Source: Lachnospiraceae bacterium
GTDB taxonomy: Bacteria; Bacillota; Clostridia; Lachnospirales; Lachnospiraceae
Reading direction: 5' to 3'
Length of the DNA: 64,000 bases
NCBI GenBank assembly: GCA_017412055.1
Contig: JAFQOW010000010.1
Span: forward strand, 1-64,000
A program made the translations under genes and the position numbers. The number at the start of each line of letters is the position of its first letter. The stretch's first letter is position 1. A model generated the notes under the pieces. The model did not search any database, was not told the DNA's origin, and saw nothing but the letters and a program-made list of their open reading frames with translations. Below are positions 1 through 64,000 of this stretch, piece after piece.

Positions 1-254
1 CGTTGTTTGATATTTGTTATTGGTCGTACTTTAACAATACTATCTTGGGACAATCCTGTCACTGCCTTTTTTAGAAAAAGTTGAAAAAATTGCGTCACAG
101 CCTTGGCAGGCCATCGCGCAGCGATTTTGTTCAATTTGAAGTTGTGGGTGAGAAGAAAATGAAGAGTGCCAGGATGTTGTTATAGCAGGTTTTGGTGGCG
201 AGGATGGTTTATTGAATATAAGCTATGTAGAGTATTAGATATGGAGAGGTGCTT
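1..254 (+). other. Leading non-coding stretch with possible decayed gene end
   Basis: No intact gene is visible. All three forward frames carry short protein-like stretches that end in early stops: one at about 38-137, a second at about 96-187, a third at about 151-236 ending in TAG. Read in succession they could be the 3' end of an upstream gene broken by frameshifts, or coincidence. A small stem ATCGC-GCA-GCGAT followed by TTTTG lies at 112-128 and could be a weak terminator. The deacetylase gene follows directly with ribosome site GGAGAGG at 243-249. Confidence 0.3.
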
Positions 255-1073
255 ATGGTAAAAAAATTATATCCATATGGTAAGAAAAAAGCGTTTAATG
301 TTACATATGATGACGGTGTATTGCAGGATATCCGTTTTGTAGAGTTATTAAATAAATATGGTTTAAAGGGTACTTTTAATCTTAATTCAGGATTAATGGA
401 AAAGGAATTTGAATGGACACATGAATGTGGACTTGTTGTTAAAAGGCTTAACACAGATGTAGTAGTGGATTTATATAAAGGACATGAAGTTGCCAGTCAT
501 ACCCTTAATCATCCATATATGGAAAATTTGTCTAAGGAAGAGATTTTAGTTGAATTATCTCAGGATAAAGCTAATTTAGAGAGGATTTTTGGTAAAGAAA
601 TAAAAGGCTTTGCACTGCCATTTCATTATTATAGTGACCTGATTAAGGAGTGCGTAAAGGAATGTGGTTTTTCATACGGAAGAATTTCAGAAGAAACAGG
701 TTCGTTTAGATTGCCAACTGATTATTATAGTTGGAAAGCAACGTTTTTCCATCATTTTGATAAGCTTGAGGGCTTGACTAAAGAATTTATGGAAACTGAT
801 GAAGAACTTGGCTTATTTCAAATTGTAGGTCATAGCTATGATTTGGATGTAGCTGATAGATGGGAAATTATGGAGGATGTTTTTAGGGGTATCAGTGAAA
901 ATAAGGATATACTTCCTATGACAACTATAGAGATAGTAGAGTATCTTAAAGCTATGGATAAGATTGAAATCACAAGTGAGTATATAAAGAATAATAGCGA
1001 TGTAAGCTTGTGGTTTGAGATAGATGGTAGAGTGTGTGAAGTGAAAAGTTGTGAAAAAGTTAATATTTTTTAA
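255..1073 (+). CDS. Polysaccharide deacetylase family protein
   Basis: A 272-residue protein of the NodB/carbohydrate esterase 4 fold. Motif 1 is seen as TYDDG near residue 18 (metal-binding and catalytic Asp pair) and motif 2 as HEVASHTLNH near residues 76-85 (the two metal-binding His). These enzymes remove N- or O-acetyl groups from polysaccharides such as chitin, xylan or peptidoglycan. No signal peptide or membrane segment is visible, so it may act inside the cell or on imported oligosaccharides; the substrate cannot be read from sequence. An upstream in-frame GTG at 249 exists, but the ATG at 255 has a well placed GGAGAGG. The gene is single and is closed by a strong terminator at 1075-1110. 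Confidence 0.8.
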   Translation: MVKKLYPYGKKKAFNVTYDDGVLQDIRFVELLNKYGLKGTFNLNSGLMEKEFEWTHECGLVVKRLNTDVVVDLYKGHEVASHTLNHPYMENLSKEEILVELSQDKANLERIFGKEIKGFALPFHYYSDLIKECVKECGFSYGRISEETGSFRLPTDYYSWKATFFHHFDKLEGLTKEFMETDEELGLFQIVGHSYDLDVADRWEIMEDVFRGISENKDILPMTTIEIVEYLKAMDKIEITSEYIKNNSDVSLWFEIDGRVCEVKSCEKVNIF

Positions 1074-1074
1074 T

Positions 1075-1110
1075 AAAAAACCGCTGTTTTTTAAAAAAAC
1101 AGTGGTTTTT
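1075..1110 (+). terminator. Intrinsic terminator after the deacetylase gene
   Basis: An almost perfect hairpin with arms around CCGCTG and CAGTGG (one G-U pair) flanked by A-rich and T-rich runs, ending in six T. The A-tract on the 5' side would also allow weak termination on the other strand. Confidence 0.85.
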
Positions 1111-1192
1111 TATGTTAAAAATGGTTATAATATTACTATACATTATAATTTTATATAAAAAACATGTTTATTTTTATATTTTGGAGGGAACT

Positions 1193-2272
1193 ATGGGACC
1201 ATATAAAGCAAAAAAATATCCTATTGAATATAAATTAGATAAAGATTTATTACGTTTATTATCAGAGGCAAATTTAAAATACGGTGAGTATAAAACTATG
1301 CTTCATACATTGGAATTTGATGCTCGTTACTTTCTTGATTCGGTTTTGCTGACTGAGAGTTATAAGTCTACACAGATTGAGGGAACACAGATTTCACAAG
1401 ACGAAATGTATTATTTAAAGTATTTGGAGAAAACTGATGATAATTTAGAAATACAGAATCTTAAGAAAACTATAGAATATGCATATGAGAGAATTAAAGT
1501 CGGCGAAAATATAAGTATGTCTTTGGTTAACGAAATGCATAAAATTATATTGGAAAGTGTTAGAGGTTCGGAGAAAAATCCAGGACAGATTCGAACAACT
1601 CAAAATTGGATTGGGCCAAGAGGAGTGGGTATAGAAAATGCTACATTTGTACCGCCTTCGCCAGAAGAAGTGTATGATTTGTTAATTAATTTATATGAAT
1701 ATATGAATGACGAGTTTGTCGATCCACTTTTAATAAATGTTGCATTATCTCATGTTCAGTTCGAGACAATTCATGCATATAGAGATGGTAATGGACGTGT
1801 GGGGCGGGCATTAATCCCTGTACAAATGGCAATGTTTGATGAATGCGAACCTATATTGTTTTTATCAGAAATTTTAGAATTATATAAACCATCATATCAA
1901 CGTAATCTTATGGAATGTAGAAAAGGAAATGTTGTAGGATATATTAAGTTTTTTTTACAATGTATTATAGATCAATGTAATAATTATGTTTGTAAAATAA
2001 ATAAAATAAAAACTATTTATAGAGAAGATATGAAAAAAATAGAAAATATCAAAGGAAATTCAGTGTATAAGATTATGCCAATTATTATGAAACAAATAGT
2101 GTTTACAAAAAAGGAAGTAGAGGAGTTATCAGGAATTTCTAATAATACCGTTTCAAATATAATTAATAAATTAGTTGAATTAGGGGTGATTGTAAAGGAT
2201 AGTACTGTAATGAAAAAGGGATATCGTTATCAGCGGATTTATGAAATTTTTGTGGGAAATTATGATTATTAA
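1193..2272 (+). CDS. Fic family protein (predicted AMP transferase) with C-terminal winged helix
   Basis: A 359-residue Fic protein. The N-terminal Fic_N region holds a class II inhibitory motif, S59-x3-E63-G64, whose Glu normally blocks ATP gamma-phosphate. The Fic core motif is H194-A-Y-R-D-G-N-G-R-V-G-R; the catalytic His and the GNGRxxR anion/ATP loop are intact, while the usual HPF reads HAY. The last about 70 residues form a winged-helix domain with a clear helix-turn-helix. Such proteins transfer AMP to a target hydroxyl and many are autoregulated; the target here is unknown. The ORF extends upstream to 1112, but ATG 1193 has a good GGAGGG site at 1183-1188. It stands alone between a terminator and the galactanase gene. 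Confidence 0.88.
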   Translation: MGPYKAKKYPIEYKLDKDLLRLLSEANLKYGEYKTMLHTLEFDARYFLDSVLLTESYKSTQIEGTQISQDEMYYLKYLEKTDDNLEIQNLKKTIEYAYERIKVGENISMSLVNEMHKIILESVRGSEKNPGQIRTTQNWIGPRGVGIENATFVPPSPEEVYDLLINLYEYMNDEFVDPLLINVALSHVQFETIHAYRDGNGRVGRALIPVQMAMFDECEPILFLSEILELYKPSYQRNLMECRKGNVVGYIKFFLQCIIDQCNNYVCKINKIKTIYREDMKKIENIKGNSVYKIMPIIMKQIVFTKKEVEELSGISNNTVSNIINKLVELGVIVKDSTVMKKGYRYQRIYEIFVGNYDY

Positions 2273-2319
2273 TAAAAACTATTCCGACAGATAGTAAAGT
2301 GGTGGAAGGATATTGAAAT

Positions 2320-3585
2320 ATGAAAATAATCTATAAAAAAAGAAAACTATTATCCATATCTTTTTTTATTTTTGTGATGCTTTTGCTATCAGCTTGCTCT
2401 AAAGTACCTAAAGATAAAGAAGAAGTCGGTGAGACATTAGAGATAAAAGATGAAAGAATTGAATCAACTATATCTGTTGACAAGGTAGAAGGCTTAACTG
2501 ATGAGTTTATGTTAGGAGTAGATATTTCTAGCATTCTTTCTCTTGAGGCTAGCGGAAGGAAATTCTATGGTTATGATAGCAAGGAGCAGGATATATTTAA
2601 AACTCTAAGTGAATCAGGAGTAAATTATATTCGTGTTAGGGTGTGGAATAATCCATTTGATGAAAATGGTAATGGATATGGAGGTGGAAACTGTACAATA
2701 GACACTGCTATAGAGATAGGTAAGCGAGCTATGGAATATGGTATGGGTCTTTATGTGGACTTTCATTATTCAGATTTTTGGGCAGACCCAGCAAAACAGC
2801 AGGCACCCAAGGCTTGGGAAAATTTATCTTTAAAAGAAAAAGAGGAAGCGATTTATGCTTTTACAGATGACTGTTTAGATAAGCTAAAAGAAAATGAAAT
2901 AAATGTGGGAATGGTTCAAATTGGCAATGAAACTACAGCTGGAATATGTGGAGAATATGAAAAAGAAAATATGTATATTATGATGAAATCTGCTGCTAAG
3001 GCAGTTAGAGATAATGATAAAAATATACAGATAGCAGTTCATTTTACAAATCCAGAGAAACAGGGATATTCATATTATGCCAATGATTTAAAGAACAAGG
3101 GTATGGATTATGACATATTTGCTACATCTTATTATCCAGAATATCATGGTACAATTGATAATCTGAAAAGTGAGCTTACTAAGGTACATAATATCACGGG
3201 AAAAAATGTAATGATTGCAGAGACAGCATGGTCATATTCATATAATGATAATAAAGCGTATGAAACCAGTGTGCAGGGTCAGGCGGATGAAATAAGTGCG
3301 TGTGTAAATGCAATGGTTGAATTAGGCGATTATGCAGTCGGTGTATTTTATTGGGAGCCGGCATGGATAGATGTACCAGGAGATAATGAAGAAGATAAGA
3401 GTAAGCTTAGAGAAAAATATGGAGCAGGGTGGGCAAGCTCATATGCAGGCGTCTATGACCCATATGATGCAGGAAAGTATTATGGTGCATCAGACTGTAT
3501 AGATACATCACTTTTTGATACAAAAGGACATCCTTTGGAATCATTAAAAACATTTTTATTTGTTAGATACGGAACTAAAGAATAA
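2320..3585 (+). CDS. Arabinogalactan endo-beta-1,4-galactanase, GH53 lipoprotein
   Basis: A 421-residue secreted lipoprotein. A hydrophobic signal (residues 9-25) ends in lipobox LLSAC, giving a lipid-anchored Cys near residue 26. After a charged linker to about residue 65 comes a complete GH53 barrel starting at FMLGVDIS. The acid/base Glu is in VQIGNE (E204) and the nucleophile Glu in MIAETAW (E301). The enzyme cuts beta-1,4-galactan side chains of pectic arabinogalactan I outside the cell. Ribosome site GGTGGAAGG lies upstream of ATG 2320. No transporter or beta-galactosidase genes are adjacent, so uptake of the galacto-oligosaccharides must be encoded elsewhere. Confidence 0.93.
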   Translation: MKIIYKKRKLLSISFFIFVMLLLSACSKVPKDKEEVGETLEIKDERIESTISVDKVEGLTDEFMLGVDISSILSLEASGRKFYGYDSKEQDIFKTLSESGVNYIRVRVWNNPFDENGNGYGGGNCTIDTAIEIGKRAMEYGMGLYVDFHYSDFWADPAKQQAPKAWENLSLKEKEEAIYAFTDDCLDKLKENEINVGMVQIGNETTAGICGEYEKENMYIMMKSAAKAVRDNDKNIQIAVHFTNPEKQGYSYYANDLKNKGMDYDIFATSYYPEYHGTIDNLKSELTKVHNITGKNVMIAETAWSYSYNDNKAYETSVQGQADEISACVNAMVELGDYAVGVFYWEPAWIDVPGDNEEDKSKLREKYGAGWASSYAGVYDPYDAGKYYGASDCIDTSLFDTKGHPLESLKTFLFVRYGTKE

Positions 3586-3693
3586 GAGACATTGCCATAA
3601 AAAACAAAATGTTATATACTTAAACCGTTGATGTGTTTATATCGTGTAGAGAAAGGCTTTATGCGAACAATTTAGCAAGTAGGAGGAAATGTA

Positions 3694-4374
3694 ATGGGAT
3701 TTTTTGACAGTATATCAAAGGTAGTAAAAAACGCAAAGAAGTTTGAAGGTGTAATTGATGATGTAAAGAAAGCAAAAGATTTAGGTGATGTTTTCGATTC
3801 GGTAAAGGATGCAGTAAATAAGTCATCAGATAAAAAGGAAGAAAAGAATAGTGTAGAGTCTAAAAAGGAATCAACTAATATAGATGCTATAAAGCTTGCT
3901 AACAGCAAACATTGGGTAGAAACAACTGAATATGGTGAGGATGATAAGGAATATCAGGTAAAATTTATGATTGATGATACATTTAAAGAAGCCGATTCAC
4001 ATGCTGCAGAATTAGTAATGTTAAATACATATTCTCCAAACAGTGAGTACGGAGAAGAGGGAAAGCGTCCTTATGTAGGAATACTTATGGATGATTTTGT
4101 CTATGAATCAGTAGAAGAATTTAAGAATAGTAAAACAGTAAAAGGAGCCATAGAGCTTTCGCCGCTTAATGGTCAGTTTTTCTTTAAAGCGAAGAAAGAA
4201 TATCATGGTGATATGATGTATTTCTATGGTTTAGACCGCTGTGATGGAATGTGGGAAAATAATGGTTTGTGTTTAGTATATCAAAAATCATATGTAGGTA
4301 CATCAGCTGAAGAACAGCTTATAAAGATGTTTGACGAATTAGCAGAAAGCTATGTGGAGATTAAAAGTAAATAA
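3694..4374 (+). CDS. Hypothetical protein, charged N-terminus plus globular domain
   Basis: I do not recognise this 226-residue protein. Residues 1-45 are amphipathic and Lys-rich (starting MGFFDSISKVV), residues 46-62 are a charged linker, and residues 68-226 form a mixed domain with aromatic, acidic strands (HWVETTEYGEDD, YVGILMDDFVYES, DRCDGMWENNG) and a C-terminal helix. There is no signal peptide or membrane span, so it is probably cytoplasmic. ATG 3694 has an ideal AGGAGG at 3681-3686. It is monocistronic and ends in a bidirectional terminator shared with the iron repressor. No functional assignment is justified. Confidence 0.75.
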   Translation: MGFFDSISKVVKNAKKFEGVIDDVKKAKDLGDVFDSVKDAVNKSSDKKEEKNSVESKKESTNIDAIKLANSKHWVETTEYGEDDKEYQVKFMIDDTFKEADSHAAELVMLNTYSPNSEYGEEGKRPYVGILMDDFVYESVEEFKNSKTVKGAIELSPLNGQFFFKAKKEYHGDMMYFYGLDRCDGMWENNGLCLVYQKSYVGTSAEEQLIKMFDELAESYVEIKSK

Positions 4375-4388
4375 GTGTTTCATAATAG

Positions 4389-4425
4389 AATAAACAAGTC
4401 ACTGATGACTTGTTTATTTTTTTAT
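4389..4425. terminator. Bidirectional terminator between 3694-4374 and the iron repressor gene
   Basis: Perfect 12-bp stem AATAAACAAGTC / GACTTGTTTATT (4389-4400 and 4407-4418) followed by a T run. The stop codon of the minus-strand repressor gene (4414-4416) lies in the 3' arm. Confidence 0.85.
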
Positions 4426-4785
4426 CTTTTTTAAATAATTTTTTAAAGCATAGAAAGATTCGTCACTGATGATGTGTTCCATTTTGCAGGCATCCTCCTC
4501 AGCGATTTCTTTATCGACACCAAGAAGTATAAAAACTTGGCTTAATACTGTGTGTCTATCATATATTTTTTTTGCATGAGATAAACCTGCATCTGTTAAT
4601 GATATGTGTCCATCCTTATCTACATTTATATATCCTTCTTTTTTTAATAATCCAACGCCTCTGCAGACACTTGGTTTGGAAAAATTCATATGTTCAGCTA
4701 CATCTATTGAACGGACAACATCCTTGGTTTTACAAAGTACATATATAGATTCTAGGTACATTTCTCCTGATGGTTTTAATGACAT
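4414..4785 (-). CDS. DtxR-family iron-dependent transcriptional repressor
   Basis: A 123-residue protein with an N-terminal winged helix (recognition region SKPSVCRGVGLLKK, residues 36-49) and the metal-binding dimerisation domain; the SH3 domain of longer DtxR/IdeR proteins is absent, as in MntR-like short forms. By alignment in my head the primary metal site is M9, C100, E103 and H104, matching DtxR Met10/Cys102/Glu105/His106. In MntR the first and second positions are Asp and Glu, so the residues point to Fe(II) sensing rather than Mn(II). H78 matches ancillary His79. It is divergent from feoAB, whose leader carries three matching palindromes, so it most likely represses ferrous iron uptake when iron is replete. 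Confidence 0.87.
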   Translation of the reverse strand: MSLKPSGEMYLESIYVLCKTKDVVRSIDVAEHMNFSKPSVCRGVGLLKKEGYINVDKDGHISLTDAGLSHAKKIYDRHTVLSQVFILLGVDKEIAEEDACKMEHIISDESFYALKNYLKKIKK

Positions 4786-4867
4786 AATAATCTCCTAAAT
4801 AAAAGTAATTTCTTCTATTAAACATAGCATATAATGAGCGTGAAATCAAATAATTTATAAAAAACTG

Positions 4868-4896
4868 TTGACAAAATATGGAGTGCATAGTACAAT
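4868..4896 (+). promoter_or_regulatory. feoA promoter
   Basis: Consensus sigma-A type promoter: TTGACA at 4868-4873, 17-base spacer, TACAAT at 4891-4896. The first iron-box palindrome begins 6 bases after the -10 element, over the expected start of transcription. Confidence 0.8.
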
Positions 4897-4902
4897 ACAT
4901 CC

Positions 4903-4920
4903 AGTTAGCAACAACTAACT
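4903..4920. promoter_or_regulatory. Predicted iron-repressor operator 1
   Basis: Palindrome AGTTAG-N6-CTAACT placed at +1 of the feoA promoter. Same form as sites at 4939-4956 and 5262-5279, and similar to DtxR-family boxes with TTAG/CTAA arms. Binding by the adjacent repressor is inferred. Confidence 0.75.
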
Positions 4921-4938
4921 CTTTATTTTTTGAAAGGG

Positions 4939-4956
4939 AGTTAGCAATTGCTAATT
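4939..4956. promoter_or_regulatory. Predicted iron-repressor operator 2
   Basis: AGTTAG-CAATTG-CTAATT, one base off the perfect palindrome, 36 bases downstream of operator 1 in the feoA leader. Confidence 0.72.
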
Positions 4957-5007
4957 AAAGGAACATATGCAATAGGCATAAATATAAAATACATGGTGGT
5001 ATGTAAT

Positions 5008-5220
5008 ATGACTTTGAAGGAAGCTGTAGAAGGAAAAGAATATAAGGTTTTGCAGATTAATACAGATGACGAGGAGTTGAAAGCATTTTTATTTTCCCTT
5101 GGCTGCTATGAAGGCGAGCCGATTACAGTTGTTGCACACCGCAGAGGTGGTTGCACTGTCTCTATTAAAGATGGAAGATATAGCATAGATACTCAGTTAG
5201 CTGAAGCTATTGAGATATAA
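5008..5220 (+). CDS. feoA: FeoA, ferrous iron transport accessory protein
   Basis: A 70-residue SH3-like FeoA domain with the typical pattern: TLKEAVEGKEYKV at the start, the LFSLGCYEGEPITVVAH core and a final strand ending in AEAIEI. FeoA is a cytosolic partner needed for FeoB-dependent Fe(II) import. The open frame reaches back to 4948, but the start at 5008 gives the family length and has GGTGG at 4995-4999; ATG 4993 is the alternative. First gene of the feo operon, directly downstream of two operators. Confidence 0.88.
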   Translation: MTLKEAVEGKEYKVLQINTDDEELKAFLFSLGCYEGEPITVVAHRRGGCTVSIKDGRYSIDTQLAEAIEI

Positions 5221-5232
5221 TTCTTAATTTGT

Positions 5233-5254
5233 AAAATAATCTGCGGATTATTTT
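5233..5254 (+). terminator. Intercistronic hairpin between feoA and feoB
   Basis: Perfect 9-bp stem AAAATAATC / GATTATTTT with a TGCG loop. The T run is short, so partial termination or mRNA processing between feoA and feoB is possible; function is inferred only. Confidence 0.5.
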
Positions 5255-5261
5255 GAGTATG

Positions 5262-5279
5262 AGTTAGCGATTGCTAACT
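5262..5279. promoter_or_regulatory. Predicted iron-repressor operator 3, upstream of feoB
   Basis: Perfect palindrome AGTTAG-CGATTG-CTAACT in the 112-bp feoA-feoB gap. An operator here suggests that feoB has its own regulated promoter or that the repressor blocks elongation; no clear -35/-10 pair is visible. Confidence 0.72.
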
Positions 5280-5332
5280 AACCACTGTTTTATGATTTAA
5301 TGATATATAGCATAATTTAGGAGGAAAGAAAA

Positions 5333-7333
5333 ATGAGAATCGCTTTAACAGGCAACCCAAACTCAGGTAAAACTACAATGTATAATGCCTTGACTGGTTC
5401 TAACGAAAAGGTTGGTAACTGGGCAGGTGTTACTGTAGATAAAAAAGAACATTCAATTAAAAAAGCTTATGCAGGCAATGACCAGCTTATAGCAGTTGAC
5501 CTTCCGGGTGCATACTCTATGTCACCATTTACAAGTGAAGAAAGCATTACAAGCTCATATGTAAAGAAGGAAAATCCGGATGTTATCATTAACATTATAG
5601 ATGCAAGTAATTTAAGCCGTAGCTTATTTTTTACAACACAGCTTTTAGAACTTGGTATTCCTGTGGTTGTGGCATTAAATAAAAGTGACCTTAATGATAA
5701 GCAGGGAACAACAATTGATGCTAAGGCTCTTTCAGAAAAGCTTGGATGTCCAGTTGTCAATACAGTTTCTACTTCTTCAGAAGGTTTAAAAGAAGCAGTG
5801 GAAGTAGCTGTAGCACATGCCAATGACACTCAGAAGGCACCATACAGTCAGGGTGATATAGATTTGACTGATAAGGCGGCAGTAGAAGCGGCTGATAGAA
5901 AGCGTTTTGAATTTGTTAATCAGATTGTAAAAGAGATAGAGATACGTAAGGTTCTTACAAAGGATAAGAATTACGGAGATAAGATAGATGCTGTACTTAC
6001 AAATAAGTGGTTAGGTATTCCTATATTTGCAGTTGTTATGTTCCTTGTATTCCAGATTTCTCAGGTTTGGGTAGGAACTCCTATAGCAGATTTGCTGGTA
6101 GGTTGGTTAGAAATATTCCAGGGTTGGGTTGGAGAGCTTTTAGCTGATGCTAATCCACTTCTTTCAGCAATCCTTGTTGATGGTGTTATAGGTGGTGTGG
6201 TAGCCGTAGTAGGTTTTTTACCACTTGTTATGGTAATGTATTTCCTTATAGCATTACTTGAGGATTGTGGATATATGTCAAGAGTTGCAGTTGTACTTGA
6301 TCCAATATTTAAGAAGGTTGGTCTTTCAGGTAGGTCAGTAATTCCATTTGTTATTACAATAGGATGTGCAGTTCCAGGTATTATGGCAAGCCGTACAATT
6401 CGTAATGAACGTGAAAGAAGAGCAACAGCTATGTTGGCACCTTTTATGCCATGTGGTGCAAAGATTCCGGTTATAGCTTTATTTGCAGGTGCATTCTTTG
6501 ATGGAGCTGGCTGGGTGAGCACTGTTATGTACCTTTCAGGTATTGTGCTTATCTTCCTTGGTGCACTTCTTATCAATGCAATTACAGGTTACAAGGCTAG
6601 AAAATCATTTTTCATTATTGAGCTTCCAGAGTACAAGACACCATCCTTCTGGGGTGCATTTAAGTCTATGTGCAGTCGTGGTTGGTCATACATAGTAAAG
6701 GCAGCGACTATTATACTTCTCTGTAATATGGCCGTTCAGATTATGCAGACATTTACATGGCAGTTTAAGGTTGCAGATGCAGCGGATCAGTCTATTCTTG
6801 CTTCTATAGCAGCACCTTTTGCATATTTACTTATTCCAATTGTTGGAGTATTATCTTGGCAGCTTGCAGCAGCAGCAGTTACAGGATTTATCGCAAAAGA
6901 GAATGTTGTAGGTACTTTAGCAGTTTGTTTCGTTGGTCTTGAGAATCTTATTGATACTGAAGAGCTTGCCCTTATGGAAGGCGCAGGAACAGAGGTTGCT
7001 GGAATTATGGCTATTACAAAGGTAGCGGCTCTTGCGTACCTTATGTTTAACCTTTATACACCACCATGCTTTGCAGCTATCGGTGCTATGAATGCTGAAA
7101 TGAAGAGCGCAAAGTGGCTTTGGGGTGGAATTGGTCTTCAGCTTGCAATAGGATATACAGTAGCATATTTGGTATATACTGTAGGTACAATCATTACAGG
7201 TGGCTCGCTTAATTTGTGCGCTGCAATCGCAGGACTTGTGGCAGTACTTGTTATGGTGACTATAATTGTTGCACTTATCATTAATACAAAAAAGAAAATG
7301 AAAGCAGAATATACTTTAAATACTGCTAAATAA
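5333..7333 (+). CDS. feoB: FeoB, ferrous iron transporter with GTPase domain
   Basis: A 666-residue membrane protein. The N-terminal G domain shows G1 GNPNSGKT (7-14), G2 GVTV, G3 DLPG and G4 NKSD; a helical linker follows to about residue 215, then about ten membrane segments with paired Gate motifs around GCAVPGIMASRT and TGFIAKENVVG. It imports Fe(II) across the cytoplasmic membrane with GTP hydrolysis. RBS AGGAGG at 5320-5325 sets the start. It is slightly shorter than E. coli FeoB, as is common in Clostridia. FeoA upstream and a small Cys-rich membrane protein downstream complete the operon. Confidence 0.96.
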   Translation: MRIALTGNPNSGKTTMYNALTGSNEKVGNWAGVTVDKKEHSIKKAYAGNDQLIAVDLPGAYSMSPFTSEESITSSYVKKENPDVIINIIDASNLSRSLFFTTQLLELGIPVVVALNKSDLNDKQGTTIDAKALSEKLGCPVVNTVSTSSEGLKEAVEVAVAHANDTQKAPYSQGDIDLTDKAAVEAADRKRFEFVNQIVKEIEIRKVLTKDKNYGDKIDAVLTNKWLGIPIFAVVMFLVFQISQVWVGTPIADLLVGWLEIFQGWVGELLADANPLLSAILVDGVIGGVVAVVGFLPLVMVMYFLIALLEDCGYMSRVAVVLDPIFKKVGLSGRSVIPFVITIGCAVPGIMASRTIRNERERRATAMLAPFMPCGAKIPVIALFAGAFFDGAGWVSTVMYLSGIVLIFLGALLINAITGYKARKSFFIIELPEYKTPSFWGAFKSMCSRGWSYIVKAATIILLCNMAVQIMQTFTWQFKVADAADQSILASIAAPFAYLLIPIVGVLSWQLAAAAVTGFIAKENVVGTLAVCFVGLENLIDTEELALMEGAGTEVAGIMAITKVAALAYLMFNLYTPPCFAAIGAMNAEMKSAKWLWGGIGLQLAIGYTVAYLVYTVGTIITGGSLNLCAAIAGLVAVLVMVTIIVALIINTKKKMKAEYTLNTAK

Positions 7334-7357
7334 TAATTTGTAAATAGGAATTTATTT

Positions 7358-7513
7358 ATGGAAAATTTGATTATTATGTTGATTTTACTTGTCATTGTCA
7401 CAAGCATTGTGTGTTATCTTATTAAAGCTAAGAAACGAGGAGAAAAATGTATTGGTTGTCCGTATGGAAAGCAATGTAGTGGTAAATGTAGTGGGAATAA
7501 TAGCTTAAAGTAA
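7358..7513 (+). CDS. FeoB-associated Cys-rich membrane protein
   Basis: A 51-residue protein: residues 4-22 form one membrane helix, followed by a basic turn (KAKKRGEK) and a Cys cluster C31-x2-C34-x5-C40-x3-C44. This matches the small FeoB-associated Cys-rich membrane protein family found 3' of feoB in Firmicutes, with a role perhaps comparable to FeoC; the Cys could bind iron or an Fe-S cluster. ATG 7358 follows AGGAA at 7346-7350, 24 bases after the feoB stop. Assignment is from position, size and Cys pattern. Confidence 0.82.
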   Translation: MENLIIMLILLVIVTSIVCYLIKAKKRGEKCIGCPYGKQCSGKCSGNNSLK

Positions 7514-7548
7514 TAAAATATAACCTATTCAAGAAGTGTAAAATGTAC

Positions 7549-7577
7549 TTGAAAAAAAACAAAAAATTTCATATAAT
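7549..7577 (+). promoter_or_regulatory. Promoter of the PilZ gene
   Basis: TTGAAA (7549-7554), 17-base spacer, TATAAT (7572-7577), 46 bases before the start codon. Confidence 0.7.
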
Positions 7578-7623
7578 GATAATATATATTAGAAGTGTGA
7601 ATTTGACTTGAAAGGTGATTACT

Positions 7624-8232
7624 ATGAAGCTAAACCAATTAACTAATGAAAGTACAGTTCAGTTGGAGTTTGAAGCTGGACAGGAGAAGTTATATCTTGA
7701 TGTTCAGATTGCTCAGGTATCCAAGAGTGGCTTGGTGTTATATCCTGTGATTATAGAGGGGAAAGCGTTATCATTTAAGAATAATCAAAATATAATTAAT
7801 CTTATTTACTTGCAAAAGGAAGGTAAGCCACTTTTATGGAAGAATGTTGCAGTAAGTAATGCTATTATTAATGGAAGAAATTTTGTATTGGTACGTTCCA
7901 TAGGTGATGGAGTAGATTATAACAGACGACATAATTACAGATTGCCTCTTGATATTAGAGGAAATATAACTGGTTGCGGAGATATCATAATACATGATAT
8001 ATCGAATAATGGTATTGCATTTTTAACAGAAAAGGATGCAAAACGTTTTGCTATAGGTCAGGATGTTGCCATAAACTTTAGTGCTCGAAATGTCAATTAC
8101 ACATTAAAGGCTACGGTTGCACGTACTGTAGAGCAAGAGACAAGAGTATTGTATGGATGCTCGATGATGTCGACACCAGCTATAGATCAGTTCATAAGTG
8201 AAGAACAAAGAATTAGAATTAAGGGATTCTAA
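7624..8232 (+). CDS. PilZ domain protein, predicted c-di-GMP receptor
   Basis: A 202-residue cytoplasmic protein. The N-terminal half (about 1-95) is a YcgR-like beta domain; the C-terminal PilZ domain has the two c-di-GMP motifs, R101-R-H-N-Y-R106 and D125-I-S-N-N-G130. This layout matches flagellar-brake/YcgR type proteins, which bind c-di-GMP to slow motility or alter surface traits. ATG 7624 is preceded by AAAGGTG; an upstream GTG at 7615 is less likely. It has its own promoter and a terminator shared with the VanZ-like gene. An EAL protein at 14410-15117 could turn over its ligand. Confidence 0.86.
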   Translation: MKLNQLTNESTVQLEFEAGQEKLYLDVQIAQVSKSGLVLYPVIIEGKALSFKNNQNIINLIYLQKEGKPLLWKNVAVSNAIINGRNFVLVRSIGDGVDYNRRHNYRLPLDIRGNITGCGDIIIHDISNNGIAFLTEKDAKRFAIGQDVAINFSARNVNYTLKATVARTVEQETRVLYGCSMMSTPAIDQFISEEQRIRIKGF

Positions 8233-8233
8233 T

Positions 8234-8265
8234 AAAAAAAGCGGACATTAAGTTCCGCTTTTTTT
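8234..8265. terminator. Bidirectional terminator between PilZ and VanZ-like genes
   Basis: A run plus GCGGA, 8-base loop, TCCGC plus T run; symmetrical, so it works for both convergent genes. The stop of the minus-strand gene (8248) lies in the loop. Confidence 0.88.
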
Positions 8266-8784
8266 GATATGAAATATATAAAACATTAAAGACGTGAAAA
8301 GTATACCACACAAAGCACCGCTGCTATCGATTAAGACATCTGTTAAGGCTGGATAACGATTATCAGTAAAGCCTTGGTGTATTTCATCTGAGACAGCATA
8401 TAATGCACAAAACATAAGTGATATAGGTATTATTCTTAGCATATGCCCCTTTACCTTATGCATAGTAAATCTAACTTTATCTTTACACACATATGTAAGA
8501 AGGGTAAGAATGCTGAAAATTCCAAGGATTCCATATTCAGTAAAGTGAGCTCCTTTTCTTATAATGTAATGAGCCGTATCTAAAATAGATAATTGTTTTT
8601 CAGGGGAGTATGTTTCAAAATCGCTAAAAATAAATGAAACAATAGCTTCTGTTATGCCACCACTTAGGTTTGCAGAGGTATCGCCAGTTTGAGCGGAAAA
8701 AATAAAAATAACCACCATCCATGCTATGGTTAATGTAAAGAAGAGTTTATTAAGCTTTTGCATATTTCTATCTATATTATTCAA
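8248..8784 (-). CDS. VanZ-like family membrane protein
   Basis: A 178-residue protein with about four membrane segments (residues 14-31, 85-103, 116-135, 150-170). The VanZ-like signature is visible: RKGAHFTEYGILG and, later, SDEIHQGFTDNR followed by TDVLID. VanZ gives low-level teicoplanin resistance in enterococci, but most homologues in Firmicutes have no known role, perhaps in envelope modification. The gene is monocistronic. No glycopeptide-resistance genes are nearby, so resistance should not be assumed. Confidence 0.85.
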   Translation of the reverse strand: MNNIDRNMQKLNKLFFTLTIAWMVVIFIFSAQTGDTSANLSGGITEAIVSFIFSDFETYSPEKQLSILDTAHYIIRKGAHFTEYGILGIFSILTLLTYVCKDKVRFTMHKVKGHMLRIIPISLMFCALYAVSDEIHQGFTDNRYPALTDVLIDSSGALCGILFTSLMFYIFHIKKSGT

Positions 8785-8981
8785 TAAAATTCACCACCTA
8801 TTTTGTATGCTTAATGTTTAAACCTTAAGGAGTATAACATATTCTTAAAATTACAGCAACCTAAGGCAGAAAAGAGTTGTAAAAAAGTGATAAAAGTAGT
8901 AAAAGCCTATGGACTGAAAATGTAAAATGTAGTATATTTATAAGGATTTTATGAATAAATAAGAAAGGCCAGGTAATAGAT

Positions 8982-10169
8982 ATGATAGCAAATAAAATGG
9001 TAGGTCTTGTAAATAACAATTCAGCAATTCGTATGATGTTTGAAGAAGGCAAGAGATTAGCAGCAGAGTTTGGAGCAGAGAATGTGTATGATTTCAGTCT
9101 TGGAAATCCTAATGTACCAGCACCAGCAGGATTAAATACAGCTATTAAAGAAATTCTTGATGAGGAAGCTTCAACATTTGTTCATGGATATATGAGTAAT
9201 GCAGGTTATGAGGATGTTCGTGAAACAATCGCAGCATCTCTTAATAAAAGATTTGAAACATCATTTACTAAAGATAATATTATTATGACAGTAGGAGCTG
9301 CAGGTGGACTTAATGTAATACTTAAGACACTTATCAATCCAGGTGATGAGGTTGTGGCATTTGCACCATATTTTCTTGAGTATCGTTCATATATAAATAA
9401 TTATGATGGTGTACTTGTGGAAATTTCACCTGATACAGAAACATTTATGCCAAATTTAGCAGAGTTTGAAGAAAAGATTACACCTATGACTAAGGCAGTT
9501 ATTATAAATAATCCTAATAACCCGACAGGTGTTGTATATTCTGAGGAAATAATTAAGAAGCTTGCTAAGATAATGGATGATAAGCAGAAGGAATTTGGCA
9601 CAGAGATTTATTTGATTTCAGATGAGCCATACAGAGAGCTTGCTTATGATGGAGTAGAGGTTCCTTATCTTACAAAATATTATGATAATACAGTTGTGGG
9701 ATATTCGTTTAGTAAGTCATTGTCTCTTCCAGGTGAGAGAATCGGTTATTTAGTTATTCCAACTGAAATGCCGGATTATAAGAATGTATTTGCAGCAGCA
9801 AGCATTGCTAACAGAATCTTAGGCTTTGTCAATGCACCTTCTCTTATTCAGAGAGCTGTGGCTAAGGTTATAGATGAGCAGACAGACATTGCTTATTACA
9901 ATAGAAACAGAGAACTTTTATATGGAAGCTTAAAGGAGTATGGCTTTGAGTGCATTAAGCCAGAAGGCGCATTTTATCTTTTTGTGAAATCGCCTGTGGC
10001 AGATGAAAAAGAATTCTGTAATAAAGCTAAGTCATACAATATTCTTATGGTACCTGGAAGCTCTTTTGCTTGTCCTGGATATGTAAGAATTGCATATTGT
10101 GTAGCTTATGAAACAATAGAGCGTTCGCTTCCAAGCTTTAAGAAATTAGCTGAAGAATTTGGATTATAG
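8982..10169 (+). CDS. PLP-dependent class I aminotransferase
   Basis: A 395-residue fold type I aminotransferase. NNPNNPTG at 176-183, the PLP-phenol/pyridine Asp D214 in SDEPYREL, and the Schiff-base Lys K245 in SFSKSLSLPGER are all present. It resembles the aspartate/aromatic-type group widespread in Clostridia; amino acid specificity cannot be read. It ends 9 bases before a HisC-like aminotransferase with AGGAGG in the gap, so the two are cotranscribed, probably also with the DUF368 gene. Confidence 0.88.
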   Translation: MIANKMVGLVNNNSAIRMMFEEGKRLAAEFGAENVYDFSLGNPNVPAPAGLNTAIKEILDEEASTFVHGYMSNAGYEDVRETIAASLNKRFETSFTKDNIIMTVGAAGGLNVILKTLINPGDEVVAFAPYFLEYRSYINNYDGVLVEISPDTETFMPNLAEFEEKITPMTKAVIINNPNNPTGVVYSEEIIKKLAKIMDDKQKEFGTEIYLISDEPYRELAYDGVEVPYLTKYYDNTVVGYSFSKSLSLPGERIGYLVIPTEMPDYKNVFAAASIANRILGFVNAPSLIQRAVAKVIDEQTDIAYYNRNRELLYGSLKEYGFECIKPEGAFYLFVKSPVADEKEFCNKAKSYNILMVPGSSFACPGYVRIAYCVAYETIERSLPSFKKLAEEFGL

Positions 10170-10178
10170 GAGGCAATT

Positions 10179-11240
10179 ATGGGAGCATGGGAAAAAAATA
10201 TAAGAAAAGTAGTTCCGTATGTGGCAGGGGAACAGCCTAATAAGCCAGATATGGTTAAGTTAAATACAAATGAGTGTCCATATCCACCGGCACCAGGTGT
10301 AAAGGCAGTTATAGAAGCTATGGATGCTGATAGATTTAGACTATATCCAGACCCAACAGTGAGTAAGCTAGTAGAAGAGATTGCTACATTTTATGGTGTA
10401 CAGAAGGATGAAGTATTTGTGGGAGTAGGTTCAGATGATGTAATAGCCAATGCATTTTTGACATTTTTTAATTCTGATAAGCCTATTTTATTCCCGGATA
10501 TTACATATTCATTTTACCCTGTATGGGCAGATTTATATGGGATAAAGTATGAGTCACCAAAGGTTTCGTCAGACTTTAGGATTAATGTAGAAGATTATTA
10601 TAAGGAAAATGGCGGTATAATATTTGCCAATCCAAATGCACCTACATCTATCTATGAACCATTAAGCTTTGTGGAGGATATTATGGAGCACAATAGTGAT
10701 TCTGTAGTAATCGTAGATGAAGCGTATATAGATTTTGGTGGAACATCAGCTGTAGAGTTAACTAAAAAATATGAGAATTTACTTGTAGTACAGACATTTT
10801 CAAAATCACGTTCTATGGCGGGCATGAGAATTGGCTTTGCCATAGGAAATAAGAAGCTAATCAGTGCTATGCAGGATGTTAAATATTCTATAAATTCATA
10901 CACTATGAATATGCCTTCTATTATGGCAGGTGTGGAATCTGTAAAGGATAGAGAATATTTTGAAAAAACTTGTAAGAAGATAATAGATACAAGAGAAGAA
11001 GCCAAGAAGATAATGGCAGAGATGGGATTTATATTTCCAGATTCTATGTCGAATTTCTTGTTTGTAACACACAAGGAATATGATATGACAAAGCTCTATG
11101 AATACCTAAGAGAAAAGAATATATATGTTCGCCATTGGAACAATCCTCTTATAAAGGATTATTTAAGAATTACAATAGGAACAGATGATGAAATGAATAA
11201 GATGTACGAGGCGATTAAAGCCTTTATGAAGGAGGACTAA
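10179..11240 (+). CDS. Histidinol-phosphate aminotransferase-like protein (HisC family)
   Basis: A 353-residue aminotransferase of the HisC group: LNTNECPYPPAPG near residue 28, RLYPDPT near 54, NPNAPTS at 151-157 in place of NPNNPTG, D180 in VDEAYIDFGG and Schiff-base Lys K209 in TFSKSRSMAGMRIG. HisC makes L-histidinol phosphate, but no other his gene is near, and HisC-like enzymes also act on aromatic amino acids or cobalamin precursors. It overlaps transcriptionally with the preceding aminotransferase and is 1 base from the next gene. Family call firm, exact substrate open. Confidence 0.85.
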   Translation: MGAWEKNIRKVVPYVAGEQPNKPDMVKLNTNECPYPPAPGVKAVIEAMDADRFRLYPDPTVSKLVEEIATFYGVQKDEVFVGVGSDDVIANAFLTFFNSDKPILFPDITYSFYPVWADLYGIKYESPKVSSDFRINVEDYYKENGGIIFANPNAPTSIYEPLSFVEDIMEHNSDSVVIVDEAYIDFGGTSAVELTKKYENLLVVQTFSKSRSMAGMRIGFAIGNKKLISAMQDVKYSINSYTMNMPSIMAGVESVKDREYFEKTCKKIIDTREEAKKIMAEMGFIFPDSMSNFLFVTHKEYDMTKLYEYLREKNIYVRHWNNPLIKDYLRITIGTDDEMNKMYEAIKAFMKED

Positions 11241-11241
11241 T

Positions 11242-12144
11242 ATGTTTTTAATTATTTTAGGTGGTTTCTTGATGGCATTAGCTGATAGTGTACCAGGCGT
11301 TTCAGGTGGTACTATAGCATTTTTAATGGGATTTTATGATGATTTTATCAATTCCTTAAACGATATAGCTTCAAGAGATAAATCTAAGCGTATGAAGGCA
11401 ATTAAATTCTTATTAAAACTAGCTTGTGGTTGGATTGTAGGATTTTGCTCTGCTGTTTTTGTTATTACAGCAGTGTTTGAAAAGAATATTTATGAGATTA
11501 GCTCATTATTTTTAGGTTTTGTATTATTTGCTATACCTCTTATCTTTATAGAGGAAAAGGAAGCTTTTAAAGGTAAAATATACAATGCAATTTGGGTTGT
11601 AATAGGTGCAGGCTTTGTAATAGCTATTACATATTTTTCAGGTGTAGCAAGTGCAGGAAGCCTTGCTTGGGGCAAATTTGATGTGTTAGGTGGAATTATT
11701 CTCTTTGTAGGTGCTATGATAGCTATCTCAGCTATGGTTTTACCGGGTATATCAGGATCTACTATCCTTTTAGTGTTTGGAATTTACCAGCCTGTAATGG
11801 ATGCTATAGATGGTTTCTTGCATTTGGAATTTAAGTATTTTGTAGGCCTTTGTATCTTTGGTTTTGGTATACTTACAGGTGTATTTACAACTATAAAGGG
11901 ATTAAAGCTTGCCTTATATAAGGCTAGAACAGCTACACTATATGCCATAGTTGGTATGATGATAGGTTCTTTATATTCAATCGTTATGGGACCTACAAGC
12001 TTAGAGACGCCAAAGGCAGCTATGACACTCGATACATTTAATATAGTATTTTTTATAATAGGTGGATTGGTTATCTTGGGACTTCAGGTATTAAAGTATG
12101 TATTCGCTAAGAAGGAAGAGAATAACGCGCAGATGAAGGATTAA
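11242..12144 (+). CDS. DUF368 membrane protein, PopT-type polyprenyl-phosphate transporter
   Basis: A 300-residue polytopic membrane protein with about eight segments. The DUF368 hallmark is clear: GGFLMALADSVPGVSGGT at residues 7-24 and a second inverted copy SAMVLPGISGSTILLVFGIY near residues 160-180. Members of this family (PopT) have been shown to recycle undecaprenyl phosphate to the cytoplasmic face for wall synthesis. It starts 1 base after the HisC-like gene stop, with GGAGG inside that gene's last codons, so it is translationally linked. Confidence 0.88.
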   Translation: MFLIILGGFLMALADSVPGVSGGTIAFLMGFYDDFINSLNDIASRDKSKRMKAIKFLLKLACGWIVGFCSAVFVITAVFEKNIYEISSLFLGFVLFAIPLIFIEEKEAFKGKIYNAIWVVIGAGFVIAITYFSGVASAGSLAWGKFDVLGGIILFVGAMIAISAMVLPGISGSTILLVFGIYQPVMDAIDGFLHLEFKYFVGLCIFGFGILTGVFTTIKGLKLALYKARTATLYAIVGMMIGSLYSIVMGPTSLETPKAAMTLDTFNIVFFIIGGLVILGLQVLKYVFAKKEENNAQMKD

Positions 12145-12156
12145 TTGAGGGTTAAT

Positions 12157-12708
12157 ATGGACGGATTTGTAACAAAAATAGCAAATTATTGGAATAACCT
12201 TGAATTATCAACACTCCTAATTGTATTAGGGGTGTTGATTATATTATGGAGCTTTTGCAGATGGATTCTTAAGAAAATGAAGCTAACTCCTCCAGGAGCA
12301 GACAGAACCCTGCAAGAAATCGATAATATGACAGGTGCTGAATTTGAGGAATTTGTGGCAGCAGTTATATGCGGCAATGGATATGAAATCTTAGAAATGA
12401 CTAAGACTACAGGGGATTTTGGAGCAGACATTATCGCTTCGAAAAATGGGGAAAACATTGCAGTACAATGTAAGCGATACGCCAAACCTGTGGGTGTAAA
12501 GGCTGTGCAGGAGGCTATATCAGCTATGAAGCATTACGATTGTGACAGTTGTTTGGTGGTAACTAATAGTAGATTTACAAAGCAGGCTATGGAGTTGGCA
12601 AATGACAATGAAGTGGTAGGGCTATGGGATAGGAACTTTTTGATTTATATGCGCGATAGAGCGGAGAAAAGTAAAAATAGTAAAAGAAAGGGAGAAGGAA
12701 ATGAATAA
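12157..12708 (+). CDS. Membrane-tethered Mrr-like restriction endonuclease domain protein
   Basis: A 183-residue protein with one N-terminal membrane helix (residues 17-38) then a cytosolic Mrr_cat domain of the PD-(D/E)XK fold (about 58-175). The catalytic pattern is seen as GDFGAD91 and V-Q104-C-K106-R-Y, the usual D...QxK variant, followed by GVKAVQEAISA. Mrr proteins cleave modified DNA; membrane-anchored versions like this are common in Firmicutes but little studied. Start at ATG 12157 with TGAGGG ahead; TTG 12145 is the alternative. It overlaps the next gene by 8 bases, implying coupling. Confidence 0.84.
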   Translation: MDGFVTKIANYWNNLELSTLLIVLGVLIILWSFCRWILKKMKLTPPGADRTLQEIDNMTGAEFEEFVAAVICGNGYEILEMTKTTGDFGADIIASKNGENIAVQCKRYAKPVGVKAVQEAISAMKHYDCDSCLVVTNSRFTKQAMELANDNEVVGLWDRNFLIYMRDRAEKSKNSKRKGEGNE

Positions 12709-14134
12709 GAAAAAAGGTTTAATCATAGGTGGAGTAGCAGCATTAACAGTGGTTATTATTATAACGTTTGTTATAGTGTTGACGAATAATGGTAAGGGTA
12801 AAGATAAAAATTCTAAAGAAACAACAAAGGATACTACAAGTATAGAGACAACAACTGAAATAGAAAGTAATACTGAGAAAGATACAGAGCAAACTACAGA
12901 AGAGGAAACTACGCAAGAGAAGACTACAGAGGAGGAGACAACAAAGAAACCAGAAGAGAAAGATAAACCAAGTGAGGAACAGCTTGCATATAGGGAGGTT
13001 CTTAAAAACCAAATTTTTGAAGTGGGCTATGATTCGTATAAGGAAGCATATCTTCATATGCTGCAGGTTTATAGGATGGCATATGAGTACGGAGATGTAG
13101 AATGTTCTTTAGTGGATTATGATGGTGATGACATTTCTGAATTAGTAGTCGAGGTGAATAGTGGAATTACTATGTATACATATAAGGCTGGCAAAGTATA
13201 TAAGCTTATAGATGATTGGGGATACGGAGCAGGTGGTAATCATGGTTATGAATATATACCAGGAAAGCAGACTATTAGAAATTATGATACAGATTATGCT
13301 GGACTTATAATTTATGAAACATACTTTGAGATAGAGCTTAATGGAGATGAAGTAGTTAATAATCAGAAAGTGCTTAAGAAGATATTTTTTGATGATGTTA
13401 ATAATAATGGGGTTCCAGATGATGGTGAAAATATAGGTGAAGAGTATGCAAGTTATTATTTAGATAAAAATGAAATTACAGCTGATAAATATTCAGAAAT
13501 TAAAGCAAAAGATGAATATGTGATGCTTTCTGGTGCGTTGGGGCTATACCAAATATCTGAAATTTTGGAAAAGCCAGATTTAGTAAAAGTAAGTGATGCT
13601 GGTTGCAGAGAAGCATATTTAAAAACTATAGATGAGTTTGAGCATGAACTTAGGATTAGGTTGGAGTTAGATGATGAAGAAGATATATCTACAAGCTATG
13701 CATTAATTGATTTTAACGGTGATGATACATTAGAACTTGTATGTCAGATAGGTGCTTGTACAATAAGCTTTTATACATATGAAGATGGTAAAGTGTATCA
13801 GCTTATGGATGAAAGGGGCTGGGGTGCAGGAGGAAATCATGGGTATGAGTATATTCCAGGAAAGAATATATATCGAAATGAAGATAGTGATTCAGGCAAC
13901 CACACTACGTCGTATAGAAAGTTAAACGACAATAATGAATTAGAGCTTATGTACTATATTGTAGTAGAATGGGGAGAATACAAAAAAGATGAAATTGATA
14001 GATATTATAAGGGCACTAAGGATGGTGAAGTAGAAATAACTGAAGCCGAATATATGGAATTAATAATTGAAGGCAATTTCCGATTGATTAAAGGCTGGTA
14101 TAGTAGAGAAGAGATAGAAGATTGTCTACAATAA
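12701..14134 (+). CDS. Membrane-anchored extracellular protein with Thr/Glu linker and duplicated unknown domain
   Basis: A 477-residue protein I do not recognise as a named family. Residues 7-28 form a signal-anchor helix; residues 32-90 are a Thr/Glu/Lys linker with TTEEETT repeats, typical of wall-spanning spacers. Two copies of an unknown domain follow (about 105-270 and 305-475). Each has an acidic DxDGDD/DFNGDD strand, a TYxxGKVYxL strand and an invariant GAGGNHGYEYIPGK block (about residues 175 and 376). The acidic loops look like calcium-binding FG-GAP or EF-hand-like turns. It starts 8 bases inside the Mrr-like gene. Function unknown, location outside the membrane inferred. Confidence 0.8.
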   Translation: MNKKKGLIIGGVAALTVVIIITFVIVLTNNGKGKDKNSKETTKDTTSIETTTEIESNTEKDTEQTTEEETTQEKTTEEETTKKPEEKDKPSEEQLAYREVLKNQIFEVGYDSYKEAYLHMLQVYRMAYEYGDVECSLVDYDGDDISELVVEVNSGITMYTYKAGKVYKLIDDWGYGAGGNHGYEYIPGKQTIRNYDTDYAGLIIYETYFEIELNGDEVVNNQKVLKKIFFDDVNNNGVPDDGENIGEEYASYYLDKNEITADKYSEIKAKDEYVMLSGALGLYQISEILEKPDLVKVSDAGCREAYLKTIDEFEHELRIRLELDDEEDISTSYALIDFNGDDTLELVCQIGACTISFYTYEDGKVYQLMDERGWGAGGNHGYEYIPGKNIYRNEDSDSGNHTTSYRKLNDNNELELMYYIVVEWGEYKKDEIDRYYKGTKDGEVEITEAEYMELIIEGNFRLIKGWYSREEIEDCLQ

Positions 14135-14409
14135 AAAATATACTTGCGTATTATTAAGGATGATATTATAGTATAGAAGTTGCTTGATAAAAAGGAGGTT
14201 ATTAATGGTTTTGTAATACATCCTAAAAACTTCAAGGTGGATAATAAGATTATATATATTCCTATATATATGACAATGTGTCTGTGAGATATTGGGAAAT
14301 AAATAGTAAAAATAGCTTGTCAGTTGCAAAAATGACAAAAATATGGTAGAATGAAGCCAAGCGTGTTTGTGAGAAAAAATGTAATAATGCAAAAGAAGGC
14401 GGTGACTAG
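14135..14409 (+). other. Intergenic region with EAL-gene promoter
   Basis: A 275-base gap. An AAGGAGG at about 14190 is followed by a three-codon ORF only (ATG-GTT-TTG-TAA), so no gene is called. A good promoter, TTGCAA (14324-14329), 17 bases, TAGAAT (14347-14352), drives the EAL gene. No convincing terminator for the preceding gene is seen. Confidence 0.6.
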
Positions 14410-15117
14410 ATGATTGACTTTAGTAAATTACCTTTTAATACAGATGATTTAGAGGAATTGAAAGAATTAAATATTAGTTTTGTGTTTCAACCGATTTTTG
14501 ATATTAAAAATTTAGAGATAATAGCGGTTGAGGCGTTGATGCGCCCAAAGGGAACGACACCCTTAGAGCTGATTGATGAATATCAGAAGAAGAAAAAGCT
14601 GCACGTAATAGAGATTGCTACATGCTTTGGTTCTACTATGGAGTATAAGAAGCGTGGGTACAATTATGATATTTGTATCAATTCGTTTCCTAGTGAATAT
14701 TTAAATGAAGGACAGATAGGTTTATATTTTGAGTGCTTCCCAGAGATGGAAGGGAAAATTATCGTAGAGATGGTAGAGTATACAGAGCTTAGCCGACGTA
14801 AATGGAATGTGAAAAAGCAAGAGATAAGTGGATATGATATGAGACTTGCTTTAGATGATTATTCTACAGGTAATAATAATATATATGCAGTAGAGTATTT
14901 TAATCCGCATTATGTTAAATTCGACCGAACTATGATAACAGATATTCATTTAGACAAAGATAAACAGGATAGAATAGATGAATTAGTTGAAGAGTTTAAG
15001 GAAAAAGGAATCAAGATGATTGCCGAAGGCGTTGAAACTGAAGAAGAGTTCAATTATATTAGAGATAATACTGATATTGATTATGTTCAGGGATACTATT
15101 TGGCAAGACCAAGTTAA
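14410..15117 (+). CDS. EAL domain c-di-GMP phosphodiesterase
   Basis: A 235-residue stand-alone EAL domain without sensor, GGDEF or membrane parts. Catalytic and metal-binding residues are present: E41 of EAL, N91 (INSFP), E120 in VEMVEYTE, D149-D150 (LALDDYSTG), K170 (VKFDR), E206 and E209 (MIAEGVETEEE) and Q227 (VQGYYLARP). It should therefore hydrolyse c-di-GMP to pGpG rather than be a degenerate receptor. Start ATG 14410 has GGCGGTGA upstream. With the PilZ receptor at 7.6 kb this shows c-di-GMP control in this organism. Confidence 0.9.
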   Translation: MIDFSKLPFNTDDLEELKELNISFVFQPIFDIKNLEIIAVEALMRPKGTTPLELIDEYQKKKKLHVIEIATCFGSTMEYKKRGYNYDICINSFPSEYLNEGQIGLYFECFPEMEGKIIVEMVEYTELSRRKWNVKKQEISGYDMRLALDDYSTGNNNIYAVEYFNPHYVKFDRTMITDIHLDKDKQDRIDELVEEFKEKGIKMIAEGVETEEEFNYIRDNTDIDYVQGYYLARPS

Positions 15118-15132
15118 GGGAAAATAAAATAA

Positions 15133-15159
15133 TTAGCACTCACCTCTTGACAGTGCTAA
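15133..15159. promoter_or_regulatory. CIRCE operator (HrcA site) upstream of clpB
   Basis: TTAGCACTC, 9-base spacer, CAGTGCTAA: matches the CIRCE inverted repeat with a single change in the right arm (C for G). It overlaps the -35 element of the clpB promoter, so HrcA should repress clpB until heat or protein stress. Confidence 0.88.
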
Positions 15160-15175
15160 CAACTAGTGGTATATT
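15147..15175 (+). promoter_or_regulatory. clpB promoter
   Basis: TTGACA (15147-15152), 17-base spacer, TATATT (15170-15175). The right CIRCE arm covers the -35 and spacer. A hairpin with arms ACGGTTATGTAA / TTACATAGCCGT and a short T run follows at 15176-15206, around the start of transcription. Confidence 0.82.
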
Positions 15176-15258
15176 ACGGTTATGTAAGGAAGCTTACATA
15201 GCCGTTTTTGGCGTCGAAAAAAGTGGTAATTAGGGTGTTTCAGAAGGAGGCGTATAAC

Positions 15259-17841
15259 ATGAATGTTAATAAGTTTACACAAAAATCAATTGAAGCTATT
15301 CAGGAAATTGAAAAATTAGCTTATGAATACGGCAATCAGGAGATGGACCAAGAGCATTTGGTATGTGCATTGGTTAATCAGTCTGACGGCTTAATAAGTA
15401 AGATGATTGAGAAAATGGAGATTGATCTTAATCATTTTAAGAAGCGTATAGTAGATTTTATAGAGAAGAAGCCAAAGGTCCAGGGTGGCGAGCTTCGTAT
15501 AAGTAATGATTTGAATAAAGTGCTAGTTACTGCGGAGAACGAAGCTAAAGCTATGGGAGATGAGTATGTTTCTGTAGAGCATTTATTTCTATGTTTGTTA
15601 AAGAGTCCCAATAAGGCTATGAAAGAGTTCTTTGGAGAATATGGTATTACAAGAGAGAGATTTCTTCAGGCTCTTGCTACAGTTAGAGGAAATCAGAAGG
15701 TAACATCAGATAATCCAGAAGCCACTTATGATACTTTAAGTAAATATGGTACAGATTTGGTGGAAAAGGCTAGAAATCAAAAGCTTGACCCTGTAATAGG
15801 TCGAGATAATGAGATAAGAAATGTCATAAGGATTCTTTCCAGAAAGACTAAGAATAATCCTGTACTTATAGGTGAACCTGGTGTAGGTAAGACAGCAGCG
15901 GTGGAAGGTCTTGCACAGCGTATAGTTCAGGGTGATGTTCCAGAAGGTCTTAAAGATAAAAAGATTTTTGCTTTGGATATGGGGGCATTGGTTGCTGGTG
16001 CTAAGTATAGAGGTGAATTTGAGGAAAGACTTAAAGCAGTCTTAGATGAGGTTAAGAAAAGTGAAGGAGAGATAATTCTCTTTATAGATGAGCTTCATAC
16101 TATAGTAGGTGCAGGAAAGTCAGATGGTGCCATGGATGCCGGAAATATGTTAAAGCCTATGCTTGCCCGTGGCGAGTTACATTGTATAGGAGCAACTACT
16201 CTTGATGAGTATAGAAAGTATATAGAGAAGGATCCAGCCTTAGAGCGAAGATTTCAGCCTGTTATGGTAGATGAGCCTGCCGTTGAAGATACAATATCCA
16301 TTCTTAGAGGTTTAAAGGAGCGATATGAAGTATTTCATGGTGTTAAGATTACTGATTCTGCTCTTGTATCGGCAGCTATGCTTTCTAATAGATATATTAC
16401 AGATAGATTCCTGCCAGATAAGGCAATTGACTTGGTGGATGAAGCTTGCGCTCTTATAAAAACAGAGCTTGATTCTATGCCGACAGAGCTTGATGATATA
16501 AGAAGAAAGGTTATGCAGCTTGAGATAGAAGAGGCAGCACTTAAGAAGGAGACAGATACTCTTAGCAAGGACAGATTGGAGGCTCTTGGTAGAGAACTTG
16601 CACAAGCAAGAGATGAGTATAAGAACAAGGTTGCTACATGGGAAAATGAAAAGGCTTCTGTAGACAAGCTTAGTAAGCTTAGAGAAGATATTGAAGCTGC
16701 CAATAATGAGATGAAGATTGCTCAGAGAAATTATGATTTGGAAAAAGTGGCAGAAATACAGTATGGCAGATTACCTGCGCTTCAAAAACAGCTTGATATA
16801 GAGGAAGAGAAGGTAAAAAATCAAGATTTATCTCTTATAAGAGAAAGTGTAACAGAGGAAGAAATTGCCAAGATTATTTCAAGATGGACAGGTATACCAG
16901 TTACAAAATTGACTGAGTCAGAGAGAAATAAAATTCTTAATTTAGCAGAGGAGCTTCATAAGAGAGTAGTGGGTCAGGATGAAGGAGTAGAGAAGGTGAC
17001 AGAGGCCATTATTCGCTCTAAAGCAGGTATAAAAGATCCAAGCAAGCCTATAGGCTCATTCTTATTCCTTGGTCCAACAGGTGTAGGTAAGACAGAACTT
17101 GCCAAGTCCTTAGCAGAGAATTTATTTGACAATGAAAGCAATATGGTTCGTATTGACATGTCGGAATATATGGAAAAGCATTCTGTATCTAGACTTGTAG
17201 GAGCTCCTCCGGGATATGTTGGATATGATGAAGGCGGCCAGCTCACAGAGGCAGTGCGTAGAAAACCATATTCAGTAGTGTTGTTTGATGAAATTGAGAA
17301 GGCTCATCCGGATGTGTTTAATGTATTGTTGCAGGTATTGGACGATGGAAGAATAACAGATTCTCAGGGTAGATGCGTAGACTTTAAGAATACAATTATT
17401 ATACTTACATCTAATATCGGCTCAGCATATCTTTTGGAAGGTATTGATGAGGAGGGAAATATTCGTCCAGAGAATGAAAATCTAGTAATGGAACAGCTTA
17501 GAGCATCCTTTAGACCAGAGTTTCTTAATAGACTTGATGAGATAATAATGTTTAAGCCATTAACAAAGGGAAATATTGCAGGCATAGTAGAACTTCTTAT
17601 TAAGGATATTAATAAGAGACTTAGCGATCGTCAGATAAGGATAGAGCTTACAGAGGAAGCCAAAGATTACGTGGTAGAGCATGGTTATGATTCTATGTAT
17701 GGTGCTCGTCCACTTAAGAGATATCTTCAGAAGCATGTAGAGACATTGGCTGCTAGAGTTATACTTGGCGATGGACTTCACGAAGGAGATACAATCCTTA
17801 TAAAAGTAGATGATGACAGACTGGTAGCTGATATAAAATAA
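15259..17841 (+). CDS. clpB: ClpB, AAA+ disaggregase
   Basis: An 860-residue Hsp100 protein of normal length. Order: Clp_N repeats (about 1-145), first AAA+ module with Walker A GEPGVGKT (205-212), coiled-coil middle domain (about 400-525, the mark of ClpB over ClpA/ClpC), second AAA+ module with Walker A GPTGVGKT (605-612) and the C-terminal D2-small domain. Together with DnaK it pulls aggregated proteins apart using ATP. Start at ATG 15259 with AAGGAGG at 15244-15250; upstream in-frame codons back to 15208 are leader. Regulated by CIRCE. Confidence 0.96.
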
Positions 17842-17847
17842 TATGAA

Positions 17848-17880
17848 AATAGCATTCAACTTTGGTCGGTTGAATGCTAT
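17848..17880. terminator. Bidirectional terminator between clpB and gltX
   Basis: Perfect 13-bp stem AATAGCATTCAAC / GTTGAATGCTATT with a 7-8 base loop, T-rich on both sides. Confidence 0.85.
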
Positions 17881-17895
17881 TAAATTATTTTTGAT

Positions 17896-19371
17896 TTATG
17901 CTAACGCTTTCTCTAACTTCTCAATACCAATCTTAATTCTTCTAATGCTCTCGTCCTTGCCAAGTATCTCTGCAATCTCAAAAGCGCCACCTGGTGTCAT
18001 CTGCTTTCCAGATACTGCAGTTCTAAGTGGCCAGAGAGCTGTACCGTTCTTAATACCCTTGTTAGCCACATATTCCATACAGATATCATGGATGTTGTTC
18101 ATAGAGAAGTCATCTGTAGCCTCGAGAAGTGGGAGTAATTCCTTTAATACTTCAAGAGAGATAGCTGAATCAGTCTTCATCTTCTTGTGTGTGTACATCT
18201 CGATATCGTAGTCAGGTAATTCTTCAAAGAAATCCACGTGATCCTTTACATCAGGAAGCACTTCAATACGAGTTTTAACCAAATCAAGAATCTTCTTTAA
18301 ATCATAATCCTTAGTGATAACTTCTTTGATATATGGCATAGCTAATTCATAGAAACGCTCATTATCCATAGCCTTGATATATTCGCTATTCATCCATCTA
18401 AGCTTTACAATATCAAATACAGAAGGTGACTTATTGATATGACGATAGTCAAACATCTTGATAAGTTCTTCTAATGAGAATATTTCATTATTATCCTCAG
18501 GGCTCCAGCCAAGAAGTGCAATATAGTTTACAACAGCCTCAGAGATAAATCCCTGCTCGATAAGGTCTTCATAAGATGAGTGACCGCTACGCTTACTAAG
18601 CTTCTTGTGGTTCTCATCTGTAATAAGTGGAAGATGAACATACTTTGGAGATTCCCAACCGAAAGCATCGTAAAGTCTCTGGTACTTAGGAGAAGAAGAA
18701 ATATACTCGTTTCCTCTAACTACGTGAGATATTTCCATTAAATGATCATCTACTACATTAGCAAAATTGTATGTAGGGAAGCCATCAGACTTAATTAAAA
18801 TCATATCATCAAGCTCAGCGTTTTCTACAGTAATATCTCCATAAATTTCATCGTGGAAGGTTGTTTGACCCTCACGAGGAACGTTTTGTCTGATTACATA
18901 AGGGATACCGGCAGCAAGGTTTGCTTCGATTTCTTCCTTAGTAAGTGAAAGACAATGCTTATCATAAACTGTGATTTCTTTACCCTCTTCACTGCCTTCT
19001 ACAGCAGTCTTTAATGAATCAAGGCGCTCCTTTGTACAAAAGCAGTAGTAAGCCTCACCCTTCTCAATAAGCTGTTTAGCATACTCAAGGTACATACCAG
19101 TAGCCTGACGTTCACTTTGAACATAAGGACCAAAGCCTTTATCTTTATCTGGACCTTCGTCGTGGTGAAGACCAGTCTTGTCCATAGTACGATAAATAAT
19201 ATCTACAGCACCTTCTACAAGACGTTCTTGATCAGTATCTTCTATTCTTAATATGAAATCGCCACCTTCATGCTTAGCGATTAAATATTCATATAATGCA
19301 GTTCTTAAATTACCAACATGCATTCTACCTGTTGGACTTGGGGCAAAACGAGTTCTAATTTTGTTGCTCAT
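17896..19371 (-). CDS. gltX: Glutamate--tRNA ligase
   Basis: A 491-residue class I synthetase. The HIGH signature reads HVGN (18-21) after APSPTG, the zinc-less connective region follows, and the KMSKS loop is KLSKRSG near residue 250. A C-terminal helical anticodon-binding domain completes it. It charges tRNA-Glu; whether it also charges tRNA-Gln (non-discriminating form) cannot be decided here. The frame extends 17 codons upstream, but ATG 19371 has GAAAGG before it and gives the family N-terminus. Convergent with clpB. Confidence 0.95.
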
Positions 19372-19515
19372 AAAAACTTTTCCTTTCAAATATAAAATCA
19401 TATCCTCAATAGTATACAACATAAAAATTCATAAAACAATGAGAATTATGTAACTTTTTTTGGTTGAAATGTGGGTGGGGGCGTTTTATAATGTGAGAAT
19501 AAGGAGTAATGAAAT

Positions 19516-21360
19516 ATGAAATCTACGTTCAATGAAGCGCAAATTAACGCCATTAATCATTTTAAGGGACCAGCGCTTGTCCTTGCAGGTCCAGGTTCAG
19601 GTAAAACAACCGTAATAACCCATAGAACAAAAAAATTAATAGAAGAATATGGTGTCAATCCATCAAATATACTTGTGATTACATTTACAAAGGCTGCGGC
19701 AGTACAGATGCAGGATAGATTTACAAGACTTATGGATGGAAAGTATTATCCCGTGTCTTTTGGAACCTTTCATGCGGTTTATTTTAAGATATTGAAATAT
19801 GCTTACAACTATAGTGCTGACAATATATTGAGAGAGGAAAAAAAGGCGGAATATATTAAGGAGATAATAGGAAAGCTACGCCTTGAGATAGACGATATCA
19901 ATGACTTTGTACGAGAGGTTATAGGAGAAATAAGTCTTGTAAAAGGAGAGATGATTGACTTAAATAACTATTACTCAAAAAGTTGTCCAGATGAAAGCTT
20001 TAGAAGATTGTATAAAATGTACAATGACAGATTGGTTAGAGAAAATGTTGTGGATTTTGATGATATGTTGGTTATGTGTTACGACTTGTTAGTTAAGCGT
20101 CCAGATATATTAAAAATGTGGCAGGATAAATATCAATATATTTTGATAGATGAGTTTCAAGATATATGTCGAGTTCAGTACGAGGTGATTAAGCTTTTGG
20201 CAAAACCGCAGGATAATATATTTATAGTGGGTGATGATGACCAGTCTATATATAGATTTAGAGGTGCGAAGCCTGAGATAATGTTTCAGTTTAAAAAGGA
20301 TTATGAAGATGCAGAACAGATATGTCTAAGTACTAATTATAGGTCTACAGATGAGATAATAAAATCTGCTACAATACTTGTAAATAATAATGAAAAGAGA
20401 TTTTTCAAGTCCATAAAAGGTACTGGTAAATTAGGAGAGAAGGTAGAGATAGCTACATTGAAAAACGACAAGGAAGAGACGAAATATATTCTTAAGCTTA
20501 TAGATAATTATTTGAAGCTGGGATATGAATATAATGATATAGCAGTGTTATATAGAACAAATACTAATCCAAGACAATTGGTGGATAAGCTACTTGAATT
20601 TAACCTTCCGTTTAGAATGAAGGATGTTATTCCGAATATATATGAGCATTGGATAACAAGAGATATTCTTACATATATAAGAATTGCATTGGGAAGTAGA
20701 AGTAGAGCTGATTTTCTGCAAATAATCAATAGACCTAAGCGATATATTGCAAGAGATGCTTTTTATGAGGAGGAGGTTTCCTTCTGGAATCTTAAGGAAT
20801 ATTATAGTGATAAGGTGTATGTTATAGAGAGAATTGAGCGATTAAAATATGACTTACAGTGGTTGGAACGCATGTCGCCATATGAAGCTATAAATTATAT
20901 TCGTCATGGAATAGGTTATGATGAATATGTTTTGGAGTATGCTGGTTATAGAAAGATGCGTCCAGAGGAGTTGTACGAAATATTGGATGAGTTACAGGAA
21001 ATGTCCAGTGAATATAAGAACTATGACGATTGGTTTAAACACATAGTAGAGTACGGAGAAGAGTTAAAAAAGCAAAATGCAGAGAAGGTAAATGTAAAGG
21101 AAGGAATAGAATTATCTACTATGCATAGCTCGAAAGGCCTTGAGTACAAGGTGGTGATTATTTTAGGTGCAAATGAAGGAATAACTCCGTACAGAAAAGC
21201 TATGCTAAAGGATGATATAGAAGAAGAAAGACGATTGTTTTATGTGGCAATGACTAGAGCAAAGGAACGCTTACATATATTAAGTGTTAGGGAAAGATAT
21301 GGTAAGGAAGCAGAAATATCAAGGTTTGTCAGAGAAATAAGTGCAATAAAAAAACAGTGA
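19516..21360 (+). CDS. UvrD/PcrA-like superfamily 1 DNA helicase
   Basis: A 614-residue 3'-5' helicase of the UvrD/Rep family. Seen: Q motif (FNEAQINAI), Walker A AGPGSGKT (24-31), motif Ia TFTKAAA, Walker B DEFQD, motif III GDDDQSIYRFRGA, motif IV NYRS, motif V TMHSSKGLEYKVV and motif VI VAMTRAKERL. It is shorter than PcrA (about 740), lacking the C-terminal tail that binds RNA polymerase, so it is a paralogue rather than PcrA itself. Likely DNA repair role. RBS AAGGAG at 19501-19506. A terminator follows at 21372-21402. Confidence 0.9.
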   Translation: MKSTFNEAQINAINHFKGPALVLAGPGSGKTTVITHRTKKLIEEYGVNPSNILVITFTKAAAVQMQDRFTRLMDGKYYPVSFGTFHAVYFKILKYAYNYSADNILREEKKAEYIKEIIGKLRLEIDDINDFVREVIGEISLVKGEMIDLNNYYSKSCPDESFRRLYKMYNDRLVRENVVDFDDMLVMCYDLLVKRPDILKMWQDKYQYILIDEFQDICRVQYEVIKLLAKPQDNIFIVGDDDQSIYRFRGAKPEIMFQFKKDYEDAEQICLSTNYRSTDEIIKSATILVNNNEKRFFKSIKGTGKLGEKVEIATLKNDKEETKYILKLIDNYLKLGYEYNDIAVLYRTNTNPRQLVDKLLEFNLPFRMKDVIPNIYEHWITRDILTYIRIALGSRSRADFLQIINRPKRYIARDAFYEEEVSFWNLKEYYSDKVYVIERIERLKYDLQWLERMSPYEAINYIRHGIGYDEYVLEYAGYRKMRPEELYEILDELQEMSSEYKNYDDWFKHIVEYGEELKKQNAEKVNVKEGIELSTMHSSKGLEYKVVIILGANEGITPYRKAMLKDDIEEERRLFYVAMTRAKERLHILSVRERYGKEAEISRFVREISAIKKQ

Positions 21361-21370
21361 TAAATATAAT

Positions 21371-21402
21371 ATGTAAATGATATGTTAATTGTTTACATTT
21401 TT
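21371..21402 (+). terminator. Terminator after the helicase gene
   Basis: ATGTAAA / TTTACAT stem followed by TTTTT, 10 bases after the stop codon. Confidence 0.65.
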
Positions 21403-21473
21403 ATTAAAATCTGTTAAACTCAAAATTGTGATAATTTTATGAAAGGAAGCCTTATAAAAGGCGAGGTATTAAC

Positions 21474-21788
21474 ATGGCAGGAAAAGAATTAAATAATGAT
21501 GACGAAATGTTTGTAACACTCACACTTGATGATGACACAGAAGTAGAGTGTATAGTGATAACTATTTTTGAAGCAGATGGAAAGGATTATATTGCTCTTC
21601 TTCCAATAGATGATGAGAATGAAGATGAGGGTGAAGTATATCTTTACCGTTATAGTGAGGATGCAGAAGGCAATCCTATTTTAGATAACATCGAATCTGA
21701 TGAAGAATACGAAGTAGTAGCTGATCGTTTTGACGAGTGGCTTGACGAGCAGGAGTATGATGAAATCGTAGGAGATGATGAAGAATAA
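21474..21788 (+). CDS. DUF1292 domain protein
   Basis: A 104-residue, very acidic protein (about one third Asp/Glu). The DUF1292 pattern is clear: VTLTLDDDTEVECIVI, YIALLPID and EVYLYRYSEDAEGNP. Family members are widespread in Firmicutes, usually next to yrrK/mltG genes; no function is proven. Start at ATG 21474 after GGCGAGG; a small stem GCCTT-ATA-AAGGC lies just before. The prepilin gene starts 31 bases downstream and may be cotranscribed. Confidence 0.88.
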   Translation: MAGKELNNDDEMFVTLTLDDDTEVECIVITIFEADGKDYIALLPIDDENEDEGEVYLYRYSEDAEGNPILDNIESDEEYEVVADRFDEWLDEQEYDEIVGDDEE

Positions 21789-21819
21789 TTTATTCGATTC
21801 ATAGGGATGGAGAAGGAAA

Positions 21820-22350
21820 ATGAAGAAGTTTGAGAAAATAGGAAATAATGATAAGGGTTTCTCACTCGTTGAGCTTATAGTAGTAATAGCGATTATGGTT
21901 GTCCTTATAGCGGTGCTAGGTAGCACAATAATTAAACACGTAGACAATTCAAGATATGGAAAGGATATGACAGCGCTTGATTCATTGCATACAGCTATGA
22001 AGCTATATGTAGCTGAACCAAACTCAGTTTTTCCAAATAGTACAGAGGTTATTACATTGAAAAAGCTTTTACAGGGCGACGGAGCTGAAAAATATGATGT
22101 TGGCAATGTAATAGTGCCTGCGATAACAGATACATTTGATATATCAGTGAGCGGTGGGATTGTAACATCTTGTACCTTTAGAGGTGAATCGAAGATGTTT
22201 AAGAATATTGATTGGGATGATATAAAAATAAATATTAATAATGGTCTTATATCTATAGTAGTTCCTGTTAATTCCGGATATAGCAATTTGTATGTACCAT
22301 ATGAAGTTGGCTCATATGAGTGGGAAGATGAGGATAAGGTAAAAGATTAA
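21820..22350 (+). CDS. Type IV prepilin-like protein (N-terminal methylation motif)
   Basis: A 176-residue protein with a type III signal: charged leader, then G13|FSLVELIVVIAI with Glu at +5 of the mature form, and a hydrophobic helix to about residue 35. It would be cleaved and methylated by a prepilin peptidase and inserted in the membrane or a pilus/pseudopilus. The C-terminal domain (about 50-165) is not recognisable. No pilus assembly ATPase, platform or peptidase gene is in the window, so it is an orphan here. RBS GGATGGAGAAGG upstream. Confidence 0.85.
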   Translation: MKKFEKIGNNDKGFSLVELIVVIAIMVVLIAVLGSTIIKHVDNSRYGKDMTALDSLHTAMKLYVAEPNSVFPNSTEVITLKKLLQGDGAEKYDVGNVIVPAITDTFDISVSGGIVTSCTFRGESKMFKNIDWDDIKININNGLISIVVPVNSGYSNLYVPYEVGSYEWEDEDKVKD

Positions 22351-22412
22351 TAAATATTTTAAATTAAATTTACGAAAAAAATTGCCATAAGGTATACTTT
22401 TCTAAAAAGATA

Positions 22413-22421
22413 TGTTATAAT
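22413..22421 (+). promoter_or_regulatory. Extended -10 promoter before the chemoreceptor leader
   Basis: TGTTATAAT at 22413-22421 (TGN plus TATAAT); a weak -35 TATACT lies 17 bases upstream at 22393-22398. Transcription would begin near 22428, 22 bases before the leader hairpin. Confidence 0.65.
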
Positions 22422-22449
22422 GCATTATTAAGAGAAGAGCGTAGACCTG

Positions 22450-22497
22450 TGGAACCTAAGTCTGCGTTAGACGTTAGGTTCTACAGGTTTTTTGTTT
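22450..22497 (+). terminator. Strong intrinsic terminator/attenuator in the chemoreceptor leader
   Basis: Stem of about 19 pairs: ACCTGT-G-GAACCTAA-GTCT pairing with AGAC-G-TTAGGTTC-T-ACAGGT, followed by TTTTTTG. It sits between a good promoter and the chemoreceptor start, so either a short RNA of about 65 bases is made or readthrough is regulated. Confidence 0.75.
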
Positions 22498-22538
22498 TAA
22501 AGTCTATTATATATGCATTATAAGGAGGAATTAAAAAA

Positions 22539-23990
22539 ATGGCAAAAGCTAGCAAAGAAATCTTAGTATTGACGGAGTATATCAATGATTATATGGCAGG
22601 TAAGAAACCAGCGAAACCTATGGTTAAAGATAAGAATATGCAGGCTCTTCTTGTGGGGATTGACACATTAGTTTCACAGGGTAGTAGAATGTCCGAATCA
22701 TCAAAGCAGGTGTTGAATGCAGTAAGCACTATTTCTACATTTGATGTAAAGCTTTCTCATATGTCTACAGGACTTATGAATGTTTCGGGAAGTCTTTCTG
22801 ACTTAAGTGAATCTAACTTGGCAGTAGTGGAAGAGACTACAGCAACTATTAGCCAGGTTAATGATAATATTGATGCTACCACAGATACATTGCAGGATTT
22901 GGCAGCGCATTCAGAGAAGCTTGCAGAGAAGAATAATGAAAGCCGTGAAATTTTACAAGAGGTAGACGAGCTTAAAGAGACTGTTCTTAATAATTCACAG
23001 AATCTCCAGAGCAATATGCAGGAGCTTGTTGAGATGGTTCGTGGAATCGAGGATATCGTAGAAAGTGTTCAAAAGATTGCAAATCAGACAAACCTCTTAT
23101 CACTTAATGCTTCTATTGAGGCAGCTAGAGCTGGCGAGCAGGGTCGAGGCTTTGCAGTAGTAGCTGATCAGGTTCGTATACTTGCAGATGATACAAAGGC
23201 TCAGCTTGAAAGCATGAAGGAATTCGTGGTTAAGATTTACGAGGCGACACAGCATGGTACAGATGCTATGGAGCGTTCGCTTAGCTCTATTGATGAGATG
23301 AGCGTTAAAATCGATATGGTTAGCCAGACAGTTGGTAATAATATAGACATGCTTAGAGAAGTAACAGATTCGGTATCTGATATCAGTGACAGAATGCAGA
23401 ATATTAGAAATGCTACAGCGGAAGTAAATAAGGCTATGGAACAGTGTAGTAAGGATGCTGAGCAGATTACACAGGTAACTAAGAGTGTTAGTGAGGATGC
23501 TAGAGAGAGCGTATCTTATGCTAAGACTGTAGAGACAATTGATAATAATCTTACAGATACTATTTCATATATGTACAAGGGCCTTGAGGATGGCATTTCG
23601 ATGATTTCAAATGCAGAATTCAAGGATGTTATAGCTAAGGCTAAGGAAGCACATATGACATGGATTGATAATCTTACAAATATGGTAGAGAATATGAAGG
23701 TGGAGGCAATTCAGCTTAAGCATCGTAAGTGTATGTTTGGACATTTTTATTATGCTATTAAGGTGAGAAATGAATCCCTTGCAGCTAATTGGAAAAATAT
23801 AGCAGAGATTCATAAGGCTTTCCACTTACAGGGTAGAAAGGCAGTTGAAGCTATAGAAGCAGACAATGAAGATGCAGCAAGAAAAGCACTTCAGATAGCA
23901 ATTGAGCAGTCAGATAAGCTTATGAATATCTTGGATGAATTAGATAAAAAGGTTAATAAGTTAGAAGAAGATGGCGAAATAGCCGTATAA
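22539..23990 (+). CDS. Soluble methyl-accepting chemotaxis protein with C-terminal CZB zinc-binding domain
   Basis: A 483-residue receptor without any membrane segment. Residues 50-350 are the coiled-coil signalling domain; the hairpin tip reads [18 protein letters not shown] with [11 protein letters not shown] after it. The last about 120 residues form a CZB domain: HMTW near 365, HRKCMFGHF near 393 and IHKAFH near 425 supply the expected His/Cys/His/His zinc ligands. CZB receptors sense zinc or hypochlorous acid through the zinc-Cys switch and signal to CheA. RBS AAGGAGG at 22521-22527. No che or flagellar genes are near. Confidence 0.9.
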
Positions 23991-24007
23991 ATCAGGATTT
24001 ATTAAGT

Positions 24008-24048
24008 AAAAAAAGTCTCGGAAGTTTTTTTCTTCCGGGACTTTTTTT
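24008..24048. terminator. Terminator after the chemoreceptor gene
   Basis: A-run plus GTCTCGGAAG, T-rich loop, CTTCCGGGAC plus seven T; ten base pairs with one T-G pair, flanked by A and T runs so usable on both strands. Confidence 0.88.
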
Positions 24049-24176
24049 ATGATATAGGAAAGTTCTCTGAACTTCCTATATCATAAAAAACGCTCCGCTA
24101 AGGATCGCACTGCGGCGGAGAAGAAGATGTTGCTAAAGCAACCCGCCGCAGGCGGAGAATCTCGCAAGCGAGATTC
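24048..24176. repeat. Compound palindromic, GC-rich intergenic element
   Basis: Three folded units in series: an inverted repeat of 17 pairs (24048-24085, arms TATGATATAGGAA and TTCCTATATCATA); a nested stem in which CTCCGC (24093-24098) plus CTGCGGCGG (24110-24118) pair with CCGCCGCAG (24143-24151) plus GCGGAG (24152-24157) around an inner GTTGCT-AA-AGCAAC (24129-24142); and GAATCTCGC-AA-GCGAGATTC (24157-24176). The middle part is far richer in G+C than its surroundings. Resembles a REP-like or other dispersed structured repeat; copy number cannot be tested here. Confidence 0.75.
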
Positions 24177-24230
24177 TTTCTTATATAGAAAATAATTGAA
24201 AAAATTACTTAGTATAATAAGAAAATTATT

Positions 24231-25202
24231 TTATAATTCTATGAGGCTTGCACCCCATGTTAAACCACCACCAAAACCAGAAAAAACAATGTATTTAGCA
24301 TTATCTAATGTACCGTCTTTACGCAATTCATCAAAGAGAATTGGAATAGTGGCAGCAGATGTATTACCGTATTTGTTTAAATTGACGGGTAGCTTTTCTG
24401 GTGATACTCCAAGTCGTTTTGCAACTGAAGATATTATACGTACATTTGCTTGGTGAAGAATATAGTAATCGATATCATCAGCTGTTAAAGAAGCTTTTTC
24501 TAAAACTTTATTAATACATTCAGGAACCTTCGTAACCGCAAATTTAAATACTTCCTGACCGTCCATGTGCATATAATAGTTATCTGTTAAGATGTTAGTT
24601 TCTTCTTTGTTTACAAGCATATTTTTTAGAAGAGTGGAACCACCTGTCAACACATGGCCTTTTGAACCATCAGAGCCTGATACAGAGTAGAAGGACTTAG
24701 AATCATCGGCTGTAACTACCATAGCACCAGCGCCGTCACCAAAAAGTACGCAGGAAGACCTATCCGTCCAATCGACGATTTTAGATAAGGTTTCAGCACC
24801 GATTATAAGGATGGTTTTGCACATACCGCTGGAAAGGTATGCGTGTGCAGTGTTTAAGGCAAATAAAAAGCCAGAGCAGGCTGCGTTTATATCAAAACAG
24901 GTTGCATTGATTGCACCGATATTTTTTTGGATAATACTTGCATTATTTGGCAACATAGAATCAGGAGTCATAGTTGCTACAAGTATCATATCAATTTCAC
25001 TTGCTGATATATTTGCGTCCTCTAGAGCGAGAAGTGCAGCTTTGCTAGCTAAATCAGACACACCTTCACCGCTTGATATGTAACGGGTAGAGATGCCGGT
25101 TCTTGAACTAATCCACTCATCGTTAGTATCTACAATTTTTGATAAATCATCATTAGTAACAATATTTTTTGGCACATAGTGGCCACTGCCTAATATTTTC
25201 AT
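24231..25202 (-). CDS. fabH: Beta-ketoacyl-ACP synthase III
   Basis: A 323-residue KAS III. The Cys-His-Asn triad is present: C109 in INAACSGF, H250 in LHQANVRI and N280 in NKYGNTSAATIP; GDGAGAMVV and the closing GFGGGLTWGASLIEL are typical. It condenses acetyl- or branched acyl-CoA with malonyl-ACP to start fatty acid synthesis. The frame extends 30 codons upstream, but ATG 25202 (TGGAG upstream) gives the normal N-terminus. It is a lone gene, away from any fab cluster, with a promoter overlapped by a FabT-like palindrome. Confidence 0.95.
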   Translation of the reverse strand: MKILGSGHYVPKNIVTNDDLSKIVDTNDEWISSRTGISTRYISSGEGVSDLASKAALLALEDANISASEIDMILVATMTPDSMLPNNASIIQKNIGAINATCFDINAACSGFLFALNTAHAYLSSGMCKTILIIGAETLSKIVDWTDRSSCVLFGDGAGAMVVTADDSKSFYSVSGSDGSKGHVLTGGSTLLKNMLVNKEETNILTDNYYMHMDGQEVFKFAVTKVPECINKVLEKASLTADDIDYYILHQANVRIISSVAKRLGVSPEKLPVNLNKYGNTSAATIPILFDELRKDGTLDNAKYIVFSGFGGGLTWGASLIEL

Positions 25203-25278
25203 TAAAAACTCCATTCTGGTCGAAAGACTCAAAGTGTTATATGTAACTTTTATAAAAAACAATTTATAAAATGATAAT

Positions 25279-25295
25279 AGTTTGATTATCAAAGT
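25279..25295. promoter_or_regulatory. FabT-like operator at the fabH promoter
   Basis: Palindrome AGTTTGAT-T-ATCAAAGT. It has the TTTGAT/ATCAAA arms of the FabT (MarR family) fatty acid repressor site of Firmicutes and overlaps the end of the fabH -10 element and +1. No fabT gene is in the window. Confidence 0.65.
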
Positions 25296-25321
25296 ATATT
25301 ATTATTAATGAAATTTGTCAA
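25293..25321 (-). promoter_or_regulatory. fabH promoter
   Basis: On the minus strand TTGACA (25321-25316), 17-base spacer, TATACT (25298-25293), about 90 bases upstream of the fabH start codon. Confidence 0.78.
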
Positions 25322-25385
25322 TACTATGAATGAAATAGTTGCTATTATTTTTATGATATTTGTGGTAGACTATTTAATAAGTTTA

Positions 25386-25412
25386 ATCGCAGTTGCAGTG
25401 CAACTACGATTT
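25386..25412. promoter_or_regulatory. Inverted repeat upstream of the Pr6Pr-like gene
   Basis: AATCG-C-AGTTGC, 3-base loop, GCAACT-A-CGATT then TTTTG. In the leader of the gene at 25444; could be an operator or weak attenuator. Confidence 0.45.
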
Positions 25413-25443
25413 TGTACGACTACACAGCCGGGAGCTTTAGAAT

Positions 25444-26175
25444 ATGTATATTAAAAATAATCGTATAAATTTAATATTTCGTATAACATATCTTTTTATT
25501 TGTGGTTTTGGTATTGTACGTCATTTGAGCCTGCATGATAAAATTAAAAACATAAATATGTTATCGTATTTTACCATACAGAGTAACATTGTGTGTTTTT
25601 TTGTTATGCTTTGCAGTATAGGACATTCTTTTATATCTATAAGAAGAAAAGTGTATCATAACTATGCTAGATTGCATCTGTTTTTAAAAGGCCTGGCATT
25701 AGTTATGATTACCATAACATTTTTAACCTATAATTTGGTACTTACCGGTACAGGATTTAGTATGACTACGGGTTTTAGTGCAGCTTTATCATTAAATGAC
25801 AAGATAGTACATTTTATCGTGCCTGCTCTAACTTGGATTGAATTTCTGGTTTTTCAGCCGAAGGGAAGCTTTAAATTTGTTGATCCATTAAGATGGTTAT
25901 TGGCACCAGTGCTATACTTTATATTTATTATGGTAAAGGCAAGATATGTAAAGCCTGCAACATATGGAATCGGTATTAAAAGATATCCATACTTTTTTAT
26001 GGATGTGGAGACATATGGACCATGGTATGTGATAAAGTATGTTTTTATATTTGCAATAGTCACATTGATTATAGGATATATTATAAGAACAATTGATTTT
26101 GTCTTGGGAATGATATATACTAAAGTGCAAAAATTTAGAATAAAAAAGCGTGCAGCAAGGAGAAAAAGATGTTAA
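25444..26175 (+). CDS. Pr6Pr-like polytopic membrane protein
   Basis: A 243-residue membrane protein with six or seven hydrophobic segments and a basic C-terminus. The pattern YFTIQSNIVCF near residue 41, KIVHFIVPALTWIEFLVF near 120 and RYPYFFMDVETYG near 180 matches the Pr6Pr family of Firmicutes membrane proteins (distant relatives of FAR-17a/AIG1-type proteins). No biochemical role is known. It overlaps the next gene (GNAT) by 7 bases, so the two are translationally coupled. Confidence 0.72.
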   Translation: MYIKNNRINLIFRITYLFICGFGIVRHLSLHDKIKNINMLSYFTIQSNIVCFFVMLCSIGHSFISIRRKVYHNYARLHLFLKGLALVMITITFLTYNLVLTGTGFSMTTGFSAALSLNDKIVHFIVPALTWIEFLVFQPKGSFKFVDPLRWLLAPVLYFIFIMVKARYVKPATYGIGIKRYPYFFMDVETYGPWYVIKYVFIFAIVTLIIGYIIRTIDFVLGMIYTKVQKFRIKKRAARRKRC

Positions 26176-26591
26176 AATTACATGAGAATGAATTGGATAT
26201 AAAAACGTATTTAGGGCTCAGAGCGGCTGTGGGCTGGAAAACATTAGATAATGAACAGGCGATTATGGCATTAAAGAATAGTATATATACTCTCACTGCG
26301 ACTATAGATGATAAAGTGGTGGGTATGGCTAGAATGGTTGGAGATGGAGCAGTGATTTGTTACATTCAGGACTTAGTCGTACATCCTTCTTATCAGAAGT
26401 TAGGTGTAGGACAGGCACTTATGGAAAGGCTGGTTCGTCATGCAGATGAGATAAAGTTGCAAGGGACAGAGCTTATGCTTTGTCTTATGTGTGCTAAGGG
26501 ACGAGAGGGATTCTATGAAAAATATGGCTTTATAGCTAGACCAACTGAAAACCTTGGACCAGGTATGATTATGTATTTAAAGGATAATTAG
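26169..26591 (+). CDS. GNAT family N-acetyltransferase
   Basis: A 140-residue GNAT protein. Motif A is seen in ICYIQDLVVHPSYQKLGVGQALMERLV (given here as the strand IQDLVVHP and the acetyl-CoA loop QKLGVGQAL), and GREGFYEKYGF is the usual motif B. It transfers an acetyl group from acetyl-CoA to an amine of unknown identity. Start ATG 26169 lies inside the stop region of the membrane protein gene, with AAGGAGAAAAAG upstream. Confidence 0.86.
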   Translation: MLKLHENELDIKTYLGLRAAVGWKTLDNEQAIMALKNSIYTLTATIDDKVVGMARMVGDGAVICYIQDLVVHPSYQKLGVGQALMERLVRHADEIKLQGTELMLCLMCAKGREGFYEKYGFIARPTENLGPGMIMYLKDN

Positions 26592-26670
26592 ATTAAGCTG
26601 TCAAAACACTTTAATTTAGATAGTACATATTTTTATATTATATATGAGGACATAAAGATAGGAGAAGGAT

Positions 26671-27324
26671 ATGATAAAGCTATATTTTATCAGGCATGGA
26701 AGGCAGAATAGTGGTCTGTGCAATGTGGATGTGCCTTTAGATGAGGCTGGGGAAAAGCAGGCAGAGCTTGTGGCAAAGCGTTTAAAGGGATATGATATAC
26801 ATAGGTTATATTGTAGTGGCTTGATAAGAGCAAAGCAGACTGCTAAGATAATAGGGAAAGAACTTGATTTAACGGAATACATAGAGGAAGATTTAAGAGA
26901 GATTTCCTACGGTGACTTGGAAGGGCTTAGTGGAGAGCAGATGAAAAGTCGATACGGAGATTTTTTAGAGCAAAGAAAGCTTGCAAGGGAAGATTTGCCA
27001 TGCCCAGGTGGGGAAACAGGGCAGGATGTGTATAACCGAGCCATGCCAGTTATAAAAAGGATTATAGAAAAAGCGAAGGAAGAAGAAATTCAAAACATAG
27101 CTATAGTCACTCACGGGGGACTTATACGAAGTGTGGTGGCAGGAATATTAGAAGCTGATTTTGCAAAGAAGCTATGCGTGGCCAAGGATTTGGAAAATTG
27201 CAGCATAACTGAGATAGATTATGATGAGGCGACAGAAAACTTTATATTAGAGCGACTGAATGATTTTGCTCATATAGAAGCAGAGCCTATTTTACTTAGA
27301 AAATATTTTAAGAGAAGCTTATAA
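26671..27324 (+). CDS. Histidine phosphatase family protein
   Basis: A 217-residue phosphoglycerate mutase-like phosphatase: RHG at residues 8-10 (catalytic His), E in DLREISYGDLEG near 83, and VTHGGLIRSV near 153 with the second His. GpmB/CobC-like members dephosphorylate diverse small molecules; the substrate is not evident. RBS AGGAGAAGG before ATG 26671. It precedes the gyrase-type genes by 22 bases and may be in their transcript. Confidence 0.87.
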   Translation: MIKLYFIRHGRQNSGLCNVDVPLDEAGEKQAELVAKRLKGYDIHRLYCSGLIRAKQTAKIIGKELDLTEYIEEDLREISYGDLEGLSGEQMKSRYGDFLEQRKLAREDLPCPGGETGQDVYNRAMPVIKRIIEKAKEEEIQNIAIVTHGGLIRSVVAGILEADFAKKLCVAKDLENCSITEIDYDEATENFILERLNDFAHIEAEPILLRKYFKRSL

Positions 27325-27346
27325 TAATAGAAATGGAGTGTGCGAA

Positions 27347-29287
27347 ATGGCAGGAAAGAGCCTAGATACAACAGTAGAAAAAAAATATGATGCCAATAGT
27401 ATTTCCGTATTGGAGGGCTTAGAGGCGGTTAGAAAGCGTCCTGGAATGTATATCGGAAGTGTTTCTACAAAGGGATTAAATCACCTTATATATGAAATTG
27501 TAGATAACTCGGTGGATGAGCATCTTGCAGGACATTGTAGTGAGATAACAGTTATATTGGAAAAGGATGGAACAGCGACTGTTAAGGATAATGGTCGAGG
27601 AATTCCAGTTGGTATAAATGAAAAGACAGGCAGACCGGCTGTGGAAGTAGTATTTACAGTACTTCACGCAGGTGGTAAGTTTGGCGATGGCGGATATAAG
27701 ATATCAGGTGGTCTTCACGGTGTAGGTGCATCTGTTGTTAATGCCCTTTCAGAGTGGCTTGAAGTAAATGTAAGAACTGATGGTAAGGTATATAATCAGC
27801 GCTATGAGCAGGGTCGTATTATGTACGATTTAAAAGAGAATGGTACATGTCGAAAAAACGATACAGGAACTACAGTAACTTTCCTTCCAGATAAGGAGAT
27901 ATTTGAAAAAACATATTTTAAGGCTGAGGCTATTAAGAGCCGTCTTCACGAGACAGCTTATCTTAACCCGGAATTAAAGATTACATTTGAAAATAAAAGA
28001 TATGGCGAGGAGGAGAAGGTAGTATTCTACGAGCCAGACGGAATAAAGGCATATGTAAGAGAGTTAAATGAAGGAAAAGAGAAGCTTCATGATGTTATCT
28101 ATTTTAAGCGTAATCAGGATGGAATAGAGATAGAGGCAGCATTTCAGTTTGTAGATGAATTCCAGGAGAATATATTAGGCTTTTGTAATAATATATACAC
28201 ACAGGAAGGTGGAACACATATTACAGGCTTTAAGACTAAGTATACAACTGTTATTAATCAGTATGCCAAGGAGATAGGTGTACTTAAGGAAAAGGATGCA
28301 AACTTTACAGGTGCGGACGTAAGAAATGGTATGACAGCGGTTATAGCTGTAAAACATCCAGAACCAAGATTTGAAGGTCAGACGAAGACTAAGCTTGATA
28401 ATCCTGACGCAGGTAAAGTTGCTGGTGAGGTTGCAGGTGAGGAGCTTGTATTTTATTTCGATAAGAATTTAGAGACATTAAAGACAGTTATAGCTTGTGC
28501 GGAAAAGTCAGCAAAGATTAGAAAGGCAGAGGAAAAGGCTAAGACAAATCTTCTTTCAAAACCAAAGTTTTCTATAGATAGCAATGGAAAGCTTGCTAAC
28601 TGTGAAAGCAGAAAGATGGAAGAGTGCGAAGTGTTTATCGTAGAGGGTGACTCTGCTGGTGGTTCGGCTAAAACTGCCAGAGATAGAAGAACACAGGCTA
28701 TTCTTCCTATTAGAGGTAAGATTCTTAATGTAGAAAAGGCTACAATGGATAAGGTCCTTGCCAATGCCGAGATAAAGACAATGATTAATTCCTTTGGCTG
28801 TGGTTTTTCAGAGGGCTATGGCAATGATTTTGATATAACAAAGCTTAGATACAATAAAATAATTATTATGACTGATGCCGATGTAGACGGTGCTCATATA
28901 TCCACACTTTTACTTACATTCTTTTATAGATTTATGCCAGACCTTATCAATGAAGGTCATATATATCTCGCTACATCACCTCTTTACAAGGTAGTGCCAA
29001 AGAAGGGTGAGGGTGAATATCTATATGATGATAAGGCCCTTGAGAAATATAGAAAGACACATCAGGGAACGAGCTTTACATTACAGCGATATAAAGGTCT
29101 TGGAGAGATGGATGCAGAACAGCTATGGGAGACAACTCTTAATCCGGAGACAAGAATATTAAAGCAGGTTGAAATCGAGGATGCCAGAATGGCATCGGAG
29201 GTTACAGAGATGCTTATGGGTAATGATGTAGCGCCAAGAAGACAGTTTATACATGAGCATGCTCATGACGCAGAGATAGATTTATAA
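27347..29287 (+). CDS. Type IIA topoisomerase subunit B (GyrB/ParE)
   Basis: A 646-residue subunit with GHKL ATPase (EIVDNSVDEHLAG near residue 50, DNGRGIP, GGKFGDGGYKISGGLHGVGAS), transducer, and TOPRIM domain with E433 in VEGDSAGGSA and D510/D512/D514 in DADVDGAH. It is the ATPase half of gyrase or topoisomerase IV. ILNVEKA after the TOPRIM is GyrB-like, yet no dnaA, dnaN or recF is nearby, so this may be the second (ParE-type) pair of a Lachnospiraceae genome. ATG 27347 with TGGAG; GTG 27338 is the alternative. Confidence 0.9.
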   Translation: MAGKSLDTTVEKKYDANSISVLEGLEAVRKRPGMYIGSVSTKGLNHLIYEIVDNSVDEHLAGHCSEITVILEKDGTATVKDNGRGIPVGINEKTGRPAVEVVFTVLHAGGKFGDGGYKISGGLHGVGASVVNALSEWLEVNVRTDGKVYNQRYEQGRIMYDLKENGTCRKNDTGTTVTFLPDKEIFEKTYFKAEAIKSRLHETAYLNPELKITFENKRYGEEEKVVFYEPDGIKAYVRELNEGKEKLHDVIYFKRNQDGIEIEAAFQFVDEFQENILGFCNNIYTQEGGTHITGFKTKYTTVINQYAKEIGVLKEKDANFTGADVRNGMTAVIAVKHPEPRFEGQTKTKLDNPDAGKVAGEVAGEELVFYFDKNLETLKTVIACAEKSAKIRKAEEKAKTNLLSKPKFSIDSNGKLANCESRKMEECEVFIVEGDSAGGSAKTARDRRTQAILPIRGKILNVEKATMDKVLANAEIKTMINSFGCGFSEGYGNDFDITKLRYNKIIIMTDADVDGAHISTLLLTFFYRFMPDLINEGHIYLATSPLYKVVPKKGEGEYLYDDKALEKYRKTHQGTSFTLQRYKGLGEMDAEQLWETTLNPETRILKQVEIEDARMASEVTEMLMGNDVAPRRQFIHEHAHDAEIDL

Positions 29288-29373
29288 TAGTCGTGAGGAA
29301 GCTGCCCTTTAGGGACAGACCACTGGTAACCAGATTGGAGAAATGTTAATTCTTGAGAATAAAGGAGATTTTT
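29288..29373 (+). other. Structured gap between topoisomerase genes
   Basis: Two small hairpins, TGCCCT/AGGGACA at about 29306-29320 and CTGGT-A-ACCAG at about 29324-29334, lie between the subunit genes. Possible processing or translational control; no T run, so not terminators. Confidence 0.4.
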
Positions 29374-31842
29374 ATGGCTGAACAAATTTTAAAAACAGAA
29401 TATTCGGACGTAATGCAAAAGTCATATATCGATTACGCCATGAGCGTTATAAGCGCCAGAGCATTGCCAGATATACGAGATGGCTTAAAGCCAGTTCAAA
29501 GAAGAGTATTATTTGCCATGGATGAGTTGGGGCTTAACCATGACAAGCCACATAGAAAATCAGCCCGTATCGTAGGTGATACAATGGGTAAATATCATCC
29601 TCATGGAGATAGCTCTATATACGAGGCATTGGTAGTATTGGAGCAGGATTTTAAGAAAGGTATGGCTCTTGTAGATGGTCATGGAAATTTTGGTTCCATC
29701 GAAGGTGATGGAGCAGCTGCTATGCGATACACAGAAGCTAAGCTTATGAAATTTACTCAGGAGGTTTATCTAGCTGATTTGGATAAAAATGTAGTAGATT
29801 TTATGCCTAACTTTGATGAGACGGAGAAGGAGCCGGTGGTTCTTCCTGTTCGTGTGCCCAATATACTTATAAATGGCGCAGAAGGTATCGCTGTAGGTAT
29901 GACCACAAGTATTCCTACACATAATCTTTCAGAGGTTGTAGATGCAGTAATTGCTTACATAGATAATGAAGATATAACCACAAGAGAACTTATGGAATAT
30001 ATGCCAGGCCCAGATTTTCCTACAGGCGGTTTGGTAATAAATAAGAGCGAATTAGAATCTATCTACGAGTCAGGAAATGGAAAGATAAAGCTTAGAGGCA
30101 AGGTTGAATTTGAGGAAGGCAAGGGTAGAAGTGAAAAGGATAAGCTGGTTATCACTGAGATTCCATACACTATGATAGGAGCTGGAATAGGCAAATTTAT
30201 ATCAGATGTGGCAGAGCTTGTGGAGACAAAGAAGACATCTGATATCGTAGATATATCAAATCAGTCTTCCAAGGAAGGTATAAGAATTGTTTTAGAGCTA
30301 AAAAAAGGTGCTGATATAGAGAATCTTAAAAATATGCTCTATAAAAAGACAAAGCTTGAGGATACCTTCGGTGTGAATATGCTTGCAGTAGTTGATGGAA
30401 GACCGGAGACATTGGGACTTAAGGCTATCATAGAGCACAACATTAAGTTCCAGTATGAGCTTGCAACAAGAAAGTATACTTCCCTTTTAAATAAAGAGCT
30501 AGACCAAAAGGAGATTAAGGAAGGTCTTATAAAGGCTTGCAATATTATAGATTTAATCATTGAAATCCTTAGAGGCTCTCAGAATTTAAAGGATGCAAAG
30601 GCGTGTCTTACAAAGGGAGATACAACGAATATAAAGTTTAAAAACAAAGAGTCTGAAATATATGCCAGCCAGCTGTGCTTCACTGACAAGCAGGCACAGG
30701 CTATATTAGAGCTTAGATTATATAAGTTAATAGGTCTTGAGATATTAGCTCTTCAGAAGGATTATGAGGATATAGTAAATCGTATAGCTCAGTATGAAGA
30801 TATATTAAATAATCCATCCTCTATGAAGAAGGTTATCAAGAAGGATTTACAAAATATCAAGAAAAATTATGGTGTACCTAGACGCACCGTATTGGAAGAT
30901 GCGGAAACTGCTGTATATGTGGAAAAGAAGATAGAAGAGCAGCAGGTAATGTTCTTAATGGATAGATTCTCATATGCTAAGACTATAGATATGGCTACCT
31001 ATGAGAGAAATAAGGAGGCAGCTCACGCAGAGAATAAATATATCTTCTCATGTATGAATACAGATAAGCTTTGCTTATTTACAGATACAGGTATGCTTCA
31101 TCAAATAAAGATACTTGATTTACCATTTGTGAAGTTTAGAGATAAGGGAACACCTATTGATAATGTGGGTAATTATAATAGCGCCAATGAAAATATTATA
31201 TTTATAGCGCCTGCACTGGATATTAAGGACAAAATGCTCTTGTTTACATCTCAAAATGGTATGATGAAGCTTGTGGATGCGGCAGAATTTGACGTTACAA
31301 AGAAGACGGTTGCGGCTACAAAGCTTGGAGATGGAGATAAGCTTTTAAGTGTCCAGATTACTGATGCTGTGGAGAAATCAGTAGCTGAAAGTATGAGTGA
31401 GGACGTTATAGAGCCAGTAATGCTAAGCGGTGGCTTTGATGGTGGAATGGACGACGACTTTAGTGGAATGGATGATGGATTCGCAGGAGGCTTTGACGAA
31501 GGCTTTGGTATGGACTTTAGCTTTGATAGCGGAATGCAGATGCAGTTTGGCTTAAGCGAAGAAACTTCAGCTGAGGGCGAAGAGGGCATATTTACAAATG
31601 AAATAGTAGTTCTTCAGACTGCTAAAGGAATGTTCTTACGATTCCCACTTCGAGAAATTCCTGAAAAGAAGAAGGGTGCAATCGGAGTTAGAGGTATTAA
31701 GCTTGATAAGGATGATTATGTAACGGATGTATACGTTTTAGATGCCGGCGATAATATGGAAGTAGAGTTTAAGGGCAAGAAGGTAGAGCTTAGAAAGCTT
31801 AAAACTACAAAGCGCGACGGAAAAGGAACAAAAGTTAGATAA
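29374..31842 (+). CDS. Type IIA topoisomerase subunit A (GyrA/ParC) with acidic CTD insertion
   Basis: An 822-residue subunit. It has the winged helix with catalytic Tyr Y119 (AAAMRYTE), the QRR region and the coiled-coil/tower domain, followed by a C-terminal beta-pinwheel starting near 520. The CTD is interrupted at about residues 686-738 by a low-complexity Gly/Asp/Phe/Met segment (GGFDGGMDDDFSGMDDGF and on). A canonical GyrA box (QRRGGKG) is not seen; EKKKGAIGVRG stands in a similar place. It cuts and rejoins DNA with the partner upstream. Whether it is gyrase or topoisomerase IV is unsettled. RBS AAAGGAG precedes ATG 29374. Confidence 0.88.
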   Translation: MAEQILKTEYSDVMQKSYIDYAMSVISARALPDIRDGLKPVQRRVLFAMDELGLNHDKPHRKSARIVGDTMGKYHPHGDSSIYEALVVLEQDFKKGMALVDGHGNFGSIEGDGAAAMRYTEAKLMKFTQEVYLADLDKNVVDFMPNFDETEKEPVVLPVRVPNILINGAEGIAVGMTTSIPTHNLSEVVDAVIAYIDNEDITTRELMEYMPGPDFPTGGLVINKSELESIYESGNGKIKLRGKVEFEEGKGRSEKDKLVITEIPYTMIGAGIGKFISDVAELVETKKTSDIVDISNQSSKEGIRIVLELKKGADIENLKNMLYKKTKLEDTFGVNMLAVVDGRPETLGLKAIIEHNIKFQYELATRKYTSLLNKELDQKEIKEGLIKACNIIDLIIEILRGSQNLKDAKACLTKGDTTNIKFKNKESEIYASQLCFTDKQAQAILELRLYKLIGLEILALQKDYEDIVNRIAQYEDILNNPSSMKKVIKKDLQNIKKNYGVPRRTVLEDAETAVYVEKKIEEQQVMFLMDRFSYAKTIDMATYERNKEAAHAENKYIFSCMNTDKLCLFTDTGMLHQIKILDLPFVKFRDKGTPIDNVGNYNSANENIIFIAPALDIKDKMLLFTSQNGMMKLVDAAEFDVTKKTVAATKLGDGDKLLSVQITDAVEKSVAESMSEDVIEPVMLSGGFDGGMDDDFSGMDDGFAGGFDEGFGMDFSFDSGMQMQFGLSEETSAEGEEGIFTNEIVVLQTAKGMFLRFPLREIPEKKKGAIGVRGIKLDKDDYVTDVYVLDAGDNMEVEFKGKKVELRKLKTTKRDGKGTKVR

Positions 31843-31921
31843 TAATTGTCTAAACACAAGAAAAGTGGTATAATATATTAAATTGAATTGTAGAAAATCT
31901 AATAAGCTTGGAGGCGATTGT

Positions 31922-32977
31922 ATGAGTAATAGCAAATATGTAGCTTATATGGGTTCATATACACATGGAAAAGCTAAAGGAATAACTATATGTGATGTAG
32001 ATGTGGAGAATGGTGTATTTATACCAAGAAAAGAAGTGGAAGTGGGAAATCCATCGTACCTTCGCATAGCCAATAATGGAAAGTATTTATATTCAGTATC
32101 AGACTTAGGTATCACAGCATTTAAGATACTTAAGGATGGTGACTTGGAGTTTATGAACCTTGGTACTATCAATGGTATGAGAGCTTGTCATATCAGTGTG
32201 GACAAGCAGGATGAATATATATTCACAGCTGGTTATCATGATGGCAAGGCTACAGTTGTAAAGATTAATGAAGATGGCAGTGTAGGAAGGATGACTTCAG
32301 AGGTTATGCATAAGGGTATGGGTAGTATCGCTGAGAGAAACTTTAGACCACATATCACATGTGCGAGACTTACACCAGACCAGAAATTTATGGTAGCTTG
32401 TGACGTGGGAATTGATCAGGTTAAGATATACAAGTTTGATAAGAATACAGGACGTATATCATTGGTGGATATACTTAGATGTGAGCTTAATTCAGCTCCT
32501 AGAAGTATGCTTTTTAGCCCAGATGGAAAATATGCATACCTTATCTGTCAGCTTATGAATTGTGTGAATGTATATAAGTACAGCTCAGATGGAAATCAGC
32601 CAAATTTTGAGCAGATTCAGCAGATAAGTACATTGGGTAAGAGTTATAATGACAAGAGTGCGGCAGCAGCTCTTAGATTCTCAAGTGATAGCACTAAGCT
32701 ATTTGTATCAAATGCAGGAGATAATTCAGTAGCTTTCTTTGAGAGAGATGTGGAGACAGGCTTACTTACAAAGCGCTCAGTATTACCTATAAGCGGAGAT
32801 TATCCAAAGCAGATATGCGTATTCCCAGATGATTTGCATATAGCAAGTATGAACCATGAATCAAATACTATCACATTCTTTGAGATAGACTATGAAAAGG
32901 GACTTCTTGTAATGCATGGAAAACCAGTTAAGGTGGAGACACCTAATGTAGCTGTTATAGCCAAGATAGAGGAATAA
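31922..32977 (+). CDS. Lactonase family beta-propeller protein (6-phosphogluconolactonase-like)
   Basis: A 351-residue seven-bladed propeller of the lactonase family (YbhE/Pgl type): repeated blade strands such as NPSYLRIANNGKYLYSV, RPHITCARLTPDQKFMVACD and SMLFSPDGKYAYL are visible. Some members hydrolyse 6-phosphogluconolactone; others have unknown substrates. No pentose phosphate genes are adjacent, so the assignment stays at family level. ATG 31922 has GGAGG at 31909-31913. It stands between the topoisomerase genes and folC with a short gap of 17 bases to folC. Confidence 0.82.
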   Translation: MSNSKYVAYMGSYTHGKAKGITICDVDVENGVFIPRKEVEVGNPSYLRIANNGKYLYSVSDLGITAFKILKDGDLEFMNLGTINGMRACHISVDKQDEYIFTAGYHDGKATVVKINEDGSVGRMTSEVMHKGMGSIAERNFRPHITCARLTPDQKFMVACDVGIDQVKIYKFDKNTGRISLVDILRCELNSAPRSMLFSPDGKYAYLICQLMNCVNVYKYSSDGNQPNFEQIQQISTLGKSYNDKSAAAALRFSSDSTKLFVSNAGDNSVAFFERDVETGLLTKRSVLPISGDYPKQICVFPDDLHIASMNHESNTITFFEIDYEKGLLVMHGKPVKVETPNVAVIAKIEE

Positions 32978-32994
32978 AGAATTAGTGGAAGAAT

Positions 32995-34242
32995 ATGGAG
33001 TTTAAGGAAGCAAAAGAATATATAGACGGACTTAGTAAATATGGAAGCAAGTTAGGCCTTGATAATATCAAGGCTTTACTTGCTTTACTTGATAATCCAG
33101 AGGATAAGTTAAATGTAATACATGTGGCAGGGACAAATGGCAAGGGTTCAACCATTGCATTTATGGGAAACATATTAAAAAAAGCAGGATATAAGGTAGG
33201 AAAATATACATCGCCAGTTGTTTTTGAATACCTTGAAAAATATCAGATTAATGATAAAAATATAGATGAGGAAGCATTTGTCAGCCTTGTGAGTAAGGTA
33301 AAAAAAGCCTTGGAACAGATGAAGGAGCAAGATATTCAGCCTACTATATTTGAAGTGGAAACCGCTATGGCATTTGAGTATTTTAAGAGCGAAAAATGTG
33401 ATGTGGTTATATTGGAAACTGGTATGGGCGGTGATATGGATGCTACAAATGTCTGTCATAAGGTTTTGGCAAGTGTGTTAGTTTCTATTAGCTTGGACCA
33501 CACGAGCTTTTTGGGAGACACCATAGAAGAGATTGCAGAGCACAAGGCAGGGATTATAAAAGATGGCTGTCCAGTAGTTGTCATGAGACAACAGGAAAAT
33601 GTTATGAAGGTCATAAGAGAAAAAGCCTTAAAATGCAATTCGCCAGTTTATTTAGCAGATAGTGTAGATAAGAAAACAGGCCTTGCAGGTGAGTGGCAAA
33701 AATACAATGCAGGTGTGGCTGTAAAGGTGATGGAAGTGTTAGCCAATGAACATAGCTTTAAGATAAATGATGAGCATATAGATAAGGGATTGGTTGATGT
33801 TAAGTGGCCAGGGCGATTTGAAAGGATTTTAGATAATCCTTGCATCATCATAGATGGAGCACATAATCCAGATGCAGCCATAAGGCTACGGGAGACTATT
33901 GACGCAGAATATAAGGACACAAAATTTGTATATATAATAGGAGTGTTAGGAGATAAGGATTTTGATGAGGTTATTAAAACTATGGCAGATAGGGGTGAGT
34001 ATATTATCACGATTACACCGCCAAATGCCAGAGGTCTGGAAGCTGATACTCTTATGGAGGCTGTAGTAAAATATAATAAAAAGGTACAGGCTGCTGAAAG
34101 CATAGAGAAGGCTTATGATATAGCTATAAATAAGCTTGAAGATATTTCAGGTAACAAAGGTATATTGGCATTTGGTTCATTATCCTATCTAGGAGAGTTT
34201 AAGAGGATATGTAAGGAGAAGGGCAATGATAATAGGAAATAA
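32995..34242 (+). CDS. folC: Bifunctional folylpolyglutamate/dihydrofolate synthase
   Basis: A 415-residue Mur-ligase-like enzyme. P-loop HVAGTNGKGST at 44-54, the Lys/His region VILETGMGGDMDATN near 142, and DGAHNPDA near 288 are all diagnostic. It adds glutamate to dihydropteroate or to folates using ATP. RBS is GTGGAAG before ATG 32995. It overlaps folP by 17 bases, giving a folC-folP operon. Confidence 0.95.
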   Translation: MEFKEAKEYIDGLSKYGSKLGLDNIKALLALLDNPEDKLNVIHVAGTNGKGSTIAFMGNILKKAGYKVGKYTSPVVFEYLEKYQINDKNIDEEAFVSLVSKVKKALEQMKEQDIQPTIFEVETAMAFEYFKSEKCDVVILETGMGGDMDATNVCHKVLASVLVSISLDHTSFLGDTIEEIAEHKAGIIKDGCPVVVMRQQENVMKVIREKALKCNSPVYLADSVDKKTGLAGEWQKYNAGVAVKVMEVLANEHSFKINDEHIDKGLVDVKWPGRFERILDNPCIIIDGAHNPDAAIRLRETIDAEYKDTKFVYIIGVLGDKDFDEVIKTMADRGEYIITITPPNARGLEADTLMEAVVKYNKKVQAAESIEKAYDIAINKLEDISGNKGILAFGSLSYLGEFKRICKEKGNDNRK

Positions 34243-35038
34243 AGAGTTTGATTTTAAAAAAAATATGTATATAATGGGGATTTTAAATGTCACTCCTGAT
34301 TCTTTTTCTGATGGGGGCAAGTGGAATGGTATGGATAAGGCATTAAAGCATGTGGAAGATATGATTAGGGAAGGTGCAGATATTATCGATATCGGAGGAG
34401 AATCTACTAGACCTGGATATATTCCAGTAAAGCCGGAGGAAGAGGTGGAGAGAATCGTTCCGTTTATAGAAAAGATTAATGAGAATTTTCATACGGTTAT
34501 ATCAGTGGATACGTATAAGTCTTATGTGGCAGAGAGGGCGATTGAGGCAGGTGCCCATATGATTAACGATATCTGGGGCTTTAAGGGTGACGATGATATG
34601 GCTAAGATTGTGGCAAAGTACAATGTGCCTTGCTGTATTATGCATAATAGAGATAATGAGAAAAATCCATATATAGACATAGTAAATGATGTGATAGATG
34701 ACTTAAAAGAATCTATAAAGATTGGTATCCAAAATGGAGTATCAAGGCAGAAGCTGATTGTAGACCCAGGGATAGGCTTTGGCAAAACCTTAAAGGATAA
34801 TCTGGTGGTTATGAATAATCTGGAGAAATTAAAGGAGTTAGATTGTCCTATATTGCTTGGAACTTCCAGGAAGTCTATGATAGGTTTGACACTTGATTTG
34901 CCAGTGGAGGATAGACTTGAAGGGACCTTGGCTACGACAACTATCGGACTTATGAAAGGCTGCTCTATAGTTCGAGTTCATGATGTGAAGGAAAACTATA
35001 GGGTTATAAGGATGGCTAAGGCTATAATGGAGGCATAA
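34226..35038 (+). CDS. folP: Dihydropteroate synthase
   Basis: A 270-residue TIM-barrel enzyme with MGILNVTPDSFSDGG at 13-27, DIGGESTRPG near 56, and VDPGIGFGKT near 178 and LGTSRKS near 212, the pterin and p-aminobenzoate sites. It joins p-aminobenzoate to the pterin pyrophosphate made by FolK; the target of sulfonamides. Starts inside folC with AGGAGAAGG upstream, and the DUF5050 gene begins 3 bases after its stop. Confidence 0.96.
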   Translation: MIIGNKEFDFKKNMYIMGILNVTPDSFSDGGKWNGMDKALKHVEDMIREGADIIDIGGESTRPGYIPVKPEEEVERIVPFIEKINENFHTVISVDTYKSYVAERAIEAGAHMINDIWGFKGDDDMAKIVAKYNVPCCIMHNRDNEKNPYIDIVNDVIDDLKESIKIGIQNGVSRQKLIVDPGIGFGKTLKDNLVVMNNLEKLKELDCPILLGTSRKSMIGLTLDLPVEDRLEGTLATTTIGLMKGCSIVRVHDVKENYRVIRMAKAIMEA

Positions 35039-35041
35039 AAT

Positions 35042-36070
35042 ATGAGAAATAGAAAGAAAATAATAGGGATTACCGTTGGTTGTTTGTTACTGGCACTGTT
35101 TATAGGTTTTATTATTTATAATAGTTTAAGTGGAAAGCTTAGATACAACAAAGAAGGTGATGTGGGAAATACTACTGGAAACCTTTATAATGGTGGTTTG
35201 TTTTGTGAATATAAGGGGTATGTGTACTTTTCAAATAAAGCAGATGATAATTCCTTATATCGTATGAAATCCGATGGTACGAAGGTTGAGAAGCTTCATT
35301 CAGACACCGTGTCATATATTCAGGTAATCAATGATTATATATATTATGTGAGAACTAATGATTCGGGGGAGGATGTAGTTCTTAAGGGACAGCCATATGG
35401 AATCTTCAGACTTGAAATCGGAGAAGATAAAGCTGAGCAGATATATAATGGCTTGGTGCTTTCTATGAGAATGCTTGGGAATTATCTATATTTTCAGTCA
35501 TATGAAAACGGAGTACATATACAGTTAAAGAAGATAAAAATCGACGGTAAGGAGCTTAAGATTATCAGTGATGAGGATTATGAGCCAATATGTGTAAATG
35601 GAACAGATATATATTTCACAGAGGTTAAGAATAGTCATAATCTTATGAGAATGGATACAAAAAATGACAGAATCATGACGGCATCAGAAGGAAATTACTA
35701 CAAGCCTACATTTGTAAAGGGTTATATGTACTATATTAATTTGGCAGATGGGATGAAGCTTACACGAGTTAACTTAGCAAGTGATAAGGAAGAAGTGTTA
35801 GATGAGGGCAAGTGTATAAATTACAATGTAAATGAAGAAGAGAATGTAATATATTATCAGCTTGAGAATGAGGATGCTCATTCGCTGTGCAGAATGACAT
35901 TGTCAGGAGATAAAAAGGTAGTGATTACAGAAGGTGATTGCATCAGCATACATATAACAAAAAACTACACTTACTTCTATAAAATCACAGGAGCAAGTGT
36001 AGATGATGTAACATTGTATCGAGTTAAAACCAATGGAAGCAGTATCCAGGCTGTTAATTTTTCTCGGTAA
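35042..36070 (+). CDS. DUF5050 domain protein, membrane-anchored propeller
   Basis: A 342-residue protein with an N-terminal signal-anchor (residues 7-27) and an extracellular region made of repeated strands of the form YxxYxxxGYVYFSNKADDNSLYRMKxDG, as in DUF5050, which folds as a beta-propeller. Function unknown. It is translationally close to folP (3 bases), though a folate role is not implied. Its last 17 bases overlap the 3' end of the convergent folB-folK gene. Confidence 0.8.
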   Translation: MRNRKKIIGITVGCLLLALFIGFIIYNSLSGKLRYNKEGDVGNTTGNLYNGGLFCEYKGYVYFSNKADDNSLYRMKSDGTKVEKLHSDTVSYIQVINDYIYYVRTNDSGEDVVLKGQPYGIFRLEIGEDKAEQIYNGLVLSMRMLGNYLYFQSYENGVHIQLKKIKIDGKELKIISDEDYEPICVNGTDIYFTEVKNSHNLMRMDTKNDRIMTASEGNYYKPTFVKGYMYYINLADGMKLTRVNLASDKEEVLDEGKCINYNVNEEENVIYYQLENEDAHSLCRMTLSGDKKVVITEGDCISIHITKNYTYFYKITGASVDDVTLYRVKTNGSSIQAVNFSR

Positions 36071-36875
36071 GAGAAGCTAAAAGCTCAGAGATAGACTTCT
36101 TAAATACAGGATGCATATGATGAGGTGCAATCTGATTGAGAGGGATTAATACAAAATCTCTGTTTATCATATCCTGATGAGGAATGATTAAGGTATCCTC
36201 ATCGATTATCTCATCATCATAGAAAAGAATATCTAAATCGAGAGTGCGAGGACCCCAATGAACGGTGCGCACTCTTTTTGCTTCATATTCTATTTTTTGT
36301 AAGAAATCAAGAAGCATCTTAGGTGAGTAGAGAGTCTGAATTTTGATAGCACCATTTAAAAAGACATCCTGCTCTGTAAAACCATAAGGCTTAGTTTCGA
36401 TGAAATCAGAAACCTTATCCACTATACACATAGGGTCTGAGTTGATGGCAGAGATAGCATCATTGAGATAGTTTTCTTTGTCTCCCAAATTAGAACCAAG
36501 AGCTATATAAGCGGTATGCCAACCTCTGGAAATATTGATAGATACAGTCTTAAGAGGTAGACCGATAGGCGCCCAAGGCTTTTTTATGGTCATATCGATT
36601 TTGTGTATTATAGGAAAGCTTAAGAGAAGGTCATTTACCATATTCTCTGCGGCAGCCTCGATAAGCTTAAATGTATTGGCTTGCATATAATCTGTTATAT
36701 ATGCGCATACTGTTGCATAGTCGATAGAATAATCAAGGCAGTCTGTAAGACCAGCCTTTGCTGTATCTATATATAGCTTAGTAGAAATTAAGAATTTTTG
36801 ACCTAGCTGATTTTCAGCAGAAAGTACACCGTGCTTTGCAAATATCTCTAAGTCCTCTATTTCAATGTAATCCAT
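36054..36875 (-). CDS. FolB-FolK fusion: dihydroneopterin aldolase / HPPK
   Basis: A 273-residue bifunctional protein. Residues 1-118 are dihydroneopterin aldolase (LEIFAKHGVLSAENQLGQKF with the pterin-binding strand; KPWAPIG near 95 contains the catalytic Lys region). Residues 120-273 are 6-hydroxymethyl-dihydropterin pyrophosphokinase (AYIALGSNLGDKENYL; WGPRTLDLDILFYDD with the Mg-binding Asp pair). Together they turn dihydroneopterin into the FolP substrate. It faces folC-folP convergently and its coding end overlaps the DUF5050 gene by 17 bases. RBS GAAAGGAA before the start. GTP cyclohydrolase is not in the window. Confidence 0.94.
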   Translation of the reverse strand: MDYIEIEDLEIFAKHGVLSAENQLGQKFLISTKLYIDTAKAGLTDCLDYSIDYATVCAYITDYMQANTFKLIEAAAENMVNDLLLSFPIIHKIDMTIKKPWAPIGLPLKTVSINISRGWHTAYIALGSNLGDKENYLNDAISAINSDPMCIVDKVSDFIETKPYGFTEQDVFLNGAIKIQTLYSPKMLLDFLQKIEYEAKRVRTVHWGPRTLDLDILFYDDEIIDEDTLIIPHQDMINRDFVLIPLNQIAPHHMHPVFKKSISELLASLTEKN

Positions 36876-36989
36876 AATATATTCCTTTCGTAAAATGTAT
36901 AAATTCTTTTTTTGTTAATAAATTCTTAACAATATTTTAAAACTTTATGTTTAATATTACAAGTGGGATTTTTGTTGTGGTAATAGATA

Positions 36990-37018
36990 TTGACACACAT
37001 AAAAGAACGGTGTTATGA
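36990..37018 (+). promoter_or_regulatory. degV-family gene promoter
   Basis: TTGACA (36990-36995), 17-18 base spacer, TTATGA/TATGAT (37013-37019), 75 bases before the start codon. Confidence 0.65.
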
Positions 37019-37092
37019 TATGTAGTAATTAAAACTACATGAAATAATATTGTTGTTTCAAAAAATAGAGAAAATGAAAGGTGTGATAAGAG

Positions 37093-37938
37093 ATGAAGTA
37101 TAAGATAGTAGCAGATAGCTGTTGCGATATAAGTAAAGAGTGTGAAGTTTATGGAAAGGTGGATATTATACCTCTTACATTGACACTTGAAGGCAAGGAT
37201 TATATAGATGATGAAACCTTTAATCAAAAGGAATTTATAGACCATGTGGCAGCAGCAAGTGACTGTGCAAGGTCAGCGTGTCCATCGCCACAAAGCTATA
37301 TGAACGCTTATGAGGGAGACTATGACTGTGTGTTTGTGGTTACACTGTCTGGTAATCTTAGCGGAAGCTATAATAGTGCAATGACAGGTAAAAATATGTA
37401 TTTTGAAGAGCATCCAGAGGATAAGAAAAAGATACATGTATTCGATTCTTGTTCAGCTTCCTGCGGAGAGGCAAATCTTACACAGAAGATATATGAACTG
37501 GCTGAAAAGGGCTTAGAATTTGAAGAAGTAGTACAGCAGGTGGAAGAGTATTCTTTGGAGATGAAGACTTATTTTGTAATAGAGACATTGGAGCCGCTTA
37601 GAAAAAATGGTAGATTATCTAACCTTAAGGCTATAGTAGCATCAGTTCTTAATATTAAACCATATATGAGTGCAACAGATGAAGGTATAATTATTCAATT
37701 GGGACAAGCTAGAGGTATGGAACGCTCTTTGAAAAAAATGATAGAATATATAGTAGAAAATACAAAAAATATAGAAGAAAAAGTCCTCGCTATATCCCAT
37801 GTTAACTGCTTGGAGCGTGCTATATGGGTTAAGGAAGAGATACTTAAAATGGCAAAATTCAAGAATATAACTATCGCTGATACAGCTGGAGTGTCGACAC
37901 TTTATGCCAATGATGGTGGTATAATTGTAGCGGTATAG
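37093..37938 (+). CDS. DegV family fatty acid-binding protein
   Basis: A 281-residue DegV/FakB-type protein. The N-terminal KIVADSCCDIS, the lipid headgroup region ARSACPSPQSYMNAY and VTLSGNLSGSYNSA, and the C-terminal hydrophobic pocket are characteristic. Relatives (FakB) hold a fatty acid for phosphorylation by FakA, feeding phospholipid synthesis. No fakA gene is near. RBS GAAAGGTG before ATG 37093; own promoter upstream. Four Cys in the N-terminal half (SCCDIS, ARSACP, DSCSASCGE) are more than usual. Confidence 0.88.
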   Translation: MKYKIVADSCCDISKECEVYGKVDIIPLTLTLEGKDYIDDETFNQKEFIDHVAAASDCARSACPSPQSYMNAYEGDYDCVFVVTLSGNLSGSYNSAMTGKNMYFEEHPEDKKKIHVFDSCSASCGEANLTQKIYELAEKGLEFEEVVQQVEEYSLEMKTYFVIETLEPLRKNGRLSNLKAIVASVLNIKPYMSATDEGIIIQLGQARGMERSLKKMIEYIVENTKNIEEKVLAISHVNCLERAIWVKEEILKMAKFKNITIADTAGVSTLYANDGGIIVAV

Positions 37939-38070
37939 GGCAATAATATAATCATACTTGCGAAATTCTTAAAAATACTACAAAAAGGGGGTGCAAAGTC
38001 CTATAATTTGTAGTAATATATGAATGGGATGTCCAATGACCTATGAAATATTGATAAAAGGATGTATTGA

Positions 38071-39066
38071 ATGAGTAGATTAAATAGTTTGATTTCTAAT
38101 ATCACATCGGGCAGAGTTTATATTCAAACTCACAATTTTCCAGACCCTGATGCTATATCCAGTGCATTTGGTATGCAGTATTTGCTTAAGGTGCACGGAA
38201 TAGATGCGATTATATGCTATAAGGGTCAGATAGATAGACATAATACGAGAAAGATGATGGAATTATTTGATATAAAGGCTGTGAATGTAGATAGATTGGG
38301 AGCATTGCCACCGGATAGTCAGGTAATTCTTATTGACGCGCAAAAAAATAGTGGAAATGTATATGACTTATCCTGTGACAAGGTTATAAGTGTGGACCAT
38401 CATCCTACCGTTCAAAGTTATGATTATCTATATTCTGATATAAGAGAAAAGGTGGGGGCTTGCGCTTCCATAATAGCATCATATTATTTTGAAAATGGGA
38501 TTGAGATGCCTGTGGAGATTGCCACTGCTTTATTATATGGAATCAAAGTGGATACAGCACAGCTTACACGAGGTGTAAATGCATTGGATTTAGAGATGTT
38601 TACAAAGATGTTCTTTATGGCTAATGTAAAGCATATGAATGAACTGGAGTCTAGCACTATAGAGATAGAAGATCTGCAGGCCTATGGAAATGCTATTTCA
38701 ACTATTGAGCTGGAAGGACCTATCAGCTTTGCTAACACTGGACGAGATTGTCCAGAAGCACTTATTGCTGAGATTGCAGACTTTATGGTAGCCATTAAAG
38801 ATGTATGTATGTCTGTAGTGTATTCGGTGAGAACAGAAGGCATAAAGATATCTATAAGAACAGATAAGAAAAGCGGATGTAATGCAGGACAGATAATTGT
38901 AGAAGCATTAGAGGGTATAGGTACTGGCGGAGGTCATGAGAGAATGGCTGGAGGATATATCCCGCTACGAAACAGAATAGAGTCTATAGACGAAGTGGTT
39001 GTTATATTTAGAGATAATTTTCACAGAGCGTTGGCAAGACATATGCAAAATAAAAACACAGCGTAA
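38071..39066 (+). CDS. DHH family phosphoesterase (NrnA-like)
   Basis: A 331-residue DHH/DHHA1 protein: H21-x3-D25-x-D27 metal motif (HNFPDPDAIS), D109-H110-H111 (SVDHHP) and the substrate-binding GTGGGHERMAGG near residue 293. Members degrade nanoRNA, pAp or cyclic dinucleotide products (pGpG, pApA). As the EAL protein makes pGpG, this could finish c-di-GMP breakdown, but that is inference. RBS AAAAGG before ATG 38071. The stop lies within a terminator hairpin. Confidence 0.88.
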   Translation: MSRLNSLISNITSGRVYIQTHNFPDPDAISSAFGMQYLLKVHGIDAIICYKGQIDRHNTRKMMELFDIKAVNVDRLGALPPDSQVILIDAQKNSGNVYDLSCDKVISVDHHPTVQSYDYLYSDIREKVGACASIIASYYFENGIEMPVEIATALLYGIKVDTAQLTRGVNALDLEMFTKMFFMANVKHMNELESSTIEIEDLQAYGNAISTIELEGPISFANTGRDCPEALIAEIADFMVAIKDVCMSVVYSVRTEGIKISIRTDKKSGCNAGQIIVEALEGIGTGGGHERMAGGYIPLRNRIESIDEVVVIFRDNFHRALARHMQNKNTA

Positions 39067-39098
39067 ACTTATGTACATGTTTACACTGTGTTTTTTTG
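39054..39098. terminator. Bidirectional terminator between the DHH gene and tRNA-Thr
   Basis: AACACAG-C-GTAAAC / GTTTAC-A-CTGTGTT with a 10-base loop and seven T after; the 5' arm overlaps the end of the DHH gene. It can also end the minus-strand tRNA transcript. Confidence 0.82.
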
Positions 39099-39105
39099 CC
39101 TTTTA

Positions 39106-39176
39106 AGCTTCCAATCGGAATCGAACCGACAACTGGACATTACGAGTGACCTGTTTTACCGTTGAACTATGGAAGC
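39106..39176 (-). tRNA. tRNA-Thr (anticodon CGT)
   Basis: Cloverleaf on the minus strand: acceptor GCTTCCA pairs perfectly with TGGAAGC, D stem GTTC/AAAC, anticodon stem GGTCA/TGTCC (one U-U mismatch) with loop CTCGTAA giving anticodon CGT for ACG codons, T arm GTCGG-TTCGATT-CCGAT. Discriminator T, no encoded CCA. A promoter is visible on the same strand: TTTACA (39246-39241), 17 bases, TAATAT (39223-39218). Confidence 0.93.
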
Positions 39177-39388
39177 GAAAAAATAATATAACTCTATGAA
39201 TTATATCTGCATACAATATATTAAAGGAAAAACGAAAGAGTGTAAAGAGTTTTTTTATATGTTTTTTAGATATAAAAATTTATTTTTTTTAAAAAAAGCT
39301 TGCATTTTTTAGGATGTATGATAATATATAACACATGTGACGGACAAAAGTCCGTGACAGACGAACAAATATTAGGAGATGTAAAGAT

Positions 39389-40480
39389 ATGAGTCAGAAG
39401 TTAAAAGTAGGTATTTTAGGCGCAACAGGTATGGTAGGACAGCGTTTTATAGCATTGCTTGAGAATCATCCTTGGTTCGAGGTAGTGACAGTGGCAGCTA
39501 GCCCACGTTCAGCTGGAAAGACATACGAGGAAGCTGTTGGTGATAGATGGAAGATGACAACACCTATGCCAGAGGCTGTAAAGAAGCTTGTGGTTATGAA
39601 TGTTAATGAGGTAGAGAAGGTAGCAAGCGAAGTAGATTTCGTATTTAGTGCAGTGGATATGTCTAAGGACGAGATTAAGGCTATCGAGGATGCATATGCA
39701 AAGACAGAGACACCAGTTGTTTCTAACAATAGTGCTCACCGTTGGACACCAGATGTTCCTATGGTAGTGCCAGAGATTAACCCAGAGCATTATGAGGTTA
39801 TAAAGTATCAGAAGGAAAGACTTGGTACAAAGAAGGGCTTCGTAGCAGTTAAGCCTAACTGTTCAATTCAGAGCTACGCTCCGGTTCTTACAGCATGGAA
39901 GGAGTTTGGTCCAAAGGAAGTAGTGGCTACAACATACCAGGCAATCTCAGGTGCAGGTAAGACATTTGCAGAGTGGCCAGAGATGGTAGGAAATATTATT
40001 CCATTTATCGGTGGCGAGGAAGAGAAGAGTGAGCAGGAGCCATTAAGACTTTGGGGTAAGGTAGAAGATGGTGTGATTAAGAAAGCTTCTTCACCAGTTA
40101 TCACAACACAGTGTATCAGAGTTCCAGTTCTTAACGGACATACAGCAGCAGTATTTGTTAAGTTTGATAAGAAGCCTACAAAGGAACAGCTTATCGAGAA
40201 GTTAGTTTCTTTCAAGGGACTTCCACAGGAGCTTGAGCTTCCAAGTGCTCCAAAGCAGTTTATCCAGTACCTTGAGGAGGATAATCGCCCACAGGTTAAC
40301 TTGGATGTAGATTTCGAGAACGGAATGGGTATCTCAATCGGTAGATTAAGAGAAGATAGTGTATATGATTACAAGTTTGTAGGTTTATCTCACAATACAG
40401 TTCGTGGTGCTGCAGGTGGTGCTGTATTATCAGCAGAGTTGCTTAAAGCATTGGGATATATTGAGCCAAAGAATGCGTAA
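39389..40480 (+). CDS. asd: Aspartate-semialdehyde dehydrogenase
   Basis: A 363-residue enzyme of the archaeal/fungal-type ASADH group: NADP loop GILGATGMVGQRF (8-20), catalytic Cys C158 in VKPNCSIQS, and GHTAAVFVKF near 250 with the active His region. It makes L-aspartate semialdehyde for lysine, threonine and methionine synthesis, feeding DapA encoded at 55 kb. RBS TTAGGAGATG before ATG 39389. The leader has a small ACGGAC-AAAA-GTCCGT stem (39349-39364) and a promoter near 39300-39330 (TTGCAT ... TAATAT). Confidence 0.95.
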   Translation: MSQKLKVGILGATGMVGQRFIALLENHPWFEVVTVAASPRSAGKTYEEAVGDRWKMTTPMPEAVKKLVVMNVNEVEKVASEVDFVFSAVDMSKDEIKAIEDAYAKTETPVVSNNSAHRWTPDVPMVVPEINPEHYEVIKYQKERLGTKKGFVAVKPNCSIQSYAPVLTAWKEFGPKEVVATTYQAISGAGKTFAEWPEMVGNIIPFIGGEEEKSEQEPLRLWGKVEDGVIKKASSPVITTQCIRVPVLNGHTAAVFVKFDKKPTKEQLIEKLVSFKGLPQELELPSAPKQFIQYLEEDNRPQVNLDVDFENGMGISIGRLREDSVYDYKFVGLSHNTVRGAAGGAVLSAELLKALGYIEPKNA

Positions 40481-40512
40481 GTACTAATATGTAAAAATAT
40501 AATTAAGTAATG

Positions 40513-40556
40513 AAAAGGCTGTATTTACTAGCGTTTGTCTAGTGGGTACAGCCTTA
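40513..40556 (+). terminator. Terminator after asd
   Basis: AAGGCTGTA...ACTAG / CTAGT...TACAGCCTT stem with a T-rich tail. Confidence 0.8.
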
Positions 40557-40774
40557 TTTGTAAAGGATAAATAGCAGTCAAGTATAATTTGGTGTAGCGA
40601 TAATGAAAAATAGTGAAAAAATAGTGAAAAAATAGTGGAATTATTTATTTGAAAAACGAAAAGAATATTATTTTAATGATTGAAGGTTATGATATTTAAT
40701 GAAGTTAATAAAAAATTACCATCTGTTATATTGATAGCAGATGGTAGTTTTTACATAAAATGAATGTGAATTAA
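40557..40774. repeat. Intergenic region with 11-bp tandem repeat and pepF terminator
   Basis: Three exact-to-near units of AAAAATAGTGA at 40606-40638, then AT-rich sequence, then the pepF terminator (minus strand): ACCATCTG / CAGATGGT hairpin at about 40717-40752 with T runs on both sides. No gene seen. Confidence 0.65.
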
Positions 40775-42568
40775 TTATATTAAACTTTCAAGCTCATCAA
40801 CTAACTGTCCAAACAATTCCAGTGCGGAATCGATAGGAGCGGGACTACTCATATCTACACCTGCAAGCTTAAGGAGTTCGATAGGGTCGAGAGAACAACC
40901 ACCAGTCAAGAACTTCATATAATCATTAACGCCTTCTTCACCTAATTCCATGATGCGTTTAGAAAGTGCGATAGCGGCAGAAAAACCTGTGGCATACTGG
41001 TATACATAGAATTCGCTATAGAAATGAGGAATTCTAGCCCATTCGTACTTGATTTCGTCATCAGATATCATATCAGGTCCAAAGTAAAGCTTGTTTAGCT
41101 CAAGGTAGATTTCACAAAGCTTTTCAGCATTGAGGGGTTCACCTTTATCAGACATTTCGTGAGTAATGCGCTCAAACTCAGCGAACATAGTCTGCCTAAA
41201 AATTGTGCCCTTGAAGCTGTCAAGAAAATGATTGATAAGGTAAGCGCGCTCCTTTTTATCACTGCATTTATTAAGTAAATGATGAATAAGAAGTGATTCA
41301 TTACAAGTGGAAGCAACCTCCGCTACAAATATTTGATAGCCAGCATATACGTAAGGCTGAGTCTTACTCGAATAGTAAGAATGGAGAGCGTGCCCCATCT
41401 CATGAGCAAGGGTAAACATACTGTCAAAATCATCATTGTGATTTAGTAAAACGTATGGGTGTGTGCCGTAAGGTCCCCAAGAGTAGGCGCCATTTTTCTT
41501 GCCTTCGTTTTCATAAATATCTATCCAACGGTTATTAAAGCCTTCCTTAAGAACACTTAAATAATCCTCGCCCATAGGCTTTAAAGCTTCCAATACAGTA
41601 GCTTTAGCTTCCTCATAAGAAATCTTTTTATCAACACCGTCTATCATAGGTACATACACATCATACATATGAAGCTCATCTAAATTAAGAGCCTTCTTTC
41701 TCAAAGAAACATACTTGTACATCTTAGGTAAGTGCTTATGAATTGTTTCTATAAGATTGTCATATACGGAAAGTGGAATGGCTTTAGGTTCGAGGGAAGC
41801 GGCTAGAGAGCTTTCGTACTTTCTGGCCTTAGCGAAGAAAGTAGCCTTCTTAGCATTGGCACTATAGGTTGTAGCTAAGGTATTCTTAAACTGACCATAT
41901 GCCTTATACATAGACATAAAGGCTTCTTTTCGGACATTTCTGTCAGTACTGTCAAGAAATGTTCCATATCGACCGTTTGTTAAATCTACCAAATTACCCT
42001 TATCGTCATGGATTTTATCAAAGGTTAAATCAGCATTGGCAAATAAAGTATAGATATCCATAGGCGAAGAAGCGAATTCATTTACATTGGCAAGCAATGT
42101 TTCCTCGTTCTTTGATAGGGTGTGAGCCTTTTCTCTAAATATTCTATTAAATAATGTCTTATATACATTAAGCTCTGGCTTAGCATCAAGATATCCTTTT
42201 ATGATAGCTTCATCGCAGGATAAAATCTCAGGAGTAAAGAAAGCAGTCTTGCTATTGAAAGTAGCCATATAAGAGTTTGCTCTGGCAGCAAAGCCCTGAT
42301 AAGTGCTGTTGTTCATATCAACGTGAGAAGCTTGGTTGGCATAAATATATATGCGCTCTAAAAGTTTTTCAGCCTTTTCGCTGGTAGATAAATAATCAAA
42401 AAGTGTGTCAGCAGAATCACCAAGATGTCCCTCGTAGGAAGGGAGTGTATCACATAGCTCCAAAAAAGTTTTTACTTCAGCTTCCCATAAATCATCAGAA
42501 GCATAAATATCCTCCAGTGCCCAGGTGTTGCATTTTGCCACATGGGCGCGTTTTAAAATTTCACTCAT
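40775..42568 (-). CDS. pepF: Oligoendopeptidase F
   Basis: A 597-residue M3 family metallopeptidase of standard length. The zinc site is H389-E-M-G-H393 in FTLAHEMGHALHSYYS, with the third ligand Glu in FVAEVASTCNE about 25 residues on. It is a cytoplasmic enzyme that hydrolyses peptides of about 7-17 residues. RBS GAGGAGG-type (CCTCC at 42580-42584 on the plus strand) precedes the start. Monocistronic. Confidence 0.95.
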   Translation of the reverse strand: MSEILKRAHVAKCNTWALEDIYASDDLWEAEVKTFLELCDTLPSYEGHLGDSADTLFDYLSTSEKAEKLLERIYIYANQASHVDMNNSTYQGFAARANSYMATFNSKTAFFTPEILSCDEAIIKGYLDAKPELNVYKTLFNRIFREKAHTLSKNEETLLANVNEFASSPMDIYTLFANADLTFDKIHDDKGNLVDLTNGRYGTFLDSTDRNVRKEAFMSMYKAYGQFKNTLATTYSANAKKATFFAKARKYESSLAASLEPKAIPLSVYDNLIETIHKHLPKMYKYVSLRKKALNLDELHMYDVYVPMIDGVDKKISYEEAKATVLEALKPMGEDYLSVLKEGFNNRWIDIYENEGKKNGAYSWGPYGTHPYVLLNHNDDFDSMFTLAHEMGHALHSYYSSKTQPYVYAGYQIFVAEVASTCNESLLIHHLLNKCSDKKERAYLINHFLDSFKGTIFRQTMFAEFERITHEMSDKGEPLNAEKLCEIYLELNKLYFGPDMISDDEIKYEWARIPHFYSEFYVYQYATGFSAAIALSKRIMELGEEGVNDYMKFLTGGCSLDPIELLKLAGVDMSSPAPIDSALELFGQLVDELESLI

Positions 42569-42781
42569 TAATAAGCCTCCTCGTTTAATTTACTAATCAT
42601 ATAAAAATGATACACCAAAAGGACGGAATATAAAAGTAAAATAGAAAAATAAATAGATGAATTAGATAAAAATGTATAATAAATTATTGAATAAAATGGA
42701 AATTTGATGTACTATAAAATTAGATTGCTTGCGTGGATACGACAAAAAAACAAAAGCCAAAGTGCAGAAAGGAAGTAAAAA

Positions 42782-45154
42782 ATGGAGAAAAAATTTATTA
42801 AGAAAATAGTTGCTGTATTAGCTGCAGTGGCTATGGTGGCAGGTGTAATGAGCGTTTCGGGAATAAATAAAGTAAACGCGAGTGACGCTATCACTTATCC
42901 TGTTTATACAGTTGCAGGATCAGAAGAGTTAACTGGAAGTAGCTGGAATGCTAATATAACAGGTAATGAAGCTAATGTGATGACGGGAACAGATGGAGTG
43001 TATACAAAAGTGTATACTGATGTACAACCAGGTAGCTATTCGTATAAAGTAATAAAGCATACAGCAGAGGACCAACTAGAGTGGATAGGTGTTAATGGCA
43101 ATAATGTTACCTTTACAGTTGAAACAGCATGTGATGTAACTATTACATATAATTCATCGACAGGTGGAATTGCTACAACAGGTGATGGCCTTGGCGGCTA
43201 TAAATTAACAAATATGTCAATGGCAGGTTCGGCAGCGTTATTCGGAGCGGATTGGACACATGTTGCAATGACAGAAACTAGTGAAGGTTCTAATGTATGG
43301 GTATATACTGCAAAAAATGTTCCAAAGGGAAGCTATGTATATAAATATAGCACTGATAATAGTTGGACACATAGTTGGGGTGTAGGCGGTGCTTATAATG
43401 CGGCAGATTGTGAGTTAGAAGTAGGATCTAATGGTAGTACAGTAACATTCACGGTGAATTTGCAAGGAGTAGACCTTAGCGAACCTTCAAAATCAAGCTT
43501 GGCTAATGCAGCTTCTGTAGTAGTAGTAGGTGGTACTTATGCGGTAAAATTTGAAGTAGGCGATAATATTGTTGTTAAAACTGGAGATGAAACAGTACAG
43601 GCAGGTGCTGAATATTATGCTGTTTTGGAGGCAAAAGATGGTTATGTATTGCCAGAAACTATTAGTGTGACAGTTGATGGTGTTGAAAGTGAGTGGTACG
43701 GATATGTTCAGGAAACTGGAGAAATATGCATTGCGAAACCAGGTACAACTGGGACAATTTTAATTACTGCAGAAGCAGTAAAAGAAATAGTGCCAGGTCC
43801 ATATAGTGTAACATATGAAATAGGCGATAATCTTATTGTGACCAATGGCCCTGAAACAATAGGACGCGGAGATGAATTTTATGCTGTTTTACAGGCAAAA
43901 GATGGTTATGTATTGCCGGAAACTATTAGTGTGACAGTTGATGGTGTTGAAAGTGAGTGGTATGGTTACTTTCAAGAAACTGGGGAAATAGGTATTGCGA
44001 AACCAGGTACAACTGGGGCAATAGTAATTACAGCGGAAGCAGTAAAAGAAATAGTAGAAGAAACAACAAAAGCTGAGTCGACAACGGAAGAAGAAACAAC
44101 AGTAGAGGAAGAGACAACTAAAGTAGAGCCGACAACAGAAGAAGAGACAACAAAGGATGCAGAAACAAGTACTAAACCTCAGGCTACAAGAGAAGAAGCA
44201 ACAACAGAGGAGGAGACAACAACAAAGACAGAAGTAACAACAGAGGAAGAGACAACAACAAAGACAGAAGCAACAACAGAGGAAGAAACAACAACAAAGA
44301 CAGAAACTACAACTAAGGAAGAAGAAACAGAAGAGGAGACAACAGTTGCTCTAGAAAAACCTTCAGTAAATACTACAGAAGAAGGCAAGAATAGTGCTCC
44401 TGAAACAGTGAAGAAGGAAGAAATAGTTGAGCCTGAAAAGGTAGTAGATACAGCTGTAGAAAAGATGGAGAAGACAGATGATAAAAATGTAGAGGTTGTA
44501 TCTCCAAAGCCACAGACACTTACAAAGGAAATCTTTGATACAATTAAGTCAGAAGGCAAGAACCTTACAGTAGGTGTAACAGATGCAGATAATAAGTTAC
44601 AGTATTCGTGGACATTTAGCGATAAGGCTATAAGTAATACAAATATGAATATTGATTTAACTATTACATTTGATGCTCCTAAGAAAGAGGAAATCTCAAA
44701 ACTCACTGGAAATAAAGAAGCTGCATATATCTCATTTGCTCATCATGGAGAACTTCCAGGAGCAGCTACAATTAAGACATATGTGGGCGATAAGTATAAG
44801 AATGGTGATGTGGTTTATTTGTATTACTTCGATGAAGAGAACAATAAGGTACTTATGGTAGGTGATAAGCCACTTACAATAAAGGCTGGATATGCAGAAT
44901 ATACAATCACTCACTGTTCAACATATTTCCTTATGGGAGAAAAGCTTGCAGGTGTGGCAAAGGATGTAGCTTCACTTGATGATGCTAATGTAAATGTAAA
45001 AGATTCAGAGACAGAAAGTACAACAACTTCATCTAATCCAGGCAATACAGCAAAACCAGGCGATAATTCACATATAGTAATCTGGAGTGCAATCTTATGC
45101 ATTATGGTAGGTATCGTTGTATTTAGTAGAAGGAAGCAATTAATAGAAGAATAA
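42782..45154 (+). CDS. Secreted surface protein with X25-like starch-binding modules, tandem repeat, Thr/Glu stalk and C-terminal anchor
   Basis: A 790-residue protein. Signal peptide to about residue 37 (cleavage near VNA|S). Two X25-like modules (about 40-140 and 142-245) show the pattern YxVAGSxxLxGxxWN...DGVYTKVYTDVxPGSYSYKV known from pullulanases. Then come two nearly identical repeats of about 83 residues (about 257-340 and 342-425, each with YVLPETISVTVDGVESEW), a Thr/Glu/Lys stalk (about 427-530), an unknown C-terminal domain (about 575-725), and a KPGDNS motif, membrane helix and RRK tail. Likely displays starch-binding modules on the cell surface. Module assignment is from pattern only. 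Confidence 0.78.
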   Translation: MEKKFIKKIVAVLAAVAMVAGVMSVSGINKVNASDAITYPVYTVAGSEELTGSSWNANITGNEANVMTGTDGVYTKVYTDVQPGSYSYKVIKHTAEDQLEWIGVNGNNVTFTVETACDVTITYNSSTGGIATTGDGLGGYKLTNMSMAGSAALFGADWTHVAMTETSEGSNVWVYTAKNVPKGSYVYKYSTDNSWTHSWGVGGAYNAADCELEVGSNGSTVTFTVNLQGVDLSEPSKSSLANAASVVVVGGTYAVKFEVGDNIVVKTGDETVQAGAEYYAVLEAKDGYVLPETISVTVDGVESEWYGYVQETGEICIAKPGTTGTILITAEAVKEIVPGPYSVTYEIGDNLIVTNGPETIGRGDEFYAVLQAKDGYVLPETISVTVDGVESEWYGYFQETGEIGIAKPGTTGAIVITAEAVKEIVEETTKAESTTEEETTVEEETTKVEPTTEEETTKDAETSTKPQATREEATTEEETTTKTEVTTEEETTTKTEATTEEETTTKTETTTKEEETEEETTVALEKPSVNTTEEGKNSAPETVKKEEIVEPEKVVDTAVEKMEKTDDKNVEVVSPKPQTLTKEIFDTIKSEGKNLTVGVTDADNKLQYSWTFSDKAISNTNMNIDLTITFDAPKKEEISKLTGNKEAAYISFAHHGELPGAATIKTYVGDKYKNGDVVYLYYFDEENNKVLMVGDKPLTIKAGYAEYTITHCSTYFLMGEKLAGVAKDVASLDDANVNVKDSETESTTTSSNPGNTAKPGDNSHIVIWSAILCIMVGIVVFSRRKQLIEE

Positions 45155-45511
45155 AGTTATGGATATAGTTATCTGTAATAAGTAAAATTAATGGGTGTAA
45201 TCGTAAGGTTACACCCATACTATTATGTTACGGATGATACAAAACTATCTAATGATAGAAAAATGCAAATGAAAATGCGATAAAAAGCAACAATAAAATC
45301 TTATATATTGATACTAAACTATAAAAAATGATAGTTTTGTTCGATATTTTGAGTATCAAATATAAAAAAATTATATTTTGATATAAAATAATTTGAAAAT
45401 TCAAGGCGATATTGAAAAAATATGGGTTTGTGATAGAATATCTACATAGGTTGCCTGAATGATGGCAGGCATAGGAGAATAAATGCCAAAGGGCAGAAAG
45501 GAAATGAAAAA
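45155..45511. promoter_or_regulatory. Intergenic region: terminator, nested inverted repeats, promoter
   Basis: Terminator ATGGGTGTAA / TTACACCCAT at 45191-45221. Nested inverted repeats at 45308-45359: outer TTGATACT / AGTATCAA around inner AAACTAT (45316-45322) / ATAGTTT (45331-45337); related ACTATC/GATAG pieces lie at 45243-45258. A promoter TTGAAA-16-TAGAAT sits near 45413-45440. The last 30 bases before the next gene (GCCAAAG-GGCAGAAAGGAA) match the leader of the gene at 42782. No coding region seen. Confidence 0.65.
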
Positions 45512-47023
45512 ATGAAGAAAAATATTTTTAAGAAAATCGTTGCTTCATTAGCTACAGTAGCTATGGCAGCAGGATTATTTACAGTAATGCCAGCTGAAGA
45601 AGCTAAGGCTGCTGGAACAACAAAGTTGGTTGTGGATTTTAGTACTGCACCTACAGACCCAAATGCTGTATATTTGGATATATCAAATGAAAATGGTGCC
45701 ACAATTACCTCAACAGGTGAGGCAAAAGATGCATTTAGCTGGGGCAGAGATTTGTACAAAATGACAGTAGATTCTTCGGACAATACAAGATATACAGTAG
45801 ACATTAGTGGAGAAGTTGATAAGACAGCTGACAAAAAGTGTGTATTGCAGTTTGTTGTTGGTGGAAGTCAAGGATATAAGGTGTATGTGCATGACTTAGC
45901 TGGATATGGAACAACAAATACATATTATTTTACATGTGATATGGGTAATACAAGTTGGCCAGATGTTATGGGTACAGCGTCAGCAACAGATCCAAAAAAA
46001 GTTGATGCTAGTGGTGTTATTGATGCAATAAATGCAATAGGTACTGTAGAGTTAACAACTGAGTCAGAGAATAAGATTAAAGCAGCAGAAACAGCATATA
46101 CTAATTTTATAAATGCTGGTGGTGATGAGGCTGATGTTACAAATTATGATAAGTTAACAGAAGCAAGAGCTAAGTATGAGGAATTAAAAGCAGCAAAGGA
46201 TGCTGCTGATGCAGGTAAACTTACTGTATATGTAAAGAATGCTGATTGGACAACTATGAGTGTTTATGGTTGGGATGGAGCTGAATTTGGAACTTGGCCT
46301 GGTAAGAGTCTTACACCTTTAAAGGCTAATGCTGGTTGGTTTAGTGTTTCTTTTGATATTACAAAGGCGACAAATCTTATCTTTAACGATGGTAAAGCAG
46401 AAGGTGCTACACAGACTGTAGACTGGACAAATGTTAAGGCTGGTACATATTGGTTAGTATTATCAGAAAAAAATGACGCAGGTAAGTATCTTGTGGATAA
46501 TGTTTCAACAACAAAGCCAGATGGATGGAAAGATGAAGCTGCTGAGGAAGTAGAAAATAAGGTTCCAGAAACAAATAAGGTTCCAGAAACAAATAAAACG
46601 CCAGAAACAGAAGCTAAGAAGGGCGTTACTGTAGAAGTTACACTTAGTGCTGATGCAAAGTGGGATAAGGTATTCCTTTATGCTTGGGGTGGAGATGCTA
46701 AGATTGAGTGGCCAGGTATTGAAATGACAGCTAAGGATGGCAAGTGGTATGCAACTATTGATACAACAGCTACAAAGTTAAGCTTTGTTATCTCAAATGG
46801 CGATAAAGAGCAGACAGTTGATATCAAGGATGTAGAAGGTAAAGATGTTAAGATTACACTTGGTGCTAAGAATGCAGACGGCAAGTTTGAAGCCTCAGCT
46901 AAGGTTGTTAGCGGTGGTTCAGCTAAGCCTGGCGATGCAGCTCCAATCGTAATGATGTTTGCAGTAGCTGCAGTAGCTGCAGGTATGGTAGTTGCTTCTA
47001 AGAAGAAGACAATTTGCGAATAG
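45512..47023 (+). CDS. Secreted surface protein with two CBM26-like starch-binding modules
   Basis: A 503-residue protein. Signal peptide to about residue 33 (AKA|A), an unknown N-terminal beta domain (35-165), a helical FIVAR-like spacer (168-232), a first CBM26-like module (about 236-331, VYVKNADWTTMSVYGWDG, WPGKSL, LIFNDG) and a second related module (about 371-465, VFLYAWGGDAKIEWPG, VISNG), joined by a VPETNK repeat linker. It ends in AKPGD, a hydrophobic helix and a Lys-rich tail. The conserved Trp/Tyr and NDG residues are those that bind alpha-glucans in CBM26. Probably captures starch at the cell surface for the pullulanase. Confidence 0.83.
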   Translation: MKKNIFKKIVASLATVAMAAGLFTVMPAEEAKAAGTTKLVVDFSTAPTDPNAVYLDISNENGATITSTGEAKDAFSWGRDLYKMTVDSSDNTRYTVDISGEVDKTADKKCVLQFVVGGSQGYKVYVHDLAGYGTTNTYYFTCDMGNTSWPDVMGTASATDPKKVDASGVIDAINAIGTVELTTESENKIKAAETAYTNFINAGGDEADVTNYDKLTEARAKYEELKAAKDAADAGKLTVYVKNADWTTMSVYGWDGAEFGTWPGKSLTPLKANAGWFSVSFDITKATNLIFNDGKAEGATQTVDWTNVKAGTYWLVLSEKNDAGKYLVDNVSTTKPDGWKDEAAEEVENKVPETNKVPETNKTPETEAKKGVTVEVTLSADAKWDKVFLYAWGGDAKIEWPGIEMTAKDGKWYATIDTTATKLSFVISNGDKEQTVDIKDVEGKDVKITLGAKNADGKFEASAKVVSGGSAKPGDAAPIVMMFAVAAVAAGMVVASKKKTICE

Positions 47024-47065
47024 TCAATTAGAATTTTACAATACCATCATATATAAAATATTGAA

Positions 47066-47097
47066 TGTGGCAGGCATTAGCCTGTCACATTTTTTGT
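47066..47097 (+). terminator. Terminator after the CBM26-like gene
   Basis: TGTGGCAGGC-ATTA-GCCTGTCACA stem followed by six T. Confidence 0.88.
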
Positions 47098-47255
47098 GCA
47101 ATAGTTACATAAAAATAAAGTTATATATATTAAAACTGTAGAAAAATAATAAAAAAAATGACTTTGCTATTGTAAAGTTATAAAAAAAGGTATATAATCA
47201 TTACATAATTTGGGAAGAAACCCATACAAAAATATTTTAAGAGAGGTGCAGAGTA

Positions 47256-47777
47256 ATGAAGAAATTATTCAAGAAAATCGCTACAGTAGTAGCAGCTGTT
47301 TCAATGGTAGCAGCTATGACAACAACAGCTTTTGCAGCAGATGATACATATCATGTAGCTGGTGCAGAGGGATTATGTGGTGTTAACTGGGATCCATCAG
47401 GAAATCAGATGGAGAAGCAGGCTGACGGTACATATGCTAAGGAATTCAAGGACATCAAGGCTGGTGACTATGAGTTCAAGATTGCTACAAACGGTGCGTG
47501 GGACAATGGTGAATACAACCTTGAAGGAGATGCTTCAAGCGGTGGTGCAAATGCTAAGGTTACAGTAGAGAAAGATGGTTCTACAGTATTAATTACATTT
47601 GATGGAACTAAGGCAGCTGTTAAGGTTACAGCTCCACCAGCAGATACACCAGCAGATAAGCCAGCTGATGAAACTCCAAAGACAGGTGATTCTACAGCAG
47701 TTGTAGCTATGGTTGCAGTAGCAGCAGTAGCAGGTGCTTTAGTAGTAGCTTCTAGAAGACAGACAGCTAACAACTAA
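47256..47777 (+). CDS. Small X25-like module protein with LPXTG-like anchor
   Basis: A 173-residue secreted protein: signal peptide 1-27 (AFA|A), one X25-like module (31-126: YHVAGAEGLCGVNWDP, DGTYAKEFKDIKAGDYEFKI, W83), a Pro/Ala/Asp linker, then TPKTGD (about 141-146), a hydrophobic helix and RRQ tail. This is a sortase signal of the PKTGD type usual in Lachnospiraceae, so the protein should be wall-linked. It carries a single carbohydrate-binding module and nothing else, which fits a surface starch-binding factor. RBS GAGAGGTG before ATG 47256. Confidence 0.83.
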   Translation: MKKLFKKIATVVAAVSMVAAMTTTAFAADDTYHVAGAEGLCGVNWDPSGNQMEKQADGTYAKEFKDIKAGDYEFKIATNGAWDNGEYNLEGDASSGGANAKVTVEKDGSTVLITFDGTKAAVKVTAPPADTPADKPADETPKTGDSTAVVAMVAVAAVAGALVVASRRQTANN

Positions 47778-47803
47778 TTATAGTTTTTAACTAAAATGTA
47801 CAT

Positions 47804-47840
47804 TAAGCCATGACAGGTAAAACTGTCGTGGCTTTTTTGT
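47804..47840 (+). terminator. Terminator after the small X25-like gene
   Basis: AAGCCATGACAG / CTGTCGTGGCTT stem (one T-G pair) followed by TTTTTT. Confidence 0.88.
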
Positions 47841-47981
47841 GCTTTTATTTTTGAATTGACGAATAGAATTTATTATGATAATATACTCGTATAGACGAAA
47901 TGATTATTTCATAAAGAGACGTATCAACGTAGTTATTGGGAGAGGACCATGTAATCCAAATTGCTAAATATAAAGGAGCAC

Positions 47982-48974
47982 ATGTCCAAAATGAAAAAAA
48001 CAAAGGAAACAAATGAACTAAAGAAACAGATTAATGAGAAACACATTTTACAGTGGCATCCTGCATTTTATGCAGGTATACAGATTGAGCTAGAGGATGA
48101 TGCGGATAAACTAACGTTTATAAGAGAATATCCCCTTGCTACAAAACCTATACTCATAGATGTGTTGATTATTAAAAAGAATACGGAAGATAAGATTAAG
48201 AAAAATATTGGAAATATATTCCGAAAACATAACATAGTAGAGTATAAAAGTCCTAGAGATTATCTAAGTATTGATGATTTCTATAAGGTGTATGCATATA
48301 CATGTTATTACATATCTTCATCTAAGAAAGTGAATGGTATATCAGCAGATGAAGTAACTATAACTTTTGTATCATTTAGATATCCTGATAAGATGTTAAA
48401 GCTTCTTAAGCAGGATAGAGGACTAGAGATTAAGAAAGTAGATAAAGGCATCTATTACATCTTAGGAGATTCATTCCCTATGCAACTTATAGTTACAAAG
48501 AAATTGTCACCAGATAATAATTTTTGGCTTAGCTGCTTGACTAATGATTTAAAGGGTCATAGTATTATAGATAAGATATCATCGGAATATAGGAAGCATC
48601 GAAGAGATGAACTGTATAAGTCCGTTATGAACATCATAGTAAGAGCGAACAAGGAACAGTTTGAGGAGGAAAAAAATATGTGTGAGGCTATTTTAGAATT
48701 GTTTCAGGATGAAGTAGATATAGCGACTAAAAAGGCGAGAGAGGAAGGAAGAAGTGAAGGAAGAAATGAAGGAAGAAGTGAAGGAAGAAGCGAAGGAAGA
48801 GGCGAGGGTATATCGGAAGCAGTAGTTATGTTGCTTGCTAATTATGGAACTGTAACTACATCTTTAACTGAAAAGATAGGTGAGGAAAAAGACATCACAG
48901 TATTAAAATCTTGGGTAAATCTAGCAGCAGGAGTATCTTCTATAGAAGAGTTTGAAGATAGAATGTATGAGTGA
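47982..48974 (+). CDS. Rpn family PD-(D/E)XK nuclease-like protein
   Basis: A 330-residue protein. The nuclease core shows I-D60-V-L-I and V-E87-Y-K89-S, the D...ExK active site, after the HPAFYAGIQIEL strand. The C-terminus has a helical region and EGR/SEGR repeats (about 255-275), a feature shared by Rpn (recombination-promoting nuclease / transposase_31-like) proteins. Rpn proteins nick DNA and have been reported as anti-phage toxins. ATG 47982 has AAAGGAG at 47972-47978. An internal start at 48678 with its own ribosome site is listed separately. It sits with an XRE gene inside a carbohydrate locus. Confidence 0.8.
   Translation: MSKMKKTKETNELKKQINEKHILQWHPAFYAGIQIELEDDADKLTFIREYPLATKPILIDVLIIKKNTEDKIKKNIGNIFRKHNIVEYKSPRDYLSIDDFYKVYAYTCYYISSSKKVNGISADEVTITFVSFRYPDKMLKLLKQDRGLEIKKVDKGIYYILGDSFPMQLIVTKKLSPDNNFWLSCLTNDLKGHSIIDKISSEYRKHRRDELYKSVMNIIVRANKEQFEEEKNMCEAILELFQDEVDIATKKAREEGRSEGRNEGRSEGRSEGRGEGISEAVVMLLANYGTVTTSLTEKIGEEKDITVLKSWVNLAAGVSSIEEFEDRMYE
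48678..48974 (+). CDS. Possible intragenic short Rpn product (RpnS-like)
   Basis: In frame with the Rpn gene (its Met233). A strong GAGGAGG at 48663-48669 lies 8 bases before ATG 48678, giving a 98-residue C-terminal protein with the helical region, EGR repeats and tail but no nuclease core. In E. coli Rpn systems an internally initiated C-terminal product neutralises the full-length toxin. The site could also be chance, since GAG-GAG encodes Glu-Glu. Confidence 0.5.
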   Translation: MCEAILELFQDEVDIATKKAREEGRSEGRNEGRSEGRSEGRGEGISEAVVMLLANYGTVTTSLTEKIGEEKDITVLKSWVNLAAGVSSIEEFEDRMYE

Positions 48975-48992
48975 TGGGATGAAGGAGTGCTT

Positions 48993-49367
48993 ATGATTAT
49001 CAGTGAAAGAATATTTAAAATTCTTAAAGAAAAAAATATGTCACAGGGAAGTTTTGCAAAACAAGTTGGTTTGGCAAGTAGTACTGTTAGCGATTGGAAA
49101 ACAAAAAAGACTAATCCTTCAGCAGATAAAATTATGGACATTTGCGTAGTACTAGAAGTGACACCAGAGCAATTATTGACTGGCAAAGGCGTAGATGAAG
49201 ATTATATAGAGGATAAAAAAGAAAATACCAAGAAAAAAACAAATATAACAAAAGAGGATCTTTGTATTATAGAGAGTGTTCACTCTCTAAAGGACGCACA
49301 GAGAAAACGTCTTATGAAGTATATAGAGACGTTAAAACAGTTGGAAGAATTGGAGACTTTTAAGTAG
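48993..49367 (+). CDS. XRE-family helix-turn-helix regulator
   Basis: A 124-residue protein with a Cro/C1-type HTH in residues 3-58 (SQGSFAKQVGLASSTVSDWKT as helices 2-3; LEVTPEQLLTG closes the domain) and a Lys-rich linker followed by a helical C-terminus (KEDLCIIESVHSLKDAQRKRL) that probably mediates dimerisation. It begins 18 bases after the Rpn stop with AAGGAG, so the two form an operon and it may regulate it. An AACCTTTGAAA / TTTCAAAGGTT terminator follows at 49384-49430. Confidence 0.87.
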   Translation: MIISERIFKILKEKNMSQGSFAKQVGLASSTVSDWKTKKTNPSADKIMDICVVLEVTPEQLLTGKGVDEDYIEDKKENTKKKTNITKEDLCIIESVHSLKDAQRKRLMKYIETLKQLEELETFK

Positions 49368-49383
49368 TTGTAATGTTGATATA

Positions 49384-49432
49384 AAACCTTTGAAAACTAG
49401 TATAATACTATGATTTCAAAGGTTTTTATATC
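49384..49432 (+). terminator. Terminator after the XRE gene
   Basis: Stem AAACCTTTGAAA / TTTCAAAGGTTT with a 19-base loop and a T-rich tail. Confidence 0.75.
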
Positions 49433-49577
49433 AAATTTTTTTTATAGTATTTTTTGTCTTCAAAAAAATGATATGAAAAATAAATTTGTTATATATATCT
49501 AAAAAAAACAATATGGTAAAATAGTGTTAATTGGGTGAGTTATGCTCATCGTATAAAAAAGAAAGGAGACGAATTTA

Positions 49578-52500
49578 ATGAAGATAAGAGTTCGTGCAAT
49601 GTTCCTTGCTTTACTTATGGTATTTTCTACTGTTTTCACAGTAGTTACACCAGAAGAAGTTAAGGCAGATGGAACGAAAACTATTATTATCCACTATAAT
49701 AGACCAGATGATAATTATGACAACTGGGATATTTGGGCATGGCCAAAGGATCAAGAAGGTTCAGAGGTGCCATTTTCGTATAGTGATGACTTTGGTAAAG
49801 TAGCAGTTATCCAAAAGAGTGGAGATTTTACTGATTTAGGATTTATCATTCGTAGACCAGATTGGTCAGAAAAGGATGTTTCAGAAGATCAGTTTATTAC
49901 ACTTACAGGTGATGTAACAGAGGTTTGGATTAACTCTGGTGAGCCAGGATATAAGACAGAAGCTCCAGATGGTGCTCCAACATTTGATTTAAGCCAGCTT
50001 GCAGGTAATGGCGGCGGTTCAGATAAGCCAGAGGTACAGGCACCAGCAGAAGGACAGATTCAGGTTAACCTTCATTATCACAGATTTGATCAGACATATG
50101 ATGGATGGAATGTTTGGTTCTGGCCAGAAGGTGGCGAAGGTACAGGTAACGTATTTACAGGCGAAGATGATTACGGTAAGGTTGTTTCTTACAACGTAGA
50201 CGCTTCGGCAGGTAAGCTTGGATTTATCATCAGATTAAATGAGTGGGAAGCTAAGGATGTAGATGCGGATAGATATATTGATTTATCTAAGGCAAAAGAC
50301 GGAAAGCTTGACTTATGGATTATCCAGGCAGATGCTAATCTTTACTTTGATGTAAATGATGCAGATTTATCACCTAAGATGCTTAGTGCATCACTTACAA
50401 CAGCTAAGAGAATTGCTGTAAAGGTAACAGTTCCTGTTAACACAGATGATACAGCATCTTTAGCTATGTTCAAGGTTGTAGATCAGAACGGTAAAGAGTA
50501 TGAGATTATGAATCTCTTCAGTGAGACAGGTACATCTCCAGAGTTTAATATTAATATGAAGGAGCCACTTGATCTTAACAATACATACAAGATTGTATCA
50601 ACAGAGTACGGTGAGAAGGGGCTTTCATACGGCGGTGTATACAACACAGAAGATTTTGAAAACGCATTCTACTATGAAGGTGATGATTTAGGTGCTGTAT
50701 ATTCAGCTGACAGCACAACATTTAAGGTTTGGGCACCATTTGCTACAGCTATTAAGCTTAACTTATACAAGGAAGGCTTAGAAGGCGAGGCTTATGAAGT
50801 TAAGGATATGACTAAGGGCGAGAAGGGCGTTTGGTCAGTAAAGGTTGATGGTGACTTAAACGGTGTATATTACACATATTCAGTTACAAATAATGATATT
50901 ACTAGCGAGGTAGTTGACCTTTATGCTAGAACAACAGGTGCTAACGGTAAGAGAGGTATGGTTATCGATCTTGCTAAGACAAACCCAGAGAATTGGGATA
51001 AGGATGTTAGACCAGTACTTTTAAGAGCTACAGATTCTATTATTTACGAGATGCACGTAAGAGATTTCACAATTGATGAGAGCTCAGGTGTTAAGAATAA
51101 GGGTAAGTACCTTGGCCTTGTAGAAAAGGGTACAAAGAACAGCGCAGGCGTTTCAACAGGTCTTGACCATATCGTTGATTTAGGTGTTACACACGTACAG
51201 CTTATTCCTGTATATGATTACTCACCAAATTCAGTAGATGAGACAAAGCTTGATACACCACAGTTTAACTGGGGTTATGACCCATATAACTACAATGCTC
51301 CAGAAGGCTCATACTCAACAGATCCATTCAATGGTGAGGTTCGTGTAAATGAGTTTAAGCAGATGGTTCAGGGATTCCATAGCAGTGGACTTCGTGTAAT
51401 CATGGACGTAGTTTACAATCATACAGCTGAGAGTGCAAACTCTTATATGAACTTAACAGTTCCAGGTTACTACTACAGAATGAACGAGGATGGATCATTC
51501 TCAAATGGTTCTGGTTGTGGTAACGAAGTTGCTTCAGAGAGAGCGATGGTTAGAAAGTACATCGTTGAATCAGTTAAGTACTGGGCTTCAGAATATCACC
51601 TTGATGGTTTCAGATTTGACTTAATGGCTCTTATTGATATGGAGACAATTAAGCAGGTTAGAACAGAGCTTGATAAGATTGATCCTTCAATCATCATCCT
51701 CGGTGAAGGCTGGGCAGGTGGTGGCACATTACTTAATGCATACGACCAGTCATTAAAGAAGAATATATACAGATTTGAAGAGTTGCAGGTTGCTGCATTC
51801 TCAGATGATATCCGTGATGGTATCAAGGGTAGCGTATTTGGAGATACAGATACAGGATTTGCATCAGGTAAGCTTGGACAGGAAGAAAGAATTAAGTCTG
51901 GTGTAATCGCTGCTACAAAGTATCCTGGAATTTCATGGGCTGACACACATACAGATATTTCTTCACCATGGGCTGCTTCACCAGAACAGGTAATCAATTA
52001 TGTATCTGCTCATGATAACTTAACACTTTGGGATAAGATTGCTTTATCAAATAAGGATGATTCAGATGAAGATAAGGTTAAGATTAATCTTCTCAGCGCA
52101 AGTATCGTTTATACATCACAGGGTATTCCATTTATGCTCTCTGGTGAAGAAATGCTCCGTTCAAAGGACGGCGATCACAACAGCTACAAGTCATCAGATG
52201 CAATCAACTCTATTAAGTGGGATAACTTCACAAATACAGAAGTTTACGAGTACTATAAGGGTCTCATTGAGTTCAGAAAGAACCATGCAGGTCTTCGTAT
52301 GACTACAACAGAAGATGTATCAAAGTATCTTAAGTTTATCGAGACACCATCTCAGGTTGTTGGTTATACAATCGATGGTGCAGTTGAAGGCGAAGTTGCA
52401 GATCAGTTACTTATCATCTACAACGCTAGCAAGGAAGCTAAGGAAGTTACAATTCCAGATGGTACATGGAATGTATGTATTAAGGATAACAAGGCTGGCA

Positions 52501-53030
52501 TCGAAGTAATTGAAACAGTTACAGGTGGTAAGGTTTCAGTAAGCCCTATATCTACATTAGCTCTTGTACAGGGTGAAACAGAGGATCCAAATGCAGTTGG
52601 TAGCGTAACAACAACAACTCCTCCAAGTGATTCTAATGATTCTAATGATTCTACTGAATCTCAGGATTCACAGGATTCTAAGGATGAGAAGTCAGGTAAC
52701 TTCTTCAAGGATAACTTAGGAATTATTATTGCAGTTGCAGCAGTAGTAGTAGTTGCTATCATTGCAGTAGTTGTTAAGAAGTCAGGTAAGAAGTCAAGTG
52801 CTTCAACAGTAGATGCAGAGGTAAATAAGATTTTAGGTGAGAGTGCAGCAGCACCAGCTCCAACACCAGCACCAACACCTGCTCCAGTAGCTGAGCCAGT
52901 AGTGGAAGCAGCTCCAGCACCAGAGTCACCAGTGGCAGAGTCACCAGTGGCAGAGTCACCAGTGGCAGAGTCGCCGGTAGCAGAGTCACCAGTTGCAGAT
53001 ACAACTGATACTGATAACACTATAGTATAA
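49578..53030 (+). CDS. Cell-surface type I pullulanase (CBM41-CBM41-CBM48-GH13) with membrane anchor and repeat tail
   Basis: An 1150-residue enzyme. Signal peptide to about 31; two CBM41 modules (about 34-125 and 161-255, IHYNRPDDNYDNWDIWAWP and LHYHRFDQTYDGWNVWFWP); a linker domain; CBM48 (about 370-465); GH13 (about 480-930) with the pullulanase block NWGYDP (564-569) and PEGSYS, nucleophile D681, acid/base E710 and D813. A C-terminal beta domain and Ser/Asp linker lead to a membrane helix (about 1048-1069) and an 80-residue Ala/Pro tail with five ESPVA repeats. It debranches alpha-1,6 bonds in starch or pullulan at the cell surface, using glucans held by the neighbouring binding proteins. 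Confidence 0.95.
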   Translation: MKIRVRAMFLALLMVFSTVFTVVTPEEVKADGTKTIIIHYNRPDDNYDNWDIWAWPKDQEGSEVPFSYSDDFGKVAVIQKSGDFTDLGFIIRRPDWSEKDVSEDQFITLTGDVTEVWINSGEPGYKTEAPDGAPTFDLSQLAGNGGGSDKPEVQAPAEGQIQVNLHYHRFDQTYDGWNVWFWPEGGEGTGNVFTGEDDYGKVVSYNVDASAGKLGFIIRLNEWEAKDVDADRYIDLSKAKDGKLDLWIIQADANLYFDVNDADLSPKMLSASLTTAKRIAVKVTVPVNTDDTASLAMFKVVDQNGKEYEIMNLFSETGTSPEFNINMKEPLDLNNTYKIVSTEYGEKGLSYGGVYNTEDFENAFYYEGDDLGAVYSADSTTFKVWAPFATAIKLNLYKEGLEGEAYEVKDMTKGEKGVWSVKVDGDLNGVYYTYSVTNNDITSEVVDLYARTTGANGKRGMVIDLAKTNPENWDKDVRPVLLRATDSIIYEMHVRDFTIDESSGVKNKGKYLGLVEKGTKNSAGVSTGLDHIVDLGVTHVQLIPVYDYSPNSVDETKLDTPQFNWGYDPYNYNAPEGSYSTDPFNGEVRVNEFKQMVQGFHSSGLRVIMDVVYNHTAESANSYMNLTVPGYYYRMNEDGSFSNGSGCGNEVASERAMVRKYIVESVKYWASEYHLDGFRFDLMALIDMETIKQVRTELDKIDPSIIILGEGWAGGGTLLNAYDQSLKKNIYRFEELQVAAFSDDIRDGIKGSVFGDTDTGFASGKLGQEERIKSGVIAATKYPGISWADTHTDISSPWAASPEQVINYVSAHDNLTLWDKIALSNKDDSDEDKVKINLLSASIVYTSQGIPFMLSGEEMLRSKDGDHNSYKSSDAINSIKWDNFTNTEVYEYYKGLIEFRKNHAGLRMTTTEDVSKYLKFIETPSQVVGYTIDGAVEGEVADQLLIIYNASKEAKEVTIPDGTWNVCIKDNKAGIEVIETVTGGKVSVSPISTLALVQGETEDPNAVGSVTTTTPPSDSNDSNDSTESQDSQDSKDEKSGNFFKDNLGIIIAVAAVVVVAIIAVVVKKSGKKSSASTVDAEVNKILGESAAAPAPTPAPTPAPVAEPVVEAAPAPESPVAESPVAESPVAESPVAESPVADTTDTDNTIV
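52921..52998 (+). repeat. 15-bp tandem repeat encoding ESPVA
   Basis: Five units of GAGTCACCAGTGGCA with few changes, in the C-terminal tail of the pullulanase gene. Likely to vary in copy number by slippage. Confidence 0.85.
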
Positions 53031-53325
53031 TAAAAATATGTTGGAAGTTGAATTAAATTAAGTTAACTTCGAATCTTCATATAATGCTTCAAGTGGAAGC
53101 AGATTATAAAGCACACATATGCTTGCATATGTGTGCTTTTATAATGTGCAAAGCACGTAGCAATCCGTGAAGCATTAATGAAAGTTTATAATTTGATGAC
53201 AGAGCGAAGCAATCTGTAAAGTATTATAAAATGTGGCTGATGTTGTAAAAAATAATAGTAAAACTACATTAATTATGATAAAATCTTAATGTATGTGCAA
53301 AATCTATACATAAAGGAGATTTATT
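53031..53325 (+). other. Intergenic region with terminator and weak direct repeats
   Basis: A perfect 14-bp terminator stem AAAGCACACATATG / CATATGTGTGCTTT at 53108-53140 ends the pullulanase transcript. Two similar stretches follow, AGCAATCCGTGAAGCATTA (53158-) and AGCAATCTGTAAAGTATTA (53208-). An AAAGGAGAT site precedes the next gene. No coding region seen. Confidence 0.7.
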
Positions 53326-54132
53326 ATGTTACCGTATATATATATATTTGATTATCCATTGCCAATGTATGGCTTATTGGCTATCCTAGGGTTTGTATTG
53401 GCTGTTTTACTCGCTATGAGTCTTGCTAAAAGATATGGCTTGCCAGCTTCTGACGTGGGCTTTGCCAGCTTTTACTGCGCTATAGGTATAGTTTTAGGGG
53501 CAAAGCTTATGTATTTTATAACTATGCTTCCAAAATTTATAAAGCATTTTGATGTATTTTTGGACAATCCATGGGCTGTACTTATATATGTATTTGCAGG
53601 GTTTGTATTCTATGGTGGACTTATAGGTGGTGCTTTGGGTGTTATTATTTATTGTAAGCAGTTTAGCATTCCGCTTAAGCCGTTTATGAATGTGGCGGCA
53701 CCTGCTATTCCACTTATGCATGGAATAGGTAGAATAGGTTGTCTTTGTGCGGGATGCTGTTATGGTATGAAGTATGACGGGCCATTTGCCATTACGTATC
53801 CATGCAATGAGATGACTGTGGGAATGTGTGGTGTGTCTAGATTTCCTACACAGCTTGTAGAGACAGTCGTAAATCTTATATTGGCAGTATGTCTTTATTT
53901 CTTTGTTAGAAAAGGTGTGAAAAAGGATGGACAGCCTATAGGAATTTATCTAGTTGTATATAGTATTATGAGATTCTTACTTGAATTTGTAAGAGGTGAT
54001 GAGATAAGAGGCGGAATGCTTAGCTTGTCTACATCACAATGGATAAGTTTATTACTTCTTCCTCTTGGAATTTATCTTATATTTAGAAAAGATAGAGTTG
54101 ACAGAAAGGAAGAAAGTGAATATACTGAATAA
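53326..54132 (+). CDS. Lgt-family protein (prolipoprotein diacylglyceryl transferase-like) with Cys-rich signature
   Basis: A 268-residue protein with seven membrane segments. It keeps the YGGLIGG loop (96-102), R136 in HGIGRIG and RGDEIRGG near 222-229 of Lgt. But the classical GRxGNFxNxE signature is replaced by G135-R-I-G-C139-L-C141-A-G-C144-C145-Y-G: Asn and Glu are lost and four Cys gained. Lgt moves diacylglycerol from phosphatidylglycerol to the lipobox Cys. It may be a divergent Lgt, or a paralogue with another role; the genome needs an Lgt as several lipoproteins occur here. Confidence 0.78.
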   Translation: MLPYIYIFDYPLPMYGLLAILGFVLAVLLAMSLAKRYGLPASDVGFASFYCAIGIVLGAKLMYFITMLPKFIKHFDVFLDNPWAVLIYVFAGFVFYGGLIGGALGVIIYCKQFSIPLKPFMNVAAPAIPLMHGIGRIGCLCAGCCYGMKYDGPFAITYPCNEMTVGMCGVSRFPTQLVETVVNLILAVCLYFFVRKGVKKDGQPIGIYLVVYSIMRFLLEFVRGDEIRGGMLSLSTSQWISLLLLPLGIYLIFRKDRVDRKEESEYTE

Positions 54133-54171
54133 TGGTGGATTAAGGCAAAAAAAGGAGAGAGGGTACCTAGG

Positions 54172-54696
54172 ATGAATAAGTTTTTGATTATAGGCAAGTC
54201 TAATAGTGGGAAGTCATGCCTGATGGATGAATTACTAGAAAAGAACGGGCTAAGACCAGTAGGTTTTAGAATGCATAGCATAGTATTTGAGAATGAATTT
54301 AAGGGATATTATATGAGCTCAATTAAGGATGTGGAAGGATATCATAACAACGTACCTATTCAGACAGTTCTTAAGAGCAAGCACAGAATAAATCTTACAG
54401 AAGTTTACGATACATTTGGTGTACTTTGTCTTTCAGATGTTCTTAAGATGAAGAAAAAAGAGTATGATTGCATCATATTAGATGAGCTTGGTAGAGGTGA
54501 ATTTCAGTCTCCGGAATTTATGGAGAAGATTAGAGAAATCTTAGAGTTAGATGTGAATGTATTCATACTTATGAAGACTGTTAATAATGAGTTTACAAGC
54601 GAGCTTCGTAAGAGAAGAGACCTTATTATCTATGATATGGATAATATGTCACAGGATGAGGTATATTTAAGTATAGAGTCGAAACTTGGTAAATAA
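54172..54696 (+). CDS. Nucleoside-triphosphatase (THEP1-like P-loop NTPase)
   Basis: A 174-residue P-loop protein: Walker A GKSNSGKS (8-15), Walker B CIILDELGRGEF near 103-114, as in the NTPase_1 (THEP1) family that hydrolyses nucleoside 5'-triphosphates. The usual length and the LDELG motif agree. The physiological role is unknown. It follows the Lgt-family gene by 39 bases with AAAGGAGAGAGG upstream and is probably cotranscribed. The dapA promoter starts 17 bases downstream. Confidence 0.78.
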   Translation: MNKFLIIGKSNSGKSCLMDELLEKNGLRPVGFRMHSIVFENEFKGYYMSSIKDVEGYHNNVPIQTVLKSKHRINLTEVYDTFGVLCLSDVLKMKKKEYDCIILDELGRGEFQSPEFMEKIREILELDVNVFILMKTVNNEFTSELRKRRDLIIYDMDNMSQDEVYLSIESKLGK

Positions 54697-54712
54697 TAAT
54701 ATTATCAAGTGA

Positions 54713-54741
54713 TTGACACATAAGTACTTAAGTGTTATATT
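54713..54741 (+). promoter_or_regulatory. dapA promoter
   Basis: TTGACA (54713-54718), 17-base spacer, TATATT (54736-54741), just upstream of the lysine riboswitch. Confidence 0.8.
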
Positions 54742-54764
54742 TGAAATAATAAATTAAATATTAA

Positions 54765-54996
54765 GATAATGTGTAGAGGTCGCGTATTTTATTAGTACAC
54801 ATAAAGATGCAAGCAGTAGCAGAAGACATATGTGAAAAGGGAAATACGCCGAAAGAGTGATAAGACTGTTATTATTATTCTTGGGCATAGAGTTAAGAGC
54901 TCTATGACTGTCATTTGCAAAAAGAAAAGCAAATGTTGAGCTATCATGGATCTTTAGTTATGATATTCATGAGCTGACCTTTGCGGTCGGCTTTTT
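54765..54996 (+). promoter_or_regulatory. Lysine riboswitch (L box) with terminator
   Basis: The L-box core is readable in order: AGAGGTCGCG (54775-), TTAGTA (54792-), AAAGGGAAATACGCCGAAAG (54836-), TTGGG with a CATAGAG/CTCTATG stem (54880-54906) and ACTGTCA (54907-). An expression platform ends in a terminator GCTGACC-TTTGC-GGTCGGC plus five T (54973-54996). Bound lysine should stabilise the terminator and switch off dapA, matching feedback control of lysine synthesis. Confidence 0.95.
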
Positions 54997-55039
54997 ATCA
55001 TTTATAAAGCATTATCTTCATCAAAAGGAGGAATATTTT

Positions 55040-55930
55040 ATGTCAATTTTTACAGGTGCTGGTGTTGCTATTGTTACACCTATGAATCAGGATGGTTCAG
55101 TTAATTATGAAGTATTTGGAAACATTGTAGAGGATCAGATTGCAGGTGGTACTGATTGTATTATCGTATGTGGTACTACAGGTGAGGCTTCTACTCTTAC
55201 ACACGAGGAGCATCTTGAGTGTATTAAGTTTGTAGTTGATAAAGTTAATAAGAGAATACCAGTAGTAGCAGGAACAGGCTCTAACTGTACAGAGACAGCT
55301 ATCTATCTTTCAAAGGAAGCTGAGAAGTATGGTGTAGATGGTTTGCTTGTTGTTACTCCATATTATAATAAAGCTACACAGAAGGGCTTAGTAGCACATT
55401 ATAAGGCTATATCAGATGCTGTTAATGTGCCTATTATCTTATACAACGTTCCAAGTAGAACAGGTGGATGTAATATTTTACCAGAGACAGTTATGGCTAT
55501 CTGTGATGTGGCTCCAAATGTAGTAGCTATTAAGGAAGCTTCTGGTAATATTTCACAGGTTGCTAAGCTTGCAGCATTATCAAAGGGTAGAATTGATATT
55601 TATTCAGGAAATGATGATCAGATAGTTCCTCTTTTATCACTTGGTGGCAAGGGTGTTATCTCTGTATTATCAAATGTGGCTCCTAAGCAGACACATGATA
55701 TCGTAGCTGAGTATCTTGCAGGTAATGTAGAAAAGAGCTGTCAGTTACAGCTTGATGCAATCGAGCTTGTAGAAGCTTTATTCTGTGAGGTTAATCCTAT
55801 TCCTGTCAAGGCAGCTATGAATCTTCAGGGTAAGAATGTAGGTACACTTCGTATGCCTCTTACAGATATGGAAGAGAAGAATGTGGAGAGACTTGCAGCA
55901 GCTATGCGTAAGTATGGAATCTTAGATTAA
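55040..55930 (+). CDS. dapA: 4-hydroxy-tetrahydrodipicolinate synthase
   Basis: A 296-residue TIM-barrel lyase: GTTGEASTL at 45-53, catalytic Tyr Y135 in ILYNVPSRTG, Arg R140 and Schiff-base Lys K165 in VVAIKEASG. It condenses pyruvate with aspartate semialdehyde (from Asd) as the first step of lysine/diaminopimelate synthesis. RBS AAAGGAGG at 55024-55031. Controlled by the lysine riboswitch and followed by dapB 133 bases on. Confidence 0.97.
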   Translation: MSIFTGAGVAIVTPMNQDGSVNYEVFGNIVEDQIAGGTDCIIVCGTTGEASTLTHEEHLECIKFVVDKVNKRIPVVAGTGSNCTETAIYLSKEAEKYGVDGLLVVTPYYNKATQKGLVAHYKAISDAVNVPIILYNVPSRTGGCNILPETVMAICDVAPNVVAIKEASGNISQVAKLAALSKGRIDIYSGNDDQIVPLLSLGGKGVISVLSNVAPKQTHDIVAEYLAGNVEKSCQLQLDAIELVEALFCEVNPIPVKAAMNLQGKNVGTLRMPLTDMEEKNVERLAAAMRKYGILD

Positions 55931-56063
55931 TGAGCAAAGCAATGTGCAGAAAGCACGATTTTGTCAATGAAGTTCTGAACAACTACGTTTAGATTTGTTA
56001 TTTAAGTTAGTTATATGGATTAATAGATAAAAGTCTATGATTAAGAAAGAACAGGTAGAAAAA

Positions 56064-56819
56064 ATGGTTAATATTATTATGGTAGGTTGTAACGGCAAAA
56101 TGGGCCGTGTAATTACTAATATTGTCAATGATGACGCAGAGGCAACAATTGTAGCAGGTGTAGATGTATTTGACGATGGTCATAATACATATCCTGTATA
56201 TAAGAGTATTGAATTGGTTCAAGAGGATGCAGATGTTATCATTGATTTTTCTAATCCAGCATCACTTGATTCTATATTGGAATATTCTATAAGAACACAG
56301 GTGCCAGCAGTTTTATGCTCAACTGGTTATTCAAAGGAAGAGATAGCTAAAATCGATGAAGCTGCAACTAAGGTTGCTATACTTCGCTCAGGCAATATGT
56401 CTCTTGGTATCAATACTATGGCTAAGGTTATGAAGGCTGTGACTAATGTTCTTACAGATGCAGGCTTTGATGTAGAGATAGTAGAGAAGCATCACAATCA
56501 GAAGATTGATGCTCCAAGTGGAACAGCACTTATGCTTGCAGATGCTGTAAATGAGCAGCTTAATAATGAGTATGAGTATTGCTATGATAGAAGTCAGATT
56601 AGAGAGAAGCGTCCACAGAAGCAGATAGGTATAAGTGCTGTAAGAGGTGGCTCAATTGTAGGTGAGCATGAGATTATTTTTGCCGGAACAGATGAGGTTC
56701 TTGAGTTTAAGCATACAGCATATTCAAAGGCTATATTTGCCAAGGGCGCAGTTCAGGCAGCTAAGTTCTTAAAAGGACAGAATGTGGGTATGTACTCTAT
56801 GAAGGATGTAATCGGATAA
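56064..56819 (+). CDS. dapB: 4-hydroxy-tetrahydrodipicolinate reductase
   Basis: A 251-residue DapB: NAD(P) loop VGCNGKMGRV (7-16) and substrate motif EKHHNQKIDAPSGTAL near 150-165 containing the catalytic His/Lys. It reduces the DapA product. An upstream in-frame ATG at 56037 has no ribosome site, whereas 56064 follows AGGTAG and gives the family start. It probably shares the dapA transcript and hence lysine control. Confidence 0.94.
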   Translation: MVNIIMVGCNGKMGRVITNIVNDDAEATIVAGVDVFDDGHNTYPVYKSIELVQEDADVIIDFSNPASLDSILEYSIRTQVPAVLCSTGYSKEEIAKIDEAATKVAILRSGNMSLGINTMAKVMKAVTNVLTDAGFDVEIVEKHHNQKIDAPSGTALMLADAVNEQLNNEYEYCYDRSQIREKRPQKQIGISAVRGGSIVGEHEIIFAGTDEVLEFKHTAYSKAIFAKGAVQAAKFLKGQNVGMYSMKDVIG

Positions 56820-56885
56820 TAGAGTTATGTTTTAATTTGAAAGAATTAAAGTGATAAGAAATTAAAAAAAATAATGTATAAAAAA

Positions 56886-56945
56886 AGTCTCCTTTGTTAA
56901 TAAATATAGGTAGTAAATTAATTACTAAATATATCAAAGGAGACT
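56886..56945 (+). promoter_or_regulatory. Leader hairpin masking the ribosome site of the lipoprotein gene
   Basis: Perfect 11-bp arms AGTCTCCTTTG (56886-56896) and CAAAGGAGACT (56935-56945); the second arm contains the AAAGGAG ribosome site 10 bases before ATG 56952. A smaller stem TAGTAA-N5-TTACTA (56911-56927) fills the loop. Translation would need the hairpin to open. Confidence 0.78.
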
Positions 56946-56951
56946 ATTATT

Positions 56952-57257
56952 ATGGGTAAATTTAAGAGAATGTCTTTGGTTTTATTGGTTGTAGGTGTTT
57001 TAGCTGTAGCAGTAGGCTGTTCTTGTAGCGCTGAAACAGATATGGGTACAGAGACAACTAGCAACAATACAACTAGTGAGAGAGTGACAACTGACAGAGT
57101 GACAACTAATAGTACAACTGGTAACAATACTATCAATGGTACTACAGACAATGGTACTACTGGTACAGGTCTTATCGATGAAATCGGAAGCGACCTTAAG
57201 GATAGTATAACAGAGACAACTAGTGGTAATGATTCATCTCGTAATGGTATGAGATAG
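56952..57257 (+). CDS. Small Thr/Asn-rich lipoprotein
   Basis: A 101-residue protein with a lipoprotein signal (hydrophobic 8-21, lipobox AVGC with Cys near residue 23; a second Cys two on). The mature part is almost all Thr, Asn, Ser, Gly and Asp with TTxN/TTDR repeats and one acidic amphipathic piece (LIDEIGSDLKDSI). No known domain; it resembles a disordered surface spacer. Its ribosome site is in a perfect hairpin. Function unknown. Confidence 0.78.
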   Translation: MGKFKRMSLVLLVVGVLAVAVGCSCSAETDMGTETTSNNTTSERVTTDRVTTNSTTGNNTINGTTDNGTTGTGLIDEIGSDLKDSITETTSGNDSSRNGMR

Positions 57258-57309
57258 TTATACTGATTAATGATATTGCTGAGAATCAGTAAAACATAGC
57301 TATATAGGC

Positions 57310-57840
57310 TTAGCCTACGGTGTTTAGTATACCGTCGGCTATGGCCTTGGCTATATCATAAAATTCGGCATCGAACTTTTCATTGTCGGCGTCATTATTT
57401 ATAAAGCCTGCTTCTACTAGGACAGCAGGCATTTTTGTGCGCTTTAGGACTACAAGATTTGGTCGTTCAATTACACCTCTTACATCAAAGCCTAGATTGG
57501 CTAACTCATTATTGATATTTCTAGCAAGGGTGGATTTGATTCCTTGGTCATTGAAAACTAATGTTTCAACACCTGTGCCAGTATTGGGCGTAGGGAGAGC
57601 ATTTCTGTGAATTGAAACAAACAAATCTGCGTTTGCGTTATTTCCCATAATTGCTTTTTCGAAAGGAGTATTATATACATCCTCAGTACGTGTATATAAA
57701 ACTTCGATACCATTATCAGCAAGTATTTCACCTACGGCTAGGGCAAGGTTCAGATTATCATCTTTCTCATTTCTTCCGTTGTATGTGGCACCGAAATCTT
57801 CGCCACCGTGACCTGGATCTATAACTATTCTATATGCCAT
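57310..57840 (-). CDS. N-acetylmuramoyl-L-alanine amidase (Amidase_3)
   Basis: A 176-residue catalytic domain: zinc ligands His in IDPGHGG (residue 10), Glu in NEKDDNL (near 25) and His in SIHRNA (near 79), and catalytic Glu in LVEAGFINN (near 141). It cuts the amide between MurNAc and the stem peptide. There is no signal peptide or wall-binding domain, as in some phage- or spore-associated amidases, so how it reaches the wall is unclear. ATG 57840 follows AAGG; GTG 57846 is the alternative. Confidence 0.9.
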   Translation of the reverse strand: MAYRIVIDPGHGGEDFGATYNGRNEKDDNLNLALAVGEILADNGIEVLYTRTEDVYNTPFEKAIMGNNANADLFVSIHRNALPTPNTGTGVETLVFNDQGIKSTLARNINNELANLGFDVRGVIERPNLVVLKRTKMPAVLVEAGFINNDADNEKFDAEFYDIAKAIADGILNTVG

Positions 57841-57914
57841 ATTCACCTTGTTTATTATTCTTTGTTATTTTATTATATGATGGAATTTTAGATTAGTTAA
57901 TAAAAAGCTTGCTT

Positions 57915-58979
57915 TTAGTCATCATATTTTGTATTTATTACATGTTGTATCATTTTATTCACATCAGAATTGGCATTTATGGCTGTGATATTTACCTCAG
58001 GATATTTATTTTTAAATACTACAAATACTTCATGAGCAAAGCCCTGTCCTATCATAGGTACCTCTGAAAAATCCAAGATTATATCACCAAACTGTTCCAT
58101 ACGGTAAACAAGTCTTCTGGCAAGGGAACGGGCCACTGGATAACCGCCGTGGCAAATTTCACGGATAGGAATAATAGTTTTGGAGAAGCCCTCATTATCT
58201 GATGAGAATTCATCGAATATTTCATTCATTTTTCTTGTAGAGAAGTTAGAAAGCTCCATCCATACTGTAGTGCCGTAGCCACTTATCTTATTTGCATATG
58301 ATTCAAGATATGCTTTTAGGGAGGCATCTGCACTTTGCATACCATGATAGAATACCTGATTATCTGAACATATAGCAAAGTAATCAAGCATCTTAGATAC
58401 GAAGAATATACCCTCGCCTGTATGAAGATACTTAGCTATGGTTAATTTGCCCTTATGAAGCTCAAGGATAATATCTCTTGTACTTATATCTATATTCTTT
58501 TCTTTTTTTACATAATCTTTAATTCGCTGGAAAATACCTTCACCTGTATCAGCGATAATGATATCTGTATAGAGATAGCTGGTTCTTATCTTGCATATTA
58601 CCTTATCGGCACCAGAGTGCTCCAATGCATTATTCATTATTTCTACAAATACGTAAGGCCAAATTTTTTTAGCTGATTCAGAGAAATCTTTGATAACAGG
58701 TGCTAAGATTTCACCGTATATTTCATGCTCTTCGAAGCTTTCATTGGCTATATCGTAGATATACTCATATTCTGTCCAGGTAAGGTCGTAGCCACAGGCA
58801 CGGTCTTCATCCTTATTTATAATCTTTTGGTCCATAAGCTCTTTAAGATATCTTCTGATGCTGGTAGCAGTGAGGGAATATTTCTTTATAAGCTTTTGGA
58901 TGAATTCTGCATCGTCATTGTTTATAAGCTCCATAAGATTATGCTGTATTTTGTCACGTTTTTCCTTAGTAAAAGACAT
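57915..58979 (-). CDS. HTH - GHKL ATPase - STAS-like (DUF4325) regulatory fusion
   Basis: A 354-residue cytoplasmic protein. Residues 1-60 form a winged helix (TATSIRRYLKELMDQ); 85-235 a GHKL ATPase with N-box E113-IMN-N117-ALEHS, G1 D144-TGEG and G2 G188-EG; 275-345 a STAS-like DUF4325 domain (GDIILDFSEVPMIGQGFAHEVFVVF). The ATPase resembles anti-sigma kinases (SpoIIAB/RsbW) and STAS domains are their antagonists, so one chain joins DNA-binding, kinase-like and antagonist-like parts. Partners are not known. RBS AGGAGG sets the start. Confidence 0.8.
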   Translation of the reverse strand: MSFTKEKRDKIQHNLMELINNDDAEFIQKLIKKYSLTATSIRRYLKELMDQKIINKDEDRACGYDLTWTEYEYIYDIANESFEEHEIYGEILAPVIKDFSESAKKIWPYVFVEIMNNALEHSGADKVICKIRTSYLYTDIIIADTGEGIFQRIKDYVKKEKNIDISTRDIILELHKGKLTIAKYLHTGEGIFFVSKMLDYFAICSDNQVFYHGMQSADASLKAYLESYANKISGYGTTVWMELSNFSTRKMNEIFDEFSSDNEGFSKTIIPIREICHGGYPVARSLARRLVYRMEQFGDIILDFSEVPMIGQGFAHEVFVVFKNKYPEVNITAINANSDVNKMIQHVINTKYDD

Positions 58980-59203
58980 AAAATCCTCCTTGTCTAATTA
59001 AGTACACAGATTTTTAATATTGGTGTGCAACATGTCGAAACTATAATAAAACAAAATTAAACTATATATAAATATAATACAATTTTAAGATAAAATATGC
59101 AACCTGAAAAACAAGGATTCTTAAAATAAAAAATTCAAAATCCCCCATTGATTAGTTATATAAAATTCGATAAAATATCTCTAGCACTACAATTGTTTTG
59201 TAA

Positions 59204-59407
59204 TCAATTATATGTATAGGAGTAGACGGATGTGCTGCTTGTGGTGGAAGGTGTAGCAGAGACGGAGGCAGATGTGGCATCATCCTTTGAGGCAAACACA
59301 TTAACCATCACAATAATTAGGATGATAGTAAGTATAATTAATATGGCTGTGTAGATTAATTCTTTTAGCTGCATCACATATATTTTTGGGTTGTCGTCTT
59401 GATTCAT
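59204..59407 (-). CDS. Small single-pass membrane protein
   Basis: A 67-residue protein: short acidic N-terminus, one long hydrophobic helix (about 14-40) and a Ser/Thr/Ala tail ending in tyrosines (SVYSYTYN). Start ATG 59407 has AGGAG 6 bases upstream; the frame also runs to 59425. No family recognised. It sits divergently from addB, but no link can be claimed. Confidence 0.65.
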   Translation of the reverse strand: MNQDDNPKIYVMQLKELIYTAILIILTIILIIVMVNVFASKDDATSASVSATPSTTSSTSVYSYTYN

Positions 59408-59546
59408 AGATTCTCCTATGGGCACATGCCCTTAAGCATAAGTTATTATTTATATATTTTATTCAAAAGAAATAGATTTATGAGTAATTTATCGTACATA
59501 TAAATTGTTAATATAGATATATAGATTTTAAGAGGGAGGCGATGAA

Positions 59547-62500
59547 ATGTTACGTTTTATTTTGGGAGCTAGCGGAGTAGGTAAAACAACATATATATAT
59601 GATGAAATCATAAAAGAGTCTATGGAAAATATGGATAAGCAGTATATTCTTCTTGTGCCTGACCAGTTTACTATGGAGACACAGAGGGATATTGTGAGTA
59701 GACATCCAAGACATGGAACGATGAATATAGATATATTAAGCTTCAATAGACTTGCATTTAGAGTGTTTGAAGAACTTGGCATAAGTAGGATGACCATTTT
59801 AGATGATACGGGAAAGACACTTCTTCTTCGCCATGCCATAGAAAAGAGTAAGGACAAGCTTAAGTTATATAAAGATAAATATAAATATTTCGGCTTTGTG
59901 GAGGAGATGAAATCTTCTATATCAGAGCTTTACCAGTATGGAATATCTGAGGAACAGTTAGAGCAGGCTATAAACGATACAAAGGACCATAAGATGACTT
60001 CTATGAAGCTTTATGATATTAAGATTATCTATGAAGCCTTTAAGGAAGAGGTTAAGAGCATAAGCGATGGTGAGAATACTTATATCACCAAGGAAGAGGT
60101 GCTGGCTAAGCTTTGTCAGATTATAGGTAGTTCAAAGATTGTTAAAGATAGCATCATATATATAGATGGCTTTACAGGGTTTACTCCTGTGCAAAACAGA
60201 CTTCTAGGACTTCTTATGGAGTGTGGAGGCCAGATGAATATGACAGTTACATTGCCTAAGGAAGAGTGTGATGGATTAACTAGTGCAGGCATTAAGGATA
60301 TTAAGGAGCATGAGCTATTTGCTATGTCTAAGAATACGGTTAATACACTTATATCTATAGCGGCAGATAGGAAGATATCTACACTGGAACCAGTTATTTT
60401 AGATAGAAGTCCTCTGTCTAGATTTGGTAAAAATGAAGTGTTAGGTCACATTGAAAAGAATATTTTTAGAGTTGGTAAGGCTGATAAAGTGCTTATAGAT
60501 GATAGCTTTAAGCTTCTTGTGGCAGAGAATCCTATGATGGAGACTTCTTTTGTGGCAGAAAAGATAAGTGAGCTTATAAGAAAGTCAAAGGGTGAGCTTA
60601 AATATAGAGATATAGCAGTTGTCACTGGTGATTTGGAAGGTATGAAGCGCAATATAGAAAAGGCATTTAAGAGGGCTGATATTCCATTTTTTATGGATAA
60701 TAAGAGAACGCTTATGACTAATATATTTGTGAATATTATCAGGGCTATACTTAGAATAGTAGCTGAGGACTTTAGCTATGAAAGTGTATTTTCATATATT
60801 AAGAATAGTATGAGTCCTATTTCTTTAGAGGATGGGGATATTTTAGAGAATTACGTTATAGCCTGTGGTATAAAGGGTAGGAAGGCATATTCTGAAAGGT
60901 TTACAAGAAGGTATAAGGGGCTTACAGAGGAAGGTTTAGCTAGGTGTGAAGCTATAAGAATTAAGCTTATGGAAGCTTTATCGGATTTTACAGATAGAGA
61001 TTTTTCTAGTATGACAGTGGCTGACATAACAGAAGCTATACGGGAATTTGTGGAAAAGTATGAGTTTGAGAAGCTTCTAGCTGAATATGAGGAAAGGTTT
61101 AAGGAAGAGGGAAAGTTATCCTTAGCTGCTGAATATAGTCAGGCGTACAAGCTGGTTATGGAATTATTTGACAAGCTTGTAAGTCTTCTTGGTGACGAAA
61201 AAATTTCTCTTAAAGAATATAGAAGATTGCTAGACGATGGCTTTGATGAGATTAAGGTTGGGATTATTCCCCTTGTGATGGACCAGGTGGTAGTGGGCGA
61301 TATTATAAGAACTAGACTTAATCATATTAAGGTTTTATTTGTCATAGGTGTAAATGACGGTATTATACCTGCTAATGGTGGAAAGCCAGGCTTGTTATCT
61401 GGAAGTGATAGAACAGTGCTTAAGAATCTTAATATGGAGTTATCCCCTACAGTTAGAGAGCAGGCATTTATAGAAAAGTTCTATCTATATCTTAATTTTA
61501 CGAAGGCGTCGGATAAGCTTGTTATGACTTATGCTACTAGCGCATCTGACGGTTCACCTCTTCGTCCTTCATATCTTTGCGGTGTGTTAAAGGATATGTT
61601 TACAGACTGTAAGGAACATAGTGCGAAGAATAGTATGAAAAATGAAGTGCTATCAAAGTATGGAGCCTTTGACAGAATGGCATCAAGTATATGTCAGTAT
61701 GGCAGTGATTCTATAGATGATTTGTGGAAGGAATTGTTTACGTATTTTTCTAGGGATGAGGCCTATAGAGATGCACTTAATGCTGCCATAGATGGAGCGT
61801 TTTTCCTTAATAATAATCTATCCCTTGATAAGACTGTGGCAAAAGCTCTTTACAAGGAGGGCGTGGGCAATAGCATAACTAGAATTGAGAAGTATGCAGC
61901 CTGTGCCTATGCACATTTCTTGGCGTATGGACTTAAGCTTGCTGAGCGCGAGGTGTATGAGATAAAGTCAGCAGATATGGGTAATATTTTCCATGAGGCT
62001 ATAGAGCTTTTTTCTAGAAAAATTGTAGAAAAGAATATGGATTTTAAGAATGTTACAGAGGAGTGGCGAAAAAATATCGTTGCCCAGGTGGTGGAAGAGG
62101 TAACTGAAAATTATGGTGGAAAAATTCTTTCAAGCTCTGCTAGAAACGCTTATATGGTGGAGAAAATTCGTCGTATAACTGACAGGTCAGCTTGGGCTAT
62201 TATAGAGCACATTAAGAGAGGAGACTTTAATCCTTCAGAGTTTGAGTTAAAGCTTAAGGAAGGCAGAATCGACAGAGTAGATAAGATGTCAGAGGATGGA
62301 GATATCTATATAAAGATTATTGATTATAAGTCGGGGAATACATCCTTTGATCCGGCTATGGTTGAGAATGGCTTGCAGCTTCAGCTTATTTACTATATGG
62401 ATAAGATGGTAGATAGGGAGAGTAAGGCTAATCCTTCCAAGAAGGTTATTCCAGGTGGTGCATTCTATTTTAATATAAAAGACCCTATTCTTGATTTCGA

Positions 62501-62966
62501 GGAGTCTATGGTGGATGATGATGTGCTTACAGAAAAGCTTCTTAGAGAGTATCAGATGAGTGGTGTTATCAATAGTAGCAGTAAGATGCTTATAGGACTT
62601 GACCGAAATATTGAATCTGTCAAGGGTAGCTCTGATATAACAAAGGCCAAATATTCTGATAGTGGTATAGATTTGCGTGTGGAAAAAAAGGCTGGAATTA
62701 TGTCTGTTGATAATTTTGAGAAGCTTATAGAGCGAGTTAAGGATAAGGTAGAGCTTATGGCTCGTGAGATAATGGATGGAAGGATAGATATAAATCCGTA
62801 TAAGAGAGGACAGATATCACCTTGTAATTATTGTAAGTATAACAGGGTGTGTGCTTTTGATAATAAACAGTTTGCCAATGAATACAGAACACTTTCTGGA
62901 ACAGATTTGAAGCTTATTGGCGAGAAATGGAATGTATGTAAGAAGGATGCAGGAAAGGAGGAGTAG
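59547..62966 (+). CDS. addB: AddB, helicase-nuclease subunit B
   Basis: An 1139-residue AddB. N-terminal P-loop GASGVGKT (7-14), degenerate helicase core, and C-terminal RecB-like nuclease with D/K motif IIDYKSG near 929-934. The 4Fe-4S cluster ligands are present as C786 and C1093-x2-C1096-x5-C1102. With AddA it resects double-strand breaks and responds to Chi. RBS GAGGGAGGCG before ATG 59547. addA starts 1 base after its stop. Confidence 0.96.
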   Translation: MLRFILGASGVGKTTYIYDEIIKESMENMDKQYILLVPDQFTMETQRDIVSRHPRHGTMNIDILSFNRLAFRVFEELGISRMTILDDTGKTLLLRHAIEKSKDKLKLYKDKYKYFGFVEEMKSSISELYQYGISEEQLEQAINDTKDHKMTSMKLYDIKIIYEAFKEEVKSISDGENTYITKEEVLAKLCQIIGSSKIVKDSIIYIDGFTGFTPVQNRLLGLLMECGGQMNMTVTLPKEECDGLTSAGIKDIKEHELFAMSKNTVNTLISIAADRKISTLEPVILDRSPLSRFGKNEVLGHIEKNIFRVGKADKVLIDDSFKLLVAENPMMETSFVAEKISELIRKSKGELKYRDIAVVTGDLEGMKRNIEKAFKRADIPFFMDNKRTLMTNIFVNIIRAILRIVAEDFSYESVFSYIKNSMSPISLEDGDILENYVIACGIKGRKAYSERFTRRYKGLTEEGLARCEAIRIKLMEALSDFTDRDFSSMTVADITEAIREFVEKYEFEKLLAEYEERFKEEGKLSLAAEYSQAYKLVMELFDKLVSLLGDEKISLKEYRRLLDDGFDEIKVGIIPLVMDQVVVGDIIRTRLNHIKVLFVIGVNDGIIPANGGKPGLLSGSDRTVLKNLNMELSPTVREQAFIEKFYLYLNFTKASDKLVMTYATSASDGSPLRPSYLCGVLKDMFTDCKEHSAKNSMKNEVLSKYGAFDRMASSICQYGSDSIDDLWKELFTYFSRDEAYRDALNAAIDGAFFLNNNLSLDKTVAKALYKEGVGNSITRIEKYAACAYAHFLAYGLKLAEREVYEIKSADMGNIFHEAIELFSRKIVEKNMDFKNVTEEWRKNIVAQVVEEVTENYGGKILSSSARNAYMVEKIRRITDRSAWAIIEHIKRGDFNPSEFELKLKEGRIDRVDKMSEDGDIYIKIIDYKSGNTSFDPAMVENGLQLQLIYYMDKMVDRESKANPSKKVIPGGAFYFNIKDPILDFEESMVDDDVLTEKLLREYQMSGVINSSSKMLIGLDRNIESVKGSSDITKAKYSDSGIDLRVEKKAGIMSVDNFEKLIERVKDKVELMAREIMDGRIDINPYKRGQISPCNYCKYNRVCAFDNKQFANEYRTLSGTDLKLIGEKWNVCKKDAGKEE

Positions 62967-62967
62967 T

Positions 62968-64000
62968 ATGTCGGATACAAAGTGGACAAGAGAACAGGAA
63001 AGAGTTATTAAGACAAGGGATTGCAATCTGCTTGTGTCAGCGGCTGCTGGCTCTGGAAAGACTGCGGTGCTTGTTGAGCGCATTATTTCTATGGTTAAGG
63101 GAAGCTATGGAAATGAGCCTGTAGATATAGATAATCTTTTGGTAGTTACATTCACCAGGGCAGCGGCTGGAGAGATGAGAGAGCGAGTGCTTAAGGCCCT
63201 TGAGGAAGCTGCTTTAAATGACCCGTTAAACGAACATTTGCGTAAGCAGACAACTTATATACATAATGCTAAGATTACCACTATAGATAGCTTTTGTAAT
63301 GATATAGTAAGAGAATATTTCAGTGACATAGATTTAGACCCGGACTTTAAGATAGGGGATACTGGCGAGTTGAAGCTTATGCAGTCAGATGCTATAGGGA
63401 AGGTTCTTGAAGAGAGTTATCAGGTAGGAGATAAGGATTTCTTTAGGTTTATAGATGAGTATTCATCTTCTAAGAGTGATGGTGATGTGGAGGAAGCTAT
63501 TCTTACCCTTTATAATTTTGCTTCCAGCTATCCAAATCCTAAGAGATGGCTTAATAATCTGTGCCATATGTATAAGGAGGAAAATGCAAAGGAATGGCTT
63601 GATGTTATCGTTGATAACCTTAAGGAGCAGCTATCAGAGTGTCAAAGCAGTGTAAACATGGCATTTGACTTAAGTAATCTTCCGGCATTTGATAAATATT
63701 TAAAGCTTTTTGGAGAAGAGAAGGCATATATTGAGAAGATGATAGAGACTGAGGAATTTGATAAACTAGGCAGACTGGTAAAGGGCATGGAGTTTGCTAG
63801 AATGCCAGTTTTAAAAGGTTTATCAGCAGAGGATGAGCTTGTAAAGAAAAGAATTGCAAATCTAAGAGATGGATATAAAAAGACTATAAAGAAGCTTGCT
63901 GCTAAGTTTTTTGGTAGAAGCTATGAGGATATTGTAAGGGATGTAACGGGATGTTATCCATTGGTAAGGGTGCTCGTAGACTTGACTTTGAAATTTATGG
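62968..64000 (+). CDS. addA: AddA, helicase-nuclease subunit A (N-terminal part)
   Basis: The first 344 codons of AddA, cut by the window end. Q motif TREQERVI (7-14), Walker A AAAGSGKT (25-32), motif Ia VVTFTRAAAGEMRERV and the ITTIDSFC motif are clear. It is the ATP-driven 3'-5' helicase and nuclease partner of AddB. ATG 62968 follows GGAGGAG at the end of addB; the genes are translationally coupled. Confidence 0.95.
   Translation, partial: MSDTKWTREQERVIKTRDCNLLVSAAAGSGKTAVLVERIISMVKGSYGNEPVDIDNLLVVTFTRAAAGEMRERVLKALEEAALNDPLNEHLRKQTTYIHNAKITTIDSFCNDIVREYFSDIDLDPDFKIGDTGELKLMQSDAIGKVLEESYQVGDKDFFRFIDEYSSSKSDGDVEEAILTLYNFASSYPNPKRWLNNLCHMYKEENAKEWLDVIVDNLKEQLSECQSSVNMAFDLSNLPAFDKYLKLFGEEKAYIEKMIETEEFDKLGRLVKGMEFARMPVLKGLSAEDELVKKRIANLRDGYKKTIKKLAAKFFGRSYEDIVRDVTGCYPLVRVLVDLTLKFM

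Follow-up and report, generated by a model that had tools for sequence, protein, structure and literature searches.

A single-chain HTH-GHKL-STAS protein of Lachnospiraceae with a putative operator at its own promoter

A gene encoding a three-part protein

The window, a 64,000 nt stretch of a Lachnospiraceae genome, contains a minus strand CDS (57915..58979) encoding a 354 aa protein from an ATG start, preceded on the same strand by the Shine-Dalgarno sequence AGGAGG, read in the sequence at 58985..58990. The sole Pfam match above gathering score is to the STAS-like DUF4325 (PF14213; E 2.8e-12, 46.6 bits against a cut-off of 23), covering residues 287-340 (57960..58121, minus strand). Both HTH_45 (16.6 bits against 25.5) and HATPase_c (16.4 against 26.4) fall under their cut-offs, hence these domains were instead assigned by predicted structure. 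An AlphaFold2 model, built from 40 sequences, is confident almost from end to end (pLDDT 89.8, pTM 0.84). At the N terminus is a winged helix-turn-helix, assigned to residues 5-66 (58782..58967, minus strand) from the secondary structure of the model, in which helices at 5-20, 26-34 and 38-50, the last being approximately the recognition helix, are accompanied by strands at 54-56 and 64-66. This is followed by a GHKL ATPase domain of the SpoIIAB/RsbW fold (residues 67-247; 58239..58781, minus strand), the best solved match to which is SpoIIAB itself (1til_E; Z 14.6, rmsd 2.1, 133 aligned), with the N, G1 and G2 boxes at residues 113-121, 144-148 and 177-190 respectively. The C-terminal part, when folded alone, resembles RsbV (6m36_D; Z 8.0, rmsd 2.9, 84 aligned) and has RsbS as its first-ranked Foldseek match (6jhk_B; E 5e-3); when DUF4325 was compared with solved structures by sequence, no relative was found at E ≤0.1.

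Conservation of the nucleotide site was assessed in a 40-row alignment of the window protein and 39 of 46 loci, with fragments and duplicates (L013, L017, L035, L036, L044, L046 and L050) excluded. The N box residues E113, N117 and H121, the G1 residues D144, G146 and G148, and the G2 residues K178, T180, H186, G188 and G190 are invariant in all 40 members, and those of the N box align onto the E, N and H of the SpoIIAB N box from the same genome. Such a conserved site suggests that the protein is probably gated by, or dependent on, ATP. The initial annotation had described a winged helix, a GHKL ATPase with intact N, G1 and G2 boxes and a STAS-like domain in one chain, and had called for a structure prediction; this description is borne out by Pfam in the case of DUF4325, by the model for the winged helix and the SpoIIAB and STAS folds, and by the alignment for the three boxes.

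The usual phosphorylation site is not conserved in the STAS-like domain

The phosphoserine of SpoIIAA, which we take to be the second serine of its DSSG motif, falls on Gly313 of the window protein, with Gln312-Gly313 occupying the place of Ser57-Ser58, in a register that relies on the motif together with a weak hhalign alignment (Prob 2.9). Across the 40 members, the phosphosite position is glycine in 34, alanine in four and serine in two (L039 and L042), whilst Gln312 is invariant. Residues 305-317 contain no conserved serine or threonine in this alignment, and the conserved phosphoacceptor that marks SpoIIAA and RsbV at the start of helix 2 was not found; elsewhere in the C-terminal domain, T268 and S285 are invariant. 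A spoIIAA-spoIIAB-sigF operon exists separately in this genome, on a different contig; its genes were identified by profile matches, sequence and gene order. In view of this operon, and of the lack of a conserved serine or threonine at the SpoIIAA site, ordinary partner switching through phosphorylation seems unlikely for the window protein, and it was dropped as the leading reading on account of the glycine or alanine in 38 of the 40 members.

Tandem repeats upstream of the gene

Three putative operator copies lie in the promoter region of the window gene (59039-59087), identified by their repeat pattern on the minus strand: a gene-proximal TATAGTT half-site (59039..59045), a second TATAGTT 21 bp further upstream (59060..59066) and a degenerate TAAAATT another 21 bp beyond that (59081..59087). 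Repeats of this type were first seen, as TAWAGTT heptamers 21 bp apart, on reading the regions upstream of family members, which were found to carry tandem direct repeats at a spacing of 21 (or 22) bp. The set comprises 38 regions, from the window and 37 of the 46 loci, not all of them independent, as near-duplicate species and phages are included. Eleven of the 38 contain two TWWAGTT heptamers spaced by exactly 21 bp; in 300 dinucleotide shuffles, such regions numbered 0.007 on average and never more than one. A motif-free measure of self-similarity also found lag 21 to be the strongest of 53 lags (mean 12.24, z 13.5), whereas in 243 upstream regions of other genes at the same loci the lag-21 mean was 6.92 (z 2.1) and the highest lag was 15; in 2000 control resamples of one region per locus, the lag-21 mean never rose above 8.22. 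Scores of at least 12 at lag 21 or 22 were recorded for 18/38 target and 22/243 control regions. At the AT-rich promoter of the window itself, lag 21 ties with others for best (12.0, rank 3 by order), and several loci, L010, L024, L032 and L053 among them, have no convincing array.

The repeats were found again in all six members identified later through a profile search, from which the fragment L120 was excluded. Lag 21 has the top mean of the 53 lags in five of these loci (15.2, with the next lag at 8.4) and is the best lag in the sixth, L117, the ranks for the individual members being 1, 2, 1, 4, 1 and 1. In 19 extra viral loci lag 22 scored higher (z 3.9, versus 1.7 for lag 21), and 22 bp is the spacing preferred by both viral and more distant members.

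The letters of the half-site vary by clade, whilst the spacing is constant: the clades outside the TATAGTT group have AGCGAATAT, AACGAATAA, GAGTAATAA, CAAGTAAAA, AAGGTAACT, TTTGGTACG or GGTTTCCAA at the same distance, and L091, found by a Pfam search, has GTTTACAAT twice, 22 bp apart. The gammaproteobacterial L042 and the Treponema L041 likewise have a 21/22 bp array in their promoters, composed of quite different half-sites. The main clade has a third copy in inverted orientation, which starts 26 bp before the start of the first direct copy. Covariation between helix and operator was considered as further support and set aside, being weak in 36 loci and the window once relatedness is corrected for (partial r 0.21, 11 of 2000 permutations); relatedness given the helix does equally well (0.23). 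Judged from sequence, these repeats represent a putative operator conserved across lineages in the gene's own promoter, and binding of the window protein to this promoter is well supported.

Specificity of the putative operator and its overlap with the promoter

The search patterns were derived from these same loci, so that their presence there is expected and it is their scarcity elsewhere that constitutes the result. The three-part pattern of the main clade, for which ten of the approximately 13 loci carrying it were searched whole, occurs at a single place in each of the ten records, the coordinates of which are those of the gene's own promoter; the pattern of a second clade is found at the own promoter in four of four genomes. 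With up to one mismatch, 13 of the 14 genomes or records searched whole have one locus each, apart from one match on the control strand. Within the 7-17 kb surrounding the gene, heptamer pairs are almost confined to its promoter. One of the four genomes of the second clade, L020, has a further, weaker site 43-73 bp beyond the gene.

In the genome of the window itself, seven TWWAGTT pairs were found as against 16 for the reversed-pattern control, hence the pair alone is not specific there. A regulon within this genome was rejected on these counts, and a triple on contig C65 falls inside coding sequence. Three TATAGTT-like heptamers, separated by 21 and 20 bp, are also present before a fabZ-like gene (G000:C9:6353-6400; L103), where they are possibly a second target or a product of chance.

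Thirteen of 21 strong arrays overlap, or stand no more than 6 bp from, the best sigma-70-like site, and in one clade the -10 box coincides with the first direct copy and the -35 box with the inverted copy. An array overlapping or abutting the predicted promoter fits autorepression; some arrays are instead upstream of the -35 box, a position which activation would fit too.

Distribution and gene neighbourhood

Relatives were detected at 39 loci in genome contigs, mostly of Lachnospiraceae but also of Treponema, Succinatimonas and other Pseudomonadota, and in viral sequences at seven and then at 30 IMG/VR loci, the two viral scans overlapping. The three-part layout is the same in most of the 39 genome and seven viral loci. 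Five of 41 close relatives carry the gene, one as a contig-end fragment, and there are seven strong full-length matches among 391 genomes of the class, the window's own included; the further weak matches in this search are, by span and score, of the generic GHKL or HTH kind.

The window gene has neighbours that were named by eye rather than by profile search as dapA, dapB, a cell-wall amidase and an addB-like gene, of which the amidase follows the gene in close relatives only (the window, L008 and L009). As originally remarked, no ORF for a sigma factor or phosphatase adjoins 57915-58979 in the window, and the survey of gene neighbourhoods proposed at the time revealed no family that recurs beyond related genomes, at most six of the 133 nearest neighbours sharing a Pfam family. 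The idea of an operon partner was discarded, none being conserved across the genome loci.

Viral copies are found directly, or nearly so, before annotated terminase genes (L054, L057 and L059), in one case with a phrog_36 transcription regulator preceding the gene (L054), beside endolysins (L058 and L063), and near serine recombinases or integrase-like ORFs named by eye. A role as a phage late-gene regulator was rejected, since the terminase-adjacent position of some viral copies is replaced in others by lysis, integrase-like or serine recombinase neighbours; given such varied placement, the viral gene looks cargo-like. Searches of phage and plasmid collections by tblastn with the window protein and that of L042, and of plasmids with a small DUF4325 protein, gave no match, in each case without a positive control. 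The best match among the PADLOC defence models was only to CARF3, over the HTH (E 0.0075), which does not assign the protein to any of these systems.

DUF4325 also occurs in other arrangements. The same genome has a second, stand-alone DUF4325 gene of 100 aa (L094, G000:C42:172500-181500, at 4051-6481), downstream of genes for a GHKL protein and a 400 aa protein with no Pfam match, presumably RES-like from its motif, with a GmrSD-like gene nearby. In L090 (1236-3526), a Fic-domain gene overlaps one encoding a 428 aa GHKL-DUF4325 fusion with a different N-terminal part, perhaps STAS-like, in place of the HTH. In L093 (2124-3607) the two domains are split between consecutive genes, GHKL first and DUF4325 second, just before a recA-like gene.

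Discussion

We consider it likely that the window protein is a solitary, autoregulatory transcription regulator, probably nucleotide-gated, that acts on an operator in its own promoter. An oligomer of the protein would bind through its winged helices to tandem half-sites 21-22 bp apart, a spacing equivalent to two helical turns, and would most likely repress, rather than activate, its own transcription. A two-turn periodicity of direct repeats suggests that the subunits are arranged head-to-tail on one face of the DNA, for which the GHKL and STAS domains would be natural partners in the contacts between subunits. The SpoIIAB-fold domain is expected to bind ATP or ADP and, together with the STAS domain, could set the oligomeric or DNA-bound state, in answer to a presumed signal and with a presumed physiological output. 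This would amount to nucleotide-gated autoregulation that requires no sigma factor, phosphatase or phosphorylated partner. The suggestion in the initial annotation of a self-contained, ATP-dependent switch on DNA has therefore gained support in its DNA part, through an operator conserved across lineages, whilst its ATP part is plausible.

The protein has the GHKL fold, ExxxN N box, G1 and G2 of the anti-sigma kinases SpoIIAB and RsbW, but differs from them in being fused to a DNA-binding head and a STAS tail, in having an operator of its own and in having no adjoining sigma factor. Similarly, it shares the STAS fold with SpoIIAA, RsbV and RsbS, but as a DUF4325 member has the invariant glutamine and no conserved phosphoacceptor serine. 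Predicted regulators of the COG2865 type also combine an HTH and a GHKL ATPase in one chain, but are not known to have a STAS or DUF4325 domain and differ in domain order. A literature search on DUF4325, PF14213 and the STAS-like domain found no description of an HTH-GHKL-STAS protein. That one chain should combine a kinase with a STAS domain had been singled out as unusual; the fusion is real, but not in itself new, as Rv1364c of M. tuberculosis comprises phosphatase, anti-sigma kinase and STAS domains in a single chain (PMC9138534, PMC12143880). That protein has PAS and phosphatase domains of its own and acts on SigF, and an HTH is not among its parts as described there. What is new is the combination of the three parts with a dedicated, putative operator.

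Several other readings bear on the same evidence. The gene may instead be a single-gene accessory or anti-phage module of prophages and chromosomes, in which DNA binding only keeps expression low and the output is at the protein level; this is possible, if somewhat unlikely. Its patchy distribution, the IMG/VR loci beside terminase, endolysin or integrase-like ORFs, the confinement of the operator to a position at or beside its own gene in the records searched, as befits an autoregulated module, and the Fic, RES-like and GmrSD-like genes adjoining related GHKL-DUF4325 genes would all suit such a module; however, it has no recognisable effector domain and no better PADLOC match than that to CARF3, and its neighbours are mostly metabolic, with defence-type matches only scattered among the 133 proteins. 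That the protein is an ordinary regulator whose regulon escaped detection, the half-sites elsewhere being too degenerate for the patterns used, is unlikely: the triple before the fabZ-like gene and the second site in L020 would be in keeping with it, but both the single locus in 13 of 14 genomes or records and the near-confinement of pairs to the promoter within the surrounding 7-17 kb argue against it.

It is improbable that the protein is a fused partner switch, in which the GHKL domain phosphorylates the STAS domain of its own or another copy, with the circuit closed by a phosphatase or sigma factor encoded elsewhere. The requisite SpoIIAB fold, ExxxN box and STAS fold are all present, Rv1364c is a one-chain precedent, L039 and L042 have serine at the phosphosite and the invariant T268 and S285 leave room for another acceptor; nevertheless, residues 305-317 offer no conserved acceptor, 38 of 40 members have glycine or alanine at the phosphosite, no sigma factor or phosphatase is a conserved neighbour, and the genome already has its separate spoIIA operon.

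A more speculative extension of autoregulation at the own promoter, and one that we regard as doubtful, is that the protein forms a head-to-tail polymer there, with the STAS domain of each subunit docking on its neighbour's GHKL domain as SpoIIAA does on SpoIIAB, no phosphorylation being involved. Such docking would yield direct repeats every two helical turns, and a GHKL dimer would account for the inverted pair at one end. If so, the ATP or ADP state and the occupancy of the site would together form a self-contained memory switch with one DNA site per genome, and partner switching would have been turned into DNA-filament switching.

As a solitary autoregulator, the protein would represent the re-use of anti-sigma and STAS machinery in a DNA switch made of one protein. 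Its short putative operator differs in sequence between Lachnospiraceae, Treponema and Proteobacteria, but retains a single spacing throughout. DUF4325 thereby gains a testable role: inspection of a member's promoter is often enough to reveal its operator, so that a reporter could probe binding to DNA and gating by nucleotide at the same time.
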